Translations under genes and position numbers: made by a program
Notes under the pieces: generated by a model
What the model was told of the DNA's origin: nothing
The model's database searches: none
Seen by the model: only the letters and a program-made list of their open reading frames with translations
In this document: positions 1-46,030 of the stretch, one piece after another
How the letters are laid out: every line of letters begins with the position of its first letter
Position numbering within the stretch: the first letter of the stretch is position 1
From: Thomasclavelia cocleata
GTDB lineage: Bacteria > Bacillota_I > Bacilli_A > Erysipelotrichales > Coprobacillaceae
Direction: 5' to 3'
DNA: 46,030 bases
Assembly: GCF_900102365.1 (NCBI RefSeq)
Contig: NZ_FOIN01000021.1
Location: 1-46,030, forward strand

Positions 1-343
1 ACAGGATATAAAGATAATAAAAAAGAAGACAAAGTATACATATCAAATTAATTTTACAAGGGCATCGCATATCATAAGAAGGTTTCTAAACAAAAAAACG
101 GGTAAAAAATCACCCGTTGAGAACCTGATAGCCAAAGAAATACTTCCTGTCCGACCAGGAAGAACAAGCACACGTCATGTTTCTGCCAAAAAAGTCGTAT
201 GTTTCAACTATAGGTTTGACTAACACACGACTATTATATACCTTTGGAAAAGCAGTTTCAAGACTGTACTTTTTTGTGTACATAAAATAAAGCCATAAGC
301 ATAGATTTTTTATATTCTATACTTATGACTTCTTTCTTATCTT
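1..343. other. Left-edge region with no identifiable gene
   Basis: Short open stretches exist on both strands (one ends at a stop near position 49 on plus, another is about 55 codons on minus between roughly 120 and 290). None has a ribosome binding site or a family motif I can name. The only structure I can support is the minus-strand hairpin at 97-118 and a 12-bp imperfect stem at 294-327 (CATAAGCATAGA with TCTATACTTATG), which lies just downstream of the integrase remnant and may be its terminator. Confidence 0.4.
97..118 (-). terminator. Intrinsic terminator, minus direction
   Basis: The arms AACGGGT (97-103) and ACCCGTT (112-118) flank an 8-nt loop. On the minus strand the stem runs into a T tract (complement of the A run at 92-98). 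It would end leftward transcription, but no minus-strand gene could be identified directly upstream of it. Confidence 0.6.
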
Positions 344-361
344 CTTAACTTAATGACATTG
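344..361. repeat. 18-bp direct repeat, left copy
   Basis: The sequence cttaacttaatgacattg is repeated exactly at 3013-3030. In both places it covers the last codons and stop (MSLS*) of a minus-strand integrase-like reading frame. The copies bracket about 2.65 kb of debris and may be relics of a recombination or attachment site. Confidence 0.65.
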
Positions 362-509
362 ATTTAGAATAAGCTGTTTTAGCTTCTTTTTTTGTTTTAA
401 AGTCACTTTGATATTTTTGAATTTGTTTACCTGTTAAAGTATCATATCCTAAATTTGCTCTGAAATAATAAGTTCCATTGTCAGCTTTTTTAATGGGGTC
501 TTTTGCCAT
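345..509 (-). pseudogene. Tyrosine integrase remnant (arm-binding N-terminus joined to the last residues)
   Basis: The 54-aa product begins MAKDPIKKADNGTYYFRANL and carries the AP2-like arm-DNA-binding fold typical of the N-terminus of Tn916/phage-type tyrosine integrases. The ATG at 509 has a good AAGGAG site 8 nt upstream, so it is preferred over the longer frame from 530. Family members are about 380-400 aa; here the frame passes directly from the arm domain to SMSLS and a stop, so the core-binding and catalytic domains are missing. The 18 bp covering the C-terminal codons recur at 3013-3030, which suggests an internal deletion or recombination through the 3' end of an integrase gene. Confidence 0.7.
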
Positions 510-545
510 AATCTCACTCCTTACATACAATGCAAGAAGTGCAAT

Positions 546-2252
546 CAGTTTTTATCTGGTAATGTTATTCCTAAAAGTTCTTCTTTTGATGAGGCGAAAA
601 AGTGGTTTGAAAAATTATTATCATCACTTAAACTCGATGGAAAAGATCTTAGTTTCTGTGTTGGGAATCATGATTTATATCATAAACATGGCAATTACCA
701 ACATTTATATAAAGAAAGTGATATAGCTGATATCGATAATATTTATCGATATGAAAATATACAATTTTACGAAACAACATTAGAATATTATGAACAATTT
801 TGTGAAAGTTTAAATGTTGAGCCATATATATTTTTTATGAATAGTGATCTTGAGTATAGTTACAGTGTTGGGTATAAAAAAATAACAAGCAATAACGAAG
901 AATTAATACTAACAAGTTTTAATACTGCTCTTTTGTCTTATATGAAAAAAACTATAAGTGAAGATAAGATGTGGATAGGTTTAGAACAGGTAAAATCTTT
1001 AATAGGAAATAATATTTTACCAACTAAGGATTGTTTTGCAATTGCAATATTTCATCATCCAAGTAGATATTTATCATCTCATGAATTGTGTTCGTATGAT
1101 AATAGATAGGCAACTTTACCTTTATTACAAAAAAATGTAGATTTAATTTTATGTGGACACACTGAAACGGGTGATAAACCGATAATAAATAAACAAAAAG
1201 ATGGTGGAAGTATCTTAACAGGTGGTGCAACATATTATTCCGACAGTCATCCAATTTCGTTTAGTATTATAGAAGTTAAGGAGAAAAAGAAATTTGATGT
1301 AGTTAGTTATCAATATAATAGTATATGTGGATGGCACAAATTTGACGAACCAAATATAAGTATACCTGACGAAAATGGCTTTTGTGATAAAAGTACAATG
1401 TTTAGTGATTGTAAGTTAGAATTTAATTATGATCAATTGAAAAGAGAGATAGACTTAAAAGTTATGGTAGAAGAACAAAATTCAAGTCATTGTTTAAAAA
1501 TGAGTAATAAAAAGCATGTGACAAGAAATGTTGATGTTTCAATTGTGTGTAAATCAGATAAAAGCGTTGATTTTAAAATTGAGTTACCCAACAAGAAGAG
1601 GAATAATATAGAATCTATTTTAGAGAGGGAAAAAATATATAACTATAGTAATGAATTTGCTGATTCTAAAGATCCATTGAAAAAAATATGTTTGAAAAGT
1701 AATGAAAAAATAATTATTAGTGCCGATAATTTATCATGTAGCGATGAGTATGATAATGAAACAATAAACATATTAGAAGAATTAAGGAAAATCGAGAATT
1801 ATTTTGATGCGAAATTTATTTGTCCAGAGAGTGTTTACCAACTTGATGATAAATATAGGAAAGAACTTATTAACTTTATCGAGAAAGGCTATTCTATAAT
1901 ATCTAGTTTAAGACCAGATAAAATTGAACTTAGTATCAATAATGTTGACACTTTAAAATCAATTTATTCTATGATGAACAAATCCAACTGTACTTATTTA
2001 TATCGTTTAGAAAAAGAATTACCTATATTATATGATGCAACTTTAGAAGACGAAGATTTAGCATATGTGTTTGGTAAATATTCAGTTAATCTTAATGATT
2101 TAAAATTTAAAATTGATACTTTTGTAAAAGGTGATGTTAGATTAGTTGAATTTATCCCGATTTCAACAGCTGATACATATGTGACAAAGTTTGAGCATTT
2201 AAAAATAATAGAAGAAAAAGGTGAAAATATGATGGAGATTCCTAATTCATAA
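546..2252 (+). pseudogene. Calcineurin-like metallophosphoesterase, 5'-truncated and nonsense-interrupted
   Basis: One reading frame runs from about 546 to 2252 with a single in-frame TAG at 1107-1109. The translation shows metallophosphoesterase blocks in order: LSGNVI (normally a GD motif; Asp replaced by Asn), GNHDLY, HHPS and GHTETG. The N-terminal block with the first DxH motif is absent, so the gene starts abruptly next to the integrase remnant without a start codon. After the phosphatase domain come about 280 residues (1398-2252) of charged, Lys/Glu-rich sequence that I do not recognise. They could be a sensor or effector domain, as occurs in phosphoesterases of defence islands. The lost metal ligands, missing start and stop codon argue that it is dead. 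A hairpin terminator follows. Confidence 0.75.
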
Positions 2253-2284
2253 TAAATGTTTATTGTTAATTACTAAATTAAATT

Positions 2285-2336
2285 AAAAGAATCAGCTGCA
2301 TATTAATCAAATTAGATTAATCAGTTGATTCTTTTT
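2285..2336 (+). terminator. Terminator after the metallophosphoesterase remnant
   Basis: The 14-bp arms AAAAGAATCAGCTG (2285-2298) and CAGTTGATTCTTTT (2322-2335) pair with one G-U. A second inner dyad (ATTAATC/GATTAAT) lies in the loop and a T run follows. Confidence 0.75.
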
Positions 2337-2450
2337 ATGTGAAATAATATGATAATTGTATAATCACATTATTCTAACTACTTTATAGAATGGAATAGAG
2401 AATATCATACCGCTTTGCCGAGCCACTTGATATTCTCCAAAACCATTATT

Positions 2451-2747
2451 ATGATAACATCTATTAGCCAGGTTTTCAATACTGATACTAAATACAATCA
2501 GGATTCTTATGACAGCGATATCAGATGCTTAAATTATGCCACTGTTAAATGTCCTAAATGCGGTACTGTTGGTTTTTTTCATAATCATGGCAGATATTTC
2601 AGATATCTTTTTAATAACAGTGATGAACTTATCAATGTCCAACGTGTTCGATGTGAAAAATGCCTTTCCACTCATGCTCTTCTTCCTGATGTCATTATTC
2701 CATATCGATATTTTTCTGCTCCTCTTCTTTTGAAAACTCTGCTGAAC
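2451..2747 (+). pseudogene. Zinc-ribbon transposase-associated fragment (DUF6431-like)
   Basis: The frame contains CPKCG followed later by CEKC and THALLPDVIIPYRY. This zinc-ribbon/HTH signature is found at the N-terminus of DUF6431-type IS-encoded proteins. The similarity stops at about 2747, where the sequence becomes the antisense of an IS4-like transposase fragment. The plus frame then runs on only to a fortuitous stop at 2795. It is a truncated insertion-sequence relic of about 100 residues; the family assignment is from memory of the motif. Confidence 0.6.
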
Positions 2748-2870
2748 AAAAGCAGAAGTCGTAGGTGTGTTTTTGAAATCAAACAGATCATATAATTCAT
2801 CTTTGAGTGCATTAGCACCCATATTTCGTAAAAAGTTGACATTGTTCATAAGTAATCCTCCGTTTCGTAT
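2740..2870 (-). pseudogene. IS4-family transposase N-terminal fragment
   Basis: The minus-strand frame reads MGANALKDELYDLFDF then TPTTSAFVQQ, the conserved N-terminal block of IS4-type (DDE) transposases, where it is normally followed by the catalytic core. After VQQ (about 2740) the homology ends abruptly in the DUF6431-like fragment lying in the opposite direction. Only about 45 codons survive, with no DDE residues. Confidence 0.65.
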
Positions 2871-2884
2871 ACTTATAAACAATT

Positions 2885-2921
2885 GGCCTATTATTTATTT
2901 TAAAAAGATAAATAATAGGCC
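2885..2921. terminator. Perfect 14-bp hairpin
   Basis: GGCCTATTATTTAT (2885-2898) and ATAAATAATAGGCC (2908-2921) form a perfect stem with a 9-nt loop. There is no clear T tract on either side, so it may be an IS-end hairpin rather than a working terminator. Confidence 0.5.
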
Positions 2922-2971
2922 ACACAAATATGTACGAATGTCAATACTTTAAATAAAAAACAAAACAAAAA

Positions 2972-2999
2972 AGAGGGTTACATTTTATTGTAATCCTCT
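2972..2999 (-). terminator. Terminator of a vanished minus-strand integrase
   Basis: The arms AGAGGGTTACA (2972-2982) and TGTAATCCTCT (2989-2999) pair with one G-U. On the minus strand the stem is followed by a T run. It sits just downstream of the integrase 3'-end remnant at 3013-3030, where such a terminator would belong. Confidence 0.6.
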
Positions 3000-3012
3000 A
3001 TAAAGACAATAT

Positions 3013-3049
3013 CTTAACTTAATGACATTGGGGAAACCACTTCTTTTTT
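3013..3049 (-). pseudogene. Last codons of an integrase-like gene; contains the right copy of the 18-bp direct repeat
   Basis: On the minus strand the final codons read KEVVSPMSLS then TAA. The terminal MSLS* and flanking bases are identical over 18 bp (3013-3030) to the end of the integrase remnant at 345-509. An in-frame stop at 3050-3052 shows that only about a dozen codons are left. The identification rests on the repeat and on the terminator that follows. Confidence 0.45.
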
Positions 3050-3115
3050 TTAACAAAAATTTATTTTTTCAAATTGTATGAAATATATTGTTGAGTTTAT
3101 AAATAAATGAGATAA

Positions 3116-3271
3116 TTATTGTATGAAGAACTTAAAGAACAAACTAAAGATCTTATTGAAGCTGTTCGAAAAGCACCAGAGTTAGTTAAAGGATTCATTC
3201 ATAGAGTAATTCATTCAGAAAATAAAAATCCTGCATATCAGCTTCACAAAAAACATGAGCAATCATTATAA
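3116..3271 (+). pseudogene. C-terminal remnant of an unidentified mobile-element protein
   Basis: An open frame of about 50 codons (YEELKEQTKDLIEAVRKAPE and onward) ends at a TAA at 3269-3271. It has no start codon with a ribosome binding site and begins just after a stop. The composition is helical and Lys/Glu-rich. It could be the tail of a recombinase or mobilisation protein, but I do not recognise it with confidence. Confidence 0.35.
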
Positions 3272-3433
3272 AAAATCAAAGTCTTGGAAATAACCAGGAC
3301 TTTTACTGTATATAGATACTGTATCTTTATATTTTGTATAAAACTATTTGTAAATGCAAAGATTATCTATCATTATGATATAAAATGGTTTATAATTAAA
3401 AAGAAAATAAAAATTTACGGACAGGAGATTATT

Positions 3434-5224
3434 ATGGCACGGTATATAGTAAATAATTACTCAGTAGAAAACATAGTTTCTTGGATAAAAAGTGGTGAAT
3501 TTGCTATTCCAGAGATGCAAAGACCATTTGTGTGGGATTCTACAAAAGTAAGAGATTTGATAGATTCATTATATAAAGGCTATCCAGTTGGATATATTAT
3601 TATATGGAAAAATCCAGATATTAAATTAAAAGACGGAACTTTAAGTAGTGGAAAGAAAATTGTAATTGATGGACAACAACGTATTACTGCACTAACTGCT
3701 GCTATTGCTGGACATGATGTTGTTAATCAAGAATACAAGAAGGTAAGAATTAAGATTTCGTTTAATCCAATAAATGAAATATTTGAAGTTTATAATCCAG
3801 CTATTGGAAAAGATAGTAAAATGATTGACGATATTTCAGTTATTTTTGAACCAGGATTTGATAGTTTTAATTTTTCAATTGAGTATTCAAAAGAAAATAA
3901 TGTAGATCCATCTAAAATAAGTAAATCAATAACCAATCTTCAAGCAATAAAGGCGAATAACATAGGTGTAATTGAATTAGAGCATAGCCTAGATATTGAA
4001 ACTGTGACCGATATTTTTATAAGAATTAATTCAAAGGGAACAGTGCTATCGCAAGCGGATTTTGCCATGTCTAAAATCTCTTCTAATGAAAAATACGGAG
4101 GAGATATTATTCGTAAAACTATAGATTATTTTTGTCATTTAAAGCAAAGACCAATGGATATAGAAACCATCATGGAAAATGATAGAGATTTCTGCAAACT
4201 AGATGAATTTGACAAACTAAAATGGATTGCAAGAAATCATGATGATATATATAGTCCTGATTATACTGATGTATTAAGAGTAGCATTTACTTCTCAATTT
4301 TTAAGAGGAAAGTTAGCTGACTTAGTTAGTAAATTGTCAGGAAGAAATTTTGAAACTAGAGGTTATGAAGAACAAATATCAGAAGAATCTTATGAAAAAC
4401 TAAGAAATGGTGTAATGAAATTTGTTAATAAAACAAATTTTGACCGTTTTATAATGATAGTAAAATCTGCGGGCATCATTGATGAATCATTGGTTAGATC
4501 GGACAATGCTTTGAATTTTGGGTATGCTTTATACATTTTACTAAGAGATAAAGGGTTTAATGCAGATTATATAGAAACTGTAGTTAGAAAATGGATTGTA
4601 TTATCGCTTTTAACTGGAAGGTATTCAGGTTCACCAGAATCAATGTTTGATTTTGATATTAAGCGTTTTGATAGCAATGAGCCGATGGAATATTTACATA
4701 GTGTTGAATTAGGAGAATTGTCTGATGCTTATTGGGAACATATTTTACCTTCAAGATTAAACACTTCCGTTGCCAGTAGCCCCTATTTTAAATTGTATTT
4801 AATGGCTCAAGTAAAGGAAGGAAATCATGGTTTTTTATCAAATCACATAACTGTTCAAGCGTTGATTGAGAATAGAGGGGATATACACCATCTATTTCCT
4901 AAAAAATATCTTCAAAAAAATGGATTGGATGCAAGAGGAGAATATAATCAAATCGCAAATTATGCTTATACTCAGTCGGAAATCAACATAAAAATAAAAG
5001 ACGTAGCTCCACATGTTTATATGAAATGTATTTTAGATCAAATCAAAAATAAAGTGCCTACAATTGGTGGAATAGTTGATATGGTTAATTTAAAAGATAA
5101 TTTTAAACAAAATTGTATTCCAGATGATTTTTGTAATTATTCAATAGAGAATTATCGAAAATTCTTAGAAGAACGTAGAGTTTTAATGGCTCGTAAAATA
5201 AAAGATTTCTATAATGGATTGTAA
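3434..5224 (+). CDS. GmrSD-like DUF262/HNH defence protein
   Basis: This 596-aa protein starts at the ATG at 3434, seven bases behind AGGAGA; the longer frame upstream lacks a site. The N-terminal DUF262 (ParB/Srx-like NTPase) domain shows MQRPFVWD and the signature IDGQQRITAL. The C-terminal part holds IHHLFPKKYL, an HNH-type (DUF1524-like) nuclease motif. GmrSD and its relatives (type IV restriction, SspE, BrxU) use the DUF262 domain to hydrolyse nucleotides and the HNH domain to cut foreign, often modified, DNA. The stop is 14 bp from the Xre gene and the following hsdM, so it probably leads the type I restriction operon. Function is inferred from the family; the target modification is unknown. 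Confidence 0.85.
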   Translation: MARYIVNNYSVENIVSWIKSGEFAIPEMQRPFVWDSTKVRDLIDSLYKGYPVGYIIIWKNPDIKLKDGTLSSGKKIVIDGQQRITALTAAIAGHDVVNQEYKKVRIKISFNPINEIFEVYNPAIGKDSKMIDDISVIFEPGFDSFNFSIEYSKENNVDPSKISKSITNLQAIKANNIGVIELEHSLDIETVTDIFIRINSKGTVLSQADFAMSKISSNEKYGGDIIRKTIDYFCHLKQRPMDIETIMENDRDFCKLDEFDKLKWIARNHDDIYSPDYTDVLRVAFTSQFLRGKLADLVSKLSGRNFETRGYEEQISEESYEKLRNGVMKFVNKTNFDRFIMIVKSAGIIDESLVRSDNALNFGYALYILLRDKGFNADYIETVVRKWIVLSLLTGRYSGSPESMFDFDIKRFDSNEPMEYLHSVELGELSDAYWEHILPSRLNTSVASSPYFKLYLMAQVKEGNHGFLSNHITVQALIENRGDIHHLFPKKYLQKNGLDARGEYNQIANYAYTQSEINIKIKDVAPHVYMKCILDQIKNKVPTIGGIVDMVNLKDNFKQNCIPDDFCNYSIENYRKFLEERRVLMARKIKDFYNGL

Positions 5225-5238
5225 AAAAGGAGAGTGTT

Positions 5239-5445
5239 ATGAACGTTTGTTACAACAGATTGTTTAAGCTATTAATCGATAAAGGATTAAAGAAAACGGA
5301 ATTTGCTAAAGAAGTAGGCATTGGTCAAAATACCTTAGCTAAACTTTCAAAGAACGAATATGTATCTATGGAAGTTCTTGTAAAGATATGCAAAGGATTG
5401 AAATGCAATATTGAAGATGTAGTAGAAATTGTATGGGAGGATTAG
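5239..5445 (+). CDS. Small Xre/Cro-family HTH regulator
   Basis: This 68-aa protein is a single helix-turn-helix domain (FAKEVGIGQNTLAKLSKNEY) with the typical Cro/C1 C-terminal block (MEVLVKICKGLKCNIEDVVE). It has a strong site (AAGGAGAG) and ends 2 nt before hsdM. A paralogue with a nonsense codon (19422-19628) precedes the second hsdM remnant, so this is a conserved partner of these type I loci. It probably controls timing of methylase expression, as controller proteins do in other restriction systems. That role is inferred. Confidence 0.85.
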   Translation: MNVCYNRLFKLLIDKGLKKTEFAKEVGIGQNTLAKLSKNEYVSMEVLVKICKGLKCNIEDVVEIVWED

Positions 5446-5447
5446 AT

Positions 5448-6962
5448 ATGGCGAAGGAAACAAATGCAAATATTGGATTTGAAAAAGAACTGTGGGATGC
5501 GGCATGTGTGTTATGGGGGCATATCCCAGCAGCTGATTATAGAAAAGTAATTATAGGATTGATATTTTTACGCTATGTATCCAGTGCTTTTGATAAGCGT
5601 TATAAAGAATTAGTTGAAGAAAGTTATGGATTTGAAGAAGACAAAGATGCATATACAGAAGAAAATATTTTCTTCATTCCAGAAGTCGCCAGATGGGATT
5701 ATATAGCAGTCCATTCCCATGAACCAGAGATTGGTAAATATATTGATGAAGCAATGGAAGCTATTGAAAAGGAAAATACAACTTTAAAAGGTGTATTGCC
5801 TAAAAATTATGGAACACCTGATTTAGATAAAACAGTTTTGGGAGATGTGGTAGACTTATTTACTAACAAAATTCATATGGATGGTACCGATCAAGATATG
5901 GATTTACTTGGTAGAACATATGAATATTGTATAGCTGAATTTGCGGCTAAAGAAGGTAAGGATGGAGGAGAATTCTATACGCCTTCTAGCATTGTAAAAT
6001 TATTAGTAGAAATATTAAAACCATATGATAACTGTCGTGTGTATGACCCATGTTGTGGCTCAGGTGGGATGTTTGTTCAATCGGCAAAATTCATTCAAGC
6101 TCATAGTGGAAATAGGGATAGTATTTCTGTCTATGGACAAGAAGCAAATCCAGACACATGGAAAATGGCAAAAATTAATATGGCAATTAGAGGAATTGAT
6201 GCTGATTTTGGACAATATAATGCAGATACATTTACCAATGATTTACATAAAACATTAAAAGCAGATTTTATAATGGCTAATCCTCCATTTAACTGGAAAG
6301 GATTAAAAATTGATCAACTAAAAGATGATGTGAGATGGAAATATGGTACTCCTCCAGGTGGAAATGCAAACTTCGCTTGGATTCAACATATGATTTATCA
6401 TTTAGCACCAAAAGGGAAAATCGGTTTAGTACTAGCTAATGGTGCTTTATCATCACAAACAAGTGGTGAAGGTGAAATTAGAAAGAACATTATAGAAGAT
6501 GATTTAATCGAAGGTATTGTCGCTTTACCAACACAATTGTTCTACAGCGTTACTATTCCAGTAACATTATGGTTTATTTCTAAAGATAAAAAACAAAAAG
6601 GAAAAACAATATTCATTGATGCTCGCAAAATGGGGTACATGGTAGATAGAACACATCGTGATTTCACAGAAGAAGATATCAATAAAATAGCAAAAACATT
6701 TGAAGATTTCCAAAATGGAATTGATGTTGATGAAAAAGGTTATTGTGCTGTGTGTTCTATAGAAGATATTAAAAATCAAGATTATATTTTAACTCCAGGA
6801 AGATATGTCGGTATTGAAGAGCAAGAAGAAGATGATGAACCATTTGATGAAAAGATGGCTAGATTAACTTCTGAATTATCTGATATGTTTGCCAAATCCC
6901 ATGAACTTGAAGAGGAAATTCGTAATAAATTGGGGGCGATTGGGTATGAACTTAAGCGATGA
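5448..6962 (+). CDS. hsdM: Type I restriction-modification methyltransferase subunit HsdM
   Basis: This 504-aa N6-adenine methyltransferase starts at the ATG at 5448 behind GGGAGG; an in-frame ATG at 5433 lies upstream of that site. It has the HsdM N-terminal helical domain (NANIGFEKELWDAACVLWGH), the SAM-binding motif VYDPCCGSGGMF (residues 198-209) and the catalytic NPPF (278-281). With HsdS it forms the methylase, and with HsdR the restriction complex. Its 3' end overlaps the PIN gene by 17 bp. The full set of motifs and normal length indicate it is active. Confidence 0.96.
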   Translation: MAKETNANIGFEKELWDAACVLWGHIPAADYRKVIIGLIFLRYVSSAFDKRYKELVEESYGFEEDKDAYTEENIFFIPEVARWDYIAVHSHEPEIGKYIDEAMEAIEKENTTLKGVLPKNYGTPDLDKTVLGDVVDLFTNKIHMDGTDQDMDLLGRTYEYCIAEFAAKEGKDGGEFYTPSSIVKLLVEILKPYDNCRVYDPCCGSGGMFVQSAKFIQAHSGNRDSISVYGQEANPDTWKMAKINMAIRGIDADFGQYNADTFTNDLHKTLKADFIMANPPFNWKGLKIDQLKDDVRWKYGTPPGGNANFAWIQHMIYHLAPKGKIGLVLANGALSSQTSGEGEIRKNIIEDDLIEGIVALPTQLFYSVTIPVTLWFISKDKKQKGKTIFIDARKMGYMVDRTHRDFTEEDINKIAKTFEDFQNGIDVDEKGYCAVCSIEDIKNQDYILTPGRYVGIEEQEEDDEPFDEKMARLTSELSDMFAKSHELEEEIRNKLGAIGYELKR

Positions 6963-7995
6963 AACAACGTACTGGTTGATTTTTGATACAAATGCTCTTT
7001 TCCAAGCATATGAAAAGAAAGCGGATTTCACAATCTTTAACTTTAATGCAACATTTGAAAATGTAATTGATATGATTAACCAACTTGATATATATAATCA
7101 GGTAACCGTAGCGATCCCAAGTGTTGTTTGGAATGAAATGGAAAAACAGATTATAGCAAAGCATGATGAATTACTTTTAACCTATAAAAATACAATATCA
7201 AAGAAACGGTTCCCTGAGTATTCCATACAGGAGAATTCTACAATAAATTATCCAGAGTACATAAAAATTAGAATTGAAGAATATAAGAAAGAAATTTCAG
7301 AAAAATTGAATAAAGTTATAGAGATTCCAATTGCTTCTAATAATAGATTTAAAAGCATAGTAAATCGTGCATTCGATAAATTACCTCCTTTTGAAGGAAA
7401 AGATAAAAAGTCCGATAAAGGATTTAAAGATGCATTGTTATGGGAAAGTATTTTAGAATTTGCATTAAAGCATCGAAACTCAAAAATTATATACTATTCT
7501 AAAGATAATGCTTTTGGAGAATTTCTTTTAAAGGAGTTTACAGAAAACATATCAGATTCTTCACTATTTATATGCAAAAATGAAAGTGAAGTTAAGATAC
7601 AATTAGAAGAGTGGGCGCTAGAAATCGATAAATATTCCTATCAACCAATTGAAGATTTTGATGAAAATAAGGAAATTATCGATTGGCTAAATTCTGGAGA
7701 TTTTCTTGTACAAATAATAGAACGAGATTATGGTTTTGTTGAACAAGGGCGTTTAATTACTTCAACAACTGCTCATTTGGTAAGCATTGATAATATTGAA
7801 TGTTTAAATAAAAATGAAGATTCAAAAGAGTATTATATAGAAACCACTTTAAGAATTGAATACAATTTAAAAGATGGCGGAAACATATCAGAAATCATTA
7901 ATGCAGGTATTCAAGTTGAAAAATTGGAGGATGTTGTTTTTTCTGTTGAAGATGTATATAGAATAAATGAGGACGAAGATGAAAGTGAGACTTAA
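6946..7995 (+). CDS. PIN-domain (DUF4935-like) predicted ribonuclease inside the hsd operon
   Basis: The 349-aa protein starts at the ATG at 6946, overlapping hsdM, with a G-rich site (GGGGGCG) upstream. The N-terminal 195 residues show PIN-type acidic positions: D14 in LIFDTNAL, E64 in WNEME, D162 in KGFKDALLW and D187 in YSKDNAF. All four are kept, so metal-dependent RNase activity is plausible. The last 150 residues are acidic, look like beta-sheet and are not recognised. It ends 2 nt before hsdS. Its place between hsdM and hsdS suggests a toxin-like back-up to restriction, or an accessory nuclease. Neither is demonstrated. Confidence 0.8.
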   Translation: MNLSDETTYWLIFDTNALFQAYEKKADFTIFNFNATFENVIDMINQLDIYNQVTVAIPSVVWNEMEKQIIAKHDELLLTYKNTISKKRFPEYSIQENSTINYPEYIKIRIEEYKKEISEKLNKVIEIPIASNNRFKSIVNRAFDKLPPFEGKDKKSDKGFKDALLWESILEFALKHRNSKIIYYSKDNAFGEFLLKEFTENISDSSLFICKNESEVKIQLEEWALEIDKYSYQPIEDFDENKEIIDWLNSGDFLVQIIERDYGFVEQGRLITSTTAHLVSIDNIECLNKNEDSKEYYIETTLRIEYNLKDGGNISEIINAGIQVEKLEDVVFSVEDVYRINEDEDESET

Positions 7996-7997
7996 AT

Positions 7998-8537
7998 ATG
8001 AATATAAATCGAACAAAAATGTCTTTAATTGATTATATTGAAATGAATCCGAGAGAAACAATTGCTAAAGGTTGTATAGCTAAGAAAATAGGAATGGACA
8101 AACTCCAACCATTTTGTCGAGATATTCTGGAATATGAATTAGCCGAATTTAATGGAGGCTCTAAGTTTCGTAATGGTGATACTATTATGGCTCGAATTAC
8201 CCCTTGCCTTGAGAACGGGAAAACCGCTATGGTGACTATTTTGGATGAAAATGAGGTGGGTTTCGGTTCAACTGAATACATTGTGTTTAGAGCAAAAAAA
8301 GGGTGGACAATTCCTAATTTTGTTTACTACCTTGTTTGCAGTTCGGTTGTACGAGAACCTGCAATAAAGTCAATGGTTGGATCATCTGGACGACAAAGAG
8401 TACAAACGGATATAGTAGCAAATCTTGAAATTAATTTTCCTTCACTTGACAAGCAAACTCGAATTTCCAGTATACTAAAATCACTGGATGATAAAATTGC
8501 TTTAAATAATAAAATAAACAATAATTTAGTGGCTTAG
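7998..8537 (+). CDS. hsdS: HsdS N-terminal half (first target-recognition domain), split by DNA inversion
   Basis: This 179-aa product contains one target-recognition domain and the central conserved helix (KSLDDKIALNNKINNNL), and then stops as VA*. Full HsdS is about 390-400 aa with two such domains. The break falls exactly at inversion site A (8515-8528). The missing C-terminal half lies immediately downstream in reverse orientation (8534-9205). Recombination between sites A and B would join codon TTA 8526-8528 in frame to CTG and give a protein of about 394 aa. In the present state it is a half-subunit; half-HsdS proteins can sometimes dimerise, so some activity is possible. Confidence 0.9.
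   Translation: MNINRTKMSLIDYIEMNPRETIAKGCIAKKIGMDKLQPFCRDILEYELAEFNGGSKFRNGDTIMARITPCLENGKTAMVTILDENEVGFGSTEYIVFRAKKGWTIPNFVYYLVCSSVVREPAIKSMVGSSGRQRVQTDIVANLEINFPSLDKQTRISSILKSLDDKIALNNKINNNLVA
8515..8528 (+). repeat. hsdS inversion site A
   Basis: The core is TAAACAATAATTTA on plus. It encodes the NNNL at the junction of the two HsdS halves. Together with site D the match extends to 22 bp (8515-8536 against 11481-11502). Sites A and C point one way, B and D the other. Confidence 0.9.
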
Positions 8538-9205
8538 AGTTCAATGTTTGACACATCCAACTCGCCAGACATAAGCTTAGGTAAAAGCGTATCTCTAAGT
8601 GCTACCAGATTGTCGCTTTCAATTTGATTATGCTTAATCTTTGCAAACATTGGTGCAGCGAAGTCGTGAAACTCTTTCAATTCATTGTCGGTTGGAACGA
8701 CAAATGGCATACCTTTGATTATTTTTGAATTTACGGCAGTTGCGATTGAAGATGTACTGCCCATAGTTTGGTAGTTAAAACATTTCAAATAACAATATAG
8801 GTATTCATTTATTTCTTTCTTGTTAGTTTTAAAATGTGCAATCGCTTCATTGGTTGTCATATCACCATTTGTAATTGCGATTCTGCCAACAGTGAGTTTG
8901 AAGCTAAGTAAAACTGTGTTATCAGGTACTACTTTAACATTATGACGGTCAAGTGCTTCTTTTGTAAGTTGCTCAGAACTGCTACTGATATAAAGACCGC
9001 AATTACCCATATCTGAAATAGATACCCAAGTGACATCTTGAGGATTAGTGCTAAACCATTGCGGCTCCTTCCTTGGTGGCGTTTTACCAATAGAAATATC
9101 AAAATATTCGTCAGCACGGCAAATTCTTCGCTCATCATTGATGGTATCGACAAATTTATTAAGATATAAAGTTAGCACTTGTTCCAGTAAATTATTGTTT
9201 AGCAT
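8534..9205 (-). CDS. hsdS: Inverted silent HsdS C-terminal half (second target-recognition domain)
   Basis: The minus-strand frame begins MLNNNLLEQVLTLYLNKF, a central conserved helix. It contains one target-recognition domain and ends LPKLMSGELDVSNIEL, nearly the same C-terminus as the intact HsdS at 10302-11483. There is no convincing ribosome binding site before the ATG at 9205. It therefore appears to be a stored cassette expressed only when inversion between sites A and B places it behind the 5' half at 7998. Its stop codon abuts the stop of that half. Confidence 0.88.
   Translation of the reverse strand: MLNNNLLEQVLTLYLNKFVDTINDERRICRADEYFDISIGKTPPRKEPQWFSTNPQDVTWVSISDMGNCGLYISSSSEQLTKEALDRHNVKVVPDNTVLLSFKLTVGRIAITNGDMTTNEAIAHFKTNKKEINEYLYCYLKCFNYQTMGSTSSIATAVNSKIIKGMPFVVPTDNELKEFHDFAAPMFAKIKHNQIESDNLVALRDTLLPKLMSGELDVSNIEL
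9188..9201 (-). repeat. hsdS inversion site B
   Basis: TAAACAATAATTTA on minus, at the 5' end of the inverted HsdS half. It is in the same codon phase as site A (AAC AAT AAT TTA), so A-B recombination keeps the frame. Confidence 0.9.
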
Positions 9206-9303
9206 ATAACATATCCTATAACTTTCGTGGGTGGCGGGAGTTAATATCAGGGGACTTCCGCTCCATAGTTGTTCTCTAAGAATATTTCAAAGGAGAATTG
9301 ACT
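9206..9303 (+). promoter_or_regulatory. Leader of the hsdS recombinase gene, conserved in the second locus
   Basis: The 98-bp stretch before the recombinase holds gtggcgggagttaatatca and then cttccgct...gttgttctc. Recognisable related sequence (gtggcagaggttaatatca...ccgttgc...gttggttctc) precedes the recombinase remnant at 20904. GCGGGAG and CTTCCGC could pair around the TTAATATCA. It may be a promoter or leader, or an accessory recombinase-binding site. Its function is not known. Confidence 0.4.
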
Positions 9304-10287
9304 ATGAAACAAGATTTAATCAAAGATATTGTTCAGGGAATGTTACCTTACTTGAACAATGCACAAAACGAAAAGCTACAAGAGGTACTTAAATACACTC
9401 TTGCAGATTATGAGGTAACACAATCAGAGAATAAAGAGAAATTCTCGGAGCAGAACTTTGTGGAGCTGTTCCTGTCAGCAAAACGAATTGAGGGTTGTTC
9501 CGAGAAATCTCTTAAATACTACAAAGCAACCATTGATGCAATGCTTGTCGATCTTAACAAGAACGTAAAGCATATTGTTACAGATGACGTTAGAGGATAT
9601 CTAACTGATTATCAGGAAAGAAAAAAATCAAGTAAGGTTACGATTGATAATATCCGTCGCATACTTTCAAGCTTTTTCTCTTGGTTAGAGGATGAGGATT
9701 ACATATTAAAAAGCCCTGTAAGAAGAATACATAAGGTAAAAACAGGTACAAACATTAAGGAAACGTATTCTGATGAAGTATTAGAGCTTATGAGGGATAA
9801 ATGCATTGAGTTGAGAGATTTGGCGATTATAGATTTGCTTGCTTCAACAGGTATGCGTGTTGGAGAAATGGTACTGCTTAATCGAAATGATATTGACTTT
9901 AACGAACGAGAATGTATTGTTTTCGGTAAAGGCAGTAAGGAACGAGTGGTATATTTTGATGCTCGTACCAAAATACATTTACAGAATTATTTAGAAAGCA
10001 GAACGGACAACAACCAAGCACTATTTGTGTCATTAAAATCACCACATGAAAGATTACAAATTGGTGGTGTTGAAGTTCGTTTGAGAGAATTTGGAAAACA
10101 ATTAGGTTTGCAAAAGGTACACCCTCACAAATTCAGGCGTACCCTTGCAACTATGGCAATAGATAAAGGAATGCCTATTGAGCAATTGCAACAGCTCTTG
10201 GGGCATAGAAAAATAGATACAACCTTGCAATACGCAATGGTTAAACAGAGCAATGTTAAAATTGCTCATCGAAAATATATTGGATAG
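9304..10287 (+). CDS. Tyrosine recombinase of the hsdS shuffling locus
   Basis: This 327-aa XerC/D-like recombinase starts at the ATG at 9304, seven bases after AAAGGAGA. It has a SAM-like core-binding domain (about 48-135) and a catalytic domain with R185 (STGMRVGE), K209/K212 (GKGSKE), H275-x-x-R278 (HPHKFRRT), H301 (LLGHRKID) and nucleophile Y310 (TLQYA). All catalytic residues are present. It lies between the two hsdS modules and among four copies of the inversion core. This is the arrangement of recombinases known to invert hsdS genes in streptococci and other Firmicutes. It almost certainly drives the phase variation here. A decayed paralogue is at 20904-21120. Confidence 0.93.
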   Translation: MKQDLIKDIVQGMLPYLNNAQNEKLQEVLKYTLADYEVTQSENKEKFSEQNFVELFLSAKRIEGCSEKSLKYYKATIDAMLVDLNKNVKHIVTDDVRGYLTDYQERKKSSKVTIDNIRRILSSFFSWLEDEDYILKSPVRRIHKVKTGTNIKETYSDEVLELMRDKCIELRDLAIIDLLASTGMRVGEMVLLNRNDIDFNERECIVFGKGSKERVVYFDARTKIHLQNYLESRTDNNQALFVSLKSPHERLQIGGVEVRLREFGKQLGLQKVHPHKFRRTLATMAIDKGMPIEQLQQLLGHRKIDTTLQYAMVKQSNVKIAHRKYIG

Positions 10288-10301
10288 AGAGGAATTTGAT
10301 T

Positions 10302-11483
10302 ATGGCTGAATGGCAGAAAACCTTACTGATAGATATAGTGAATCTTATTGGTGGTGGTACACCCAAAACATCTAAAGCGGAGTATTGGGGCGGAAATATT
10401 AACTGGTTGTCAGTTAAAGATTTTAACAATGAGAACCGCTATGTTTATTTCACAGAAAAAACTATTACAGAAGAAGGACTTAATAACAGCTCAACGAAAT
10501 TACTCAAAAGAGATGACATCATTATTTCAGCCAGAGGAACTGTTGGAGAACTGGCTATGATACCGTTTCCGATGGCTTTTAATCAGTCCTGTTATGGTAT
10601 AAGAGCTAAAGAAGGCATTGATAATACCTTCTTGTATTACTTGATAAAAAACAGCGTGAGAAAGCTTAAAGCAATGACTCATGGTTCAGTATTCGATACG
10701 ATTACAAGGGATACTTTCGCAAATATTGAGGTTGCTATACCGGATACTCAAATGCAACATCGTATAGCGAAAATGCTAGTTGCTATAGATGATAAAATTG
10801 AGAACAATCAGAGAATAAACAATAATTTAGAGCATCAAATGGAAACGCTTTTTCGCTCACTCTTTGTGGAAAATGTAAATTCTGCATGGCAAGAGGGCGT
10901 ACTTTCTGATCTTGGAACCATCGTTGCTGGTGGAACTCCATCTAAAGCAAAACCCAAATACTATGCTGAACATGGAATTGCTTGGATTACTCCTAAAGAC
11001 TTATCCCTGAATAAGTCAAAATTTATATCCCATGGAGAAAATGATATTTCGGAATTGGGTTTCTCCAAAAGTAGTACGACCAAAATGCCAGCTGGAACTG
11101 TTTTATTTAGTTCAAGAGCACCTATTGGCTATATTGCTATTGCTGCTAATGAATTAACAACTAATCAAGGTTTCAAATCGGTAGTACCAAATGAAAATAT
11201 CGGGACAGCTTTTATGTATTTTCTTCTAAAGTGGTTATTGCCAACTATTGAAAGAATGGCATCAGGTTCAACATTCAAAGAAATTTCTGGTACAGGAATG
11301 AAATCCGTTCCAGTTGTTATTCCTGATGACAAAACCATTGCACAATTCAATGATTTTTGTAGTCCTATTTTTCAGCAACAAGAAATTCTTGAAGCAGAAA
11401 ATATTAGGCTTTCCAATATTCGTGATGCTTTACTTCCAAAATTGATGTCTGGCGAACTTGATGTCTCCGACATTGACCTTTAA
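10302..11483 (+). CDS. hsdS: Intact HsdS specificity subunit
   Basis: This 393-aa protein starts at the ATG at 10302 behind GAGAGGAA. Two target-recognition domains (about 1-150 and 195-370) are separated by conserved helices (AIDDKIENNQRINNNLEHQM and the C-terminal LPKLMSGELDVSDIDL). HsdS dictates the bipartite DNA target of the HsdM2S methylase and of the restriction complex. Inversion site C lies in the central helix and site D just after the stop. Flipping 10816-11502 would truncate this gene and silence its second domain, mirroring the state of the gene at 7998. This is the copy that appears active in the orientation sequenced. Confidence 0.95.
   Translation: MAEWQKTLLIDIVNLIGGGTPKTSKAEYWGGNINWLSVKDFNNENRYVYFTEKTITEEGLNNSSTKLLKRDDIIISARGTVGELAMIPFPMAFNQSCYGIRAKEGIDNTFLYYLIKNSVRKLKAMTHGSVFDTITRDTFANIEVAIPDTQMQHRIAKMLVAIDDKIENNQRINNNLEHQMETLFRSLFVENVNSAWQEGVLSDLGTIVAGGTPSKAKPKYYAEHGIAWITPKDLSLNKSKFISHGENDISELGFSKSSTTKMPAGTVLFSSRAPIGYIAIAANELTTNQGFKSVVPNENIGTAFMYFLLKWLLPTIERMASGSTFKEISGTGMKSVPVVIPDDKTIAQFNDFCSPIFQQQEILEAENIRLSNIRDALLPKLMSGELDVSDIDL
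10816..10829 (+). repeat. hsdS inversion site C
   Basis: TAAACAATAATTTA on plus, encoding the NNNL between the two target-recognition domains of the intact HsdS. It is direct with A and inverted with B and D. Confidence 0.9.
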
Positions 11484-11488
11484 GCCAC

Positions 11489-11502
11489 TAAATTATTGTT
11501 TA
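11489..11502 (-). repeat. hsdS inversion site D
   Basis: TAAACAATAATTTA on minus, six bases after the hsdS stop. The match to site A extends to 22 bp (11481-11502). CCACTAAA/TTTAGTGG around the core also forms a short hairpin. Confidence 0.9.
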
Positions 11503-11583
11503 GTGGTTAATGATAGTTATAAAATTAAATGTAGATAAAAAAGTTAATAATATATGTAAAAATATTAGAAATGAGGTGAAAGT

Positions 11584-14500
11584 ATGCCAACACATTTTAC
11601 AGAATCAAGTTATGAAGAATCAATTATAGAATTGTTTGAGGGAATGGATTATAGATATGTCTATGGACCAGATCTTGAGCGAGATTATATGAATCCTTTA
11701 TATGTAGATGATTTTGAAGATTCAGTTTATAGAATTAACAAAGGAAAAGATAGAGAAGCCATTAAAGATGCCATTTATCGGATAACCCATATTGAAAACG
11801 GATCGTTAGAAAAGAAAAATCAAGTTTTTACTAACTACTTACAAAATGGAGTCGATGTTTCATATTTCAAAGATGGAAAAGAAAAGTCGGATATCGTCTA
11901 TTTAATTGATTATGAAAATGTATCGAATAACTCTTTCGTAGTTGCGAATCAATGGACTTTTATTGAGCATAGTAACAAAAGACCTGATGTTATTCTATTT
12001 ATCAATGGTATGCCATTAGCATTGGTTGAATTAAAATCGCCATCACGAGAAGAAACTGATGTATCTGAAGCATATGCTCAATTAAGAAACTATATGCTAG
12101 AAATACCGTCAATGTTTATTTATAACCAAATTTGTGTTATGAGTGATCAATTAACTTCTAAAGCTGGAACAATAACTTCTGGTGAAGATCGATATATGGA
12201 ATGGAAAACAAAAGATGGTAGTTATGAAAATACCCAATTTGCTCAATTCGATACATTCTTTGAAGGAATGTTTGAGAAAGAACGATTATTAGACATTATA
12301 AAAAACTTCATTTGTTTTTCAAATGATGGAGAAAATATTATAAAAATATTGGCAGCATACCATCAGTATTTTGCTGTAAGAAAAGCTATTACTTCTACAA
12401 AAAAAGCTACTGTAACCGATGGGAAAGGTGGAGTTTTTTGGCATACGCAAGGTAGTGGAAAATCATTATCAATGGTATTCTATGCACACTTATTACAAAA
12501 AGCTTTAGAATCACCAACTATCGTTGTTTTAACAGATAGAAATGATTTAGATGACCAATTGTTTTCACAGTTTTCTAAATGTAAAGATTTTTTAAGACAA
12601 ACACCAGTTCAAGCTACTAGTAGAGAACATTTAAAAAATCTGTTAGATAATATCAAGGTAAATGGAATTATCTTCACTACGATGCAGAAGTTTGAAGATT
12701 CATTTGATGTGTTGACCGATAGAAGAAATATTATAGTTATGGCTGATGAGGCTCATCGTGGTCAATACGGATTGGAAGAAAAAGTAAAGATTATAAAAAA
12801 TGAAAAAGGTGAAGATGAAGCGAAAGTTGTAAAAGGCACAGCACGTATAATTCGTAACAGTTTACCTAATGCAACGTTTATTGGTTTTACTGGTACACCG
12901 ATTTCTGCTAAAGATAAAAGTACTATAGAAGTATTTGGTAATTATATTGATGTTTATGATATGACTCAAGCTGTTGAAGACGGAGCAACTCGCCCTGTTT
13001 ATTATGAAAGTAGAGTTATTAAACTTCATTTAGATGATAACATAATCAGATTGATTGATGCAGAGTATGATTTAATGGCTAACTCTGCTGATGAGGAAGT
13101 TGTTCAAAAGAGCAAGAAAGAATTAGGTAAAATGGAAGCAGTTCTTGGAGCTGATCAGACAATTGAATCTTTAGTTAATGATATTTTGCTACATTATGAA
13201 GACAATCGTGCAAATTTATTAACTGGAAAAGCATTGATTGTTGCTTATTCTAGATCTATCGCAATAAAAATCTATAAGAAGATATTAGAGAAACGCCCTG
13301 ATTGGATGGAAAGAGTGACATGTGTCATGACTTCTAGCAATAAAGATCCTGAAGAATGGCATGATATTATTGGGAATAAAGCACATAAGGAAGAGTTGGC
13401 TGTTAAATTCAAAAACAATGATGACCCATTGAAGATAGCGATTGTTGTTGATATGTGGTTAACAGGATTTGATGTACCTTCATTAGCAACTATGTATGTG
13501 TATAAACCTATGAATGGGCACAATTTAATGCAAGCTATAGCTCGTGTAAATCGTGTTTACAAGAATAAAGAAGGTGGACTTGTCGTTGATTATATCGGCA
13601 TCGCTCAAGCTTTAAAAGAAGCTATGAACGATTATACTGTCAGAGATAAGAAAAACTATGGAGATATGGATATATCTAAAGCTGCTTACACTAAATTTGA
13701 AGAGAAACTTCAAATCTGTAAAGATTTATTGCATGGTTATGATTGGTATAAATTTAAGATTGGAACAAATCTAGAAAAAGCAAAAACAATCAGTGGTGCA
13801 GTAAACTTCATGTTAGACCCAAAACGACAAGAAGATAAGGATCATTTTATTAGAGAAAGTACAGCGTTACATCAAGCTGTTCAATTATGCTCATCTATTG
13901 TTGAAGAAGAATTTCGTGTTGAAGCAGCATTCTTTGAAGCAATACGTGTTATGCTAAACCGTTTAATGAATAAAGGTGGAAAAGGTAAAATTTCTCTTCC
14001 AGAAATGAATGAACGGATTAATGAGTTGTTAAAGCAATCTATCAAGAGTGATGGAGTAATCAATTTATTTAGTGATGTAAAACAAGAATTCTCTTTGTTT
14101 GATACTGACTTTTTAAAAGAAATTGGCAAAATAAAAGAGAAAAATTTAGCTGTGGAGGTACTTAAAAAACTAATTGCAGATCAAATTAAGGTATATAGAA
14201 GAACCAATGTAGTTAAATCAGAAAAATTCTCTGAAATAATTCAAACGACAATTAATTCTTATTTAAACGGAATGTTAAGTAATGAAGAAGTTATTAAAGA
14301 ATTGTTAGATTTAGCCAAGCAAATTAAAGTAGCTCGCGAAGAAGGAAATGCACTAGGTTTAACATCCGATGAATTAGCATTTTATGACGCTTTAACAAGA
14401 CCACAAGCAATTAAAGATTTTTATGAAAATGATGAGTTAATCGCTATTACTAGAGAATTAACGAAAGCACTAAGAAGCAATAAAACTGTTGATTGGCAGA

Positions 14501-14640
14501 AAAAAGAATCTGCACGTGCAAAAATGCGTATGCTAATCAAGAAATTACTTAAAAAACATAGGTATCCACCTGAAGGAATGGAAGATGCTGTTCAAATAGT
14601 AATGATGCAATGCGAACTATGGACTGATAATGTTATGTAA
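11584..14640 (+). CDS. hsdR: Type I restriction enzyme motor/nuclease subunit HsdR
   Basis: This 1018-aa protein starts at the ATG at 11584 with a GAGGTGAA site. The N-terminal PD-(D/E)xK nuclease shows D135 (RPDVILF) and E149-x-K151 (LVELKSP) with the QxxxY motif (QLRNY, 166-170). The SF2 motor follows with Walker A TQGSGKS (288-294), DEAH (388-391), TGTPIS and later helicase motifs, then a C-terminal helical domain that docks to HsdM. Length and motifs are normal. It is separated from hsdS by 100 bp and may belong to the same transcript. A terminator follows at 14659. Confidence 0.97.
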   Translation: MPTHFTESSYEESIIELFEGMDYRYVYGPDLERDYMNPLYVDDFEDSVYRINKGKDREAIKDAIYRITHIENGSLEKKNQVFTNYLQNGVDVSYFKDGKEKSDIVYLIDYENVSNNSFVVANQWTFIEHSNKRPDVILFINGMPLALVELKSPSREETDVSEAYAQLRNYMLEIPSMFIYNQICVMSDQLTSKAGTITSGEDRYMEWKTKDGSYENTQFAQFDTFFEGMFEKERLLDIIKNFICFSNDGENIIKILAAYHQYFAVRKAITSTKKATVTDGKGGVFWHTQGSGKSLSMVFYAHLLQKALESPTIVVLTDRNDLDDQLFSQFSKCKDFLRQTPVQATSREHLKNLLDNIKVNGIIFTTMQKFEDSFDVLTDRRNIIVMADEAHRGQYGLEEKVKIIKNEKGEDEAKVVKGTARIIRNSLPNATFIGFTGTPISAKDKSTIEVFGNYIDVYDMTQAVEDGATRPVYYESRVIKLHLDDNIIRLIDAEYDLMANSADEEVVQKSKKELGKMEAVLGADQTIESLVNDILLHYEDNRANLLTGKALIVAYSRSIAIKIYKKILEKRPDWMERVTCVMTSSNKDPEEWHDIIGNKAHKEELAVKFKNNDDPLKIAIVVDMWLTGFDVPSLATMYVYKPMNGHNLMQAIARVNRVYKNKEGGLVVDYIGIAQALKEAMNDYTVRDKKNYGDMDISKAAYTKFEEKLQICKDLLHGYDWYKFKIGTNLEKAKTISGAVNFMLDPKRQEDKDHFIRESTALHQAVQLCSSIVEEEFRVEAAFFEAIRVMLNRLMNKGGKGKISLPEMNERINELLKQSIKSDGVINLFSDVKQEFSLFDTDFLKEIGKIKEKNLAVEVLKKLIADQIKVYRRTNVVKSEKFSEIIQTTINSYLNGMLSNEEVIKELLDLAKQIKVAREEGNALGLTSDELAFYDALTRPQAIKDFYENDELIAITRELTKALRSNKTVDWQKKESARAKMRMLIKKLLKKHRYPPEGMEDAVQIVMMQCELWTDNVM

Positions 14641-14658
14641 ATATAAAAAAATAAAAAA

Positions 14659-14686
14659 GTAGCCAGTGGTAAATGTTACTGGCTAC
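14659..14686 (+). terminator. Terminator after hsdR
   Basis: GTAGCCAGT (14659-14667) pairs perfectly with ACTGGCTAC (14678-14686), extended by G-U pairs. It lies 20 bp after the hsdR stop and is followed by an A-rich stretch, so termination may be weak or bidirectional. Confidence 0.6.
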
Positions 14687-15145
14687 AAAAAGTTCAAAGA
14701 CGTACTGTAATAGTTAAAATATGAGGAAATTATAGACGAAATATGTATTGTTAGTACGGAAAAATATGAGAAAATAAGGTCTGTAAGTCGAGTGGGAATA
14801 GTCCAAAATTATATTTGTTATTAAATCGTCATGTTTCATGGCGATTTTTTCTTTCTCGTATATTATTTATGCTTATTTATATGCATTATACAAAAATGAA
14901 GTTATCATATAATGAATTTATAATAATGTGATAATTCTATTGACCAAAAATGAATATTTTTTAATTTTGGTCAATACCTAGCTATATAATATGAAGTAAT
15001 GACTGTTATCAAATTAATAAAAGTATCATATTATTCTAAGTTACTTTGTTTTCAGGTGGTTAAATTGTTGTTATGAATACCAAAAATGATAAAATTGAAA
15101 AAATGGTATTGATAACTTGCATATAACTTTGTTATCGTGATAAAT
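14687..15145. other. Intergenic region with a second hairpin and two long dyads
   Basis: No supported gene. There is a short coding-like stretch (about 14718-14823) without a start. A hairpin with a T tail lies at 14825-14850 (ATCGTCATG/CATGGCGAT). A perfect 11-bp inverted repeat spans 14939-14975 (ATTGACCAAAA/TTTTGGTCAAT). A 13-bp inverted repeat with one mismatch spans 15070-15116 (GTTATGAATACCA/TGGTATTGATAAC) directly upstream of the ATPase gene and may be an operator. Confidence 0.5.
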
Positions 15146-16377
15146 ATGCAGCTTTTTAAAAGAGAAAATTATTTAAAGAAGATTAGGGGCTTTTATGATG
15201 CGGCTGATATTATCAAAGTTATTACTGGGGTTCGTAGATGTGGTAAGTCATCATTAATGTTAACAATTGCTGATGAATTAGTTGATAGAGGTGTTTCTGA
15301 AGATAATATTATCTATATTGATTTAGATAAACATGGATATAGAAATATTAAAAGCGCAGATCAATTGGATGCTTTGATTGAAGAAAAAACAATGGATATC
15401 AAAGGTACAAAATACCTATTTATTGATGAAGTTCAAAATGTAGATGGATTTGAAGAAGTATTGAATGGATTTAGATCAGAAGATGATTATTCTATCTTTG
15501 TGACTGGATCAAATTCATATTTATTAAGTGGTGAATTAGTAACTAAATTAACAGGACGTTATATTGAATTCGAGATTTATACACTTAGTTTTGAAGAATA
15601 TGAATCAATGAAATTGTTCTATAAAAAATCAATCAGTTCTAATCCATTAGAGGAATTAAGTTCTTATATTATAGATGGTGGATTTCCACGTTCTATTCAA
15701 TTTGATAGTGTGGCAGATAGAAGAACATATGCTCAAAATGTAATCAAAGAAATCTTTGAGAAGGATATTAGAAGAATTAAAGTTAAAGATAGAGATGCTT
15801 TTGAAATAGTTAAAAACTTTATTATAAATAATTATGCTTCTCCAATAAGTATTAATAATATTGTAGATTCATTAAGAAAAAATGGTAATAAAATAACTAA
15901 GCCAACAGTAATTAAATATGTTCATGCTTTATTGGATGCAAAGATTATTTATGACTGTTCTAGATATGATATGAAATCCAAGAAATCTATTAAAGGTGAA
16001 AAGAAGTATTATCTAGCTGATTTAAGTTTTTATTATGCATTAAATACAGATAATCAAATGAATTATGGACCTTGTTTAGAAAATATTGTATATATATTTA
16101 TGCAAAAAGTCATGATTATGCGGTAAGTATTGGGAGAATTGGTAAATTGGAATGTGATTTTATATTACGGGATCATGACTCAAATTATTCTTATGTTCAA
16201 GTGGCATATACAATTTTAGCAAGCAAAGAGACAGAAGATAGAGAATATAAATCATTAGAGCAAATCAAAGATAATTATCCAAAGTATGTTGCTACAACTG
16301 ATTACTTGTTACAAAAACGTAATGGTATTAAACATATTAATATAATTGATTTTATGAAGAACTGTGAAAAGTTTTAA
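15146..16377 (+). pseudogene. AAA+ ATPase of the AAA_14/DUF4143 family, broken by a TA-tract frameshift
   Basis: The frame from the ATG at 15146 (an in-frame GTG at 15137 is the alternative) encodes about 325 residues. It shows Walker A GVRRCGKSS, Walker B YLFIDEVQN, sensor VTGSNS and the start of the DUF4143 nuclease-like domain. It stops at 16126. The remaining conserved C-terminus (YAVSIGRIGKLECDF to IIDFMKNCEKF) continues in another frame to 16377. Deleting one TA unit from the tract at 16089-16096 would join NIVYIYAKSHDYAVSIGR perfectly. The gene may therefore be freshly broken or switched off by slippage. Function of the family is poorly known; members are common near defence genes. Confidence 0.8.
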
Positions 16378-16442
16378 AAATGGAATATACTTGCCTTAGA
16401 TAATAGAATAGAAGATAGTCTATAATATTTTTATCATCTATA

Positions 16443-16961
16443 ATGGAGGAATTTATATATACGGGATCTATGATTTCGTTAGGTGTTGGAACAATGGAAA
16501 TTGATTGGGAAAGAAATAGTTATTTTAAAGATCATTCTGCGCTATTTAAACCAGAAGATGTCAAATTAATCCCTTATTATTATGTTGGAGATGATGACAA
16601 ACCACTTATTATTGAAAAAGAAGGATATTCTAAAAAATTAAAGTATGTAAAAAAAAGATTGGATTTACTTGAGTACACACTTAATGAAATCGATGTCATG
16701 TATGATGAAATAAAGTGTGATGCATTATGCCATGAATTACAAATATTACTTTCTTTTGATGATTTTGCAAATATAATAAAGACTATTAATGTTAACAAAA
16801 TTAATACCCCAAAACTTGCTGTTGAATTTGAAGAAAATGGTTATGATTTTGGTGAATTCGCTCGTAGGTGTATTATTTCTGAAAAAGAAATATACGATAA
16901 ATTACTTGAAGCTGTTAGTGGAAAAAAGGGAATTATATTGGAATTTAGAGTGTTTTTTTGA
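16443..16961 (+). pseudogene. HEPN/Toprim-associated N-terminal domain-like protein, truncated
   Basis: The 172-residue frame contains GSMISLGVGTMEIDWERNSY and a helical middle, resembling the N-terminal domain of HEPN/Toprim-associated proteins of Firmicutes. This assignment is tentative. The annotated ATG at 16443 overlaps the GGAGGA site itself. The ACG at 16461 before GGATCTATG may be a mutated original start, and the ATG at 16470 is the other option. A T7 run at about 16949 ends the frame. Coding-like sequence continues in other frames to about 17083 (ENLYPYIILRLLALC, then ELDVFWSYADVVEGGWVKKE), so the gene has at least two frameshifts. Confidence 0.5.
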
Positions 16962-17426
16962 AAATCTCTATCCTTACATTATTCTAAGGTTATTGGCTTT
17001 GTGCTGAATTGGATGTGTTTTGGTCTTACGCGGATGTTGTGGAAGGTGGATGGGTTAAGAAAGAAGATGTCGTTATAATTTAATATAAATTCTGTTTTGA
17101 TAACTTTTTGTTGAAGTTCTTTCTGGTAAGAAAGTTCATTTAGTATGTCTTCGTCTAAGACAATATGGCGAACGTTTGTTGGTGAATCAACACAAAATGT
17201 AGGAAGGAGTTTTACTAAAAGCTATTGTGTTGTTCTTTTAGAAGGAGTTGACATATTACTAGCTTGTATTATCTTTTCTCTGTTTGTATCATCACCACCA
17301 GTTGTAGATGTAGCTGCCATCACTCAGGTGTGGGTCTTATATAGGACAATTAATATTTAATATGCTTGTATTAGTAGGAACAGTTGAGATGTCTGATCGT
17401 ACCATTAGAAAATGATGGGACTATAA

Positions 17427-17455
17427 TTGACCATATTGTAATATTTAGATATAAT
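17427..17455 (+). promoter_or_regulatory. Promoter of the toxin-antitoxin pair
   Basis: TTGACC (17427-17432), a 17-bp spacer and a perfect TATAAT (17450-17455), 41 bp before the antitoxin ATG. It is one of the best sigma-A promoters in the window. Autoregulation by the antitoxin complex is usual in this class but no clear operator was resolved. Confidence 0.75.
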
Positions 17456-17496
17456 ATATATAGAATTATACTACGCGAATAGAAGGAGGTCTCTTT

Positions 17497-17763
17497 ATGA
17501 ATATTCGTCCATCTGCTGCAATACGACAAAATTACAATGAAATTGCTGATATGTGTAAAAAAACTGGAGAACCTGTTTTCCTTACAAAAAATGGTGAAGG
17601 TGATTTGGTTGTTATGGACATCGAAGCTTTTAATCGTAGGGAACAAATGCTTAAACTTCGTGAAGAACTTTTAGCGGTTGAAGAAGATCGAATGGCTGGT
17701 AATATGGGTTGTACACTAGATGAACTTGATGAATACCTTGATGGTGTTATTGCTGAGGTATAG
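17497..17763 (+). CDS. Type II antitoxin, Phd/YefM family
   Basis: This 88-aa protein has the Phd/YefM fold signature: IRPSAAIRQNYNEIADMCKK then EPVFLTKNGEGDLVVMDIEA, followed by a helical, acidic C-terminal tail that would wrap the toxin. A strong GAAGGAGG site precedes the ATG. The stop lies 3 nt before the toxin gene, the normal antitoxin-first order. It binds and silences the toxin and represses its own promoter in known homologues. Confidence 0.92.
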   Translation: MNIRPSAAIRQNYNEIADMCKKTGEPVFLTKNGEGDLVVMDIEAFNRREQMLKLREELLAVEEDRMAGNMGCTLDELDEYLDGVIAEV

Positions 17764-17766
17764 TGT

Positions 17767-18084
17767 ATGAGCGTAGACCGACATTATAAAGTTATTATTT
17801 CTGATAGAGCAAAACGAATGCTTGCTTCACACATTCATTTTATTGCTCAAGTGAATAGAGATGTGGCAAAGGCAAAGAAAAAAGAAATAATGGATGTTAT
17901 GCGTTCTCTTAATCAAATGCTTCAACGTTTCCCTTTTTTTAATGAAACATATATTATACCAAATAAATATCGCAAAATGTTTATTCAAAAATGGTATATC
18001 GTTCTTTATCAAATCAAAGATGATACTGTTTATGTTGACTATATTATTGATTGTCGTAAAAATTATGCTTGGCTTATGAATTAA
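17767..18084 (+). CDS. Type II toxin, RelE/ParE superfamily
   Basis: This 105-aa basic protein begins MSVDRHYKVIISDRAKRMLA and ends with the conserved beta strands (YIVLYQIKDDTVYVDYIIDC then RKNYAWLM) of RelE/ParE toxins. It is translationally coupled to the antitoxin gene. RelE-like members cleave mRNA on the ribosome and ParE-like members poison gyrase. The sequence alone does not separate the two; the YefM-type partner favours a RelE/YoeB-like mRNase. A terminator follows. The pair is intact among broken neighbours, consistent with addictive stabilisation of the island. Confidence 0.9.
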   Translation: MSVDRHYKVIISDRAKRMLASHIHFIAQVNRDVAKAKKKEIMDVMRSLNQMLQRFPFFNETYIIPNKYRKMFIQKWYIVLYQIKDDTVYVDYIIDCRKNYAWLMN

Positions 18085-18102
18085 ATAATTTATTATTAGA
18101 AG

Positions 18103-18132
18103 ATTGTCACTAATTATTGGTGGCGATTTTTG
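18103..18132 (+). terminator. Terminator of the toxin-antitoxin operon
   Basis: ATTGTCAC (18103-18110) pairs with GTGGCGAT (18120-18127) using G-U pairs, followed by five T. Confidence 0.7.
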
Positions 18133-18452
18133 TTTGTTCAAATGATTGAAAGGGGAAATCATATTAGAAGTAAAAATTAATTGAGAAATACGAAATCGCA
18201 CAAAATTAATGTTTTTTTGGTTGACGATGTGTTAAACAGTAAATTATTTCAATTTATTACATGCTAGAAAAGAATGCAAATGTATTCTTTTATGTATGTG
18301 CCAGGCATTTATGAATTCAGTTGGAAATAAACCAACCACAGGTAGTTACTGCCAAGTGTAGTGAACCACAAGCTGTTGATAGTGATATTATGGGTGAAGG
18401 AAGTGGTGTAACAATTCTTTTGAGCGTACGAACAGAAACTTGATGAGGCTAA
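18133..18452. other. Degraded stretch before the specificity remnant
   Basis: No intact gene. Short frames broken by many stops (for example SEPQAVDSDIMGEGSGVTI near 18360-18415) suggest decayed coding sequence, perhaps the 5' part of the methylase or specificity gene whose 3' end survives at 18453-18803. Confidence 0.35.
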
Positions 18453-18803
18453 ATGGTGGATAAGGTTGCTAAGCAAACCGAAGTCCAAAAGGTAAACGTA
18501 AAACCAAGACGTTGTGAAAGAAACTTGTTTGTAATAGAATTAGACGAAATAAAAATAAATCCATATTATTTACAAGCGTTTCTATCAAGTGATTTAGGAG
18601 TTGCAATATTTAAAAACATTTATACAGGTGGAGCAATTCCGACAATAACACTTGATAAGCTGAAAAAGATGATTATCTTATTTCTGCTATTAGAAGAACA
18701 AATGGATATCGCAAATAAATATGCTACCACAATAGATGAATTAGTAATGTTAAATAGAAAAAGTAAAAATAGATTAAGAAGCATTTTTGATAAGGAGGAA
18801 TAA
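18453..18803 (+). pseudogene. C-terminal remnant of a DNA-methylase target-recognition / HsdS-like protein
   Basis: The frame of 116 aa carries a target-recognition-domain end: RNLFVIELDEIKINPYYLQA, then GGAIPTITLDKLKKM and a terminal coiled helix (EEQMDIANKYATTIDELVML). This pattern ends type I specificity subunits and TRD-bearing N6 methylases. The N-terminal part is lost in degraded sequence. The next frame begins 2 nt after the stop, so they were once an operon. The family call is from motif resemblance. Confidence 0.55.
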
Positions 18804-18805
18804 CT

Positions 18806-19261
18806 TTGCTAAAAAGTGAAGAATTAGAAGAAGTTATTAATGCTATTATTCGAAAAGTTACATTAGCTAATCGTACTGAGCAATTAGAATCTCTTCTTCA
18901 TTAGTGGGACTTAGATGGTTTATTATCAGATGATTCAGTATACGAGACTAACAAAGATGGAAAAATTGTTGTTATTGTTCAATCTAAGGTTAAGAAAAAC
19001 GTATTAATAGAAATTACTAAATCTTTGAATTTTGTTTAGATTATAACGGTACAAAAACATATAATTATAAAAAGTTACAATATGCTTTGAATTACCGAGT
19101 TGTATTATTTGGACCTATTCCACATAGTACAAGTGGAAAAAATGATAGTAGCAGTGTTATTGCAGAAATGACTAGTAAAGAAGGCTATCCAAGAGTAGAA
19201 ATTCTAAGTGGTAGTAATGAATTAAAGATAACAAAATCAGGCTTTAGAAAAGCTTATTGAA
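18806..19261 (+). pseudogene. Hypothetical protein, broken by a stop and a frameshift
   Basis: A TTG start at 18806 with an excellent AAGGAGG site opens a frame (LKSEELEEVINAIIRKVTLA). It is interrupted by TAG at 18902-18904, then continues (WDLDGLLSDDSVYETNKDGK) and shifts frame near 19035 to reach a final stop near 19260 (ending ITKSGFRKAY). The restored protein would be about 150 aa. I do not recognise it. Its place behind a TRD remnant suggests an accessory of a restriction or methylation locus. Confidence 0.5.
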
Positions 19262-19421
19262 GAAAATTATATATAAAACTGCATATATTGTCACTAAATT
19301 ATAACAACATACATATATTTATAGGTTAATATATCTTGATTTATTGTAATGGCAAATTTTTGGGATTATAATATAAAGTATATTAGTCTATTTGTTTGTT
19401 GACTTAGAAAAGAGGCAAGAA

Positions 19422-19628
19422 ATGGAGATAAAATATAATAAATTATTTGGCTTAATGAAGCAGAATCAAATGAAACAAAAAGATTTGATTAGAGCCACTG
19501 AAATGAGTTCCAGTACTGCTTCAAAGATTTACAAAAATTAACCGATATCAATAGAAGTCTTAATGCATATATGCAGAGTATTTCATTGTGATATTGGAGA
19601 TATTTGTGAAATAAAGTTAGAGAAGTAA
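19422..19628 (+). pseudogene. Xre-family HTH regulator with a nonsense codon (second type I locus)
   Basis: This is a paralogue of the 68-aa regulator at 5239-5445 and the same length. The frame MEIKYNKLFGLMKQNQMKQK is stopped by TAA at 19539-19541, where the paralogue has GAA in KNEY, and then continues ISIEVLMHICRVFHCDIGD to the natural stop. A single G-to-T change explains the loss. It precedes an hsdM remnant exactly as its sister precedes the live hsdM. Confidence 0.75.
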
Positions 19629-19644
19629 CATAGGAGGAAAAAAG

Positions 19645-19935
19645 ATAGCGGATAAAAACAATGCAAATATTGGATTTGAAAAACAAATATGGGATGCTAC
19701 TTGTGTTTTATGGGGACATATTCCATCAGCTGAATATAGAAAAGTTATTGTAGGTTTAATTTTCCTTCGATACATTTCTAGTTCATTTGAAAAACGTTAT
19801 CAGAAACTTGTAGCTGAAGGTTATGGGTTTGAAGATGATCGTGATGCATATGCTGAAGAAAATGTTTTTCATGTTTCAGAAGAAGCTCGTTGGAATAGAA
19901 TTTCTTCAGCAGCTCATACACTTGAAATCGGAACA
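19645..19935 (+). pseudogene. hsdM: HsdM N-terminal fragment (second type I locus)
   Basis: About 97 codons closely match the first part of the live HsdM (NANIGFEKQIWDATCVLWGH, then YRKVIVGLIFLRYISSSFEK). The start position, well placed behind GGAGG, now reads ATA GCG where the paralogue has ATG GCG, so the start codon itself seems mutated. Homology ends at about 19935, where the sequence becomes the antisense of an hsdS half. A deletion removed the rest of hsdM, including the SAM and NPPF motifs. Confidence 0.85.
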
Positions 19936-20183
19936 TCTTTAATTTCACTGATAAATGGAGAACTAATACCAATAGCATTAGATATTTTCAACCAATGCAA
20001 TCCACAATTAGACAAGTACTTTTGAATAGGACGAGGTGATTGACCACATTTTATTTCAACAAAATCGCCAAGAACACCATTTTTCCATGTAGATGGAACT
20101 CGATTTTCAAATGGTTCTAAATCAATAAACCATGATTTGAAAATTGCCATTGCTTGTTCTTCTAAATTATCGTTTATCTCAAA
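19936..20183 (-). pseudogene. hsdS: Inverted HsdS half fragment (second type I locus)
   Basis: The minus-strand frame reads [20 protein letters not shown] then a target-recognition-domain start (VLGDFVEIKCGQSPRPIQKY, LHWLKISNA). It is the 5' part of an HsdS second half, inverted relative to the locus just as at 8534-9205. It is fused at about 19936 to the hsdM fragment. A one-mismatch copy of the inversion core, TAAACGATAATTTA, sits at 20163-20176 on minus. This locus once had the same shuffling architecture. Confidence 0.75.
20163..20176 (-). repeat. Degenerate copy of the hsdS inversion core
   Basis: TAAACGATAATTTA on minus differs by one base from the four cores in the live locus and has the same position in the HsdS reading frame (NDNL against NNNL). 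It might still recombine with the live locus 9-11 kb away. Confidence 0.6.
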
Positions 20184-20213
20184 TATTATAAAAATATAGA
20201 AAGGAAAATAACT

Positions 20214-20819
20214 ATGACATTAGAAAATAAACTCGGCATCGCTGATTCGGTAGAATTAGCCAAAGCTGAAGAAAAAATCAGTAAAAAAAGAGCAATAGTA
20301 CTGTTTGAAAGCGGGTATTTAAATAACCTTGAAGCTGGAACTTTTAAATCACTTGCTGAAATCCACAAATATTTATTTGATTCGATTTATGATTTTGCTG
20401 GACAAATAAGAACTGTTAATATTGCAAAAGGTAATTTCCGTTTTGCTCCGCTTATGTACTTAGAAGCAGCACTTGAAAATATCGAAAAAATGCCTCAGTC
20501 AACATATGATGAAATCATAGAAAAATATGTAGAAATGAATGTTGCACACCCTTTTCGTGAGGGAAATGGCAGAAGCACAAGAATTTGGCTTGATTTGATT
20601 TTGAAAAAAGAATTAGGTCAAGTTGTTGATTGGAGTCTTGTAGATAAAGAAGACTATCTTTCTGCTATGGAACGTAGTCCTATTAAAGATATTGAAATCA
20701 AACACATATTAAAGCAAGCACTGACAGATAAAATCAATGACCGTGAGATTTATATGAAAGGTATTGATCACAGCTATTATTACGAAGGCTATTCAACATT
20801 TAAGGCAAGTAATTTGTAA
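20214..20819 (+). CDS. Class III Fic-domain protein AMP-transferase
   Basis: This 201-aa protein carries the complete Fic motif [12 protein letters not shown] (residues 112-123, catalytic H112) and a C-terminal inhibitory helix motif SYYYEG (S187 to G192). That motif fits the (S/T)xxxE(G/N) of self-inhibited class III Fic proteins. Such enzymes transfer AMP to a target, in known cases gyrase or topoisomerase IV, after autoinhibition is released. The ATG has an AGAAAGGAAA site. It is intact inside an otherwise ruined type I locus. Fic genes are often found in type I restriction operons, which may explain the position. Confidence 0.92.
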
Positions 20820-20903
20820 TTAATGTACTTCTATCAGTGGCAGAGGTTAATATCAAAGAACAGCCGTTGCTTGTTGGTTCTCAATAAAAAAGGAGAAACT
20901 ACA

Positions 20904-21120
20904 ATGAAACAAAACTTAATAAATGATGTTATTGAAGAAATGTTACTGTACTTGAATAATTCTCGAACAGAAAAATTACAATCGGTAATGCAACACATAC
21001 TTTTTTAGTATGAAGTATCTGAAAGTAAACTTATGATAGTAAAGAAGAACAAAACTATGTAAAACTGTTTATTTCCGCAAAGAAAATAGAAGGTTGTTCT
21101 GAAAAGTCTCTAAAGTATTG
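20904..21120 (+). pseudogene. N-terminal remnant of a second hsdS recombinase
   Basis: MKQNLINDVIEEMLLYLNNS matches the N-terminus of the recombinase at 9304 (MKQDLIKDIVQGMLPYLNNA). A TAG at 21006-21008 and a frameshift interrupt it, after which the paralogous block KKIEGCSEKSLKY is still readable. It is cut at about 21120 by an IS3-family fragment. No catalytic residues remain. Its leader resembles that of the live gene. Confidence 0.8.
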
Positions 21121-21145
21121 GTATTATGTCAAGAAAAAGTGCCAA

Positions 21146-21475
21146 TTAAACTGAAATATTGTTATTATTTAATTTAGATTTAATTGTTTGATTTGCATAA
21201 TATTCTTTTTCATATGTGTCTGGACTTAAATAATCACAACGTTTATGTATTCTTATTGTGTTATAAAATGTTTCTATATATTCAAATATTAATCTCTTTG
21301 CTTGTTGATAATCCCATATCTTATATCTATTTAGCCACTCCCTTTTTATTAATGCATGAAATGATTCTATACATGCATTATCCCATGGTGTTCCTTTTTT
21401 TGAATAACTTCTTTTCATTTTTTCTGTTAATTCTCTATATTCTTCACTTGTGAACTGTATTTCTCGATCACTTTT
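21146..21475 (-). pseudogene. IS3-family (IS150-like) transposase C-terminal fragment
   Basis: The minus-strand frame reads SDREIQFTSEEYRELTEKMK then YSKKGTPWDNACIESFHALI, typical of the end of the IS3-family integrase core. The second D-region and the conserved N/E-containing block survive. It ends near YLSPDTYEKEYY. The N-terminal two thirds are missing; upstream sequence belongs to the McrC remnant. It interrupts the recombinase remnant. Confidence 0.8.
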
Positions 21476-21527
21476 ATACTGAATTTGGTATAACAGCGAT
21501 ATTATGCTACAACATAATGAGAAATAA

Positions 21528-21764
21528 TTAATTATTGATGCAAAATATTATTCTAAAACAATGCAAGTACAATATGGTGTTCATACTATTCATTCCAATA
21601 ATCTTTATCAAATTTATACATATGTTAAAATTTATGACAAGGATAAAAATGGTAATGCTGCTGGAATGTTGCTATATGCTAAAACTGATGAAATTGTATT
21701 ACCACACAATACCTATCAAATGGACGGAAATGTAATATCAGTAGACACGTTAGATTTGAAGTGA
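21528..21764 (+). pseudogene. McrC C-terminal fragment (5-methylcytosine-specific restriction component)
   Basis: The frame LIIDAKYYSK continues NLYQIYTYVKIYDKDKNGNA, GMLLYAKTDEIVLP and NVISVDTLDLK. This is the PD-(D/E)xK-containing C-terminus of McrC, the nuclease partner of McrB. Only the last 78 codons are left and the natural C-terminus is replaced by a stop at 21762. It overlaps the start of a HipA-like frame by 4 nt, marking a deletion joint. Confidence 0.65.
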
Positions 21765-22414
21765 TTTGTGAAAATGTAGCTTTTTATTTATGTCAGATTT
21801 TAGATGTACCATATGTTAACTATAAAATTGGAATATTACAAGGTGCTAAATCTAATGCTCTAGTTAGTATTTGTAGATCGATGATTGATCATAATCAAGA
21901 ATTTATTCCTGCATATCAGGTATTAACTCAAAAAAGCGATAAAATTACTAATACTGTTAATGATTATTATTTATATCTAAGCATTCTTGAAGAACAAAAT
22001 GTTCCTAATGCTAAAGAATATTTGCAGAAAATGATTATTCTTGATTTTATCATGGCTAATGAAGATCGCCATCTTGGCAATTTTGGTGTAATTAGAGATG
22101 TTGAATCATTACAATGGGTTGCTATTTGCCCTATATTTGATACAGGAAGAAGTTTAAATAACAAGTACTGGTTAGATGAAATAGTAGATATGAGATTTTT
22201 TACTAACCATTTTGTTAATAGTGAAACAGTTAAACAGTTCATTGACTATCCAATTAATGATATGGGAATAAAGAAACTTTATCAAGTCCCTATTTATTTT
22301 AAGAAATTATTAAATAAATATATTGATGAACTTCCACTAAAAGAAGATGATATAGCTATACTAGTACAAGCATTCAAACAAAGAATTGCTTTACTTGAAA
22401 ATATTAATAAGTAG
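21761..22414 (+). pseudogene. HipA-like kinase domain protein, N-terminally truncated
   Basis: The 217-aa frame contains IILDFIMANEDRHLGNFGVI, the catalytic-loop signature of HipA-type Ser/Thr kinases (Asp and His-x-x-Asn), and IFDTGRSL, the metal-binding DxG loop. Family members are about 300-400 aa, so the N-terminal lobe is missing. The sequence starts directly at a joint with the McrC fragment and has no ribosome binding site at the GTG. It is probably not expressed as a functional kinase. A terminator follows. Confidence 0.65.
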
Positions 22415-22417
22415 AAA

Positions 22418-22456
22418 CACTAATTATTTAAAAATGCTTTGAATAATTAGTATTTT
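22418..22456 (+). terminator. Terminator at the right edge of the island
   Basis: ACTAATTATT (22418-22427) and AATAATTAGT (22441-22450) form a perfect stem followed by ATTTTT. It separates island debris from the chromosomal genes. Confidence 0.7.
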
Positions 22457-22672
22457 TATATGATTTAGCTTATTTTATGAGTTGAATTATAATATTTCAT
22501 TAATAAATAATAGTTTTTGTTTAGTATTAATATGTTGTAAATTTAAAAATATTTATTGTAATTGCTGTTTTAGCTATACTTAAATTAAATGCATAAAGAA
22601 TAATTATTGTAGACAATTAATGTTTTATAGTGGTAATATAAGATAATGATTTAGCAAGAAAGGAATCTGATA

Positions 22673-23713
22673 ATGGAACCTAAACATAAAAGAAGAGTTA
22701 GATATAAAGGAACTCATCCTAAAAAATATAATGAAAAGTATAAAGAATTAAACCCTGAATTATATCCTGAAACGATTGAAAAAGTAATAAAAAAAGGAAG
22801 TACACCAGTAGGAATGCATTTATCGATCATGGTTGATGAAATTCTAGAATTTTTAAATATTCAAGAAGGACAAATAGGTTTAGATTGTACTTTAGGATAT
22901 GGTGGACATACTTTAAAAATGCTTGAATGTTTAAATCATACAGGTCATATGTATGCTTTAGATATTGATCCAATTGAAAGTGTAAAAACTAAAGAAAGAT
23001 TATTAAATAAAGGATATGGTGAAGATATTTTAACAATTAAAAATTGCAACTTTAAAGATATTGATCTTGTATCAAATGAAGCAGGATTATTTGATTTTGT
23101 TTTAGCTGATCTAGGAGTATCTTCAATGCAGATAGATAATCCAGAACGTGGCTTTTCTTATAAAAAAGAAGGTCCCTTAGATTTAAGGTTAAATCCTCAA
23201 AAAGGAATACCTGCCTCTATTAAATTACAAGAATTAAATAAAAATCAATTAGAACAGCTTTTTATTGAAAACTCTGATGAGCCATATGCAAAAGAAATAG
23301 CAAAAAACATTGATTCATATTTAAAATCAGGACAACTAATTTCAACAACAACTCAACTATATAAAATAATTGAAAAAAGTTTATCTTTTATCCCGATAAA
23401 GGAAAGAAAAGAAAGTGTCAAAAAATCAGCTGCTAGAGTTTTCCAGGCATTACGAATTGAAGTAAATAGTGAATTTGATGTTTTGTATGAGTTTATGGAA
23501 AAACTACCTGCTATTCTTAAACCTGGTGGAAGAGTAGCAATTCTAACATTTCATTCAGGAGAAGATCGCATAGTTAAAAAGGCTTTTAAAGAAATGAAGA
23601 ATCTTGGTATTTATAGTGATGTAGCAAGAAATGTAATCAGACCAACTAAGGAAGAGTGCCATACAAACAGCCGAGCTAAATCAACTAAAATGAGATGGGC
23701 AATTAAATCATAA
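22673..23713 (+). CDS. rsmH: 16S rRNA (cytosine(1402)-N(4))-methyltransferase RsmH paralogue
   Basis: This 346-aa protein shows RsmH motifs: PVGMHLSIMVDEILEFL, LDCTLGYGGHT (SAM loop), FDFVLADLGVSSMQID and ILTFHSGEDRIVKKAF. It modifies C1402 of 16S rRNA at the P site in the family reference. It differs from the classical MraW in a 45-residue basic N-terminal extension (KHKRRVRYKGTHPKKYNEK) and in lying outside any cell-division cluster. It may be a second copy with its own role. The ATG has AAGAAAGGAA upstream. Confidence 0.88.
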   Translation: MEPKHKRRVRYKGTHPKKYNEKYKELNPELYPETIEKVIKKGSTPVGMHLSIMVDEILEFLNIQEGQIGLDCTLGYGGHTLKMLECLNHTGHMYALDIDPIESVKTKERLLNKGYGEDILTIKNCNFKDIDLVSNEAGLFDFVLADLGVSSMQIDNPERGFSYKKEGPLDLRLNPQKGIPASIKLQELNKNQLEQLFIENSDEPYAKEIAKNIDSYLKSGQLISTTTQLYKIIEKSLSFIPIKERKESVKKSAARVFQALRIEVNSEFDVLYEFMEKLPAILKPGGRVAILTFHSGEDRIVKKAFKEMKNLGIYSDVARNVIRPTKEECHTNSRAKSTKMRWAIKS

Positions 23714-23820
23714 TATATATAGTTATTAAAATATTTTATCATTTAAAAATAAATTATTTTATTATGATAAGAAAAATATCAAGATATAATAAAAAATTTA
23801 TATTCATGTCTCCTAATTAA

Positions 23821-23849
23821 TTGTTTTTTTTACTTAACAATGGTAAAAT
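23821..23849 (+). promoter_or_regulatory. Promoter of ddh
   Basis: TTGTTT (23821-23826), a 17-bp spacer and TAAAAT (23844-23849), 30 bp before the ddh ATG. Confidence 0.5.
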
Positions 23850-23879
23850 AGACAAAAATAAAAGATGAGGAGTGATAAA

Positions 23880-24860
23880 ATGATTAAGATTGGAATTGTA
23901 GGTTATGGTAATTTAGGACGCGGAGTTGAATGTGCAGTATTAAATAGCCAAGATATGGAATTAGTGGGGGTTTTTACAAGAAGAGATCCAGATACAGTAA
24001 AAACTCATAGTGATGTTCCAGTTTACAACATGGAAAAAGTTTATGAAATGAAAGATGCAATAGATGTTCTTGTTTTATGTGGGGGAAGTGCTAATGATTT
24101 ACCTAAACAAACAGTAGAATTAGCAGAATATTTTAATGTGGTTGATAGTTTTGATACTCATGCAAAAATTCCTGAACATTTTTCAAATGTAGATCAAGCA
24201 AGTGAAAAAAGCAAACATATTAGTATTATTTCAGTTGGATGGGATCCAGGATTATTTTCATTAAATCGTTTATATGGACAAGCTATTTTACCACAAGGAC
24301 AAGATTATACTTTTTGGGGAAAAGGTGTAAGTCAAGGTCATTCAGATGCAATCAGAAGAATTGCTGGAGTTAAGGATGCTAGACAGTATACAATTCCTGT
24401 TGAAGCAGCTTTACAAAGTGTTCGTAATGGTGATAATCCAACTTTATCAACACGTCAAAAACATACTCGTGAATGTTTTGTTGTTGCTGATGAAGGTGCT
24501 GATTTAAAAAGAATCGAAAAAGAAATTAAAACTATGCCAAATTACTTTGCTGATTATGATACAACAGTTCATTTCATTAGTGAAGAAGAATTATTACGTG
24601 ATCATCAAGGAATTCCTCATGGCGGAGTGGTGTTAAGAAGTGGTACTACTGGTTTTAAACAAGAAAATAAACATGTAATTGAATATAAATTGACTTTAGA
24701 TTCAAATCCTGAATTTACATCAAGTGTGTTAGTTGCGTATGCTCGAGCAGCATATCGAATGCATCAGGAAGGACAACATGGTTGTAAAACAGTTTTTGAT
24801 ATTGCACCAGCTTATTTACATATTGAATCTGTGGAAGAATTACGTAAAAAATTATTATAA
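23880..24860 (+). CDS. ddh: meso-Diaminopimelate D-dehydrogenase
   Basis: This 326-aa protein starts at the ATG at 23880 behind GAGGAG; an in-frame ATG at 23865 overlaps that site. It opens with the Rossmann motif IGIVGYGNLGRGVE and has family blocks CGGSANDLPKQT, VVDSFDTHAKIP and SVGWDPGLFSLNR, which place it in the Ddh family. It catalyses NADPH-dependent reductive amination of tetrahydrodipicolinate to meso-DAP, the one-step branch of lysine and peptidoglycan precursor synthesis. It stands alone, with its own promoter and terminator. Confidence 0.95.
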   Translation: MIKIGIVGYGNLGRGVECAVLNSQDMELVGVFTRRDPDTVKTHSDVPVYNMEKVYEMKDAIDVLVLCGGSANDLPKQTVELAEYFNVVDSFDTHAKIPEHFSNVDQASEKSKHISIISVGWDPGLFSLNRLYGQAILPQGQDYTFWGKGVSQGHSDAIRRIAGVKDARQYTIPVEAALQSVRNGDNPTLSTRQKHTRECFVVADEGADLKRIEKEIKTMPNYFADYDTTVHFISEEELLRDHQGIPHGGVVLRSGTTGFKQENKHVIEYKLTLDSNPEFTSSVLVAYARAAYRMHQEGQHGCKTVFDIAPAYLHIESVEELRKKLL

Positions 24861-24887
24861 ACCTGCATAAATTTGCAGGTTTATTTT
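24860..24887 (+). terminator. Terminator of ddh
   Basis: AACCTGCA and TGCAGGTT flank a 5-nt AT-rich loop and are followed by TATTTTT, starting at the ddh stop codon. Confidence 0.8.
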
Positions 24888-24954
24888 TATAAAATTTATT
24901 TAATTAAAATTGTTCTGCAATGATTAGTTTGGAAATTATCTATTTAATTGATTA

Positions 24955-25488
24955 TTAGAGAGCTGTACCTTTTTTAGGGATGATAAATTTATTAGTATCA
25001 ATACCTTCTAATTCAAGTAATGCTATTTTTTTATCAATACCACCTGCATAGCCTGTTAAACTGCCATTACTTCCCAATAAGCGATGACAAGGAATAATAA
25101 TAGAAATGGGATTATGTCCAACTGCTCCACCAACAGCTTGGGCTGACATATTCTCTATTCCTCTTTTTATAGCTACCTTTTTAGCTATATCGCCATATGT
25201 TAATGTGGTAGCATATGGGATTTGTTGAAGTATTTGCCAAATTTCAATGCGAAAAGCAGTACCATCTAATTTTAGTCTTGGCATAAAATCAGGTTCTTTA
25301 CCATTAAAATAAATGTTTAACCATAAAATTGTTTCTTTAAAAACAGGTAATAATTTATATTCATATTTAGAAGATAAAGTGCTTGCAAAGTACTTTTGTC
25401 CATTGAACCATAACCCAATTAGTGATGTTCCATCGCTTGCCATTGTAATATCGCCAATAGGTGATTTATATTCATAAATATAATGCAT
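24955..25488 (-). CDS. Methylated-DNA-protein-cysteine methyltransferase (Ogt/MGMT)
   Basis: This 177-aa protein starts at the ATG at 25488 with GGAGG upstream; the earlier TTG start lies inside that site. It has the active-site motif IIPCHRLL with acceptor C134, the DNA-binding helix (TLTYGDIAKK) and GSLTGYAGGIDKK. It removes alkyl groups from O6-alkylguanine by suicide transfer. The length fits Ogt rather than the Ada fusion. It is monocistronic and divergent from the trigger-factor-like gene. Confidence 0.94.
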   Translation of the reverse strand: MHYIYEYKSPIGDITMASDGTSLIGLWFNGQKYFASTLSSKYEYKLLPVFKETILWLNIYFNGKEPDFMPRLKLDGTAFRIEIWQILQQIPYATTLTYGDIAKKVAIKRGIENMSAQAVGGAVGHNPISIIIPCHRLLGSNGSLTGYAGGIDKKIALLELEGIDTNKFIIPKKGTAL

Positions 25489-25503
25489 TTTCAGTACCTC
25501 CAA

Positions 25504-25842
25504 TTTTTTATATATGTACTATTATAGCTTATTTATAATTATAGGTATATCTATTTATTTACTAGTTTGTATGGATTGGTTTTATAATAGTTTGTAAAAA
25601 TATATTTATAAAAATATAGAAATGAGAGCTGCTAGAAAAGAAAAATAAATGAGATGATGATTTAGATATATTTATGACTGATAAATAATGTTAAAATCTA
25701 TTTGTTTTAAAGCTAAAAATATTCCTTTATTTATATTAATAATTAAAATATGCTTTATAATATAACTTAAAATAAGAAATATTGCCTAAACAATAACAAT
25801 TATGTTACAATTAAATGACCTCATATAGAAAGGAAATAAAGC
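25504..25842. other. AT-rich divergent intergenic region
   Basis: About 340 bp between ogt and the trigger-factor-like gene. I see no gene or structured RNA. Runs of AT could hold promoters for both genes (for example TTGCCT and a downstream TTACAAT about 17 bp apart near 25781-25811), but none is strong. Confidence 0.4.
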
Positions 25843-26793
25843 ATGAGTAAAATTAATAAGTTAGGACAATATAAAGGTGTCGAAGTAAAAGTAAATAAAC
25901 AAGTAGTAACTCAAGAAGAAATTGATAACCAAATAAAAGCTCTTTTAGCTCAAAAGCCAACTCTTGAAGAAAAAGATGGAGAGGTTAGTAATGGAGATGT
26001 TACAACTATTGATTTTGAAGGATTTAAAGATGGCGTAGCATTTGATGGGGGAAAAGCTGAGGGACATCAATTAGAAATTGGATCAGGACAATTTATTCCT
26101 GGTTTTGAGGACCAAATGATTGGAATGAAAAAAGGTGAGACACGAGAATTAAATCTTACATTCCCTGAAAATTATGGTGCTCCAGATTTAGCAGGAGCTG
26201 ATGTTGTTTTTAAAGTAACAGTTCATAAGATTGAAACAAAAAAAGAATCAGAATTGAATGATGAATTTGTTGTTTCATTAAATATTCCTGAAATGCAGAC
26301 TGTAGCTGATTTATATGAAAGTATGAAAGCTAATATCCAAGCTCAACATGATCAAGCATATCAAGCACAAAAAGAAACTGCTATTTTTGATAAAATTTTA
26401 GCAGATAGTGATGTTGAAATTGATGATAGTGAATTACAAAAAGCTTTAGAAAAACATATTCAGCATATTAGTATGCAATTGGCTCAACAAGGAATGCAGT
26501 TGGAACAATATCTTCAAATGATGGGAGTAGATGAAACTGCTTTTCGTCAGCAAATTGAACCATCAGCTAAGCAGCAAGCTATATTTGAAGCTATTATTGA
26601 TGAAATCATAAATGTAGAAAATATTGAAACAAGTGATGAAGAAGTTGATCAGCAAGTGGAATCAATTGCTTCATACAATAAAGTTTCTAAAGAAGAAGTA
26701 TTACAAAAAATAGATCCAGAAGGTTTAAGACATGATTTTAATCGAGTTAAAGCAAGTCGTTTAATTGCAGAAAGCGCAATTGTAACTGAATAA
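25843..26793 (+). CDS. Trigger-factor-like peptidyl-prolyl isomerase lacking the ribosome-binding domain
   Basis: This 316-aa protein begins at the equivalent of the trigger-factor linker (LGQYKGVEVKVNKQVVTQEE). Next come an FKBP-type PPIase domain (about 50-130; TTIDFEGFKDGVAFDGGKAE, IGSGQFIPGFEDQMIGM) and the helical C-terminal chaperone domain (140-316). Normal trigger factor is about 430 aa with a ribosome-docking GFRxGxxP loop at the N-terminus, which is wholly absent. The ATG has a clean AGAAAGGAAA site and no homologous N-terminus lies upstream, so this is a true short form. It probably works as a ribosome-free chaperone or PPIase. It could be the only tig or an extra copy. Confidence 0.88.
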   Translation: MSKINKLGQYKGVEVKVNKQVVTQEEIDNQIKALLAQKPTLEEKDGEVSNGDVTTIDFEGFKDGVAFDGGKAEGHQLEIGSGQFIPGFEDQMIGMKKGETRELNLTFPENYGAPDLAGADVVFKVTVHKIETKKESELNDEFVVSLNIPEMQTVADLYESMKANIQAQHDQAYQAQKETAIFDKILADSDVEIDDSELQKALEKHIQHISMQLAQQGMQLEQYLQMMGVDETAFRQQIEPSAKQQAIFEAIIDEIINVENIETSDEEVDQQVESIASYNKVSKEEVLQKIDPEGLRHDFNRVKASRLIAESAIVTE

Positions 26794-26798
26794 ATATA

Positions 26799-26825
26799 AA
26801 ACCGACAGAATCCTGTCGGTTTTAT
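26799..26825. terminator. Bidirectional terminator between convergent genes
   Basis: AAAACCGACAG and CTGTCGGTTTT form an 11-bp stem with a 4-nt loop between the trigger-factor-like gene and the convergent GNAT gene, with A and T flanks on both sides. Confidence 0.85.
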
Positions 26826-26836
26826 ATTACAATGAA

Positions 26837-27484
26837 TTAAAATTTATCTTTTTTATAAGTGTTATTACATAAATAGTCATATATAAAAAAATTCATTTTT
26901 GTAAGTTGATTATTAACAATAAAATTATGTTCTTTTTCATAACGACGTATCATTCCCTGATGTTCATAAAAACCGTAATTACAACTTGTATCAGTAAATA
27001 AATAAAAATTATTTAATTTTTGTCTGTTCATGTATTCAATAACAGATTGAAATAGTACTTTACCGATACCTGTGTTTCTACAAGTGGAATTAACTACAAA
27101 TAAGGATAATTCTGCTGAATATGGGGTGGTGCAGTTTTTTAAAAGTTGTTTATCTATTTGGCTGACATCTGCAAAAATCTTAGATACCTTTCTTCCTTCT
27201 TTTGTAAGATATAATGATAAAATAGCAAGAAGCTGCTTTATCCGATTTTTAAAAGGACATTTATGTTGTTTTATATCTTTTGCTAAAATAATTCCTACTA
27301 CTTTATCTTTTAAAACAGCAACTTGTGAAAATGTATAGTTAGTTAGACAACTGCTTAAAAATACTTGAGCTAATTTATTAGCAGTCTTAGAATTACAAAA
27401 CTTATCATACTGCCATGTTTCTCTAACAATATTCACTAATTCATTAAAATCCTGATTTTGATACTCTCTTAATTTTATTTCCAT
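26837..27484 (-). CDS. GNAT-family N-acetyltransferase
   Basis: This 215-aa protein has the GNAT acetyl-CoA loop region RNTGIGKVLFQSVIEYM and the following strand FYLFTDTSCNYGFYEHQGM, which is motif B. The N-terminal half (REYQNQDFNELVNIVRETWQ) is typical. The substrate is unknown. It is transcribed divergently from a MerR regulator. Its promoter has the 19-bp spacer and dyad characteristic of MerR-activated promoters, so it is probably the regulated target. A small-molecule detoxification role is likely but inferred. Confidence 0.88.
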   Translation of the reverse strand: MEIKLREYQNQDFNELVNIVRETWQYDKFCNSKTANKLAQVFLSSCLTNYTFSQVAVLKDKVVGIILAKDIKQHKCPFKNRIKQLLAILSLYLTKEGRKVSKIFADVSQIDKQLLKNCTTPYSAELSLFVVNSTCRNTGIGKVLFQSVIEYMNRQKLNNFYLFTDTSCNYGFYEHQGMIRRYEKEHNFIVNNQLTKMNFFIYDYLCNNTYKKDKF

Positions 27485-27520
27485 GATTTATTCTCCTTGT
27501 TTTTTGTTTTAACAACACAT

Positions 27521-27551
27521 ATAATAAAGTATACAGTAACTGTAAAGTCAA
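27521..27551 (-). promoter_or_regulatory. MerR-type promoter with operator dyad
   Basis: On minus, TTGACT (27546-27551) and TATTAT (27521-27526) are separated by 19 bp. The perfect palindrome TACAGTAACTGTA (27532-27544) lies in the spacer. Overlong 19-20-bp spacers with a central dyad are the hallmark of promoters untwisted by MerR activators. The promoter points into the GNAT gene. A plus-strand TTGTTT/TATAAT pair (27498-27525) could serve the merR-like gene. Confidence 0.75.
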
Positions 27552-27566
27552 TAAGGAGATTAAGAA

Positions 27567-28373
27567 ATGAAAAAAAATCTTGTTCATTTAACAACAGCAC
27601 AATTTGCTAAAATGCATAATGTTAATAAAAGAACATTACATTACTATGATAATATTGGTCTTTTTTCTCCATGTACAAAAGGTGAGAATGGTTATAGATA
27701 TTATGAGATTTCACAAAGTATAGATTTTGAATATATTCGGATGTTGAAAGATTTGAATATGAGTATAGAAGAAATTAAATTATATTTAAGAAAACCTAGT
27801 CCTGATAAGTTTATAGAAATTGCTGAAACTAAAGAAAAAGAAATTGAAAATCAAATCAAAAAACTTAAACATATTAAAAAGATTTTACAAATAAAAAAAG
27901 AACAAGTAAATTTTTGTAATAATTTACAGGAACAAGAAATAAAAGTGATTAATTGTAAAAAAGAAAAAATTTCAATTATCCCTTATAGTTTTGTAGAAAA
28001 TGATATATCAAAACTATTTGATTATATAAAAAAAATATGGAATTTAGAACAAATTCAAATGGGAGTAGGAGGAATGCTTTCGCTTAAAAAAGTTATGAAT
28101 AAAGAGTTTGAACTATATGATAAGCTTTATACACCAGTTTTGAATTCTATACCATATGAAAAGATTTATACAAAACCAGAGGGAACATATCTATGTGGTT
28201 ATCAAAAAGGAAGATGGGATAGGATACCAGAATTGTATGAAAAAATGATAGCTTTTGCTAAAAAGAATGATTTGAAATTAACTGGTTATGCCTATGAATT
28301 AGGATTGAATGAATTTGTGATTTCAAGCCAGGAAGATTATATTACACAGATTATGATTAAAATAGATAAGTAA
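27567..28373 (+). CDS. MerR-family transcriptional regulator with effector-binding domain
   Basis: This 268-aa protein has a MerR winged helix (residues 8-75: TTAQFAKMHNVNKRTLHYYD, NGYRYYEISQSIDFEYIRML). A coiled-coil dimerisation helix (about 85-125) and a GyrI-like C-terminal ligand-binding domain follow (YTKPEGTYLCGYQKGRWDRI, LTGYAYELGLNEFVISSQED). Multidrug-sensing regulators such as BmrR share this layout. The divergent GNAT gene and the dyad between them suggest it controls that gene and itself. The ligand is unknown. Confidence 0.92.
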   Translation: MKKNLVHLTTAQFAKMHNVNKRTLHYYDNIGLFSPCTKGENGYRYYEISQSIDFEYIRMLKDLNMSIEEIKLYLRKPSPDKFIEIAETKEKEIENQIKKLKHIKKILQIKKEQVNFCNNLQEQEIKVINCKKEKISIIPYSFVENDISKLFDYIKKIWNLEQIQMGVGGMLSLKKVMNKEFELYDKLYTPVLNSIPYEKIYTKPEGTYLCGYQKGRWDRIPELYEKMIAFAKKNDLKLTGYAYELGLNEFVISSQEDYITQIMIKIDK

Positions 28374-28423
28374 TATTACTCATAGTTTTGTTTTAATTAG
28401 ATAGATTATATAGGAGATAGAAG

Positions 28424-29074
28424 ATGAATATTTTATTAAGTTCATATGATTTTCATGAAAAATGGGCACAAGATGTAATGAAACCTTTATTGCGGGAAAA
28501 TATGAAGGTAGTAGTTATTCCATTTTCTTTTGATAAAAAGGAAGTTACAAAAGTTGAAGAGTTTGATTTGCATTATGGAAAAAATGGTATACATACACCA
28601 TATATTTTAAGACCATTTCATTTTTATGGAATTAAAGATATTGAGTTTATAGACTATTTTCGTGATAATATTGAAATAGCACATAAAAAAGTATTGTCTG
28701 CAGATATTATTTTTTTAACAGGGGGATTACCTGATCAATATCTTGATAGATTAGAAGAATTTAAATTGGATATTTTAATTAAACAGAGTAATGCTTTAAT
28801 TATAGGGGCTAGTGCTGGAGCATTGATTCAAATAGATCATTATCATATTACTCCTGATGATGATTATCCTATTTATCAATATCAAAGAGGTTTAGGCCTA
28901 GTAAGTGGTTTTGAAGTTGAGGTTCATTATTGTCGTAGTCAAATTCAAAATCAAGGAATTGAAAGAGTAATAAAAGAAAAAGGACTTCCAACTTATACAA
29001 TTGCTAATGATGGTGGTTTAGTTGTTGAAGAAAAAATAATTAAGCTATTTGGTAATGCATATTTAGTAAAATAA
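28424..29074 (+). CDS. Peptidase S51 / class I glutamine-amidotransferase-like protein
   Basis: This 216-aa protein has the nucleophile elbow IIGASAGALIQ (Ser130) and the strand IIFLTGGLPDQYLDRL, both typical of the peptidase E (aspartyl dipeptidase) and cyanophycinase family S51. The His in VHYCRSQ fits the catalytic histidine region. It may be a cytoplasmic dipeptidase with narrow specificity. It follows the merR-like gene by 50 bp with a GGAG site, so it may be co-transcribed. Confidence 0.82.
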   Translation: MNILLSSYDFHEKWAQDVMKPLLRENMKVVVIPFSFDKKEVTKVEEFDLHYGKNGIHTPYILRPFHFYGIKDIEFIDYFRDNIEIAHKKVLSADIIFLTGGLPDQYLDRLEEFKLDILIKQSNALIIGASAGALIQIDHYHITPDDDYPIYQYQRGLGLVSGFEVEVHYCRSQIQNQGIERVIKEKGLPTYTIANDGGLVVEEKIIKLFGNAYLVK

Positions 29075-29090
29075 AGAAAGTAGGGATATT

Positions 29091-29393
29091 ATGTTAGCAA
29101 GATTACATGTTATTATTTCAAGTGAAATAGATAAAGATATTAATACAGTTAAGCAGATATTATTACAAATTAATCCTGAATTTTCGATTTCACCAGCTCG
29201 TGATTATCAGGGATTAAAAGAACATAGTGAATTTTATTGTACGTTTAAGATTCATGAAAATGAAATTCAATCATTATTGGATAAATTAAATGATGATTGG
29301 GAAGGTGAAAGGGAGGATTGTATTTGTTATGGTTTTAATACTAAAATGTTTCATGAGCTGGTTTATTATTTAGAATTTACATTGTTTGATTAG
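29091..29393 (+). CDS. Hypothetical protein, 100 aa
   Basis: A small acidic protein (MLARLHVIISSEIDKDINTV... ending YYLEFTLFD) with alternating strand and helix. It lies 16 bp after the S51 gene with an AGGG site, so it is probably co-transcribed. No signal peptide or membrane segment is seen. I do not recognise the family. Confidence 0.7.
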   Translation: MLARLHVIISSEIDKDINTVKQILLQINPEFSISPARDYQGLKEHSEFYCTFKIHENEIQSLLDKLNDDWEGEREDCICYGFNTKMFHELVYYLEFTLFD

Positions 29394-29575
29394 TTTTGGG
29401 AATTGATATAAAAATAATTTACTAATATGAAACAGATTTAAAATATCAACACATAATAATTATGTAATTAAAGTCGGTTTATTGTAGAAAAATAGTTTAT
29501 ATGATATAATTTTTAGGCTTAAAGAGTTTAGAAATATCGTATAAGCTGTTTTTATTTATTAGATGGAGATTTTAA

Positions 29576-30106
29576 ATGATAAAGAAAAATATTTTAATTA
29601 CTGGTAGTAAAAATACTGGTAAATCAACTTTGGTTCAAAAAATATTACAACAATTTAGTGCTTCATATGCTGGGTTTCAAACTATTCCTTTTGAGATATT
29701 TGAAGCAGGTCCTACTTATTTAATGAGAGATTTGATTACTAAAAAACAAACGCCTATTTCAAAGTGTGTTGGTAAACGAATTGTCGGTATTCCTATAACA
29801 TTTTCAACTTTTGGTAAAAGATGTTTAGAAAATTCGATAACTAGTAAACATTTATTTGTAGTGATGGATGAATTAGGGCGTTTTGAAAGAACTAGTTATG
29901 ATTTTATTGATATGGTTAATAAAGTCTTATCTAGTGAAAAAATAGTGATTGCGGTATTAAAAGCTGAATCGATTGATTATTTAAGTTTGATAAAAGATAG
30001 ACCAGATTGTTATCTTTATAATTTAGATGATTCTTTATTTGATGAAGTTTATCAGGATATTATTTCTAAACTAAATATTATATTACAAAGAGAGGAGAAA
30101 AAATGA
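29576..30106 (+). CDS. THEP1-like nucleoside-triphosphatase
   Basis: This 176-aa P-loop protein has Walker A GSKNTGKST (residues 10-18) and Walker B LFVVMDELGRFE (D98, E99), the arrangement of the THEP1/cancer-related NTPase family. Its stop overlaps the ATG of the ABC binding-protein gene by 4 nt, so it leads that operon. Some small P-loop proteins of this kind act with molybdenum cofactor or metal uptake genes (compare MobB). Here it could handle nucleotide or cofactor delivery for the downstream molybdo-hydroxylase. That role is inferred from the neighbourhood only. Confidence 0.75.
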   Translation: MIKKNILITGSKNTGKSTLVQKILQQFSASYAGFQTIPFEIFEAGPTYLMRDLITKKQTPISKCVGKRIVGIPITFSTFGKRCLENSITSKHLFVVMDELGRFERTSYDFIDMVNKVLSSEKIVIAVLKAESIDYLSLIKDRPDCYLYNLDDSLFDEVYQDIISKLNIILQREEKK

Positions 30107-31119
30107 AAAAGATTAGAAAAATACTAACTTTAACTTTATCGGTTATGATTGCACTTTCATTGGCAGCTTGTGCATCTAATAAAGATACAATAAAAAAAGA
30201 AACAAAAATCACTTTAACTGATCAGGCTGGAAGAAAGGTTTCATTAGATAAACCAGCTACAAAAATTGTTAGTTCATATTATATTACAACCTATGCCTGC
30301 TTATCATTAGAACTTGGGGATCAAATCGTTGGTCTTGAACAAAAGGCTGATACAAGACCAATTTATAAAATGGCTAAACCTGAATTATTACAATTACCAC
30401 AAGTTGGTTCTATGAAAGGATTAAATTTAGAAGCAATAGCAAAATTAGAACCAGACTTAGTTTTATTACCAATGAAACTTAAAGATAACATTGATGCTTT
30501 AACAGATTTAGGAATTTCTGTTCTAGTTGTAAATCCAGAAAGTCATGAAGAACTAGTTGAAATGTTAGAACTAATTGGTAAGGCAACAGGGAAACAAAAT
30601 CAGTCTAAAGAATTAACTGATTATTATGAAAAACAAATAAATATAATCAAGGAATATAGTACTGCTAAACAAACTGTTTATATAGGTTCTAATTCGTCTT
30701 ATTTAGAAACTGCACCAACAGGTATGTATCAAAGTAAATTGATTGAAACAGCAGGTGGGGTAAATGCTGCAAAAGATATTGAAGGAGATTATTGGACAGC
30801 TGTTTCTTATGAAACGTTATTACAATTAAACCCTGAAGTTATTATAGTTCCATCTGGTGCTACATATAGTGTTCAAGATATATTAAATGATACTCAATTA
30901 ACTTCATTAACTGCAATAAAGAATAAAACTGTTTATCAGATGCCTAAAGGAATTGAAGAATGGGATTCACCTATTCCCTCTGGAATATTAGGGACAATGT
31001 GGTTGACAAGTATTTTACATGAAAATGATTATCCATTTGATAATTTCGTAAAAGATGTTTCTTCTTTTTATAAAACTTTTTATAAATTTGATATTGATCA
31101 AAGTTTAATTATTAAATAA
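30103..31119 (+). CDS. ABC transporter substrate-binding lipoprotein (FecB/BtuF class)
   Basis: This 338-aa protein has a lipoprotein signal peptide with lipobox LAAC (Cys23). Two helix-linked lobes typical of class III binding proteins follow (ITLTDQAGRKVSLDKPATKI, LNLEAIAKLEPDLVLLPMKL, LLQLNPEVIIVPSGA). The class carries siderophores, haem, cobalamin, molybdate or tungstate. Because the cluster continues into a molybdenum hydroxylase and MocA, molybdate or tungstate (MolA-type) is the best guess. The sequence does not prove it. Confidence 0.88.
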   Translation: MKKIRKILTLTLSVMIALSLAACASNKDTIKKETKITLTDQAGRKVSLDKPATKIVSSYYITTYACLSLELGDQIVGLEQKADTRPIYKMAKPELLQLPQVGSMKGLNLEAIAKLEPDLVLLPMKLKDNIDALTDLGISVLVVNPESHEELVEMLELIGKATGKQNQSKELTDYYEKQINIIKEYSTAKQTVYIGSNSSYLETAPTGMYQSKLIETAGGVNAAKDIEGDYWTAVSYETLLQLNPEVIIVPSGATYSVQDILNDTQLTSLTAIKNKTVYQMPKGIEEWDSPIPSGILGTMWLTSILHENDYPFDNFVKDVSSFYKTFYKFDIDQSLIIK

Positions 31120-31125
31120 TTTCAA

Positions 31126-32118
31126 ATGAAAAATAAAAAGATATATTTAATCGCATTTATTATAATTTGTTTGAGCTTGTTTTGTTTTTCACTAACAGTT
31201 GGAAGTTATGATTTATCAATTAATGATATTCTCGAAATTTTAACTGGTACTAATAGTTCTTTGATTCAACAAAATGTTTTTTATAATTTACGCTTACCAA
31301 GAGTGGTTATGGGATTATTTACAGGCTTAGTATTAGGTTTAGCAGGAGCTGTTTATCAGATGTTATTTTCTAATCCTTTAGCTTCACCTGATTTGACTGG
31401 AGTAGCTTCAGGTGCAAGTTTAGGAGCAGCAGGTGCAATAGTAATTGGGGCTGGAACTACAGTTGAAAAAATGTTTGGTGCATTTATTTTTGGAATGTTG
31501 AGTCTTATTTTGGTTATTGTTTTAGTTAAAACAATGGGAATGCAAAAGGCTTCAGCTTACATATTAGCAGGAATCGTAATTTCTTCTTTAGCAGATGCAG
31601 GAATTATGATGTTTAAATATATGGCAGATCCTTTAGGACAGTTAGCTACAATTGAGTTTTGGACTATGGGGAGTCTTGCTGCTATCACTGCTGATAAAAT
31701 GTGGGTTTCATTGTTTAGTGGATTAATTCCATTGCTAATATTATGTCTATTACATCGACAAATCGTAATTTTGTCACTAGGTGATGAAAATGCACAGTAT
31801 TTAGGAATTAATGCTAAATGGCAAAGAGCAGTAATTTTGATTTTAACGACATGGATGGTAGCTTCAGTGATTGCCATAACAGGTGTAATTTCATTTGTTG
31901 GATTAATTGCTCCCCATATTACATATTTGATGTTAAAAAAAAGAACAGGTTATTTTTATATTATTAGTAGTTTAGTGGGAGCAGTTTTAATATTAGTTGC
32001 AGATATGCTGGCACGTATGTTGACTTCTGGGGTTGAATTACCATTGAGTATTTTAACAATTTTATTTTCCACACCAGTATTAGTATTTTGGATGTATAAA
32101 CAAAGAGGAAAAATTTGA
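31126..32118 (+). CDS. FecCD-family ABC transporter permease
   Basis: This 330-aa protein has about nine to ten hydrophobic segments and the FecCD blocks LRLPRVVMGLFTGLVLGLAG, NPLASPDLTGVASGASLGAA and ITGVISFVGLIAPHI. It forms the membrane channel for the binding protein upstream. It ends in TGATG, shared with the ATPase start. Confidence 0.93.
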   Translation: MKNKKIYLIAFIIICLSLFCFSLTVGSYDLSINDILEILTGTNSSLIQQNVFYNLRLPRVVMGLFTGLVLGLAGAVYQMLFSNPLASPDLTGVASGASLGAAGAIVIGAGTTVEKMFGAFIFGMLSLILVIVLVKTMGMQKASAYILAGIVISSLADAGIMMFKYMADPLGQLATIEFWTMGSLAAITADKMWVSLFSGLIPLLILCLLHRQIVILSLGDENAQYLGINAKWQRAVILILTTWMVASVIAITGVISFVGLIAPHITYLMLKKRTGYFYIISSLVGAVLILVADMLARMLTSGVELPLSILTILFSTPVLVFWMYKQRGKI

Positions 32119-32885
32119 TGAAGGAACTATTATTAGTAAAAGATTTTTCGGTTTATTATGATTCATTGATTGTTGACAACGTTTCGTTGACTTTGCATGA
32201 AAATGAATTAGTTGGGTTAATTGGTCATAATGGTTGTGGGAAATCAACGATGTTAAAAGGAATAATGGGTTCATTGAAGCATTCTGGAACTGTTACTGTT
32301 GAAAACCGTGATTTTATGACTATGCAAATGAAACAAAGAGCTCAAAATATAGCAATGTTAACTCAAAGAATAGAAGTGGTTGAAGGTATTAGTGCAGGTG
32401 AGCTGATTGGTTTAGGAAGTTATCCTTATTTACAGCTTAATCAAAAAATTAATATAAAAAAAGTTCAACAAATTGCTAAAAGTTTACAGATTGAATCTTT
32501 ACTAAATAAAGATTATTCTATTTTAAGTGAAGGACAAAAACAGTTAGTACAAATAGCTAGAATAATAATGCAGGATACACTAGTATTATTATTAGATGAA
32601 CCCGATAGTGCTTTAGATTTCGATAATCGTTGTATGATGTTTAAAACTTTACAACAATTAATTAAATTTAAATGTAAATCAGCATTAATTGTTTTACATA
32701 ATCCATTATATGCATTAATGTATTGTGATCGGGTTTTGTTGATGGATAAAGGTAAAATAATTAGCGAAATAAAACCACAACTAGAAAGTTGTGAAGAAAT
32801 CACAAAAAAAATTCAATTAATTTATTCAAATGTTATCATAAAAAGAGATGACGAATATCAACAATATTATTATTTAACAAGATGA
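32118..32885 (+). CDS. ABC transporter ATPase of the FecCD system
   Basis: The 255-aa protein starts at the ATG at 32118, overlapping the permease stop by one base, with AGAGGAA upstream. It has Walker A GHNGCGKST, a degenerate signature LSEGQKQLV (usual LSGGQ) and Walker B LVLLLDEPDSALD with an H-loop in IVLHNP. It energises the importer formed with the two preceding genes. Confidence 0.92.
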   Translation: MKELLLVKDFSVYYDSLIVDNVSLTLHENELVGLIGHNGCGKSTMLKGIMGSLKHSGTVTVENRDFMTMQMKQRAQNIAMLTQRIEVVEGISAGELIGLGSYPYLQLNQKINIKKVQQIAKSLQIESLLNKDYSILSEGQKQLVQIARIIMQDTLVLLLDEPDSALDFDNRCMMFKTLQQLIKFKCKSALIVLHNPLYALMYCDRVLLMDKGKIISEIKPQLESCEEITKKIQLIYSNVIIKRDDEYQQYYYLTR

Positions 32886-32896
32886 AGGGGAAAGGT

Positions 32897-34300
32897 ATGA
32901 AAAAAGAATATTCAGATCCATATAAATTTGAAGGAAAATTGCCATTAAAACAAGCTATTCCTTTAGGCTTGCAGCATGTTTTAGCAATGTTTGTTGGTAA
33001 CTTAACACCAATTTTAATTATTACTAGTTCTTGTGCAGCAATGAGTGATGCAAGTGAGTTTGCAAAAATTCAAGTTTCGTTATTACAAAATGCAATGCTG
33101 GTTGCTGGAATTGTCACTTTAATTCAATTGTTTGCAATTGGTCCTATTGGTGGAAAAGTTCCGATTATTATGGGAACAAGTTCTGGCTTTATTGGTGTAT
33201 TTCAAAGCGTTGCTAATGTAATGGGTGGTGGAATCATTGGTTATGGAGCAATTATGGGAGCTTCAATTATTGGCGGTTTATTAGAAACTGTTTTAGGTTT
33301 TATTCTAAAACCACTGAGACGTTTTTTTCCACCTGTTGTAACAGGAACAGTTGTTTTATCAATTGGATTATCATTAATTGGTGTTGGAGTTGGTTCTTTT
33401 GGTGGCGGAAGTAATGCAAAAGACTATGGTTCAGTTGAAAATTTATTAATTGCTTTATTTGTTTTATTTATAATTTTAGTTTTAAAACATGGAACTAAAG
33501 GTATGATGAGTTATTCATGTATTTTAATTGGGATTATTTGTGGGTATATTGTATGTATGATTTTACCAATGTTTTTATCTACAACAGGAATAGCTAGTGA
33601 TGGAAGTGAATTTGTAAAATCTTGGGTTTTAAATTGGGATAAAGTTGCTAAGGCTAGCTGGTTTGCATTACCAGAATTTATGCCTGTTGCACCTGTATTT
33701 GATTTAAAAGCAATCTTACCAGTGTTGATCATGTTTGTAGTAACAGCAGTAGAAACAGTTGGTGATATATCTGGAGTTATTGAAGGCGGAATGGATCGTG
33801 AAGCAACTGATCAGGAATTATCTGGTGGAGTTATTTGCGATGGGGTAGGTTCTTCATTTGCAGCTTTATTTGGTGTTTTACCAAATACCTCATTTAGTCA
33901 AAATGTTGGTTTAGTAACAATGACAAAAATTGTAAATCGTTATGCTTTAGCATGTGGAGCTGTGTTTTTAATTTTATGTGGATTATTTCCAAAATTAGCT
34001 GCTTTGATTTCAATCATGCCCCAAAGTGTATTGGGTGGAGCTGCAGTAATCATGTTTTCATCAATTGTTATGAGTGGGATACAATTGATTACACGTGAAC
34101 CATTGTCTGCTCGTAATATGACAATTGTTTCTGTAGCACTTGGTTTAGGGTATGGATTAGGTGCTAATAGTGCGATATTAACAGGATTACCTGAAGCAGT
34201 ACAAATGATTTTTGGTGGATCAGGAATTGTTCCTGCAGCTTTTGTAGCGATTATTTTAAATGTTTGTTTACCTAAAGAAAAAAATGTAGAGGAGGCATAA
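32897..34300 (+). CDS. NCS2-family purine (xanthine/urate-type) permease
   Basis: This 467-aa protein starts at the ATG at 32897 behind AAGGGGAAAGG. It is a many-helix membrane protein with the nucleobase-ascorbate transporter signature SQNVGLVTMTKIVNRY. The SQNVG variant is found in urate and xanthine carriers, as distinct from the NNG of other xanthine carriers. ETVGDISGVIEGG is also family-typical. It imports a purine base by proton or sodium symport. Its position immediately before the molybdenum hydroxylase genes suggests it supplies their substrate. Confidence 0.92.
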   Translation: MKKEYSDPYKFEGKLPLKQAIPLGLQHVLAMFVGNLTPILIITSSCAAMSDASEFAKIQVSLLQNAMLVAGIVTLIQLFAIGPIGGKVPIIMGTSSGFIGVFQSVANVMGGGIIGYGAIMGASIIGGLLETVLGFILKPLRRFFPPVVTGTVVLSIGLSLIGVGVGSFGGGSNAKDYGSVENLLIALFVLFIILVLKHGTKGMMSYSCILIGIICGYIVCMILPMFLSTTGIASDGSEFVKSWVLNWDKVAKASWFALPEFMPVAPVFDLKAILPVLIMFVVTAVETVGDISGVIEGGMDREATDQELSGGVICDGVGSSFAALFGVLPNTSFSQNVGLVTMTKIVNRYALACGAVFLILCGLFPKLAALISIMPQSVLGGAAVIMFSSIVMSGIQLITREPLSARNMTIVSVALGLGYGLGANSAILTGLPEAVQMIFGGSGIVPAAFVAIILNVCLPKEKNVEEA

Positions 34301-34303
34301 ACT

Positions 34304-35107
34304 TTGCTTACAATTCATAAATATATTCGAGCTAAAAGTATTGAGGAAGCTTATGAATTATGCCAAAATCGTAGTAGTGTTGTTCTTGGTGGGATGCTTT
34401 GGTTAAAAATGCAAAATCGTACTGTTGACTATGCTATTGATTTATGTGATTTGGGATTGAATTTAATTGAGGATAAAGGTGATGAAATTCATATTGGAGC
34501 AATGGTGAGTTTACGTCAGTTGGAAATAAATCCAATATTAAATGAATATACTCAAAATGCAATCAGAGAAAGTGTTAAAAATATTGTTGGGGTCCAGTTT
34601 AGAAACTTGGCTACAGTTGGAGGAAGCTTATTTGGTCGTTATGGCTTTTCAGATGTTTTAACAATATTCATGGCTTTGGATGCTTATGTTGAGTTATATC
34701 ATGGTGGAATTATTCCAATTCAGGAGTTTGCAGCTATGCCAATAACTAAAGATATTTTGGTTCGTGTAATTATTAAAAAGGTTCCTTTACAGATAAAATA
34801 TATGTCACAAAGAAACACTAAGACAGATTTTCCGGTTTTAACTTGTGCTATCAGTAAGCTAAACAATAATTATTTATGTGTAATTGGTGCTCGTCCTTTA
34901 AAAGCAATTGTTTTTGAGGATGAAAAAGGTTATTTAGATAATGGTATTACTGAAGAAACAGTAAAAAGTTTTGTCAATGATATAGCTGAACAATTAGTTT
35001 TAGGTTCTAATTTACGTGGCAGTAAAGAATATCGTCGACGAATTGCTAAAGTATTAATTAAACGTGCACTTATGGCTCTTGATAAGGAGGCTAATCATGG
35101 AAATTAA
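34304..35107 (+). CDS. Molybdenum hydroxylase FAD-binding subunit (XdhB-type)
   Basis: This 267-aa protein starts at TTG 34304, eight bases after GAGGAGG; no ATG fits. It has the FAD-domain motifs SSVVLGGMLW, IHIGAMVSLRQLE and FRNLATVGGSLFGR, then a short CO-dehydrogenase-type C-terminal domain. It passes electrons from the iron-sulfur subunit to FAD. The 3' end overlaps the next gene by 11 bp. Confidence 0.92.
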   Translation: MLTIHKYIRAKSIEEAYELCQNRSSVVLGGMLWLKMQNRTVDYAIDLCDLGLNLIEDKGDEIHIGAMVSLRQLEINPILNEYTQNAIRESVKNIVGVQFRNLATVGGSLFGRYGFSDVLTIFMALDAYVELYHGGIIPIQEFAAMPITKDILVRVIIKKVPLQIKYMSQRNTKTDFPVLTCAISKLNNNYLCVIGARPLKAIVFEDEKGYLDNGITEETVKSFVNDIAEQLVLGSNLRGSKEYRRRIAKVLIKRALMALDKEANHGN

Positions 35108-35570
35108 GATAAATTTGAATGGTAAGGATATTTGTAGGAATATTGAACCTGATATGTTATTAATTGATTTTGTTCGTAGTCTAGGATGTGTAAGTGTAAA
35201 ACGAGGGTGTGACACAAGTAATTGTGGTTTATGTACTGTTTTTGTAGATGAACAGCCAGTTTTATCATGTAGTGTTCTAGCAGTTCGAGCAAATGGTCAT
35301 AAAGTTGTAACATTGGAAGGATTACAAGAGGAAGCTAGTGAATTTGCAGCGTTTATTGCTGATCAGGGTGCTGAGCAATGTGGATTTTGTAATCCAGGAT
35401 TTATGATGAATACAATAGCATTGTTAAAAGAAAATCCTCATCCTAGTGATGAAGAGATTTTGGCTTATTTAGCTGGTAATCTATGTCGGTGTTCGGGGTA
35501 TGAAGGACAATTGCGTGGGATTAAAGCTTACTTGAGTTTTCAAGAACAAAAAGGAAAGGTGGGTAACTAA
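35097..35570 (+). CDS. Molybdenum hydroxylase [2Fe-2S] subunit (XdhC-type)
   Basis: This 157-aa protein starts at the ATG at 35097 behind AAGGAGG. The N-terminal plant-type ferredoxin domain holds GCDTSNCGLCTVF with a further Cys in VLSC. The C-terminal helical domain holds CGFCNPGFMM and NLCRCSGYE. These eight cysteines bind the two clusters that link the molybdenum site to FAD. The stop overlaps the start of the large subunit by one base. Confidence 0.95.
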   Translation: MEIKINLNGKDICRNIEPDMLLIDFVRSLGCVSVKRGCDTSNCGLCTVFVDEQPVLSCSVLAVRANGHKVVTLEGLQEEASEFAAFIADQGAEQCGFCNPGFMMNTIALLKENPHPSDEEILAYLAGNLCRCSGYEGQLRGIKAYLSFQEQKGKVGN

Positions 35571-37861
35571 TGAAAAATTCTTTCCAACAGGTTAATAAGC
35601 CAATTCGTAAAAAAGATGCCATGAATTTACTTTTAGGAAAACCAGCATATGTTGAAGATATTACTCCTGCTGATTGTTTGATTGTTAAAGTTTTGCGTTC
35701 TCCTCATGCTCATGCTTTGATTAAAGAGATTGATATTTCTGCTGCTTTAGCATTACCAGGAATTGAAGTGATTTATACATATAAAGATGTTCCTCAAGAA
35801 CGCTTTACTATGGCAGGGCAAACTTATCCTGAACCTAGTCCATATGATCGTTTGATACTTGATCAAAGAGTTCGTTTTGTTGGTGATGCAGTAGCTATTG
35901 TTGCTGGTGAAAATGAAAAAGTTGTTAATGCAGCTATGAAACTAATTAAAGTTGAATATGAAGTTTTAAAACCAGTGCTAGATTTAAATCAAGCTAAAGA
36001 TAATGAAATATTAGTTCACCCTGAAGAAAATTGGAAATCATTATGTTCTGTAGGTGCAGATAATCAAAGGAATTTATGTGCTAGTGGCAGTTGCCAGGAA
36101 GGAGATATTGAAAATATTTTCTTACAGTGTGATGAGGTATTTCAACGAATTTATCATACTAAAGCTAATCAGCAGGCAATGATGGAGACTTTTAGGACAT
36201 ACTGTCAAATCGATCCCTATGGTCGCTTACATGTAATTAGCTCGACTCAAATTGTTTTTCATGTTAGACGTATTCTTGCTAATGCATTAGGAATTCCTAA
36301 ATCTAAGATTCGAGTTGAAAAACCACGAATTGGTGGTGGTTTTGGAGCAAAACAAACTGTAGTGGCTGAAGTTTATCCTGCGTTTGTTACTTGGATGACT
36401 AAAAAACCATCACGCATTATTTATTCACGAACAGAATCCCAAATTGCTGCTACTCCACGTCATGAAATGGAAATTACAGTTAAAATTGGGGCGATGAAAG
36501 ATGGAACAATTAAAGCACTTGATGTTTATACTCTATCAAATACAGGGGCTTTTGGTGAACATGGTCCAACTACTGTTGGTTTATCAGGTCATAAATCAAT
36601 TCCTTTATATTCTAATAATTTAGAAGCGTTTAAATTTTCTTATGATGTTGTTTATACTAATTGCCAAGCAGCAGGAGCATATCGAGGATATGGAGCTACT
36701 CAAGGAACCTTTGCAGTTGAATCAGCTGTAAATGAATTGGCTAGTCGCTTAGGAATTGATCCTGTCGAAATAAGAGAAAAAAATATGGTTCGTCAAGGAC
36801 AAAAAATGAGTGCTTATTATAATGAAGTAGCAACAAGTTGTACTTTGGATAAATGTTTGAGTCATGCTAAAAAGCTATTTGATTGGCAAAACAAAGCAAA
36901 AGTCCGTGATTTAGGAAATGGAAAAGTTCGTTCTGCTGGTGTGGCAATGGCAATGCAGGGATCTGGAATTTCTGGGGTAGACGTTGGCTCAGCAACAATT
37001 AAACTTGATGATGAAGGATATTATACTCTTTTGATAGGAGCTGCAGATATGGGAACAGGATGTGATACTATTTTAGCACAGATGGCTGCAGAGTGTTTAG
37101 ATTGTGATGTTGATAAAATTATTGTGTTTGGAGCAGATACTGATGCTTCACCATATGATTCTGGTTCGTATGCTTCAAGTACTACTTATGTTACTGGAAA
37201 GGCTGTTGAAAAAGCTTGTTATCAATTAAAAGAAAATCTATGTAAATTGGCAGCTGAAAAACTAGAGTGTTCAATTAAGGAACTTGAATTTACTAAAAAT
37301 GGTATTAAAAACTTAAACACTGATACAATTATTTCTTTATCAGAATTAGCAGCTAAATCAATGTGTGGAAATAATATTTCAACTCAAGTAACTGTTACAC
37401 ATTCTTCACCAGTATCACCACCACCATTTATGGTTGGAATGGTAGAAATTGAATTAGATAAAGAAACTGGACAAGTAGATATTTTAGATTATGTGGCAGT
37501 AGTTGACTGTGGAACTGTTATTAATACTAATCTAGCAAAAGTTCAAACTGAAGGAGGACTAGTTCAAGGGATTGGAATGGCTCTTTATGAGAATGTTCAA
37601 TATAGTGAAAAAGGTGCTATTGCTGAAAATTCATTCATGCAATATAAAATTCCAACTCGTTTAGATATGGGTAAATTAAGAGTTGAATTTGAAAGCAGTT
37701 ATGAAAAGACAGGACCTTTTGGTGCTAAATCAATTGGAGAAATTGTAATTAATACACCTTCTCCAGCAATTGCACATGCTATTTATAATGCTACAGGAAT
37801 ATGGCTTAGGGAGTTACCAATGACACCAGAAAAAGTATTAATGGCATTACCAGAAGAATAA
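35570..37861 (+). CDS. Molybdenum hydroxylase large subunit (XdhA-type, purine hydroxylase candidate)
   Basis: This 763-aa protein has the molybdopterin-binding motifs PRIGGGFGAKQT, GAYRGYGATQG, QGSGISGVDVGS and the catalytic-Glu block GPFGAKSIGE near the C-terminus. With the FAD and iron-sulfur subunits it forms a xanthine-dehydrogenase-type enzyme. The adjacent NCS2 carrier makes a purine the likely substrate, but nicotinate or other heterocycles cannot be excluded. No in-frame TGA/Sec is seen; selenium dependence would be through a labile ligand and cannot be read from sequence. It overlaps mocA by one base. Confidence 0.94.
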   Translation: MKNSFQQVNKPIRKKDAMNLLLGKPAYVEDITPADCLIVKVLRSPHAHALIKEIDISAALALPGIEVIYTYKDVPQERFTMAGQTYPEPSPYDRLILDQRVRFVGDAVAIVAGENEKVVNAAMKLIKVEYEVLKPVLDLNQAKDNEILVHPEENWKSLCSVGADNQRNLCASGSCQEGDIENIFLQCDEVFQRIYHTKANQQAMMETFRTYCQIDPYGRLHVISSTQIVFHVRRILANALGIPKSKIRVEKPRIGGGFGAKQTVVAEVYPAFVTWMTKKPSRIIYSRTESQIAATPRHEMEITVKIGAMKDGTIKALDVYTLSNTGAFGEHGPTTVGLSGHKSIPLYSNNLEAFKFSYDVVYTNCQAAGAYRGYGATQGTFAVESAVNELASRLGIDPVEIREKNMVRQGQKMSAYYNEVATSCTLDKCLSHAKKLFDWQNKAKVRDLGNGKVRSAGVAMAMQGSGISGVDVGSATIKLDDEGYYTLLIGAADMGTGCDTILAQMAAECLDCDVDKIIVFGADTDASPYDSGSYASSTTYVTGKAVEKACYQLKENLCKLAAEKLECSIKELEFTKNGIKNLNTDTIISLSELAAKSMCGNNISTQVTVTHSSPVSPPPFMVGMVEIELDKETGQVDILDYVAVVDCGTVINTNLAKVQTEGGLVQGIGMALYENVQYSEKGAIAENSFMQYKIPTRLDMGKLRVEFESSYEKTGPFGAKSIGEIVINTPSPAIAHAIYNATGIWLRELPMTPEKVLMALPEE

Positions 37862-38445
37862 TGAGAACATATATTATTTATTTAGCAGCTGGTAATAGTA
37901 TTCGCTTTGGCTCAAATAAACTACTGTATAAAGTAAGGGGAAAAGAATTATATCGTTATGGTTTAGATAATTTAATTAAATTATCTTCTAACCGCAGTGA
38001 TTGTAAATTAATTGTAGTGACACAGTACCTTGAAATAATAAGCTGTTATCCAGAACTTGATTATATATATAGTTCTAAATGTCAGGAGGGGCTTTCCTAT
38101 TCAATCAAAGCTGGAATAGAAATGATTAATCAGCAGGATAATTTTCAAATTATGTTTGTTGTAGCAGATCAAATTTATTTAAATTATCAAACTTTAAATA
38201 AAATGCTTGATATTTATAATAATTCTAATTATTCTTTAGCTTCGATGATTTATCAAGGTCGAGTAGGAAATCCAACTATATTTGATGCGACCTATATTGA
38301 AGAGTTAATGAAATTAGAGGGTGATCAAGGTGGACGTAAGATTATTAATCAACATCAAGATAAATGTCTATTTTATCAAATTGAAAATGGACTTGAGCTA
38401 TTAGATATAGACAAATTAGAGGATTTAATTGATGATTATCAATAA
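37861..38445 (+). CDS. MocA/MobA-like molybdenum cofactor nucleotidyltransferase
   Basis: This 194-aa protein has the nucleotidyltransferase signature LAAGNSIRFGSNKLL. Later acidic and glycine positions (VADQIYL, GRVGNPTIFD, GDQGGRKII) match MocA-type enzymes that attach CMP to molybdopterin for xanthine-dehydrogenase-family enzymes. It overlaps the large-subunit stop (TAATG), so it is made with its client enzyme. Confidence 0.9.
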   Translation: MRTYIIYLAAGNSIRFGSNKLLYKVRGKELYRYGLDNLIKLSSNRSDCKLIVVTQYLEIISCYPELDYIYSSKCQEGLSYSIKAGIEMINQQDNFQIMFVVADQIYLNYQTLNKMLDIYNNSNYSLASMIYQGRVGNPTIFDATYIEELMKLEGDQGGRKIINQHQDKCLFYQIENGLELLDIDKLEDLIDDYQ

Positions 38446-38465
38446 GAATGGATAAGGGAAAATAA

Positions 38466-38861
38466 ATGGTAAATGAAGATAAGCTGTTAGATTTAATAAT
38501 TAAATATAATTGTGATAAAGAGTTAAATAATCTAAAAGATATTTTAGATTATTTACAAAAAAATCCTCTATATCTTTTTACCACAATAAAAATTTCTAAA
38601 CGCAAATTATTTCAAATACCAAAAGATGATCTGTTAATGATTCTAGATAACTTATTTATTATAAATGATAAACGATATTTTTCTGTTTTTTCTAATCAAA
38701 AAAATACCAACAGACAATTTAAATATTGTTTGTCAGTATCTATCTTTGAATGTTTACAATTAATGAAAAAGATGGATGATACTAATGAAATAATTATAAA
38801 CCCTAATTTAAAAAATAATTTTAAGTTAACTAGAGATATTATTCAGTATCTTAAAGGGTAA
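38466..38861 (+). CDS. Hypothetical protein, 131 aa
   Basis: A Lys/Leu/Ile-rich, mostly helical soluble protein (MVNEDKLLDLIIKYNCDKEL... LKLTRDIIQYLKG-like end) with a GGGAAAATAA stretch before the ATG. It lies 20 bp after mocA and 17 bp before a Nudix gene, so it is in the same run of genes. I do not recognise it. The middle (RYFSVFSNQKNTNRQFKYCL) could be a small winged-helix-like fold, but that is a guess. Confidence 0.65.
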   Translation: MVNEDKLLDLIIKYNCDKELNNLKDILDYLQKNPLYLFTTIKISKRKLFQIPKDDLLMILDNLFIINDKRYFSVFSNQKNTNRQFKYCLSVSIFECLQLMKKMDDTNEIIINPNLKNNFKLTRDIIQYLKG

Positions 38862-38878
38862 GAAACTGGAGATTAAAT

Positions 38879-39448
38879 ATGATAGAATTAGAAAGATCAA
38901 GAAATCTCAATCTAATTAATGAATTTGAAGTTAAACAACTTCAAATTATTAAAGATTTTATTAAAGATAGTCCTAATGCTTTAACAAGAGATAATAAAAC
39001 TGCTCATATAACAGTATCTGCCTGGGTATTAAATCCTACATTAAATAAAGTATTAATGGCACATCATAATATATATAATTCTTGGGCTTGGCTTGGTGGA
39101 CATGCTGATGGTAACCATGATTTAGGTCAGGTTGCTATTAGTGAAGCGATGGAGGAAACTGGAATTAAAGATATTTGTTTTTTAAGTGATGACTGGATAG
39201 CAATAGACATATTACCTGTGCAATTACATTTTAAAAATAATCAGTTAGTAGATTTTCATTTGCATTTTAATTTTACTTTTGCTTTCATTGCTGATGATAA
39301 ACAACAAGTTATACCAAAACTTGATGAAAATAAAGCTGTAAAATGGATTGCTCTTAATGAAATAGAACAAGTGGTAAAGGAAAAAGAAATGATTCCTATT
39401 TACCATAAACTAATAAAACGTGTTTTAAAACTAAGAAACAGAGCTTAA
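38879..39448 (+). CDS. Nudix hydrolase-like protein with a degenerate Nudix box
   Basis: This 189-aa protein has the Nudix fold (AHITVSAWVLNPTLNKVLMA, WAWLGGHADGNHDLGQVAIS). The box G-x5-E-x7-REUxEExGU reads G74-x5-H80-x7-S88-E89-x2-E92-E93-x-G95. The first Glu is His and the Arg is Ser, while the metal-binding EE is kept. Activity may be altered. It could clean up nucleotides of the purine/cofactor module. A terminator follows. Confidence 0.85.
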   Translation: MIELERSRNLNLINEFEVKQLQIIKDFIKDSPNALTRDNKTAHITVSAWVLNPTLNKVLMAHHNIYNSWAWLGGHADGNHDLGQVAISEAMEETGIKDICFLSDDWIAIDILPVQLHFKNNQLVDFHLHFNFTFAFIADDKQQVIPKLDENKAVKWIALNEIEQVVKEKEMIPIYHKLIKRVLKLRNRA

Positions 39449-39463
39449 AAACTCTGTTTTTAT
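39436..39463 (+). terminator. Terminator of the molybdo-hydroxylase gene run
   Basis: AAACAGAG (39436-39443) and CTCTGTTT (39452-39459) form a stem with a T tail at the Nudix stop. Confidence 0.85.
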
Positions 39464-39820
39464 TATTGTGTATTGGAATATGATATATATAGGAAAAATG
39501 ATTGATAATCTAAATTGATATATAAATGATTAACTATTCTATTTTTATATTATAATTGTTTATAACATAATTTATTACTCTTAGTTAAAGCTGTTTGTTT
39601 TAATAATATATTTTTATTAAAACGAGTAATTTATTATGGAAATACTGAATTTTTAATTATTTTTGTATAAAAAAGAAAGTTATTGTCTAAAATAGATAAT
39701 TTATATATTATTTTATTATTATAAATAATTTTTTAGATATGAATGTTTTGTTTTGAAAATAATCCTAAAATTATTATTTTTGGTTTAGGAAAATGATTTA
39801 AAACAAAATAATTATATATA
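39464..39820. other. AT-rich intergenic region upstream of the lysine riboswitch
   Basis: About 360 bp, almost entirely A and T. No open frame with a ribosome binding site and no convincing RNA structure is seen here. Confidence 0.5.
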
Positions 39821-39849
39821 TTGACAAACTTTATTGATTAAGATATTGT
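39821..39849 (+). promoter_or_regulatory. Promoter of the riboswitch-controlled lysine transporter
   Basis: A perfect TTGACA (39821-39826), a 17-bp spacer and TATTGT (39844-39849), with the riboswitch beginning about 12 bp downstream. Confidence 0.8.
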
Positions 39850-39859
39850 TATGAGGAAA

Positions 39860-40018
39860 AAATAGAGGTTGCAAGGCATCAGAGTACTATAGTGAGTAGG
39901 CATACATTGATCTATAGGAAAGGTAATCTTTGCCGATAGATAATAGATGGCAATTTATTATCTAGGTGCTGTAGGAAATACCTACAGTACTCCTTCAGTA
40001 ATGAAGAGGAGCTATTGA
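39860..40018 (+). ncRNA. Lysine riboswitch (L box)
   Basis: Conserved elements occur in order: GAGGTTGC, CAGAGTA and GAGTAGGC near the core junction, then GGAAAGG and TTTGCCGA. A pairing arm around ATAGATAATA/TATTATCTA comes next, then GGTGCTGTAGG/CCTACAGTACTCC and finally GAGGAGCTATTGACAC. P1 can form between AATAG (39861-39865) and CTATT (40012-40016). The order and spacing match the lysine aptamer known from lysC and lysine transporter genes. Lysine binding would favour the terminator just downstream and shut off the importer. Confidence 0.93.
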
Positions 40019-40029
40019 CACAGAATTTT

Positions 40030-40055
40030 AGTCGTGTTAGTAGCACGACTTTTTA
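40030..40055 (+). terminator. Riboswitch expression-platform terminator
   Basis: AGTCGTG (40030-40036) and CACGACT (40044-40050) form a GC-rich stem with TTTTT, between the aptamer and the transporter ribosome binding site. Confidence 0.88.
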
Positions 40056-40078
40056 ATTTTGTTTAAGGAGATAAATAG

Positions 40079-41650
40079 ATGAAAAGAATATTAAAAATCT
40101 TTACAGTATTAGTTTTAGTACTTACTGTAATTATACCAGTTGTTCCTATAAAGGCTGAAGAAGAGAATGATAATACATTTGTTGTAGGAATGGAATGTAA
40201 TTATGCTCCATTTAACTGGACACAAGTAAATGAGACAGAAACGGCTGTTTTTTTAGAGGGTGGGGGTTATGCTGATGGTTATGATGTAGCTGTTGCTCGT
40301 GAAATTGCTAAACATTTAGGAAAAGAATTAGTAATTAAAAAAATGAGTTGGGATGGGCTAGAACCAGCTTTACAAGCGGGGGTGATTGATGCCATTATTG
40401 CTGGTATGACTGATACTGCAGATCGTCGTCAAAGAGTTGATTTTACCCAGACTTATTATGAATCACAAATGGTATTAATTGTAAGAAAGAAAGATAAATT
40501 AGAAGATGCTAAGAGTTTAAAAGATTTTTCTAATAAAAAGGTACTGGGACAACTAAATACTTTGTATGATACTGTAATTGATCAGATTCCTGGTGTTAAA
40601 CATGCTACTGCCTTAGAGGATTATCCAGCAATGGTAATGCAGTTAAATAATGAATTAGTAGATGCTGTAACTGCTGAATTACCTGTAGCTGCTGGAATTG
40701 TTGCAACTAATCCTGATTTAACATATGTTGAATTTGAAGAGGGAAAAGGATTTGATGTTGATTTAACAGATACTTCAGTATCTATTGCAGTAAGTAAGGA
40801 AAATTTAGAATTAAAAAATAAAATTGATGAATATCTTAATTCTATATCTGATGAAGATAAAAAAGAAATGATGGATGAAGCAATTGATAGAATTCCTGCT
40901 ACTATCACTAGTTTAAGTGATAATATTTTTGTTGCAGCAAAACAGATTTTTGAAGTATATAGTTCATTATTTTTCAGTGGAATTGGCTCAACATTAACTT
41001 TAGCTTTTGGAGGAACGATTTTAGGGTTATTAATTGGACTAGTTATTGGAGCAATCAGAGCTATTAAAATTGAAGAAAGAGAACAATTATTTAGTAAGAT
41101 CATAAAAAGAACTGCCTGGATTATTACAACCATATATATTGAGATTTTTAGAGGAACACCAATGATGGTACAAGGAGCATTTATTTATTATGGACTTAAA
41201 AATATTATTCATTGGGATCCATTTACAGCAGGAATTTTTGTCATCACTATTAATACTGGAGCATATATGGCAGAAATTGTTCGTTCGGGGATTCAATCAG
41301 TTGATAAAGGACAAACTGAGGCAGCTAGAAGTATTGGGATGAATAGTATTCAAACAATGGTATATATTATTTTACCTCAGGCAATTAAGAATTCTTTTCC
41401 ATCTATTGGTAATGAGTTTGTAATCAATATCAAAGATAGTAGTGTGCTAAATGTTATTGCAGTTACTGAGTTATTTTACCAAGCTAAAAGTGTAGCTGGA
41501 AGCTTATATGCATTTGTACCAACTTATTTTGTTGTTGCATTGATTTATTTGTGTTTAACTTTCCCAACTACTAGAATTTTAAATTATATTGAAAATAGAA
41601 TGAATTGTAAAAAAGTAATTACATTTGATAGTAAAGGGAGGGTAAAGTAA
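40079..41650 (+). CDS. Lysine ABC transporter, binding protein fused to permease
   Basis: This 523-aa protein has a signal peptide or anchor (residues 1-27, ending [10 protein letters not shown]) and an amino-acid-binding domain of type 3 (about 30-275; [32 protein letters not shown]). A HisM/GlnP permease domain follows (about 290-510) with the EAA loop [20 protein letters not shown] at 414-433. The receptor is thus tethered to its own channel, as in several Firmicute polar amino acid importers. The lysine riboswitch upstream gives the substrate as lysine with good confidence. The stop overlaps the ATPase start by one base. Confidence 0.93.
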
Positions 41651-42387
41651 TGGAATTAATTATTGAAGTAAGACATTTAAAAAAATCGTTTGGTAATTTA
41701 GAAGTATTACATGATATTGATTTTACTGTTTCAAAAGGTGAAGTAGTTACTATTATTGGAGCTAGTGGTAGTGGTAAATCAACTTTTCTACGTTGTTTGA
41801 ATATCTTGGAAATTCCTAATTCTGGAAGTGTCATGTATCATGGAAAAGATATTTTAAAAGGTGAAATTAATGTTAATGTACATCGTAGTAAAGTTGGAAT
41901 GGTATTTCAGGGGTTTAATCTCTTTAATAATAAAACTGTTCTTGAAAATTGTGTGATTGGTCAAATGAAAGTATTAAAAAGAAGTCGTGAAGAAGCAACT
42001 AAAATTGCGATGAAGTTTCTTGAAAAAGTTGGAATGGAAAAATTTGCTAAAGCTGGAAGTATTCAGCTTTCAGGTGGTCAAAAACAAAGAGTAGCAATAG
42101 CTAGAGCACTATGTATGGAACCAGAAGTGTTATTGTTTGATGAACCAACTAGTGCTTTAGATCCTGAAATGGTTAGTGAAGTACTTAAGGTTATGAAAGA
42201 TTTAGCTAATGAAGGATTAACAATGATAGTAGTTACTCATGAAATGCAGTTTGCTCGTGATGTGTCTTCTAGAGTTGTATTTATGGATAATGGGGTGATT
42301 GTTGAAGAGGGGACTCCTGATCATATTTTTAACCATCCTTCTAAGGATAGGACAAAAGAATTTTTAAAGCGTTTTTTAAATCAATAA
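41650..42387 (+). CDS. Lysine ABC transporter ATPase (GlnQ/HisP-type)
   Basis: This 245-aa protein has Walker [10 protein letters not shown] (37-45), signature [15 protein letters not shown], Walker [13 protein letters not shown] and H-loop VVTHEMQFA. It is a standard polar amino acid importer ATPase. It pairs with the upstream fused receptor/permease under the same riboswitch. Confidence 0.95.
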
Positions 42388-42406
42388 ATTAAATATGTTA
42401 GTAATA

Positions 42407-42449
42407 AAAAGATTGTTGTAGAAATAAAATTTTCTGGCAATCTTTTTTA
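42407..42449 (+). terminator. Terminator of the lysine transporter operon
   Basis: AAAAGATTG (42407-42415) and CAATCTTTT (42438-42446) plus an inner AGAAA/TTTCT pairing, ending in a T run. Confidence 0.75.
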
Positions 42450-42560
42450 CAAATATATAATTTTGAATAATTTATTTTCTTTAAATAACTTTTTAATATT
42501 ATTGTAATTTTTATAATTATATTTATAATAATATTATTACAATATAAGCAGGATGATAAA

Positions 42561-45122
42561 ATGAAAAAAATAGTATTAGGAATATTAGCACATGTTGATG
42601 CAGGTAAAACAACATTGACTGAAAGTGTTTTGTATTTAAGTAAAGCAATTCGTACTTTAGGGAGAGTTGATCATGGAGATGCATTCTTGGACTATAATGT
42701 CCAAGAAAGAAATCGGGGAATTACGATATTTTCAAAACAAGCAGTATTTAATTGGAATGATTGTCAAATAACATTGATTGACACTCCTGGTCATGTTGAT
42801 TTTTCAACTGAAATGGAACGAACATTACAAGTATTAGATTATGCAATTTTAGTAATCAGTGGTATAGATGGAGTTCAAGTACATAGTGAAACGATTTGGA
42901 AGTTGTTACAACATTATCAAATACCAACTTTTATTTTTATAAATAAGATGGATAATATCCATGCAAATAAAGAAGAACTATTATCAGAATTAAAAAAACG
43001 TTTAAATGAACAGTGTTATGATTTTGAAAATCTTGATGATGATTTTTATGAAAATATTGCATTAAATAATGAAGTATTATTAGAATATTATTTAAAACAT
43101 AATACACTTCCAAAAGAAATGTTAATTGAAGAAATTATAAAGCGCCAGCTTTTTCCATGTTTCTTTGGTTCAGCACTAAAAATGGAAGGGATTGATACCT
43201 TTTTAAATGAATTCACTAGTTATATTAAAGAAAAGGAATATCCAGAAGATTTTGGAGCTCGGGTATTTAAAATCAGTCATGATAAACAAGGTAATAGATT
43301 GACTCATCTTAAAATTACTGGTGGAACATTAAAAACAAAAGCACAAATTGGTAAAGATGAAAAGGTTGATCAAATTAGAATTTACTCTGGCAATAAATAT
43401 CAATTAGTAAATGAAGTTAAAGCTGGAGATATTTGTGTTATCAAAGGTTTTAAGAATATTATGGCTGGACAGGGATTAGGAATTGAAGAGGAAATAATCC
43501 AACCTGTATTATCACCTTATATGGATTATCGAATTATTTTACCAGAAGATCATGATTGGCATCAAACATTAGAAAAATTATCTTTATTAGCTCAAGAAGA
43601 TCCTCAATTACATATTAATTATAATAATCATACTCAAGAAATTCATGTTCAACTAATGGGAGCTATTCAAATTGAAGTTCTTAAAAACCTTATTAATGAA
43701 AGATTTGGATTAAATGTTAGTTTTGATCATGGTAAGATCATATATAAAGAAACTATTTTAGAAGCAGTAGAAGGAGTGGGGCATTTTGAACCATTGCGTC
43801 ATTATGCTGAAGTTCATTTGCTTTTAGAACCAGGTAAACCAGGGAGTGGTTTGGAATATGGGGTTAATTGCAAGGATGAGGTTTTATCTAGTAGTTATCA
43901 AAGATTGATTTTGACACATTTAAAGGAAAAGGAACATTTAGGTGTATTAACTGGATCTGCAATTACTGATATGAAAATAACTCTTATCTCTGGTAAAGCA
44001 CATTTAAAACATACTGAAGGTGGCGATTTTCGTGAAGCAACATATCGGGCTGTTCGACAAGGTTTAAAGTCAACCAAATCAATTTTATTGGAACCATATT
44101 TTGATTTTACTTTAGAATTACCTGTTGAATTTTTAAGTAAAGCTATTTATGATATTGAAGCAATGAAAGGATCTTTTGTTATGCCTGATATTCATAGAGA
44201 AGTTGTTAGTATTACTGGTAGTGCTCCAGTAAGCAGAATGCAAAATTATCAAAGTGAAGTAATTAATTATACTAAGGGTAAAGGTCGGTTAATATGTCAA
44301 GTTGCTGGATATCATCCTTGTCAAGATGAAGATGAGGTTATTAAACAAATTAATTATGATAGTGAAACTGATAAAGATAACCCGACTGGTTCTGTTTTTT
44401 GTAGTCATGGTGCAGGTTATAATGTTAAATGGGATGAAGTAGAGAAGCATATGCACATTCCTTTACAATTAAAAAAAACTTCTAGAATAGAAGAAAAATA
44501 TCAGCAAACTACTAAATTTGATGATGCAGATAAAGAACTAGAAGAAATATTCACAAAAACTTATGGACCTGTTAAAAACCGTAATTTTATGAAAGAAACA
44601 CCAAGAAAATTACTCAATGAACCAGTTTATAAACATATTCCTGAATGTTATCTAATTGATGGTTATAATGTTATTCATTCATGGCCAGATCTTAAAGAAC
44701 TAGCTAAAGATAATCTAGATGCCGCAAGGTCACGATTGATTGATATTATGTGTAATTATCAAGGATATAAAAAGTGTATTTTAATTTTAGTTTTTGATGC
44801 TTATAAAGTAAAAGATAATTTGGGAAGTAGTTATAAGTATCATAATATTTATATTGTATATACTAAAGAAGCTCAAACTGCTGATATGTATATTGAACGT
44901 ACTACTCATGAATTAGCTAGTAAATATAGTATTACAGTTGCTACATCAGATGCTTTAGAACAATTGATTGTTTTAGGACAGGGGGCCAAGCGAATTTCAT
45001 CTAGGGAATTACGTTTAGAAATTGAATATTTGGATAAAGAAAAATTGGCTGAATTTAAAAGCCGTCAACCTAAAGGATATAATTATTTGTTACAAGATTT
45101 AAAGAAATATCATAAAGAATAG
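42561..45122 (+). CDS. TetM/EF-G-like ribosomal GTPase fused to a YacP/Rae1-type NYN nuclease
   Basis: This 853-aa protein has an N-terminal translational GTPase (AHVDAGKTT 10-18, DTPGHVDF 74-81, NKMD 128-131). EF-G-like domains II-V follow to about residue 640, the length of TetM-type ribosomal protection proteins. A linker leads to a PIN-like NYN domain from residue 697: LIDGYNVIHSW (D700), LVFDAYKVK (D746), TADMYIERTTHELA (D775) and VATSDALEQ (D797), then RISSRELRLEIE. This matches YacP; its B. subtilis member Rae1 cuts mRNA in the ribosomal A site. The fusion would bring an A-site nuclease with a GTPase that enters the A site. Tetracycline resistance is possible but not implied. Confidence 0.9.
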   Translation: MKKIVLGILAHVDAGKTTLTESVLYLSKAIRTLGRVDHGDAFLDYNVQERNRGITIFSKQAVFNWNDCQITLIDTPGHVDFSTEMERTLQVLDYAILVISGIDGVQVHSETIWKLLQHYQIPTFIFINKMDNIHANKEELLSELKKRLNEQCYDFENLDDDFYENIALNNEVLLEYYLKHNTLPKEMLIEEIIKRQLFPCFFGSALKMEGIDTFLNEFTSYIKEKEYPEDFGARVFKISHDKQGNRLTHLKITGGTLKTKAQIGKDEKVDQIRIYSGNKYQLVNEVKAGDICVIKGFKNIMAGQGLGIEEEIIQPVLSPYMDYRIILPEDHDWHQTLEKLSLLAQEDPQLHINYNNHTQEIHVQLMGAIQIEVLKNLINERFGLNVSFDHGKIIYKETILEAVEGVGHFEPLRHYAEVHLLLEPGKPGSGLEYGVNCKDEVLSSSYQRLILTHLKEKEHLGVLTGSAITDMKITLISGKAHLKHTEGGDFREATYRAVRQGLKSTKSILLEPYFDFTLELPVEFLSKAIYDIEAMKGSFVMPDIHREVVSITGSAPVSRMQNYQSEVINYTKGKGRLICQVAGYHPCQDEDEVIKQINYDSETDKDNPTGSVFCSHGAGYNVKWDEVEKHMHIPLQLKKTSRIEEKYQQTTKFDDADKELEEIFTKTYGPVKNRNFMKETPRKLLNEPVYKHIPECYLIDGYNVIHSWPDLKELAKDNLDAARSRLIDIMCNYQGYKKCILILVFDAYKVKDNLGSSYKYHNIYIVYTKEAQTADMYIERTTHELASKYSITVATSDALEQLIVLGQGAKRISSRELRLEIEYLDKEKLAEFKSRQPKGYNYLLQDLKKYHKE

Positions 45123-45132
45123 GGGGTAGATT

Positions 45133-45501
45133 ATGAGTTTTAAATACAATCTCAATTATATTAGTGGAATTAATGAATATTCTAAACGAGCTATTTATAC
45201 TTTAGTTATTGATAGAGATTGTTTTTATGTAAATGGTCTAATTAAAAAGAAGAAATTTTCATATAATCAAGTTATCAAAATAGTTTATGGTACAACAGAT
45301 GAATTAAAAAGAAATATTGAAGAAGTAAATATAAATATTTTTGGTAATATTGGATTATTAGATCGCCGTTTAAATAAAAGACTTCATTATTGTTTAGTCA
45401 TTGTTTTAGAAAATACAACTATAATCTTTGCAGAAGAACATGAAACAAGTATAAAGAATGCTTATCAAAAATTGATGAAAGTTTATGAACAATATCATTA
45501 A
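45133..45501 (+). CDS. Hypothetical protein, 122 aa
   Basis: It starts 11 bp after the GTPase-nuclease fusion with an AGGGGGT site, so the two are probably co-transcribed. It has a strand-rich middle (AIYTLVIDRDCFYVNGLIKK, HYCLVIVLENTTIIFAEEHE) and a C-terminal helix, a pattern that fits a PH-like small domain. No membrane segment is seen. I do not recognise it. Its coupling to the fusion gene makes it a candidate partner. Confidence 0.7.
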   Translation: MSFKYNLNYISGINEYSKRAIYTLVIDRDCFYVNGLIKKKKFSYNQVIKIVYGTTDELKRNIEEVNINIFGNIGLLDRRLNKRLHYCLVIVLENTTIIFAEEHETSIKNAYQKLMKVYEQYH

Positions 45502-45644
45502 ATATATTGGTTGTATCTTTATTGGAAAATAAAAACTAAAATTTATTATGAGTTATATATTCAAGTCTTCAAATAATTTTTGAAGGTAGAATATAGAGTT
45601 CATTGATAACAATTATTTCTATGATAACATTATAAAAAAATAGT

Positions 45645-46030
45645 AGGGGCTGTAACGAGTAAATAACTCATTTCAGTTTCAAAAAAACGAAAAAAAACAC
45701 GGTCATCCGTGTTTTTTGGTATAATGTTAGTTATGAATACAACACTACACACAAAAAATTATAACGCATATCAACCGAATATGCTACTGGATTTTTCATT
45801 ATCTTTCGAAAAAGATATTGCTCATGATGATATTTGTAGAACTGTTATTGAAGTTGCGGAAGGGATCAATGTTGCTAAGTATGTCGATTTCTCTAACAGA
45901 AATTCTTATGGGTATGATGGAGTTATGATGTTTAAACTTCTTGTTCTTGCCAAATCACTTTTTGGTTACTGTTCTACTAGAAGATTAGCTGATTTGTGCA
46001 AAACTGATATCAGATTTATGTTTATTGCTG
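45645..46030 (+). mobile_element. Left end of an IS1182-family insertion sequence
   Basis: GGGGCTGT at 45646-45653 resembles the terminal repeat of IS1182-type elements and marks the likely left end. Inside it is a strong hairpin (AAAAAACACGG at 45692-45702 with CCGTGTTTTTT at 45707-45717), the kind that blocks read-through into the transposase. The transposase gene follows and runs past the window end, so the right end cannot be seen. Confidence 0.75.
45733..46030 (+). CDS. IS1182-family transposase, partial (N-terminus)
   Basis: The frame from the ATG at 45733 encodes 99 residues to the window edge (MNTTLHTKNYNAYQPNMLLD, SYGYDGVMMFKLLVLAKSLF, RLADLCKTDIRFMFIA). This is the conserved N-terminal domain of IS1182/IS1380-like DDE transposases, with the catalytic core outside the window. 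A TATAAT lies at 45720-45725, very close to this ATG, so a slightly later start is possible. Confidence 0.82.
   Translation, partial: MNTTLHTKNYNAYQPNMLLDFSLSFEKDIAHDDICRTVIEVAEGINVAKYVDFSNRNSYGYDGVMMFKLLVLAKSLFGYCSTRRLADLCKTDIRFMFIA

Follow-up and report, generated by a model that had tools for sequence, protein, structure and literature searches.

Copies of the trigger factor (TF) that lack the ribosome-binding domain (RBD) have been described as additions to a complete TF. Wan et al. (2024) reported extra TFs in 390 of 15,241 TF-bearing genomes; in 367 of them the ribosome motif is left in a single TF. Firmicutes account for 238 of the 390 genomes and Clostridia for 209 of these 238 (PMC11559001). 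According to the same paper, three RBD-less TFs of Myxococcus xanthus did not co-sediment with ribosomes, refolded GAPDH and did not prevent its aggregation, and these homologues had stress or spore phenotypes (PMC11559001). Following this survey, RBD-less TF duplicates constitute a class already known, in which function has been tested in one myxobacterium as far as the cited papers show. The remaining 29 Firmicutes in the counts of Wan et al. may include the family studied here. The names searched for this lineage of Erysipelotrichia were not found in the main text of that paper (PMC11559001), and literature on TF in Coprobacillaceae, on ramosum and on TF paralogues contained no description of the protein among the matches listed.

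Here we analysed a stretch of 46,030 nt from Thomasclavelia cocleata (contig NZ_FOIN01000021.1; from here: the window). It encodes a conserved RBD-less TF paralogue in a lineage that the main text of Wan et al. does not name.

Architecture and start site of the window gene

The original prediction described a TF-like protein with complete PPIase and chaperone domains, without the ribosome-docking domain and without an upstream remnant of it, and each of these three statements holds. The features of the locus are as follows (window coordinates, strand, description, basis):

25782..25811, +, putative promoter: TTGCCT at 25782-25787, 18-nt spacer, extended -10 element TGTTACAAT at 25803-25811 (window scan)
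25828..25834, +, ribosome-binding site GAAAGGA, 8 nt 5' of the ATG (sequence inspection)
25843..26793, +, gene of the RBD-less TF paralogue, 316 aa (ORF, Pfam and NCBIfam matches)
25843..25980, +, codons 1-46, a strand and a helix, corresponding to the RBD-to-PPIase linker of full TF (alignments with the own full TF and with E. coli TF, 1w26)
25981..26223, +, FKBP-type PPIase domain, codons 47-127 (FKBP_C, Pfam)
26299..26721, +, Trigger_C chaperone (arm) domain, codons 153-293 (Pfam; AlphaFold2 model)
26801..26820, no strand assigned, terminator-like hairpin ACCGACAG-AATC-CTGTCGGT, common to the convergent downstream gene (sequence inspection; not reported by the terminator scan of the window)

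The ORF scan placed the start at an ATG codon. In Pfam, FKBP_C (PF00254) matched residues 47-127 (3e-18) and Trigger_C (PF05698) residues 153-293 (3.2e-22), and of Trigger_N the last 29 of 144 positions alone were matched, below the cut-off. The NCBIfam equivalog TIGR00115 ('tig') scored 265.7 bits, above its cut-off of 180.2, with the alignment running from profile position 106 to 393 of 410, so that the first 105 positions are absent. The profile NF045969 (trigger factor-related chaperone) reached 42.4 bits, under its 140-bit cut-off. In the alignment with the full-length TF of the same genome, M1 corresponds to residue 120, at which the RBD ends; the start thus coincides exactly with the domain border, and the missing RBD equals residues 1-119 of the full protein. 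An in-frame stop lies two codons 5' of the ATG, the upstream intergenic region is not covered by any ORF of at least 80 aa, and the sole genome-wide match to Trigger_N at E<=0.001 was located on contig C40, inside the full TF, with none near the window gene. These results confirm a real RBD-less trigger factor.

Start codon and N-terminus were identical in all 24 short forms aligned first and in the six found later, and M1, K3, L7 and Y10 were invariant in 24/24. Similar ribosome-binding sites (GAAAGGA/AGGAGG) precede the other short-form loci. All 30 short-form loci carry an extended -10 element, TGNTANAAT, whose distance to the ATG is 26-32 nt (expectation from shuffling, 0.39), and this position leaves no room for an RBD. 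In the scan of the window itself, promoter-like matches taken together did not exceed chance (7 versus 11.9 expected). From the usual -10-to-start distance, the transcript would have a leader of about 20-25 nt. The promoter looks like a vegetative one, as judged from its sequence; in the 30 upstream regions, none of the sigma-E/F/G and 0A-box patterns tried was present. CIRCE or CtsR patterns, for which we used what we take to be the consensus, were likewise absent from these 30 regions, and heat-shock regulation was rejected on this ground. Moreover, an operon partner was rejected, as the neighbours differ across genera in 21 regions.

Paralogy, distribution and descent

Two readings had been proposed depending on whether a complete tig exists elsewhere: a specialised soluble chaperone beside it, or a ribosome-free TF as the only TF of the organism. 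The genome search found a complete tig on contig C40, coding for 436 aa, scoring 415 bits with TIGR00115 and carrying the motif GFRPGKAP. The window TF is therefore a paralogue and not a ribosome-free replacement, so that the first reading stands and the second is rejected. Over their common part, the two proteins share about 41% identity.

We first searched 60 relatives, 37 from the window genome's own family (f1, own genome included) and 23 from family f2. The short form was found in 24/37 and then in 6/6 additional genomes of the own family, altogether 30/43, and in 0/23 genomes of family f2. Its absence from 13/43 genomes of the own family shows that it is dispensable. A full TF was found in each of the 43 genomes (one taken per genome), hence each short form has a full-length companion. 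Within the first 100 residues the motif GxRxG occurs in 0/24 short forms, and GFRxGxxP is present in 35 of the 38 full-length sequences examined as well as in the full TF of the window genome. Further fixed differences set the two forms apart, among them Q244-Q245-A246 in the Trigger_C domain of the short forms versus mostly K-R-V in full TFs.

A phylogeny of 114 TFs groups the 24 short forms found first into one clade with a support of 100/100. The full TFs of the family form a separate clade (99/96), with the short clade outside, but grouping both forms of the family together was not rejected (p-AU 0.297). Branching within the short clade follows mostly the genera, a pattern compatible with vertical inheritance plus losses. 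For 11/11 pairs of short forms dN/dS was 0.05-0.24; their codons are under purifying selection. The label 'specialised' in the original prediction appears justified by this long-term conservation as a separate clade, and 'soluble' by a pI of 4.5 and the lack of a hydrophobic stretch, as far as sequence features can indicate.

A second RBD-less lineage was detected in two genomes (1.4-1.5 Mb) of family f19 from the same class, genus g172, where TFs of 311 residues (L155:695-1630, minus strand; L156:818-1774, minus strand) occur beside a full TF; one of them is listed as 318 residues, counted from an upstream TTG. These TFs are 64% alike. Six other genomes of family f19 were searched and have one TF each. 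A single origin of both short forms was neither shown nor rejected (p-AU 0.547; support 48/68). The class- and phylum-wide tables cover best matches only, and the contig scan for short frames covered at least 80 loci, so that its figures apply among the matches listed. Among the 80 loci listed, three had fewer than 70 codons before the match: L075 is a short form from the own family, the frame of L084 begins inside the RBD, and at L140:3597-4062, on an Oceanobacillus contig, runs of N inside tig split the frame and mimic an RBD-less TF.

Several side observations were made on other TFs. Family f5 has frames of 352 aa, which may result from a different genetic code. Genome G017 of the own family encodes two full-length TFs that are divergent, and pieces of another lie on contig ends (L059-L062), an unusual set because a dosage limit on RBD-bearing TF has been reported. 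In two genomes of family f2, G056 and G450 (99% and 98% complete), the short TF had no match at E<=0.001 among the matches listed, and in G056 Trigger_C was likewise not found among these. Another genome of this family, G059, encodes two long and very divergent TF-like proteins of 409 and 427 aa (L073 and L160), which stand apart in the tree.

Sporulation genes and alternative explanations

One alternative is that the paralogue was kept since spore formation or outgrowth needs a ribosome-independent foldase of the TF type, a reading that we regard as possible but unlikely. Of the 43 genomes of the own family, 31 have Spo0A, counting G009 with its partial match, and 31 have SpoIVA. All 30 genomes with the short form have at least one of these markers, and none of the 10 marker-less genomes has the short form (Fisher p 1.5e-7, with kinship ignored). 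Three genomes speak against the link, since G009 (69% complete), G019 (92%) and G021 (94%) possess a marker but not the short form. In addition, eight of the 10 marker-less genomes belong to one clade, parsimony yields three losses of sporulation, and a kinship-aware comparison has two supported independent pairs alone, which is not significant (sign test p 0.5). Both short-form genomes of family f19 also carry Spo0A, which favours the link; 5/8 genomes of that family have this gene.

The marker-less genomes range from 1.8 to 3.2 Mb, therefore genome size alone is no explanation. Cyclophilin is present in 43/43 genomes and a second copy in all 10 marker-less ones, thus PPIases were not lost there wholesale, which again favours a specific link. 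However, a small FKBP is missing from all 10 marker-less genomes as well, so that the pattern extends in part to other accessory genes, and general gene loss was tested weakly because the controls are nearly universal (cyclophilin 43/43, PF01035 42/43). The vegetative type of the promoter, with the sporulation-type patterns tried absent from the 30 upstream regions, also speaks against the link. Two of the three M. xanthus RBD-less TF mutants were reported to sporulate less, though the spores are of a different kind (PMC11559001). With two to three independent losses and a vegetative-looking promoter, the link is unproven. The broader scenario, in which an RBD-less TF belongs to the sporulation lifestyle of endospore-forming Erysipelotrichia, was gained perhaps twice, was lost with sporulation and serves a stage at which ribosome-coupled folding is insufficient, is therefore put forward as a tentative suggestion that we rather doubt. 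If true, it would name the job of an RBD-less TF.

Regarding the PPIases themselves, the small FKBP (about 125-150 aa) and the second cyclophilin were mutually exclusive in the 43 genomes: in 26 the second cyclophilin occurs alone, in 15 the FKBP alone, two have neither and none has both. In some genomes two such FKBPs lie in one frame, and some frames carry stops.

It is considerably less probable that the short form is a near-neutral relic, which escaped TF dosage toxicity by loss of the RBD and has stayed in the genomes with no function of its own. Full TF in excess was reported to be harmful, an effect relieved when the N-terminal domain is removed (PMC11559001), and the 13 genomes without the short form agree with such a reading. 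The low dN/dS values in all 11 pairs, the invariant residues specific to short forms and the promoter element retained at 30/30 loci argue against it. A start mis-call or sequencing error concealing an RBD, the possibility by which the original prediction might have failed in other strains, is practically out of the question and was rejected, because the identical start in 30/30 genomes, the in-frame stops upstream and the conserved promoter position outweigh the fact that such an artefact does occur elsewhere, at the unrelated Oceanobacillus locus.

Proposed action off the ribosome and comparison with known systems

We consider it probable that the window TF is an N-terminally deficient TF paralogue acting as a ribosome-independent soluble foldase with PPIase activity. 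Its residues F58, F67, I85, F88, Y111 and F123 are invariant in 24/24 short forms and correspond to F168, F177, I195, F198, Y221 and F233, which we take to be pocket positions of the E. coli TF PPIase domain. All of these assumed positions are kept; position 185 alone varies, as it does in full TFs. The AlphaFold2 model has a mean pLDDT of 89.4 and a pTM of 0.59. Its residues 1-316 align over the whole length with residues 111-419 of 1w26 (Z 18.4), with an rmsd of 11.7 whose size presumably reflects domain placement. The closest solved structures are trigger factors, 1t11 and 1w26. The protein is acidic and free of hydrophobic stretches, on which ground a secreted or membrane form was rejected; it is most likely a PPIase-chaperone that diffuses in the cytosol. 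As the basic part of the full TF is its RBD (pI 9.2), the window TF is left without evident ribosome contact.

The following course is proposed. An old duplicate of tig would have lost the RBD exactly at the domain border and would then have been retained. A vegetative-type promoter of its own would drive this gene alone, yielding a soluble cytosolic protein. Because the RBD is missing, the known mode of docking at the ribosomal exit should be unavailable and the protein would act away from the ribosome; an alternative route to the ribosome is conceivable from the sequence. The cradle of the C-terminal domain might bind chains that are only partly folded, whose prolyl bonds the FKBP pocket might isomerise, making the protein a foldase and a weak holdase, with the co-translational role left to the cell's full-length TF. 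We infer the absence of ribosome binding, the PPIase and foldase activities and the substrates in this manner. The clean domain loss, together with the side-by-side presence of both copies in 30 species of the family, offers a natural experiment on TF off the ribosome, and a deeply conserved lineage, probably of gut spore formers, is added to the published class.

Compared with full-length TF (E. coli 1w26 and the own tig), the window TF shares the PPIase domain and the C-terminal cradle and lacks the RBD, including the N-terminal GFRxGxxP that marks the canonical ribosome-associated form. With SlyD/FKBP PPIase chaperones it has the FKBP fold of the PPIase domain in common; its chaperone part is Trigger_C, whereas SlyD has its chaperone part inserted into the flap of the FKBP domain. 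The M. xanthus proteins MXAN_6153, MXAN_1178 and MXAN_1713 were described as extra copies without RBD and GxRxG beside a complete TF, with PPIase and C-terminal domains retained, and the short form, with GxRxG in 0/24 cases and a complete TF in the same genome, resembles them in these respects (PMC11559001). It differs from that set in occurring in Erysipelotrichia with sporulation genes, as one extra copy and with no N-terminal replacement. The plant chloroplast Tig2, likewise a truncated TF paralogue beside a full-length TF, was reported to keep the RBD only (PMC11731035). The window TF misses precisely this domain and keeps everything else, and the two are thus mirror images.

Follow-up and report, generated by a model that had tools for sequence, protein, structure and literature searches.

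Does a protein that joins a ribosomal GTPase to a ribosomal nuclease use one activity to direct the other? The question is raised by a gene at 42561..45122 (+ strand) in a 46,030-nucleotide stretch of Thomasclavelia cocleata DNA, hereafter the window, whose 853-residue product combines an EF-G/Tet-type translational GTPase with a YacP/Rae1 NYN nuclease. An earlier note on this DNA had suggested that such a chain might couple the GTP-driven removal of stalled ribosomes or drugs to mRNA cleavage. We asked what the two halves are, where the fusion occurs and what became of stand-alone yacP in genomes that carry it, and we weigh here several readings of what the protein might do.

Architecture of the fusion protein

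The open reading frame starts with ATG and is preceded by the ribosome-binding site AGGATG (42550..42555, + strand), read directly from the sequence; a promoter scan gave no excess over shuffled sequences. Pfam finds every EF-G-type domain and then NYN_YacP in this one chain, bearing out the architecture that the earlier note had described. An artefact of frame or assembly is excluded by the open frames of at least 740 codons present in 36 of the 38 same-family genomes that have the domain; two of these 36 frames contain internal stops, and the YacP matches in the remaining two genomes adjoin contig ends.

The GTPase half has the five-domain, EF-G-like order of the Tet ribosomal protection proteins, all on the + strand: the G domain (residues 4-223, 42570..43229; GTP_EFTU, E 8e-52), domain II (residues 231-304, 43251..43472; EF-G_D2), domain III (residues 328-388, 43542..43724; EFG_III), domain IV (residues 391-505, 43731..44075; EFG_IV) and domain V (residues 509-590, 44085..44330; EFG_C). 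The G-domain motifs G1 (AHVDAGKTT), G3 (DTPGH) and G4 (NKMD) are intact, as in EF-G/EF2-type GTPases, and invariant or nearly so, with H11-T18, D74-H78, N128, K129 and D131 unchanged across 56 fused homologues, a set that includes H78, the catalytic histidine of DTPGH. In a structural comparison by VIA-align, the best partners of residues 1-626 include EF-G, with Z up to 41, and TetM (3j9y), with Z 32. Since the VIA-align rows mainly cover these residues, the fold of the nuclease half rests on sequence homology and Pfam. That half (residues 698-849, 44652..45107, + strand) scores 165.6 bits for NYN_YacP against a Pfam cut-off of 24.6 and aligns along its length with Bacillus subtilis YacP/Rae1 (5MQ8, 5MQ9; E 4e-26). 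The four acidic residues that the earlier note had listed, D700, D746, D775 and D797, are indeed in place as counterparts of Rae1 D7, D53, D81 and D104, a pairing counted by hand on the alignment, and are invariant in the 56 fused homologues. With these acidic residues, the core GTPase motif residues and H78 all invariant, both catalytic centers look functional.

Between the two halves lie a C-terminal extension (residues 591-633, 44331..44459, + strand), common to unfused homologues, which end just beyond it, and a linker (residues 634-694, 44460..44642, + strand) that is mostly of low confidence. The AlphaFold2 model of the whole protein has a mean pLDDT of 85, falling below 50 at residues 640-653 and 671-691, with a conserved short helix (residues 656-668, DEELxxIFxxTYG) between these segments. 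Residues 634-694 are thus predicted to form, probably, a flexible tether of about 60 residues, and because the model is of low confidence or disordered here, it does not predict where the NYN domain sits relative to the GTPase.

Distribution, replacement of yacP and history

The fusion is found across the window's family and is widespread in Clostridia. Of the 43 genomes in the family, 38 carry a single YacP domain, and the fusion is a near-universal, single-copy gene with no conserved neighbors; it is dispensable, since several family genomes that are nearly complete do not carry it. A wider draw of 392 genomes gave 39 matches above cut-off, nearly all of them long fused frames, while 250 of 393 genomes drawn around Clostridium punense had a match. 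Among the 150 best-scoring matches listed for these 250 genomes (one per genome), 81 were fused, 65 were stand-alone and 4 were of intermediate length. Five genomes of the C. punense draw had more than one match, and just one genome (G718) of the roughly 250 with the domain carried fused and full stand-alone forms together, the other second matches being weak or fragmentary. Genomes therefore normally hold a single NYN_YacP domain, which in fusion-carrying genomes is nearly always the fusion, although this exclusivity tracks lineages, as does the genome draw, so the counts do not represent independent events.

Stand-alone clostridial yacP lies directly behind rlmB in most of the genes examined, as does yacP in B. 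subtilis, whose product is a separate protein of about 170 residues without a GTPase. In contrast, the window's nuclease domain is attached to a GTPase and encoded at another locus. It is also the sole YacP domain of the window's genome, which is 100% complete, so a separate yacP gene, whose absence the earlier note had proposed to check, is indeed missing. The corresponding operon there reads cysS-mrnC-rlmB-sigma-factor-like gene-nusG, with no yacP (mrnC, cysS, nusG and the sigma-like gene were assigned by eye from translations). From these gene arrangements, the fusion appears to have taken over from stand-alone Rae1, with a yacP-less operon being as expected.

In a tree of NYN domains, the fused domains form one clade (91%), and support is 99% for a clade that also includes two stand-alone genes, one (L126) from Clostridium sp. 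12(A) and one denoted L141; a wrongly extracted row (L073, branch length 10) is also in the tree but leaves the conclusion unaffected. This topology fits a single old fusion. Both genomes with these stand-alone genes encode a GTPase elsewhere that is 43-45% identical to the window's GTPase, and since it is encoded separately in both, their state would represent either the condition before fusion or a later fission. An unfused GTPase is also found in four other genomes with stand-alone yacP, with a nearly identical tip and an end just past the position of window residue 633. In the GTPase tree, the branching order of fused and unfused forms is weakly supported. The two parts are, then, separate genes in some Clostridia, an arrangement that the earlier note had regarded as evidence against its proposal; a functional link is nevertheless not refuted by this, because the fusion takes the place of stand-alone yacP and vice versa.

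Several natural variants depart from the usual form. One (L044 in genome G135, reverse strand, 4846-6627) is an in-frame fusion of 594 residues that lacks domains IV and V. Its NYN active site is intact, and it retains the linker helix together with the G domain and domains II and III, indicating that domain IV is not always required. In another (L045 in genome G296, 5039-7500), the GTPase and NYN halves occupy overlapping frames (a TGA/GTG overlap with an A-rich stretch before it), an arrangement that may reflect fission, frameshifting or a sequencing error. The tip is degenerate in two further members (L047 and L048). Taken together, these variants suggest that the nuclease is retained even where domain IV is not.

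Published relatives and the downstream gene

The earlier note knew of no characterized protein with this architecture. That still holds for characterization, our literature search having found no experimental work on any fusion member, but the architecture itself, a single chain with a YacP-like NYN domain after an EF-G/Tet-type GTPase, was published in 2015, when Tet proteins of ten Clostridiales species were reported to have acquired the domain and were proposed to have an rRNA RNase ability or a role in resistance (Atkinson 2015, PMC4342817). The search found no other paper that treats the fusion. The window's protein is a further member of this published architecture, and what is added here is that the fusion is far more widespread than the ten species, whose proteins had been named as Tet with a suggested antibiotic-linked RNase action, that it lacks the Tet tip, that it replaces stand-alone yacP, and that natural variants exist.

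The nearest unfused proteins are GTPases of the HTEGGDF type from Clostridia and Ligilactobacillus salivarius (L199-L204 and L227), which are 43-48% identical to the window's GTPase half. The clostridial ones share its tip and C-terminal extension; unlike the window protein, these GTPases end at about residue 633 and have no NYN domain. The L. salivarius relative, on plasmid pA17A (786-2720), has the tip HTVGGDF and is annotated as a tetracycline resistance ribosomal protection protein, a label that looks doubtful. A separate curiosity among the records is a Clostridioides difficile "plasmid" (NZ_CP149674.1) that holds chromosomal-looking genes (pyruvate carboxylase, ctsR) along with a gene for an EF-G-like protein and one for a stand-alone YacP, and that is possibly mislabeled.

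Ten bases downstream of the fusion gene is a gene for a 122-residue protein (45133..45501, + strand) with its own strong ribosome-binding site, which the earlier note had thought might belong with the fusion. It is real and lies directly downstream by coordinates in 9 of 9 same-genus genomes; among 34 other genomes of the family there was one match, marginal (E 0.008), and none was convincing. This rules it out as a conserved subunit outside the genus. The protein is modeled (pLDDT 89) with a PH-like fold, for which the Foldseek E-values, from 0.006, are weak, and candidate identities as HU-CCDC81 (Pfam E 0.036) and RNase R (E 0.0075) were rejected, as both fall far below cut-off. The 122-residue protein is at most a genus-restricted companion of the fusion, a lineage-specific accessory outside the core. 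Beside its gene is an insertion element (45690-46030), consisting of a perfect hairpin and then a fragment of a DUF772 transposase that continues past the end of the contig. Elsewhere, the window holds Type I restriction-modification genes (3284-14640), with HsdM at 5433-6962 and HsdR at 11584-14640, and a GmrSD-type gene beside them at 3284-5224.

Proposed action on the ribosome and its alternatives

In EF-G-type factors, domain IV enters the ribosomal A site. Rae1 has been described as a ribosomal A-site endoribonuclease whose access may be increased by stalling (PMC6613710), and the premise of the earlier note that both parent families are A-site factors is thus supported. As domain IV and Rae1 would be competing for one space in the A site, it looks impossible for them to act together, and the simplest model has them acting one after the other. 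We lean, by a little, toward the view that in the fusion a GTPase delivers Rae1 to ribosomes that are stalled or have a vacant A site, where the nuclease cuts the mRNA, and that the protein stands in for the stand-alone Rae1 of other Firmicutes. As we infer ribosome binding, cleavage and the order of events, the GTPase half in its GTP form would bind the factor site of the 70S ribosome, like EF-G and TetM, with a preference for ribosomes that have an empty A site or have halted elongation; GTP hydrolysis would lead to domain IV being pulled back; the NYN nuclease, on its tether, could then enter or approach the vacated A site and cut the mRNA, so that the message would be destroyed and the ribosome could be rescued. 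A bolder form of the proposal, which we put forward tentatively and think less likely to be right than wrong, is that of a GTP-driven mRNA endonuclease whose GTPase senses halted ribosomes and hands the tethered Rae1 into the A site. In this form it would take over from stand-alone Rae1 in the window's family and in many Lachnospiraceae, and would be their main enzyme for co-translational mRNA surveillance.

The two activities might instead be uncoupled, with the GTPase doing a ribosome job of its own (recycling, back-translocation or relief of stalling) and the NYN part mainly keeping it on ribosomes. We consider this unlikely, though it deserves real weight: apart from its one helix, the long linker shows poor conservation, the same GTPase is found unfused in genomes with yacP elsewhere, and both the split form and the form without domains IV and V exist, whereas the fusion seems to have arisen once, long ago, and to have been kept across much of Clostridia and the window's family, and it displaces the canonical rlmB-yacP arrangement. 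Improbable, in our judgment, is a reading in which the NYN domain cuts rRNA or tRNA rather than mRNA, in maturation or in the destruction of damaged ribosomes, with the GTPase as its guide. The products of mrnC and rlmB act on 23S rRNA, and stand-alone yacP adjoins rlmB, which would agree with such a role, one that comes near the rRNA RNase ability proposed in 2015 (Atkinson 2015, PMC4342817); later work on stand-alone Rae1, however, indicates ribosome-associated mRNA cleavage.

That the fusion protects ribosomes from tetracycline or another antibiotic seems very improbable, even though its GTPase half has TetM and TetO (3J9Y, 4V6V) as its closest solved relatives (E ~1e-75, about 30% identity, same domain order), followed by EF-G, and forms with its unfused relatives a clade (98% SH-aLRT) that is sister to TetM/TetO/TetQ. 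NCBI labels members as translation factor GTPase family proteins or as TetM/TetW/TetO/TetS family. The scores of the window protein are far under the cut-offs for resistance proteins, at 436.9 bits against 775 for NCBIfam tet_protect and 308 bits against 1100 for TetM/W, and it differs from TetM/TetO in its extra C-terminal extension, linker and nuclease. At the tip of domain IV, where TetM, TetO and TetQ have YSPVSTPADF, it has HLKHTEGGDF (residues 481-490, 44001..44030, + strand), with H481 aligned to the tip histidine of EF-G and LKH to TetM S508-P509-V510. None of the seven unfused relatives has the YSPVS tip either, and HxKHTEGGDF is near-invariant at this place in the 56 fused rows (H481, K483, H484, T485, G487-R491). 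Tip loop, score and tree position together rule out TetM orthology. Given the low scores and the replacement of YSPVS by an EF-G-like histidine tip, drug displacement through the TetM mechanism is unlikely, and the near-universal, single-copy presence of a gene with no conserved neighbors also argues against a protection protein. The drug-removal part of the earlier proposal accordingly finds no support, and the GTPase half likely has a ribosome task that uses its EF-G-like tip.

The reading that we favor, a Rae1 delivered by its own GTPase, bears on many Lachnospiraceae and their relatives, in which these proteins are sometimes annotated, probably wrongly, as tetracycline resistance determinants. 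The fused, unfused, split and domain-IV-less forms that occur in nature make the question of coupling directly testable. If the coupling is real, a ribosome-driven GTPase cycle would control an mRNA-cutting enzyme within the same chain, which would explain how Rae1-type nucleases reach the A site.
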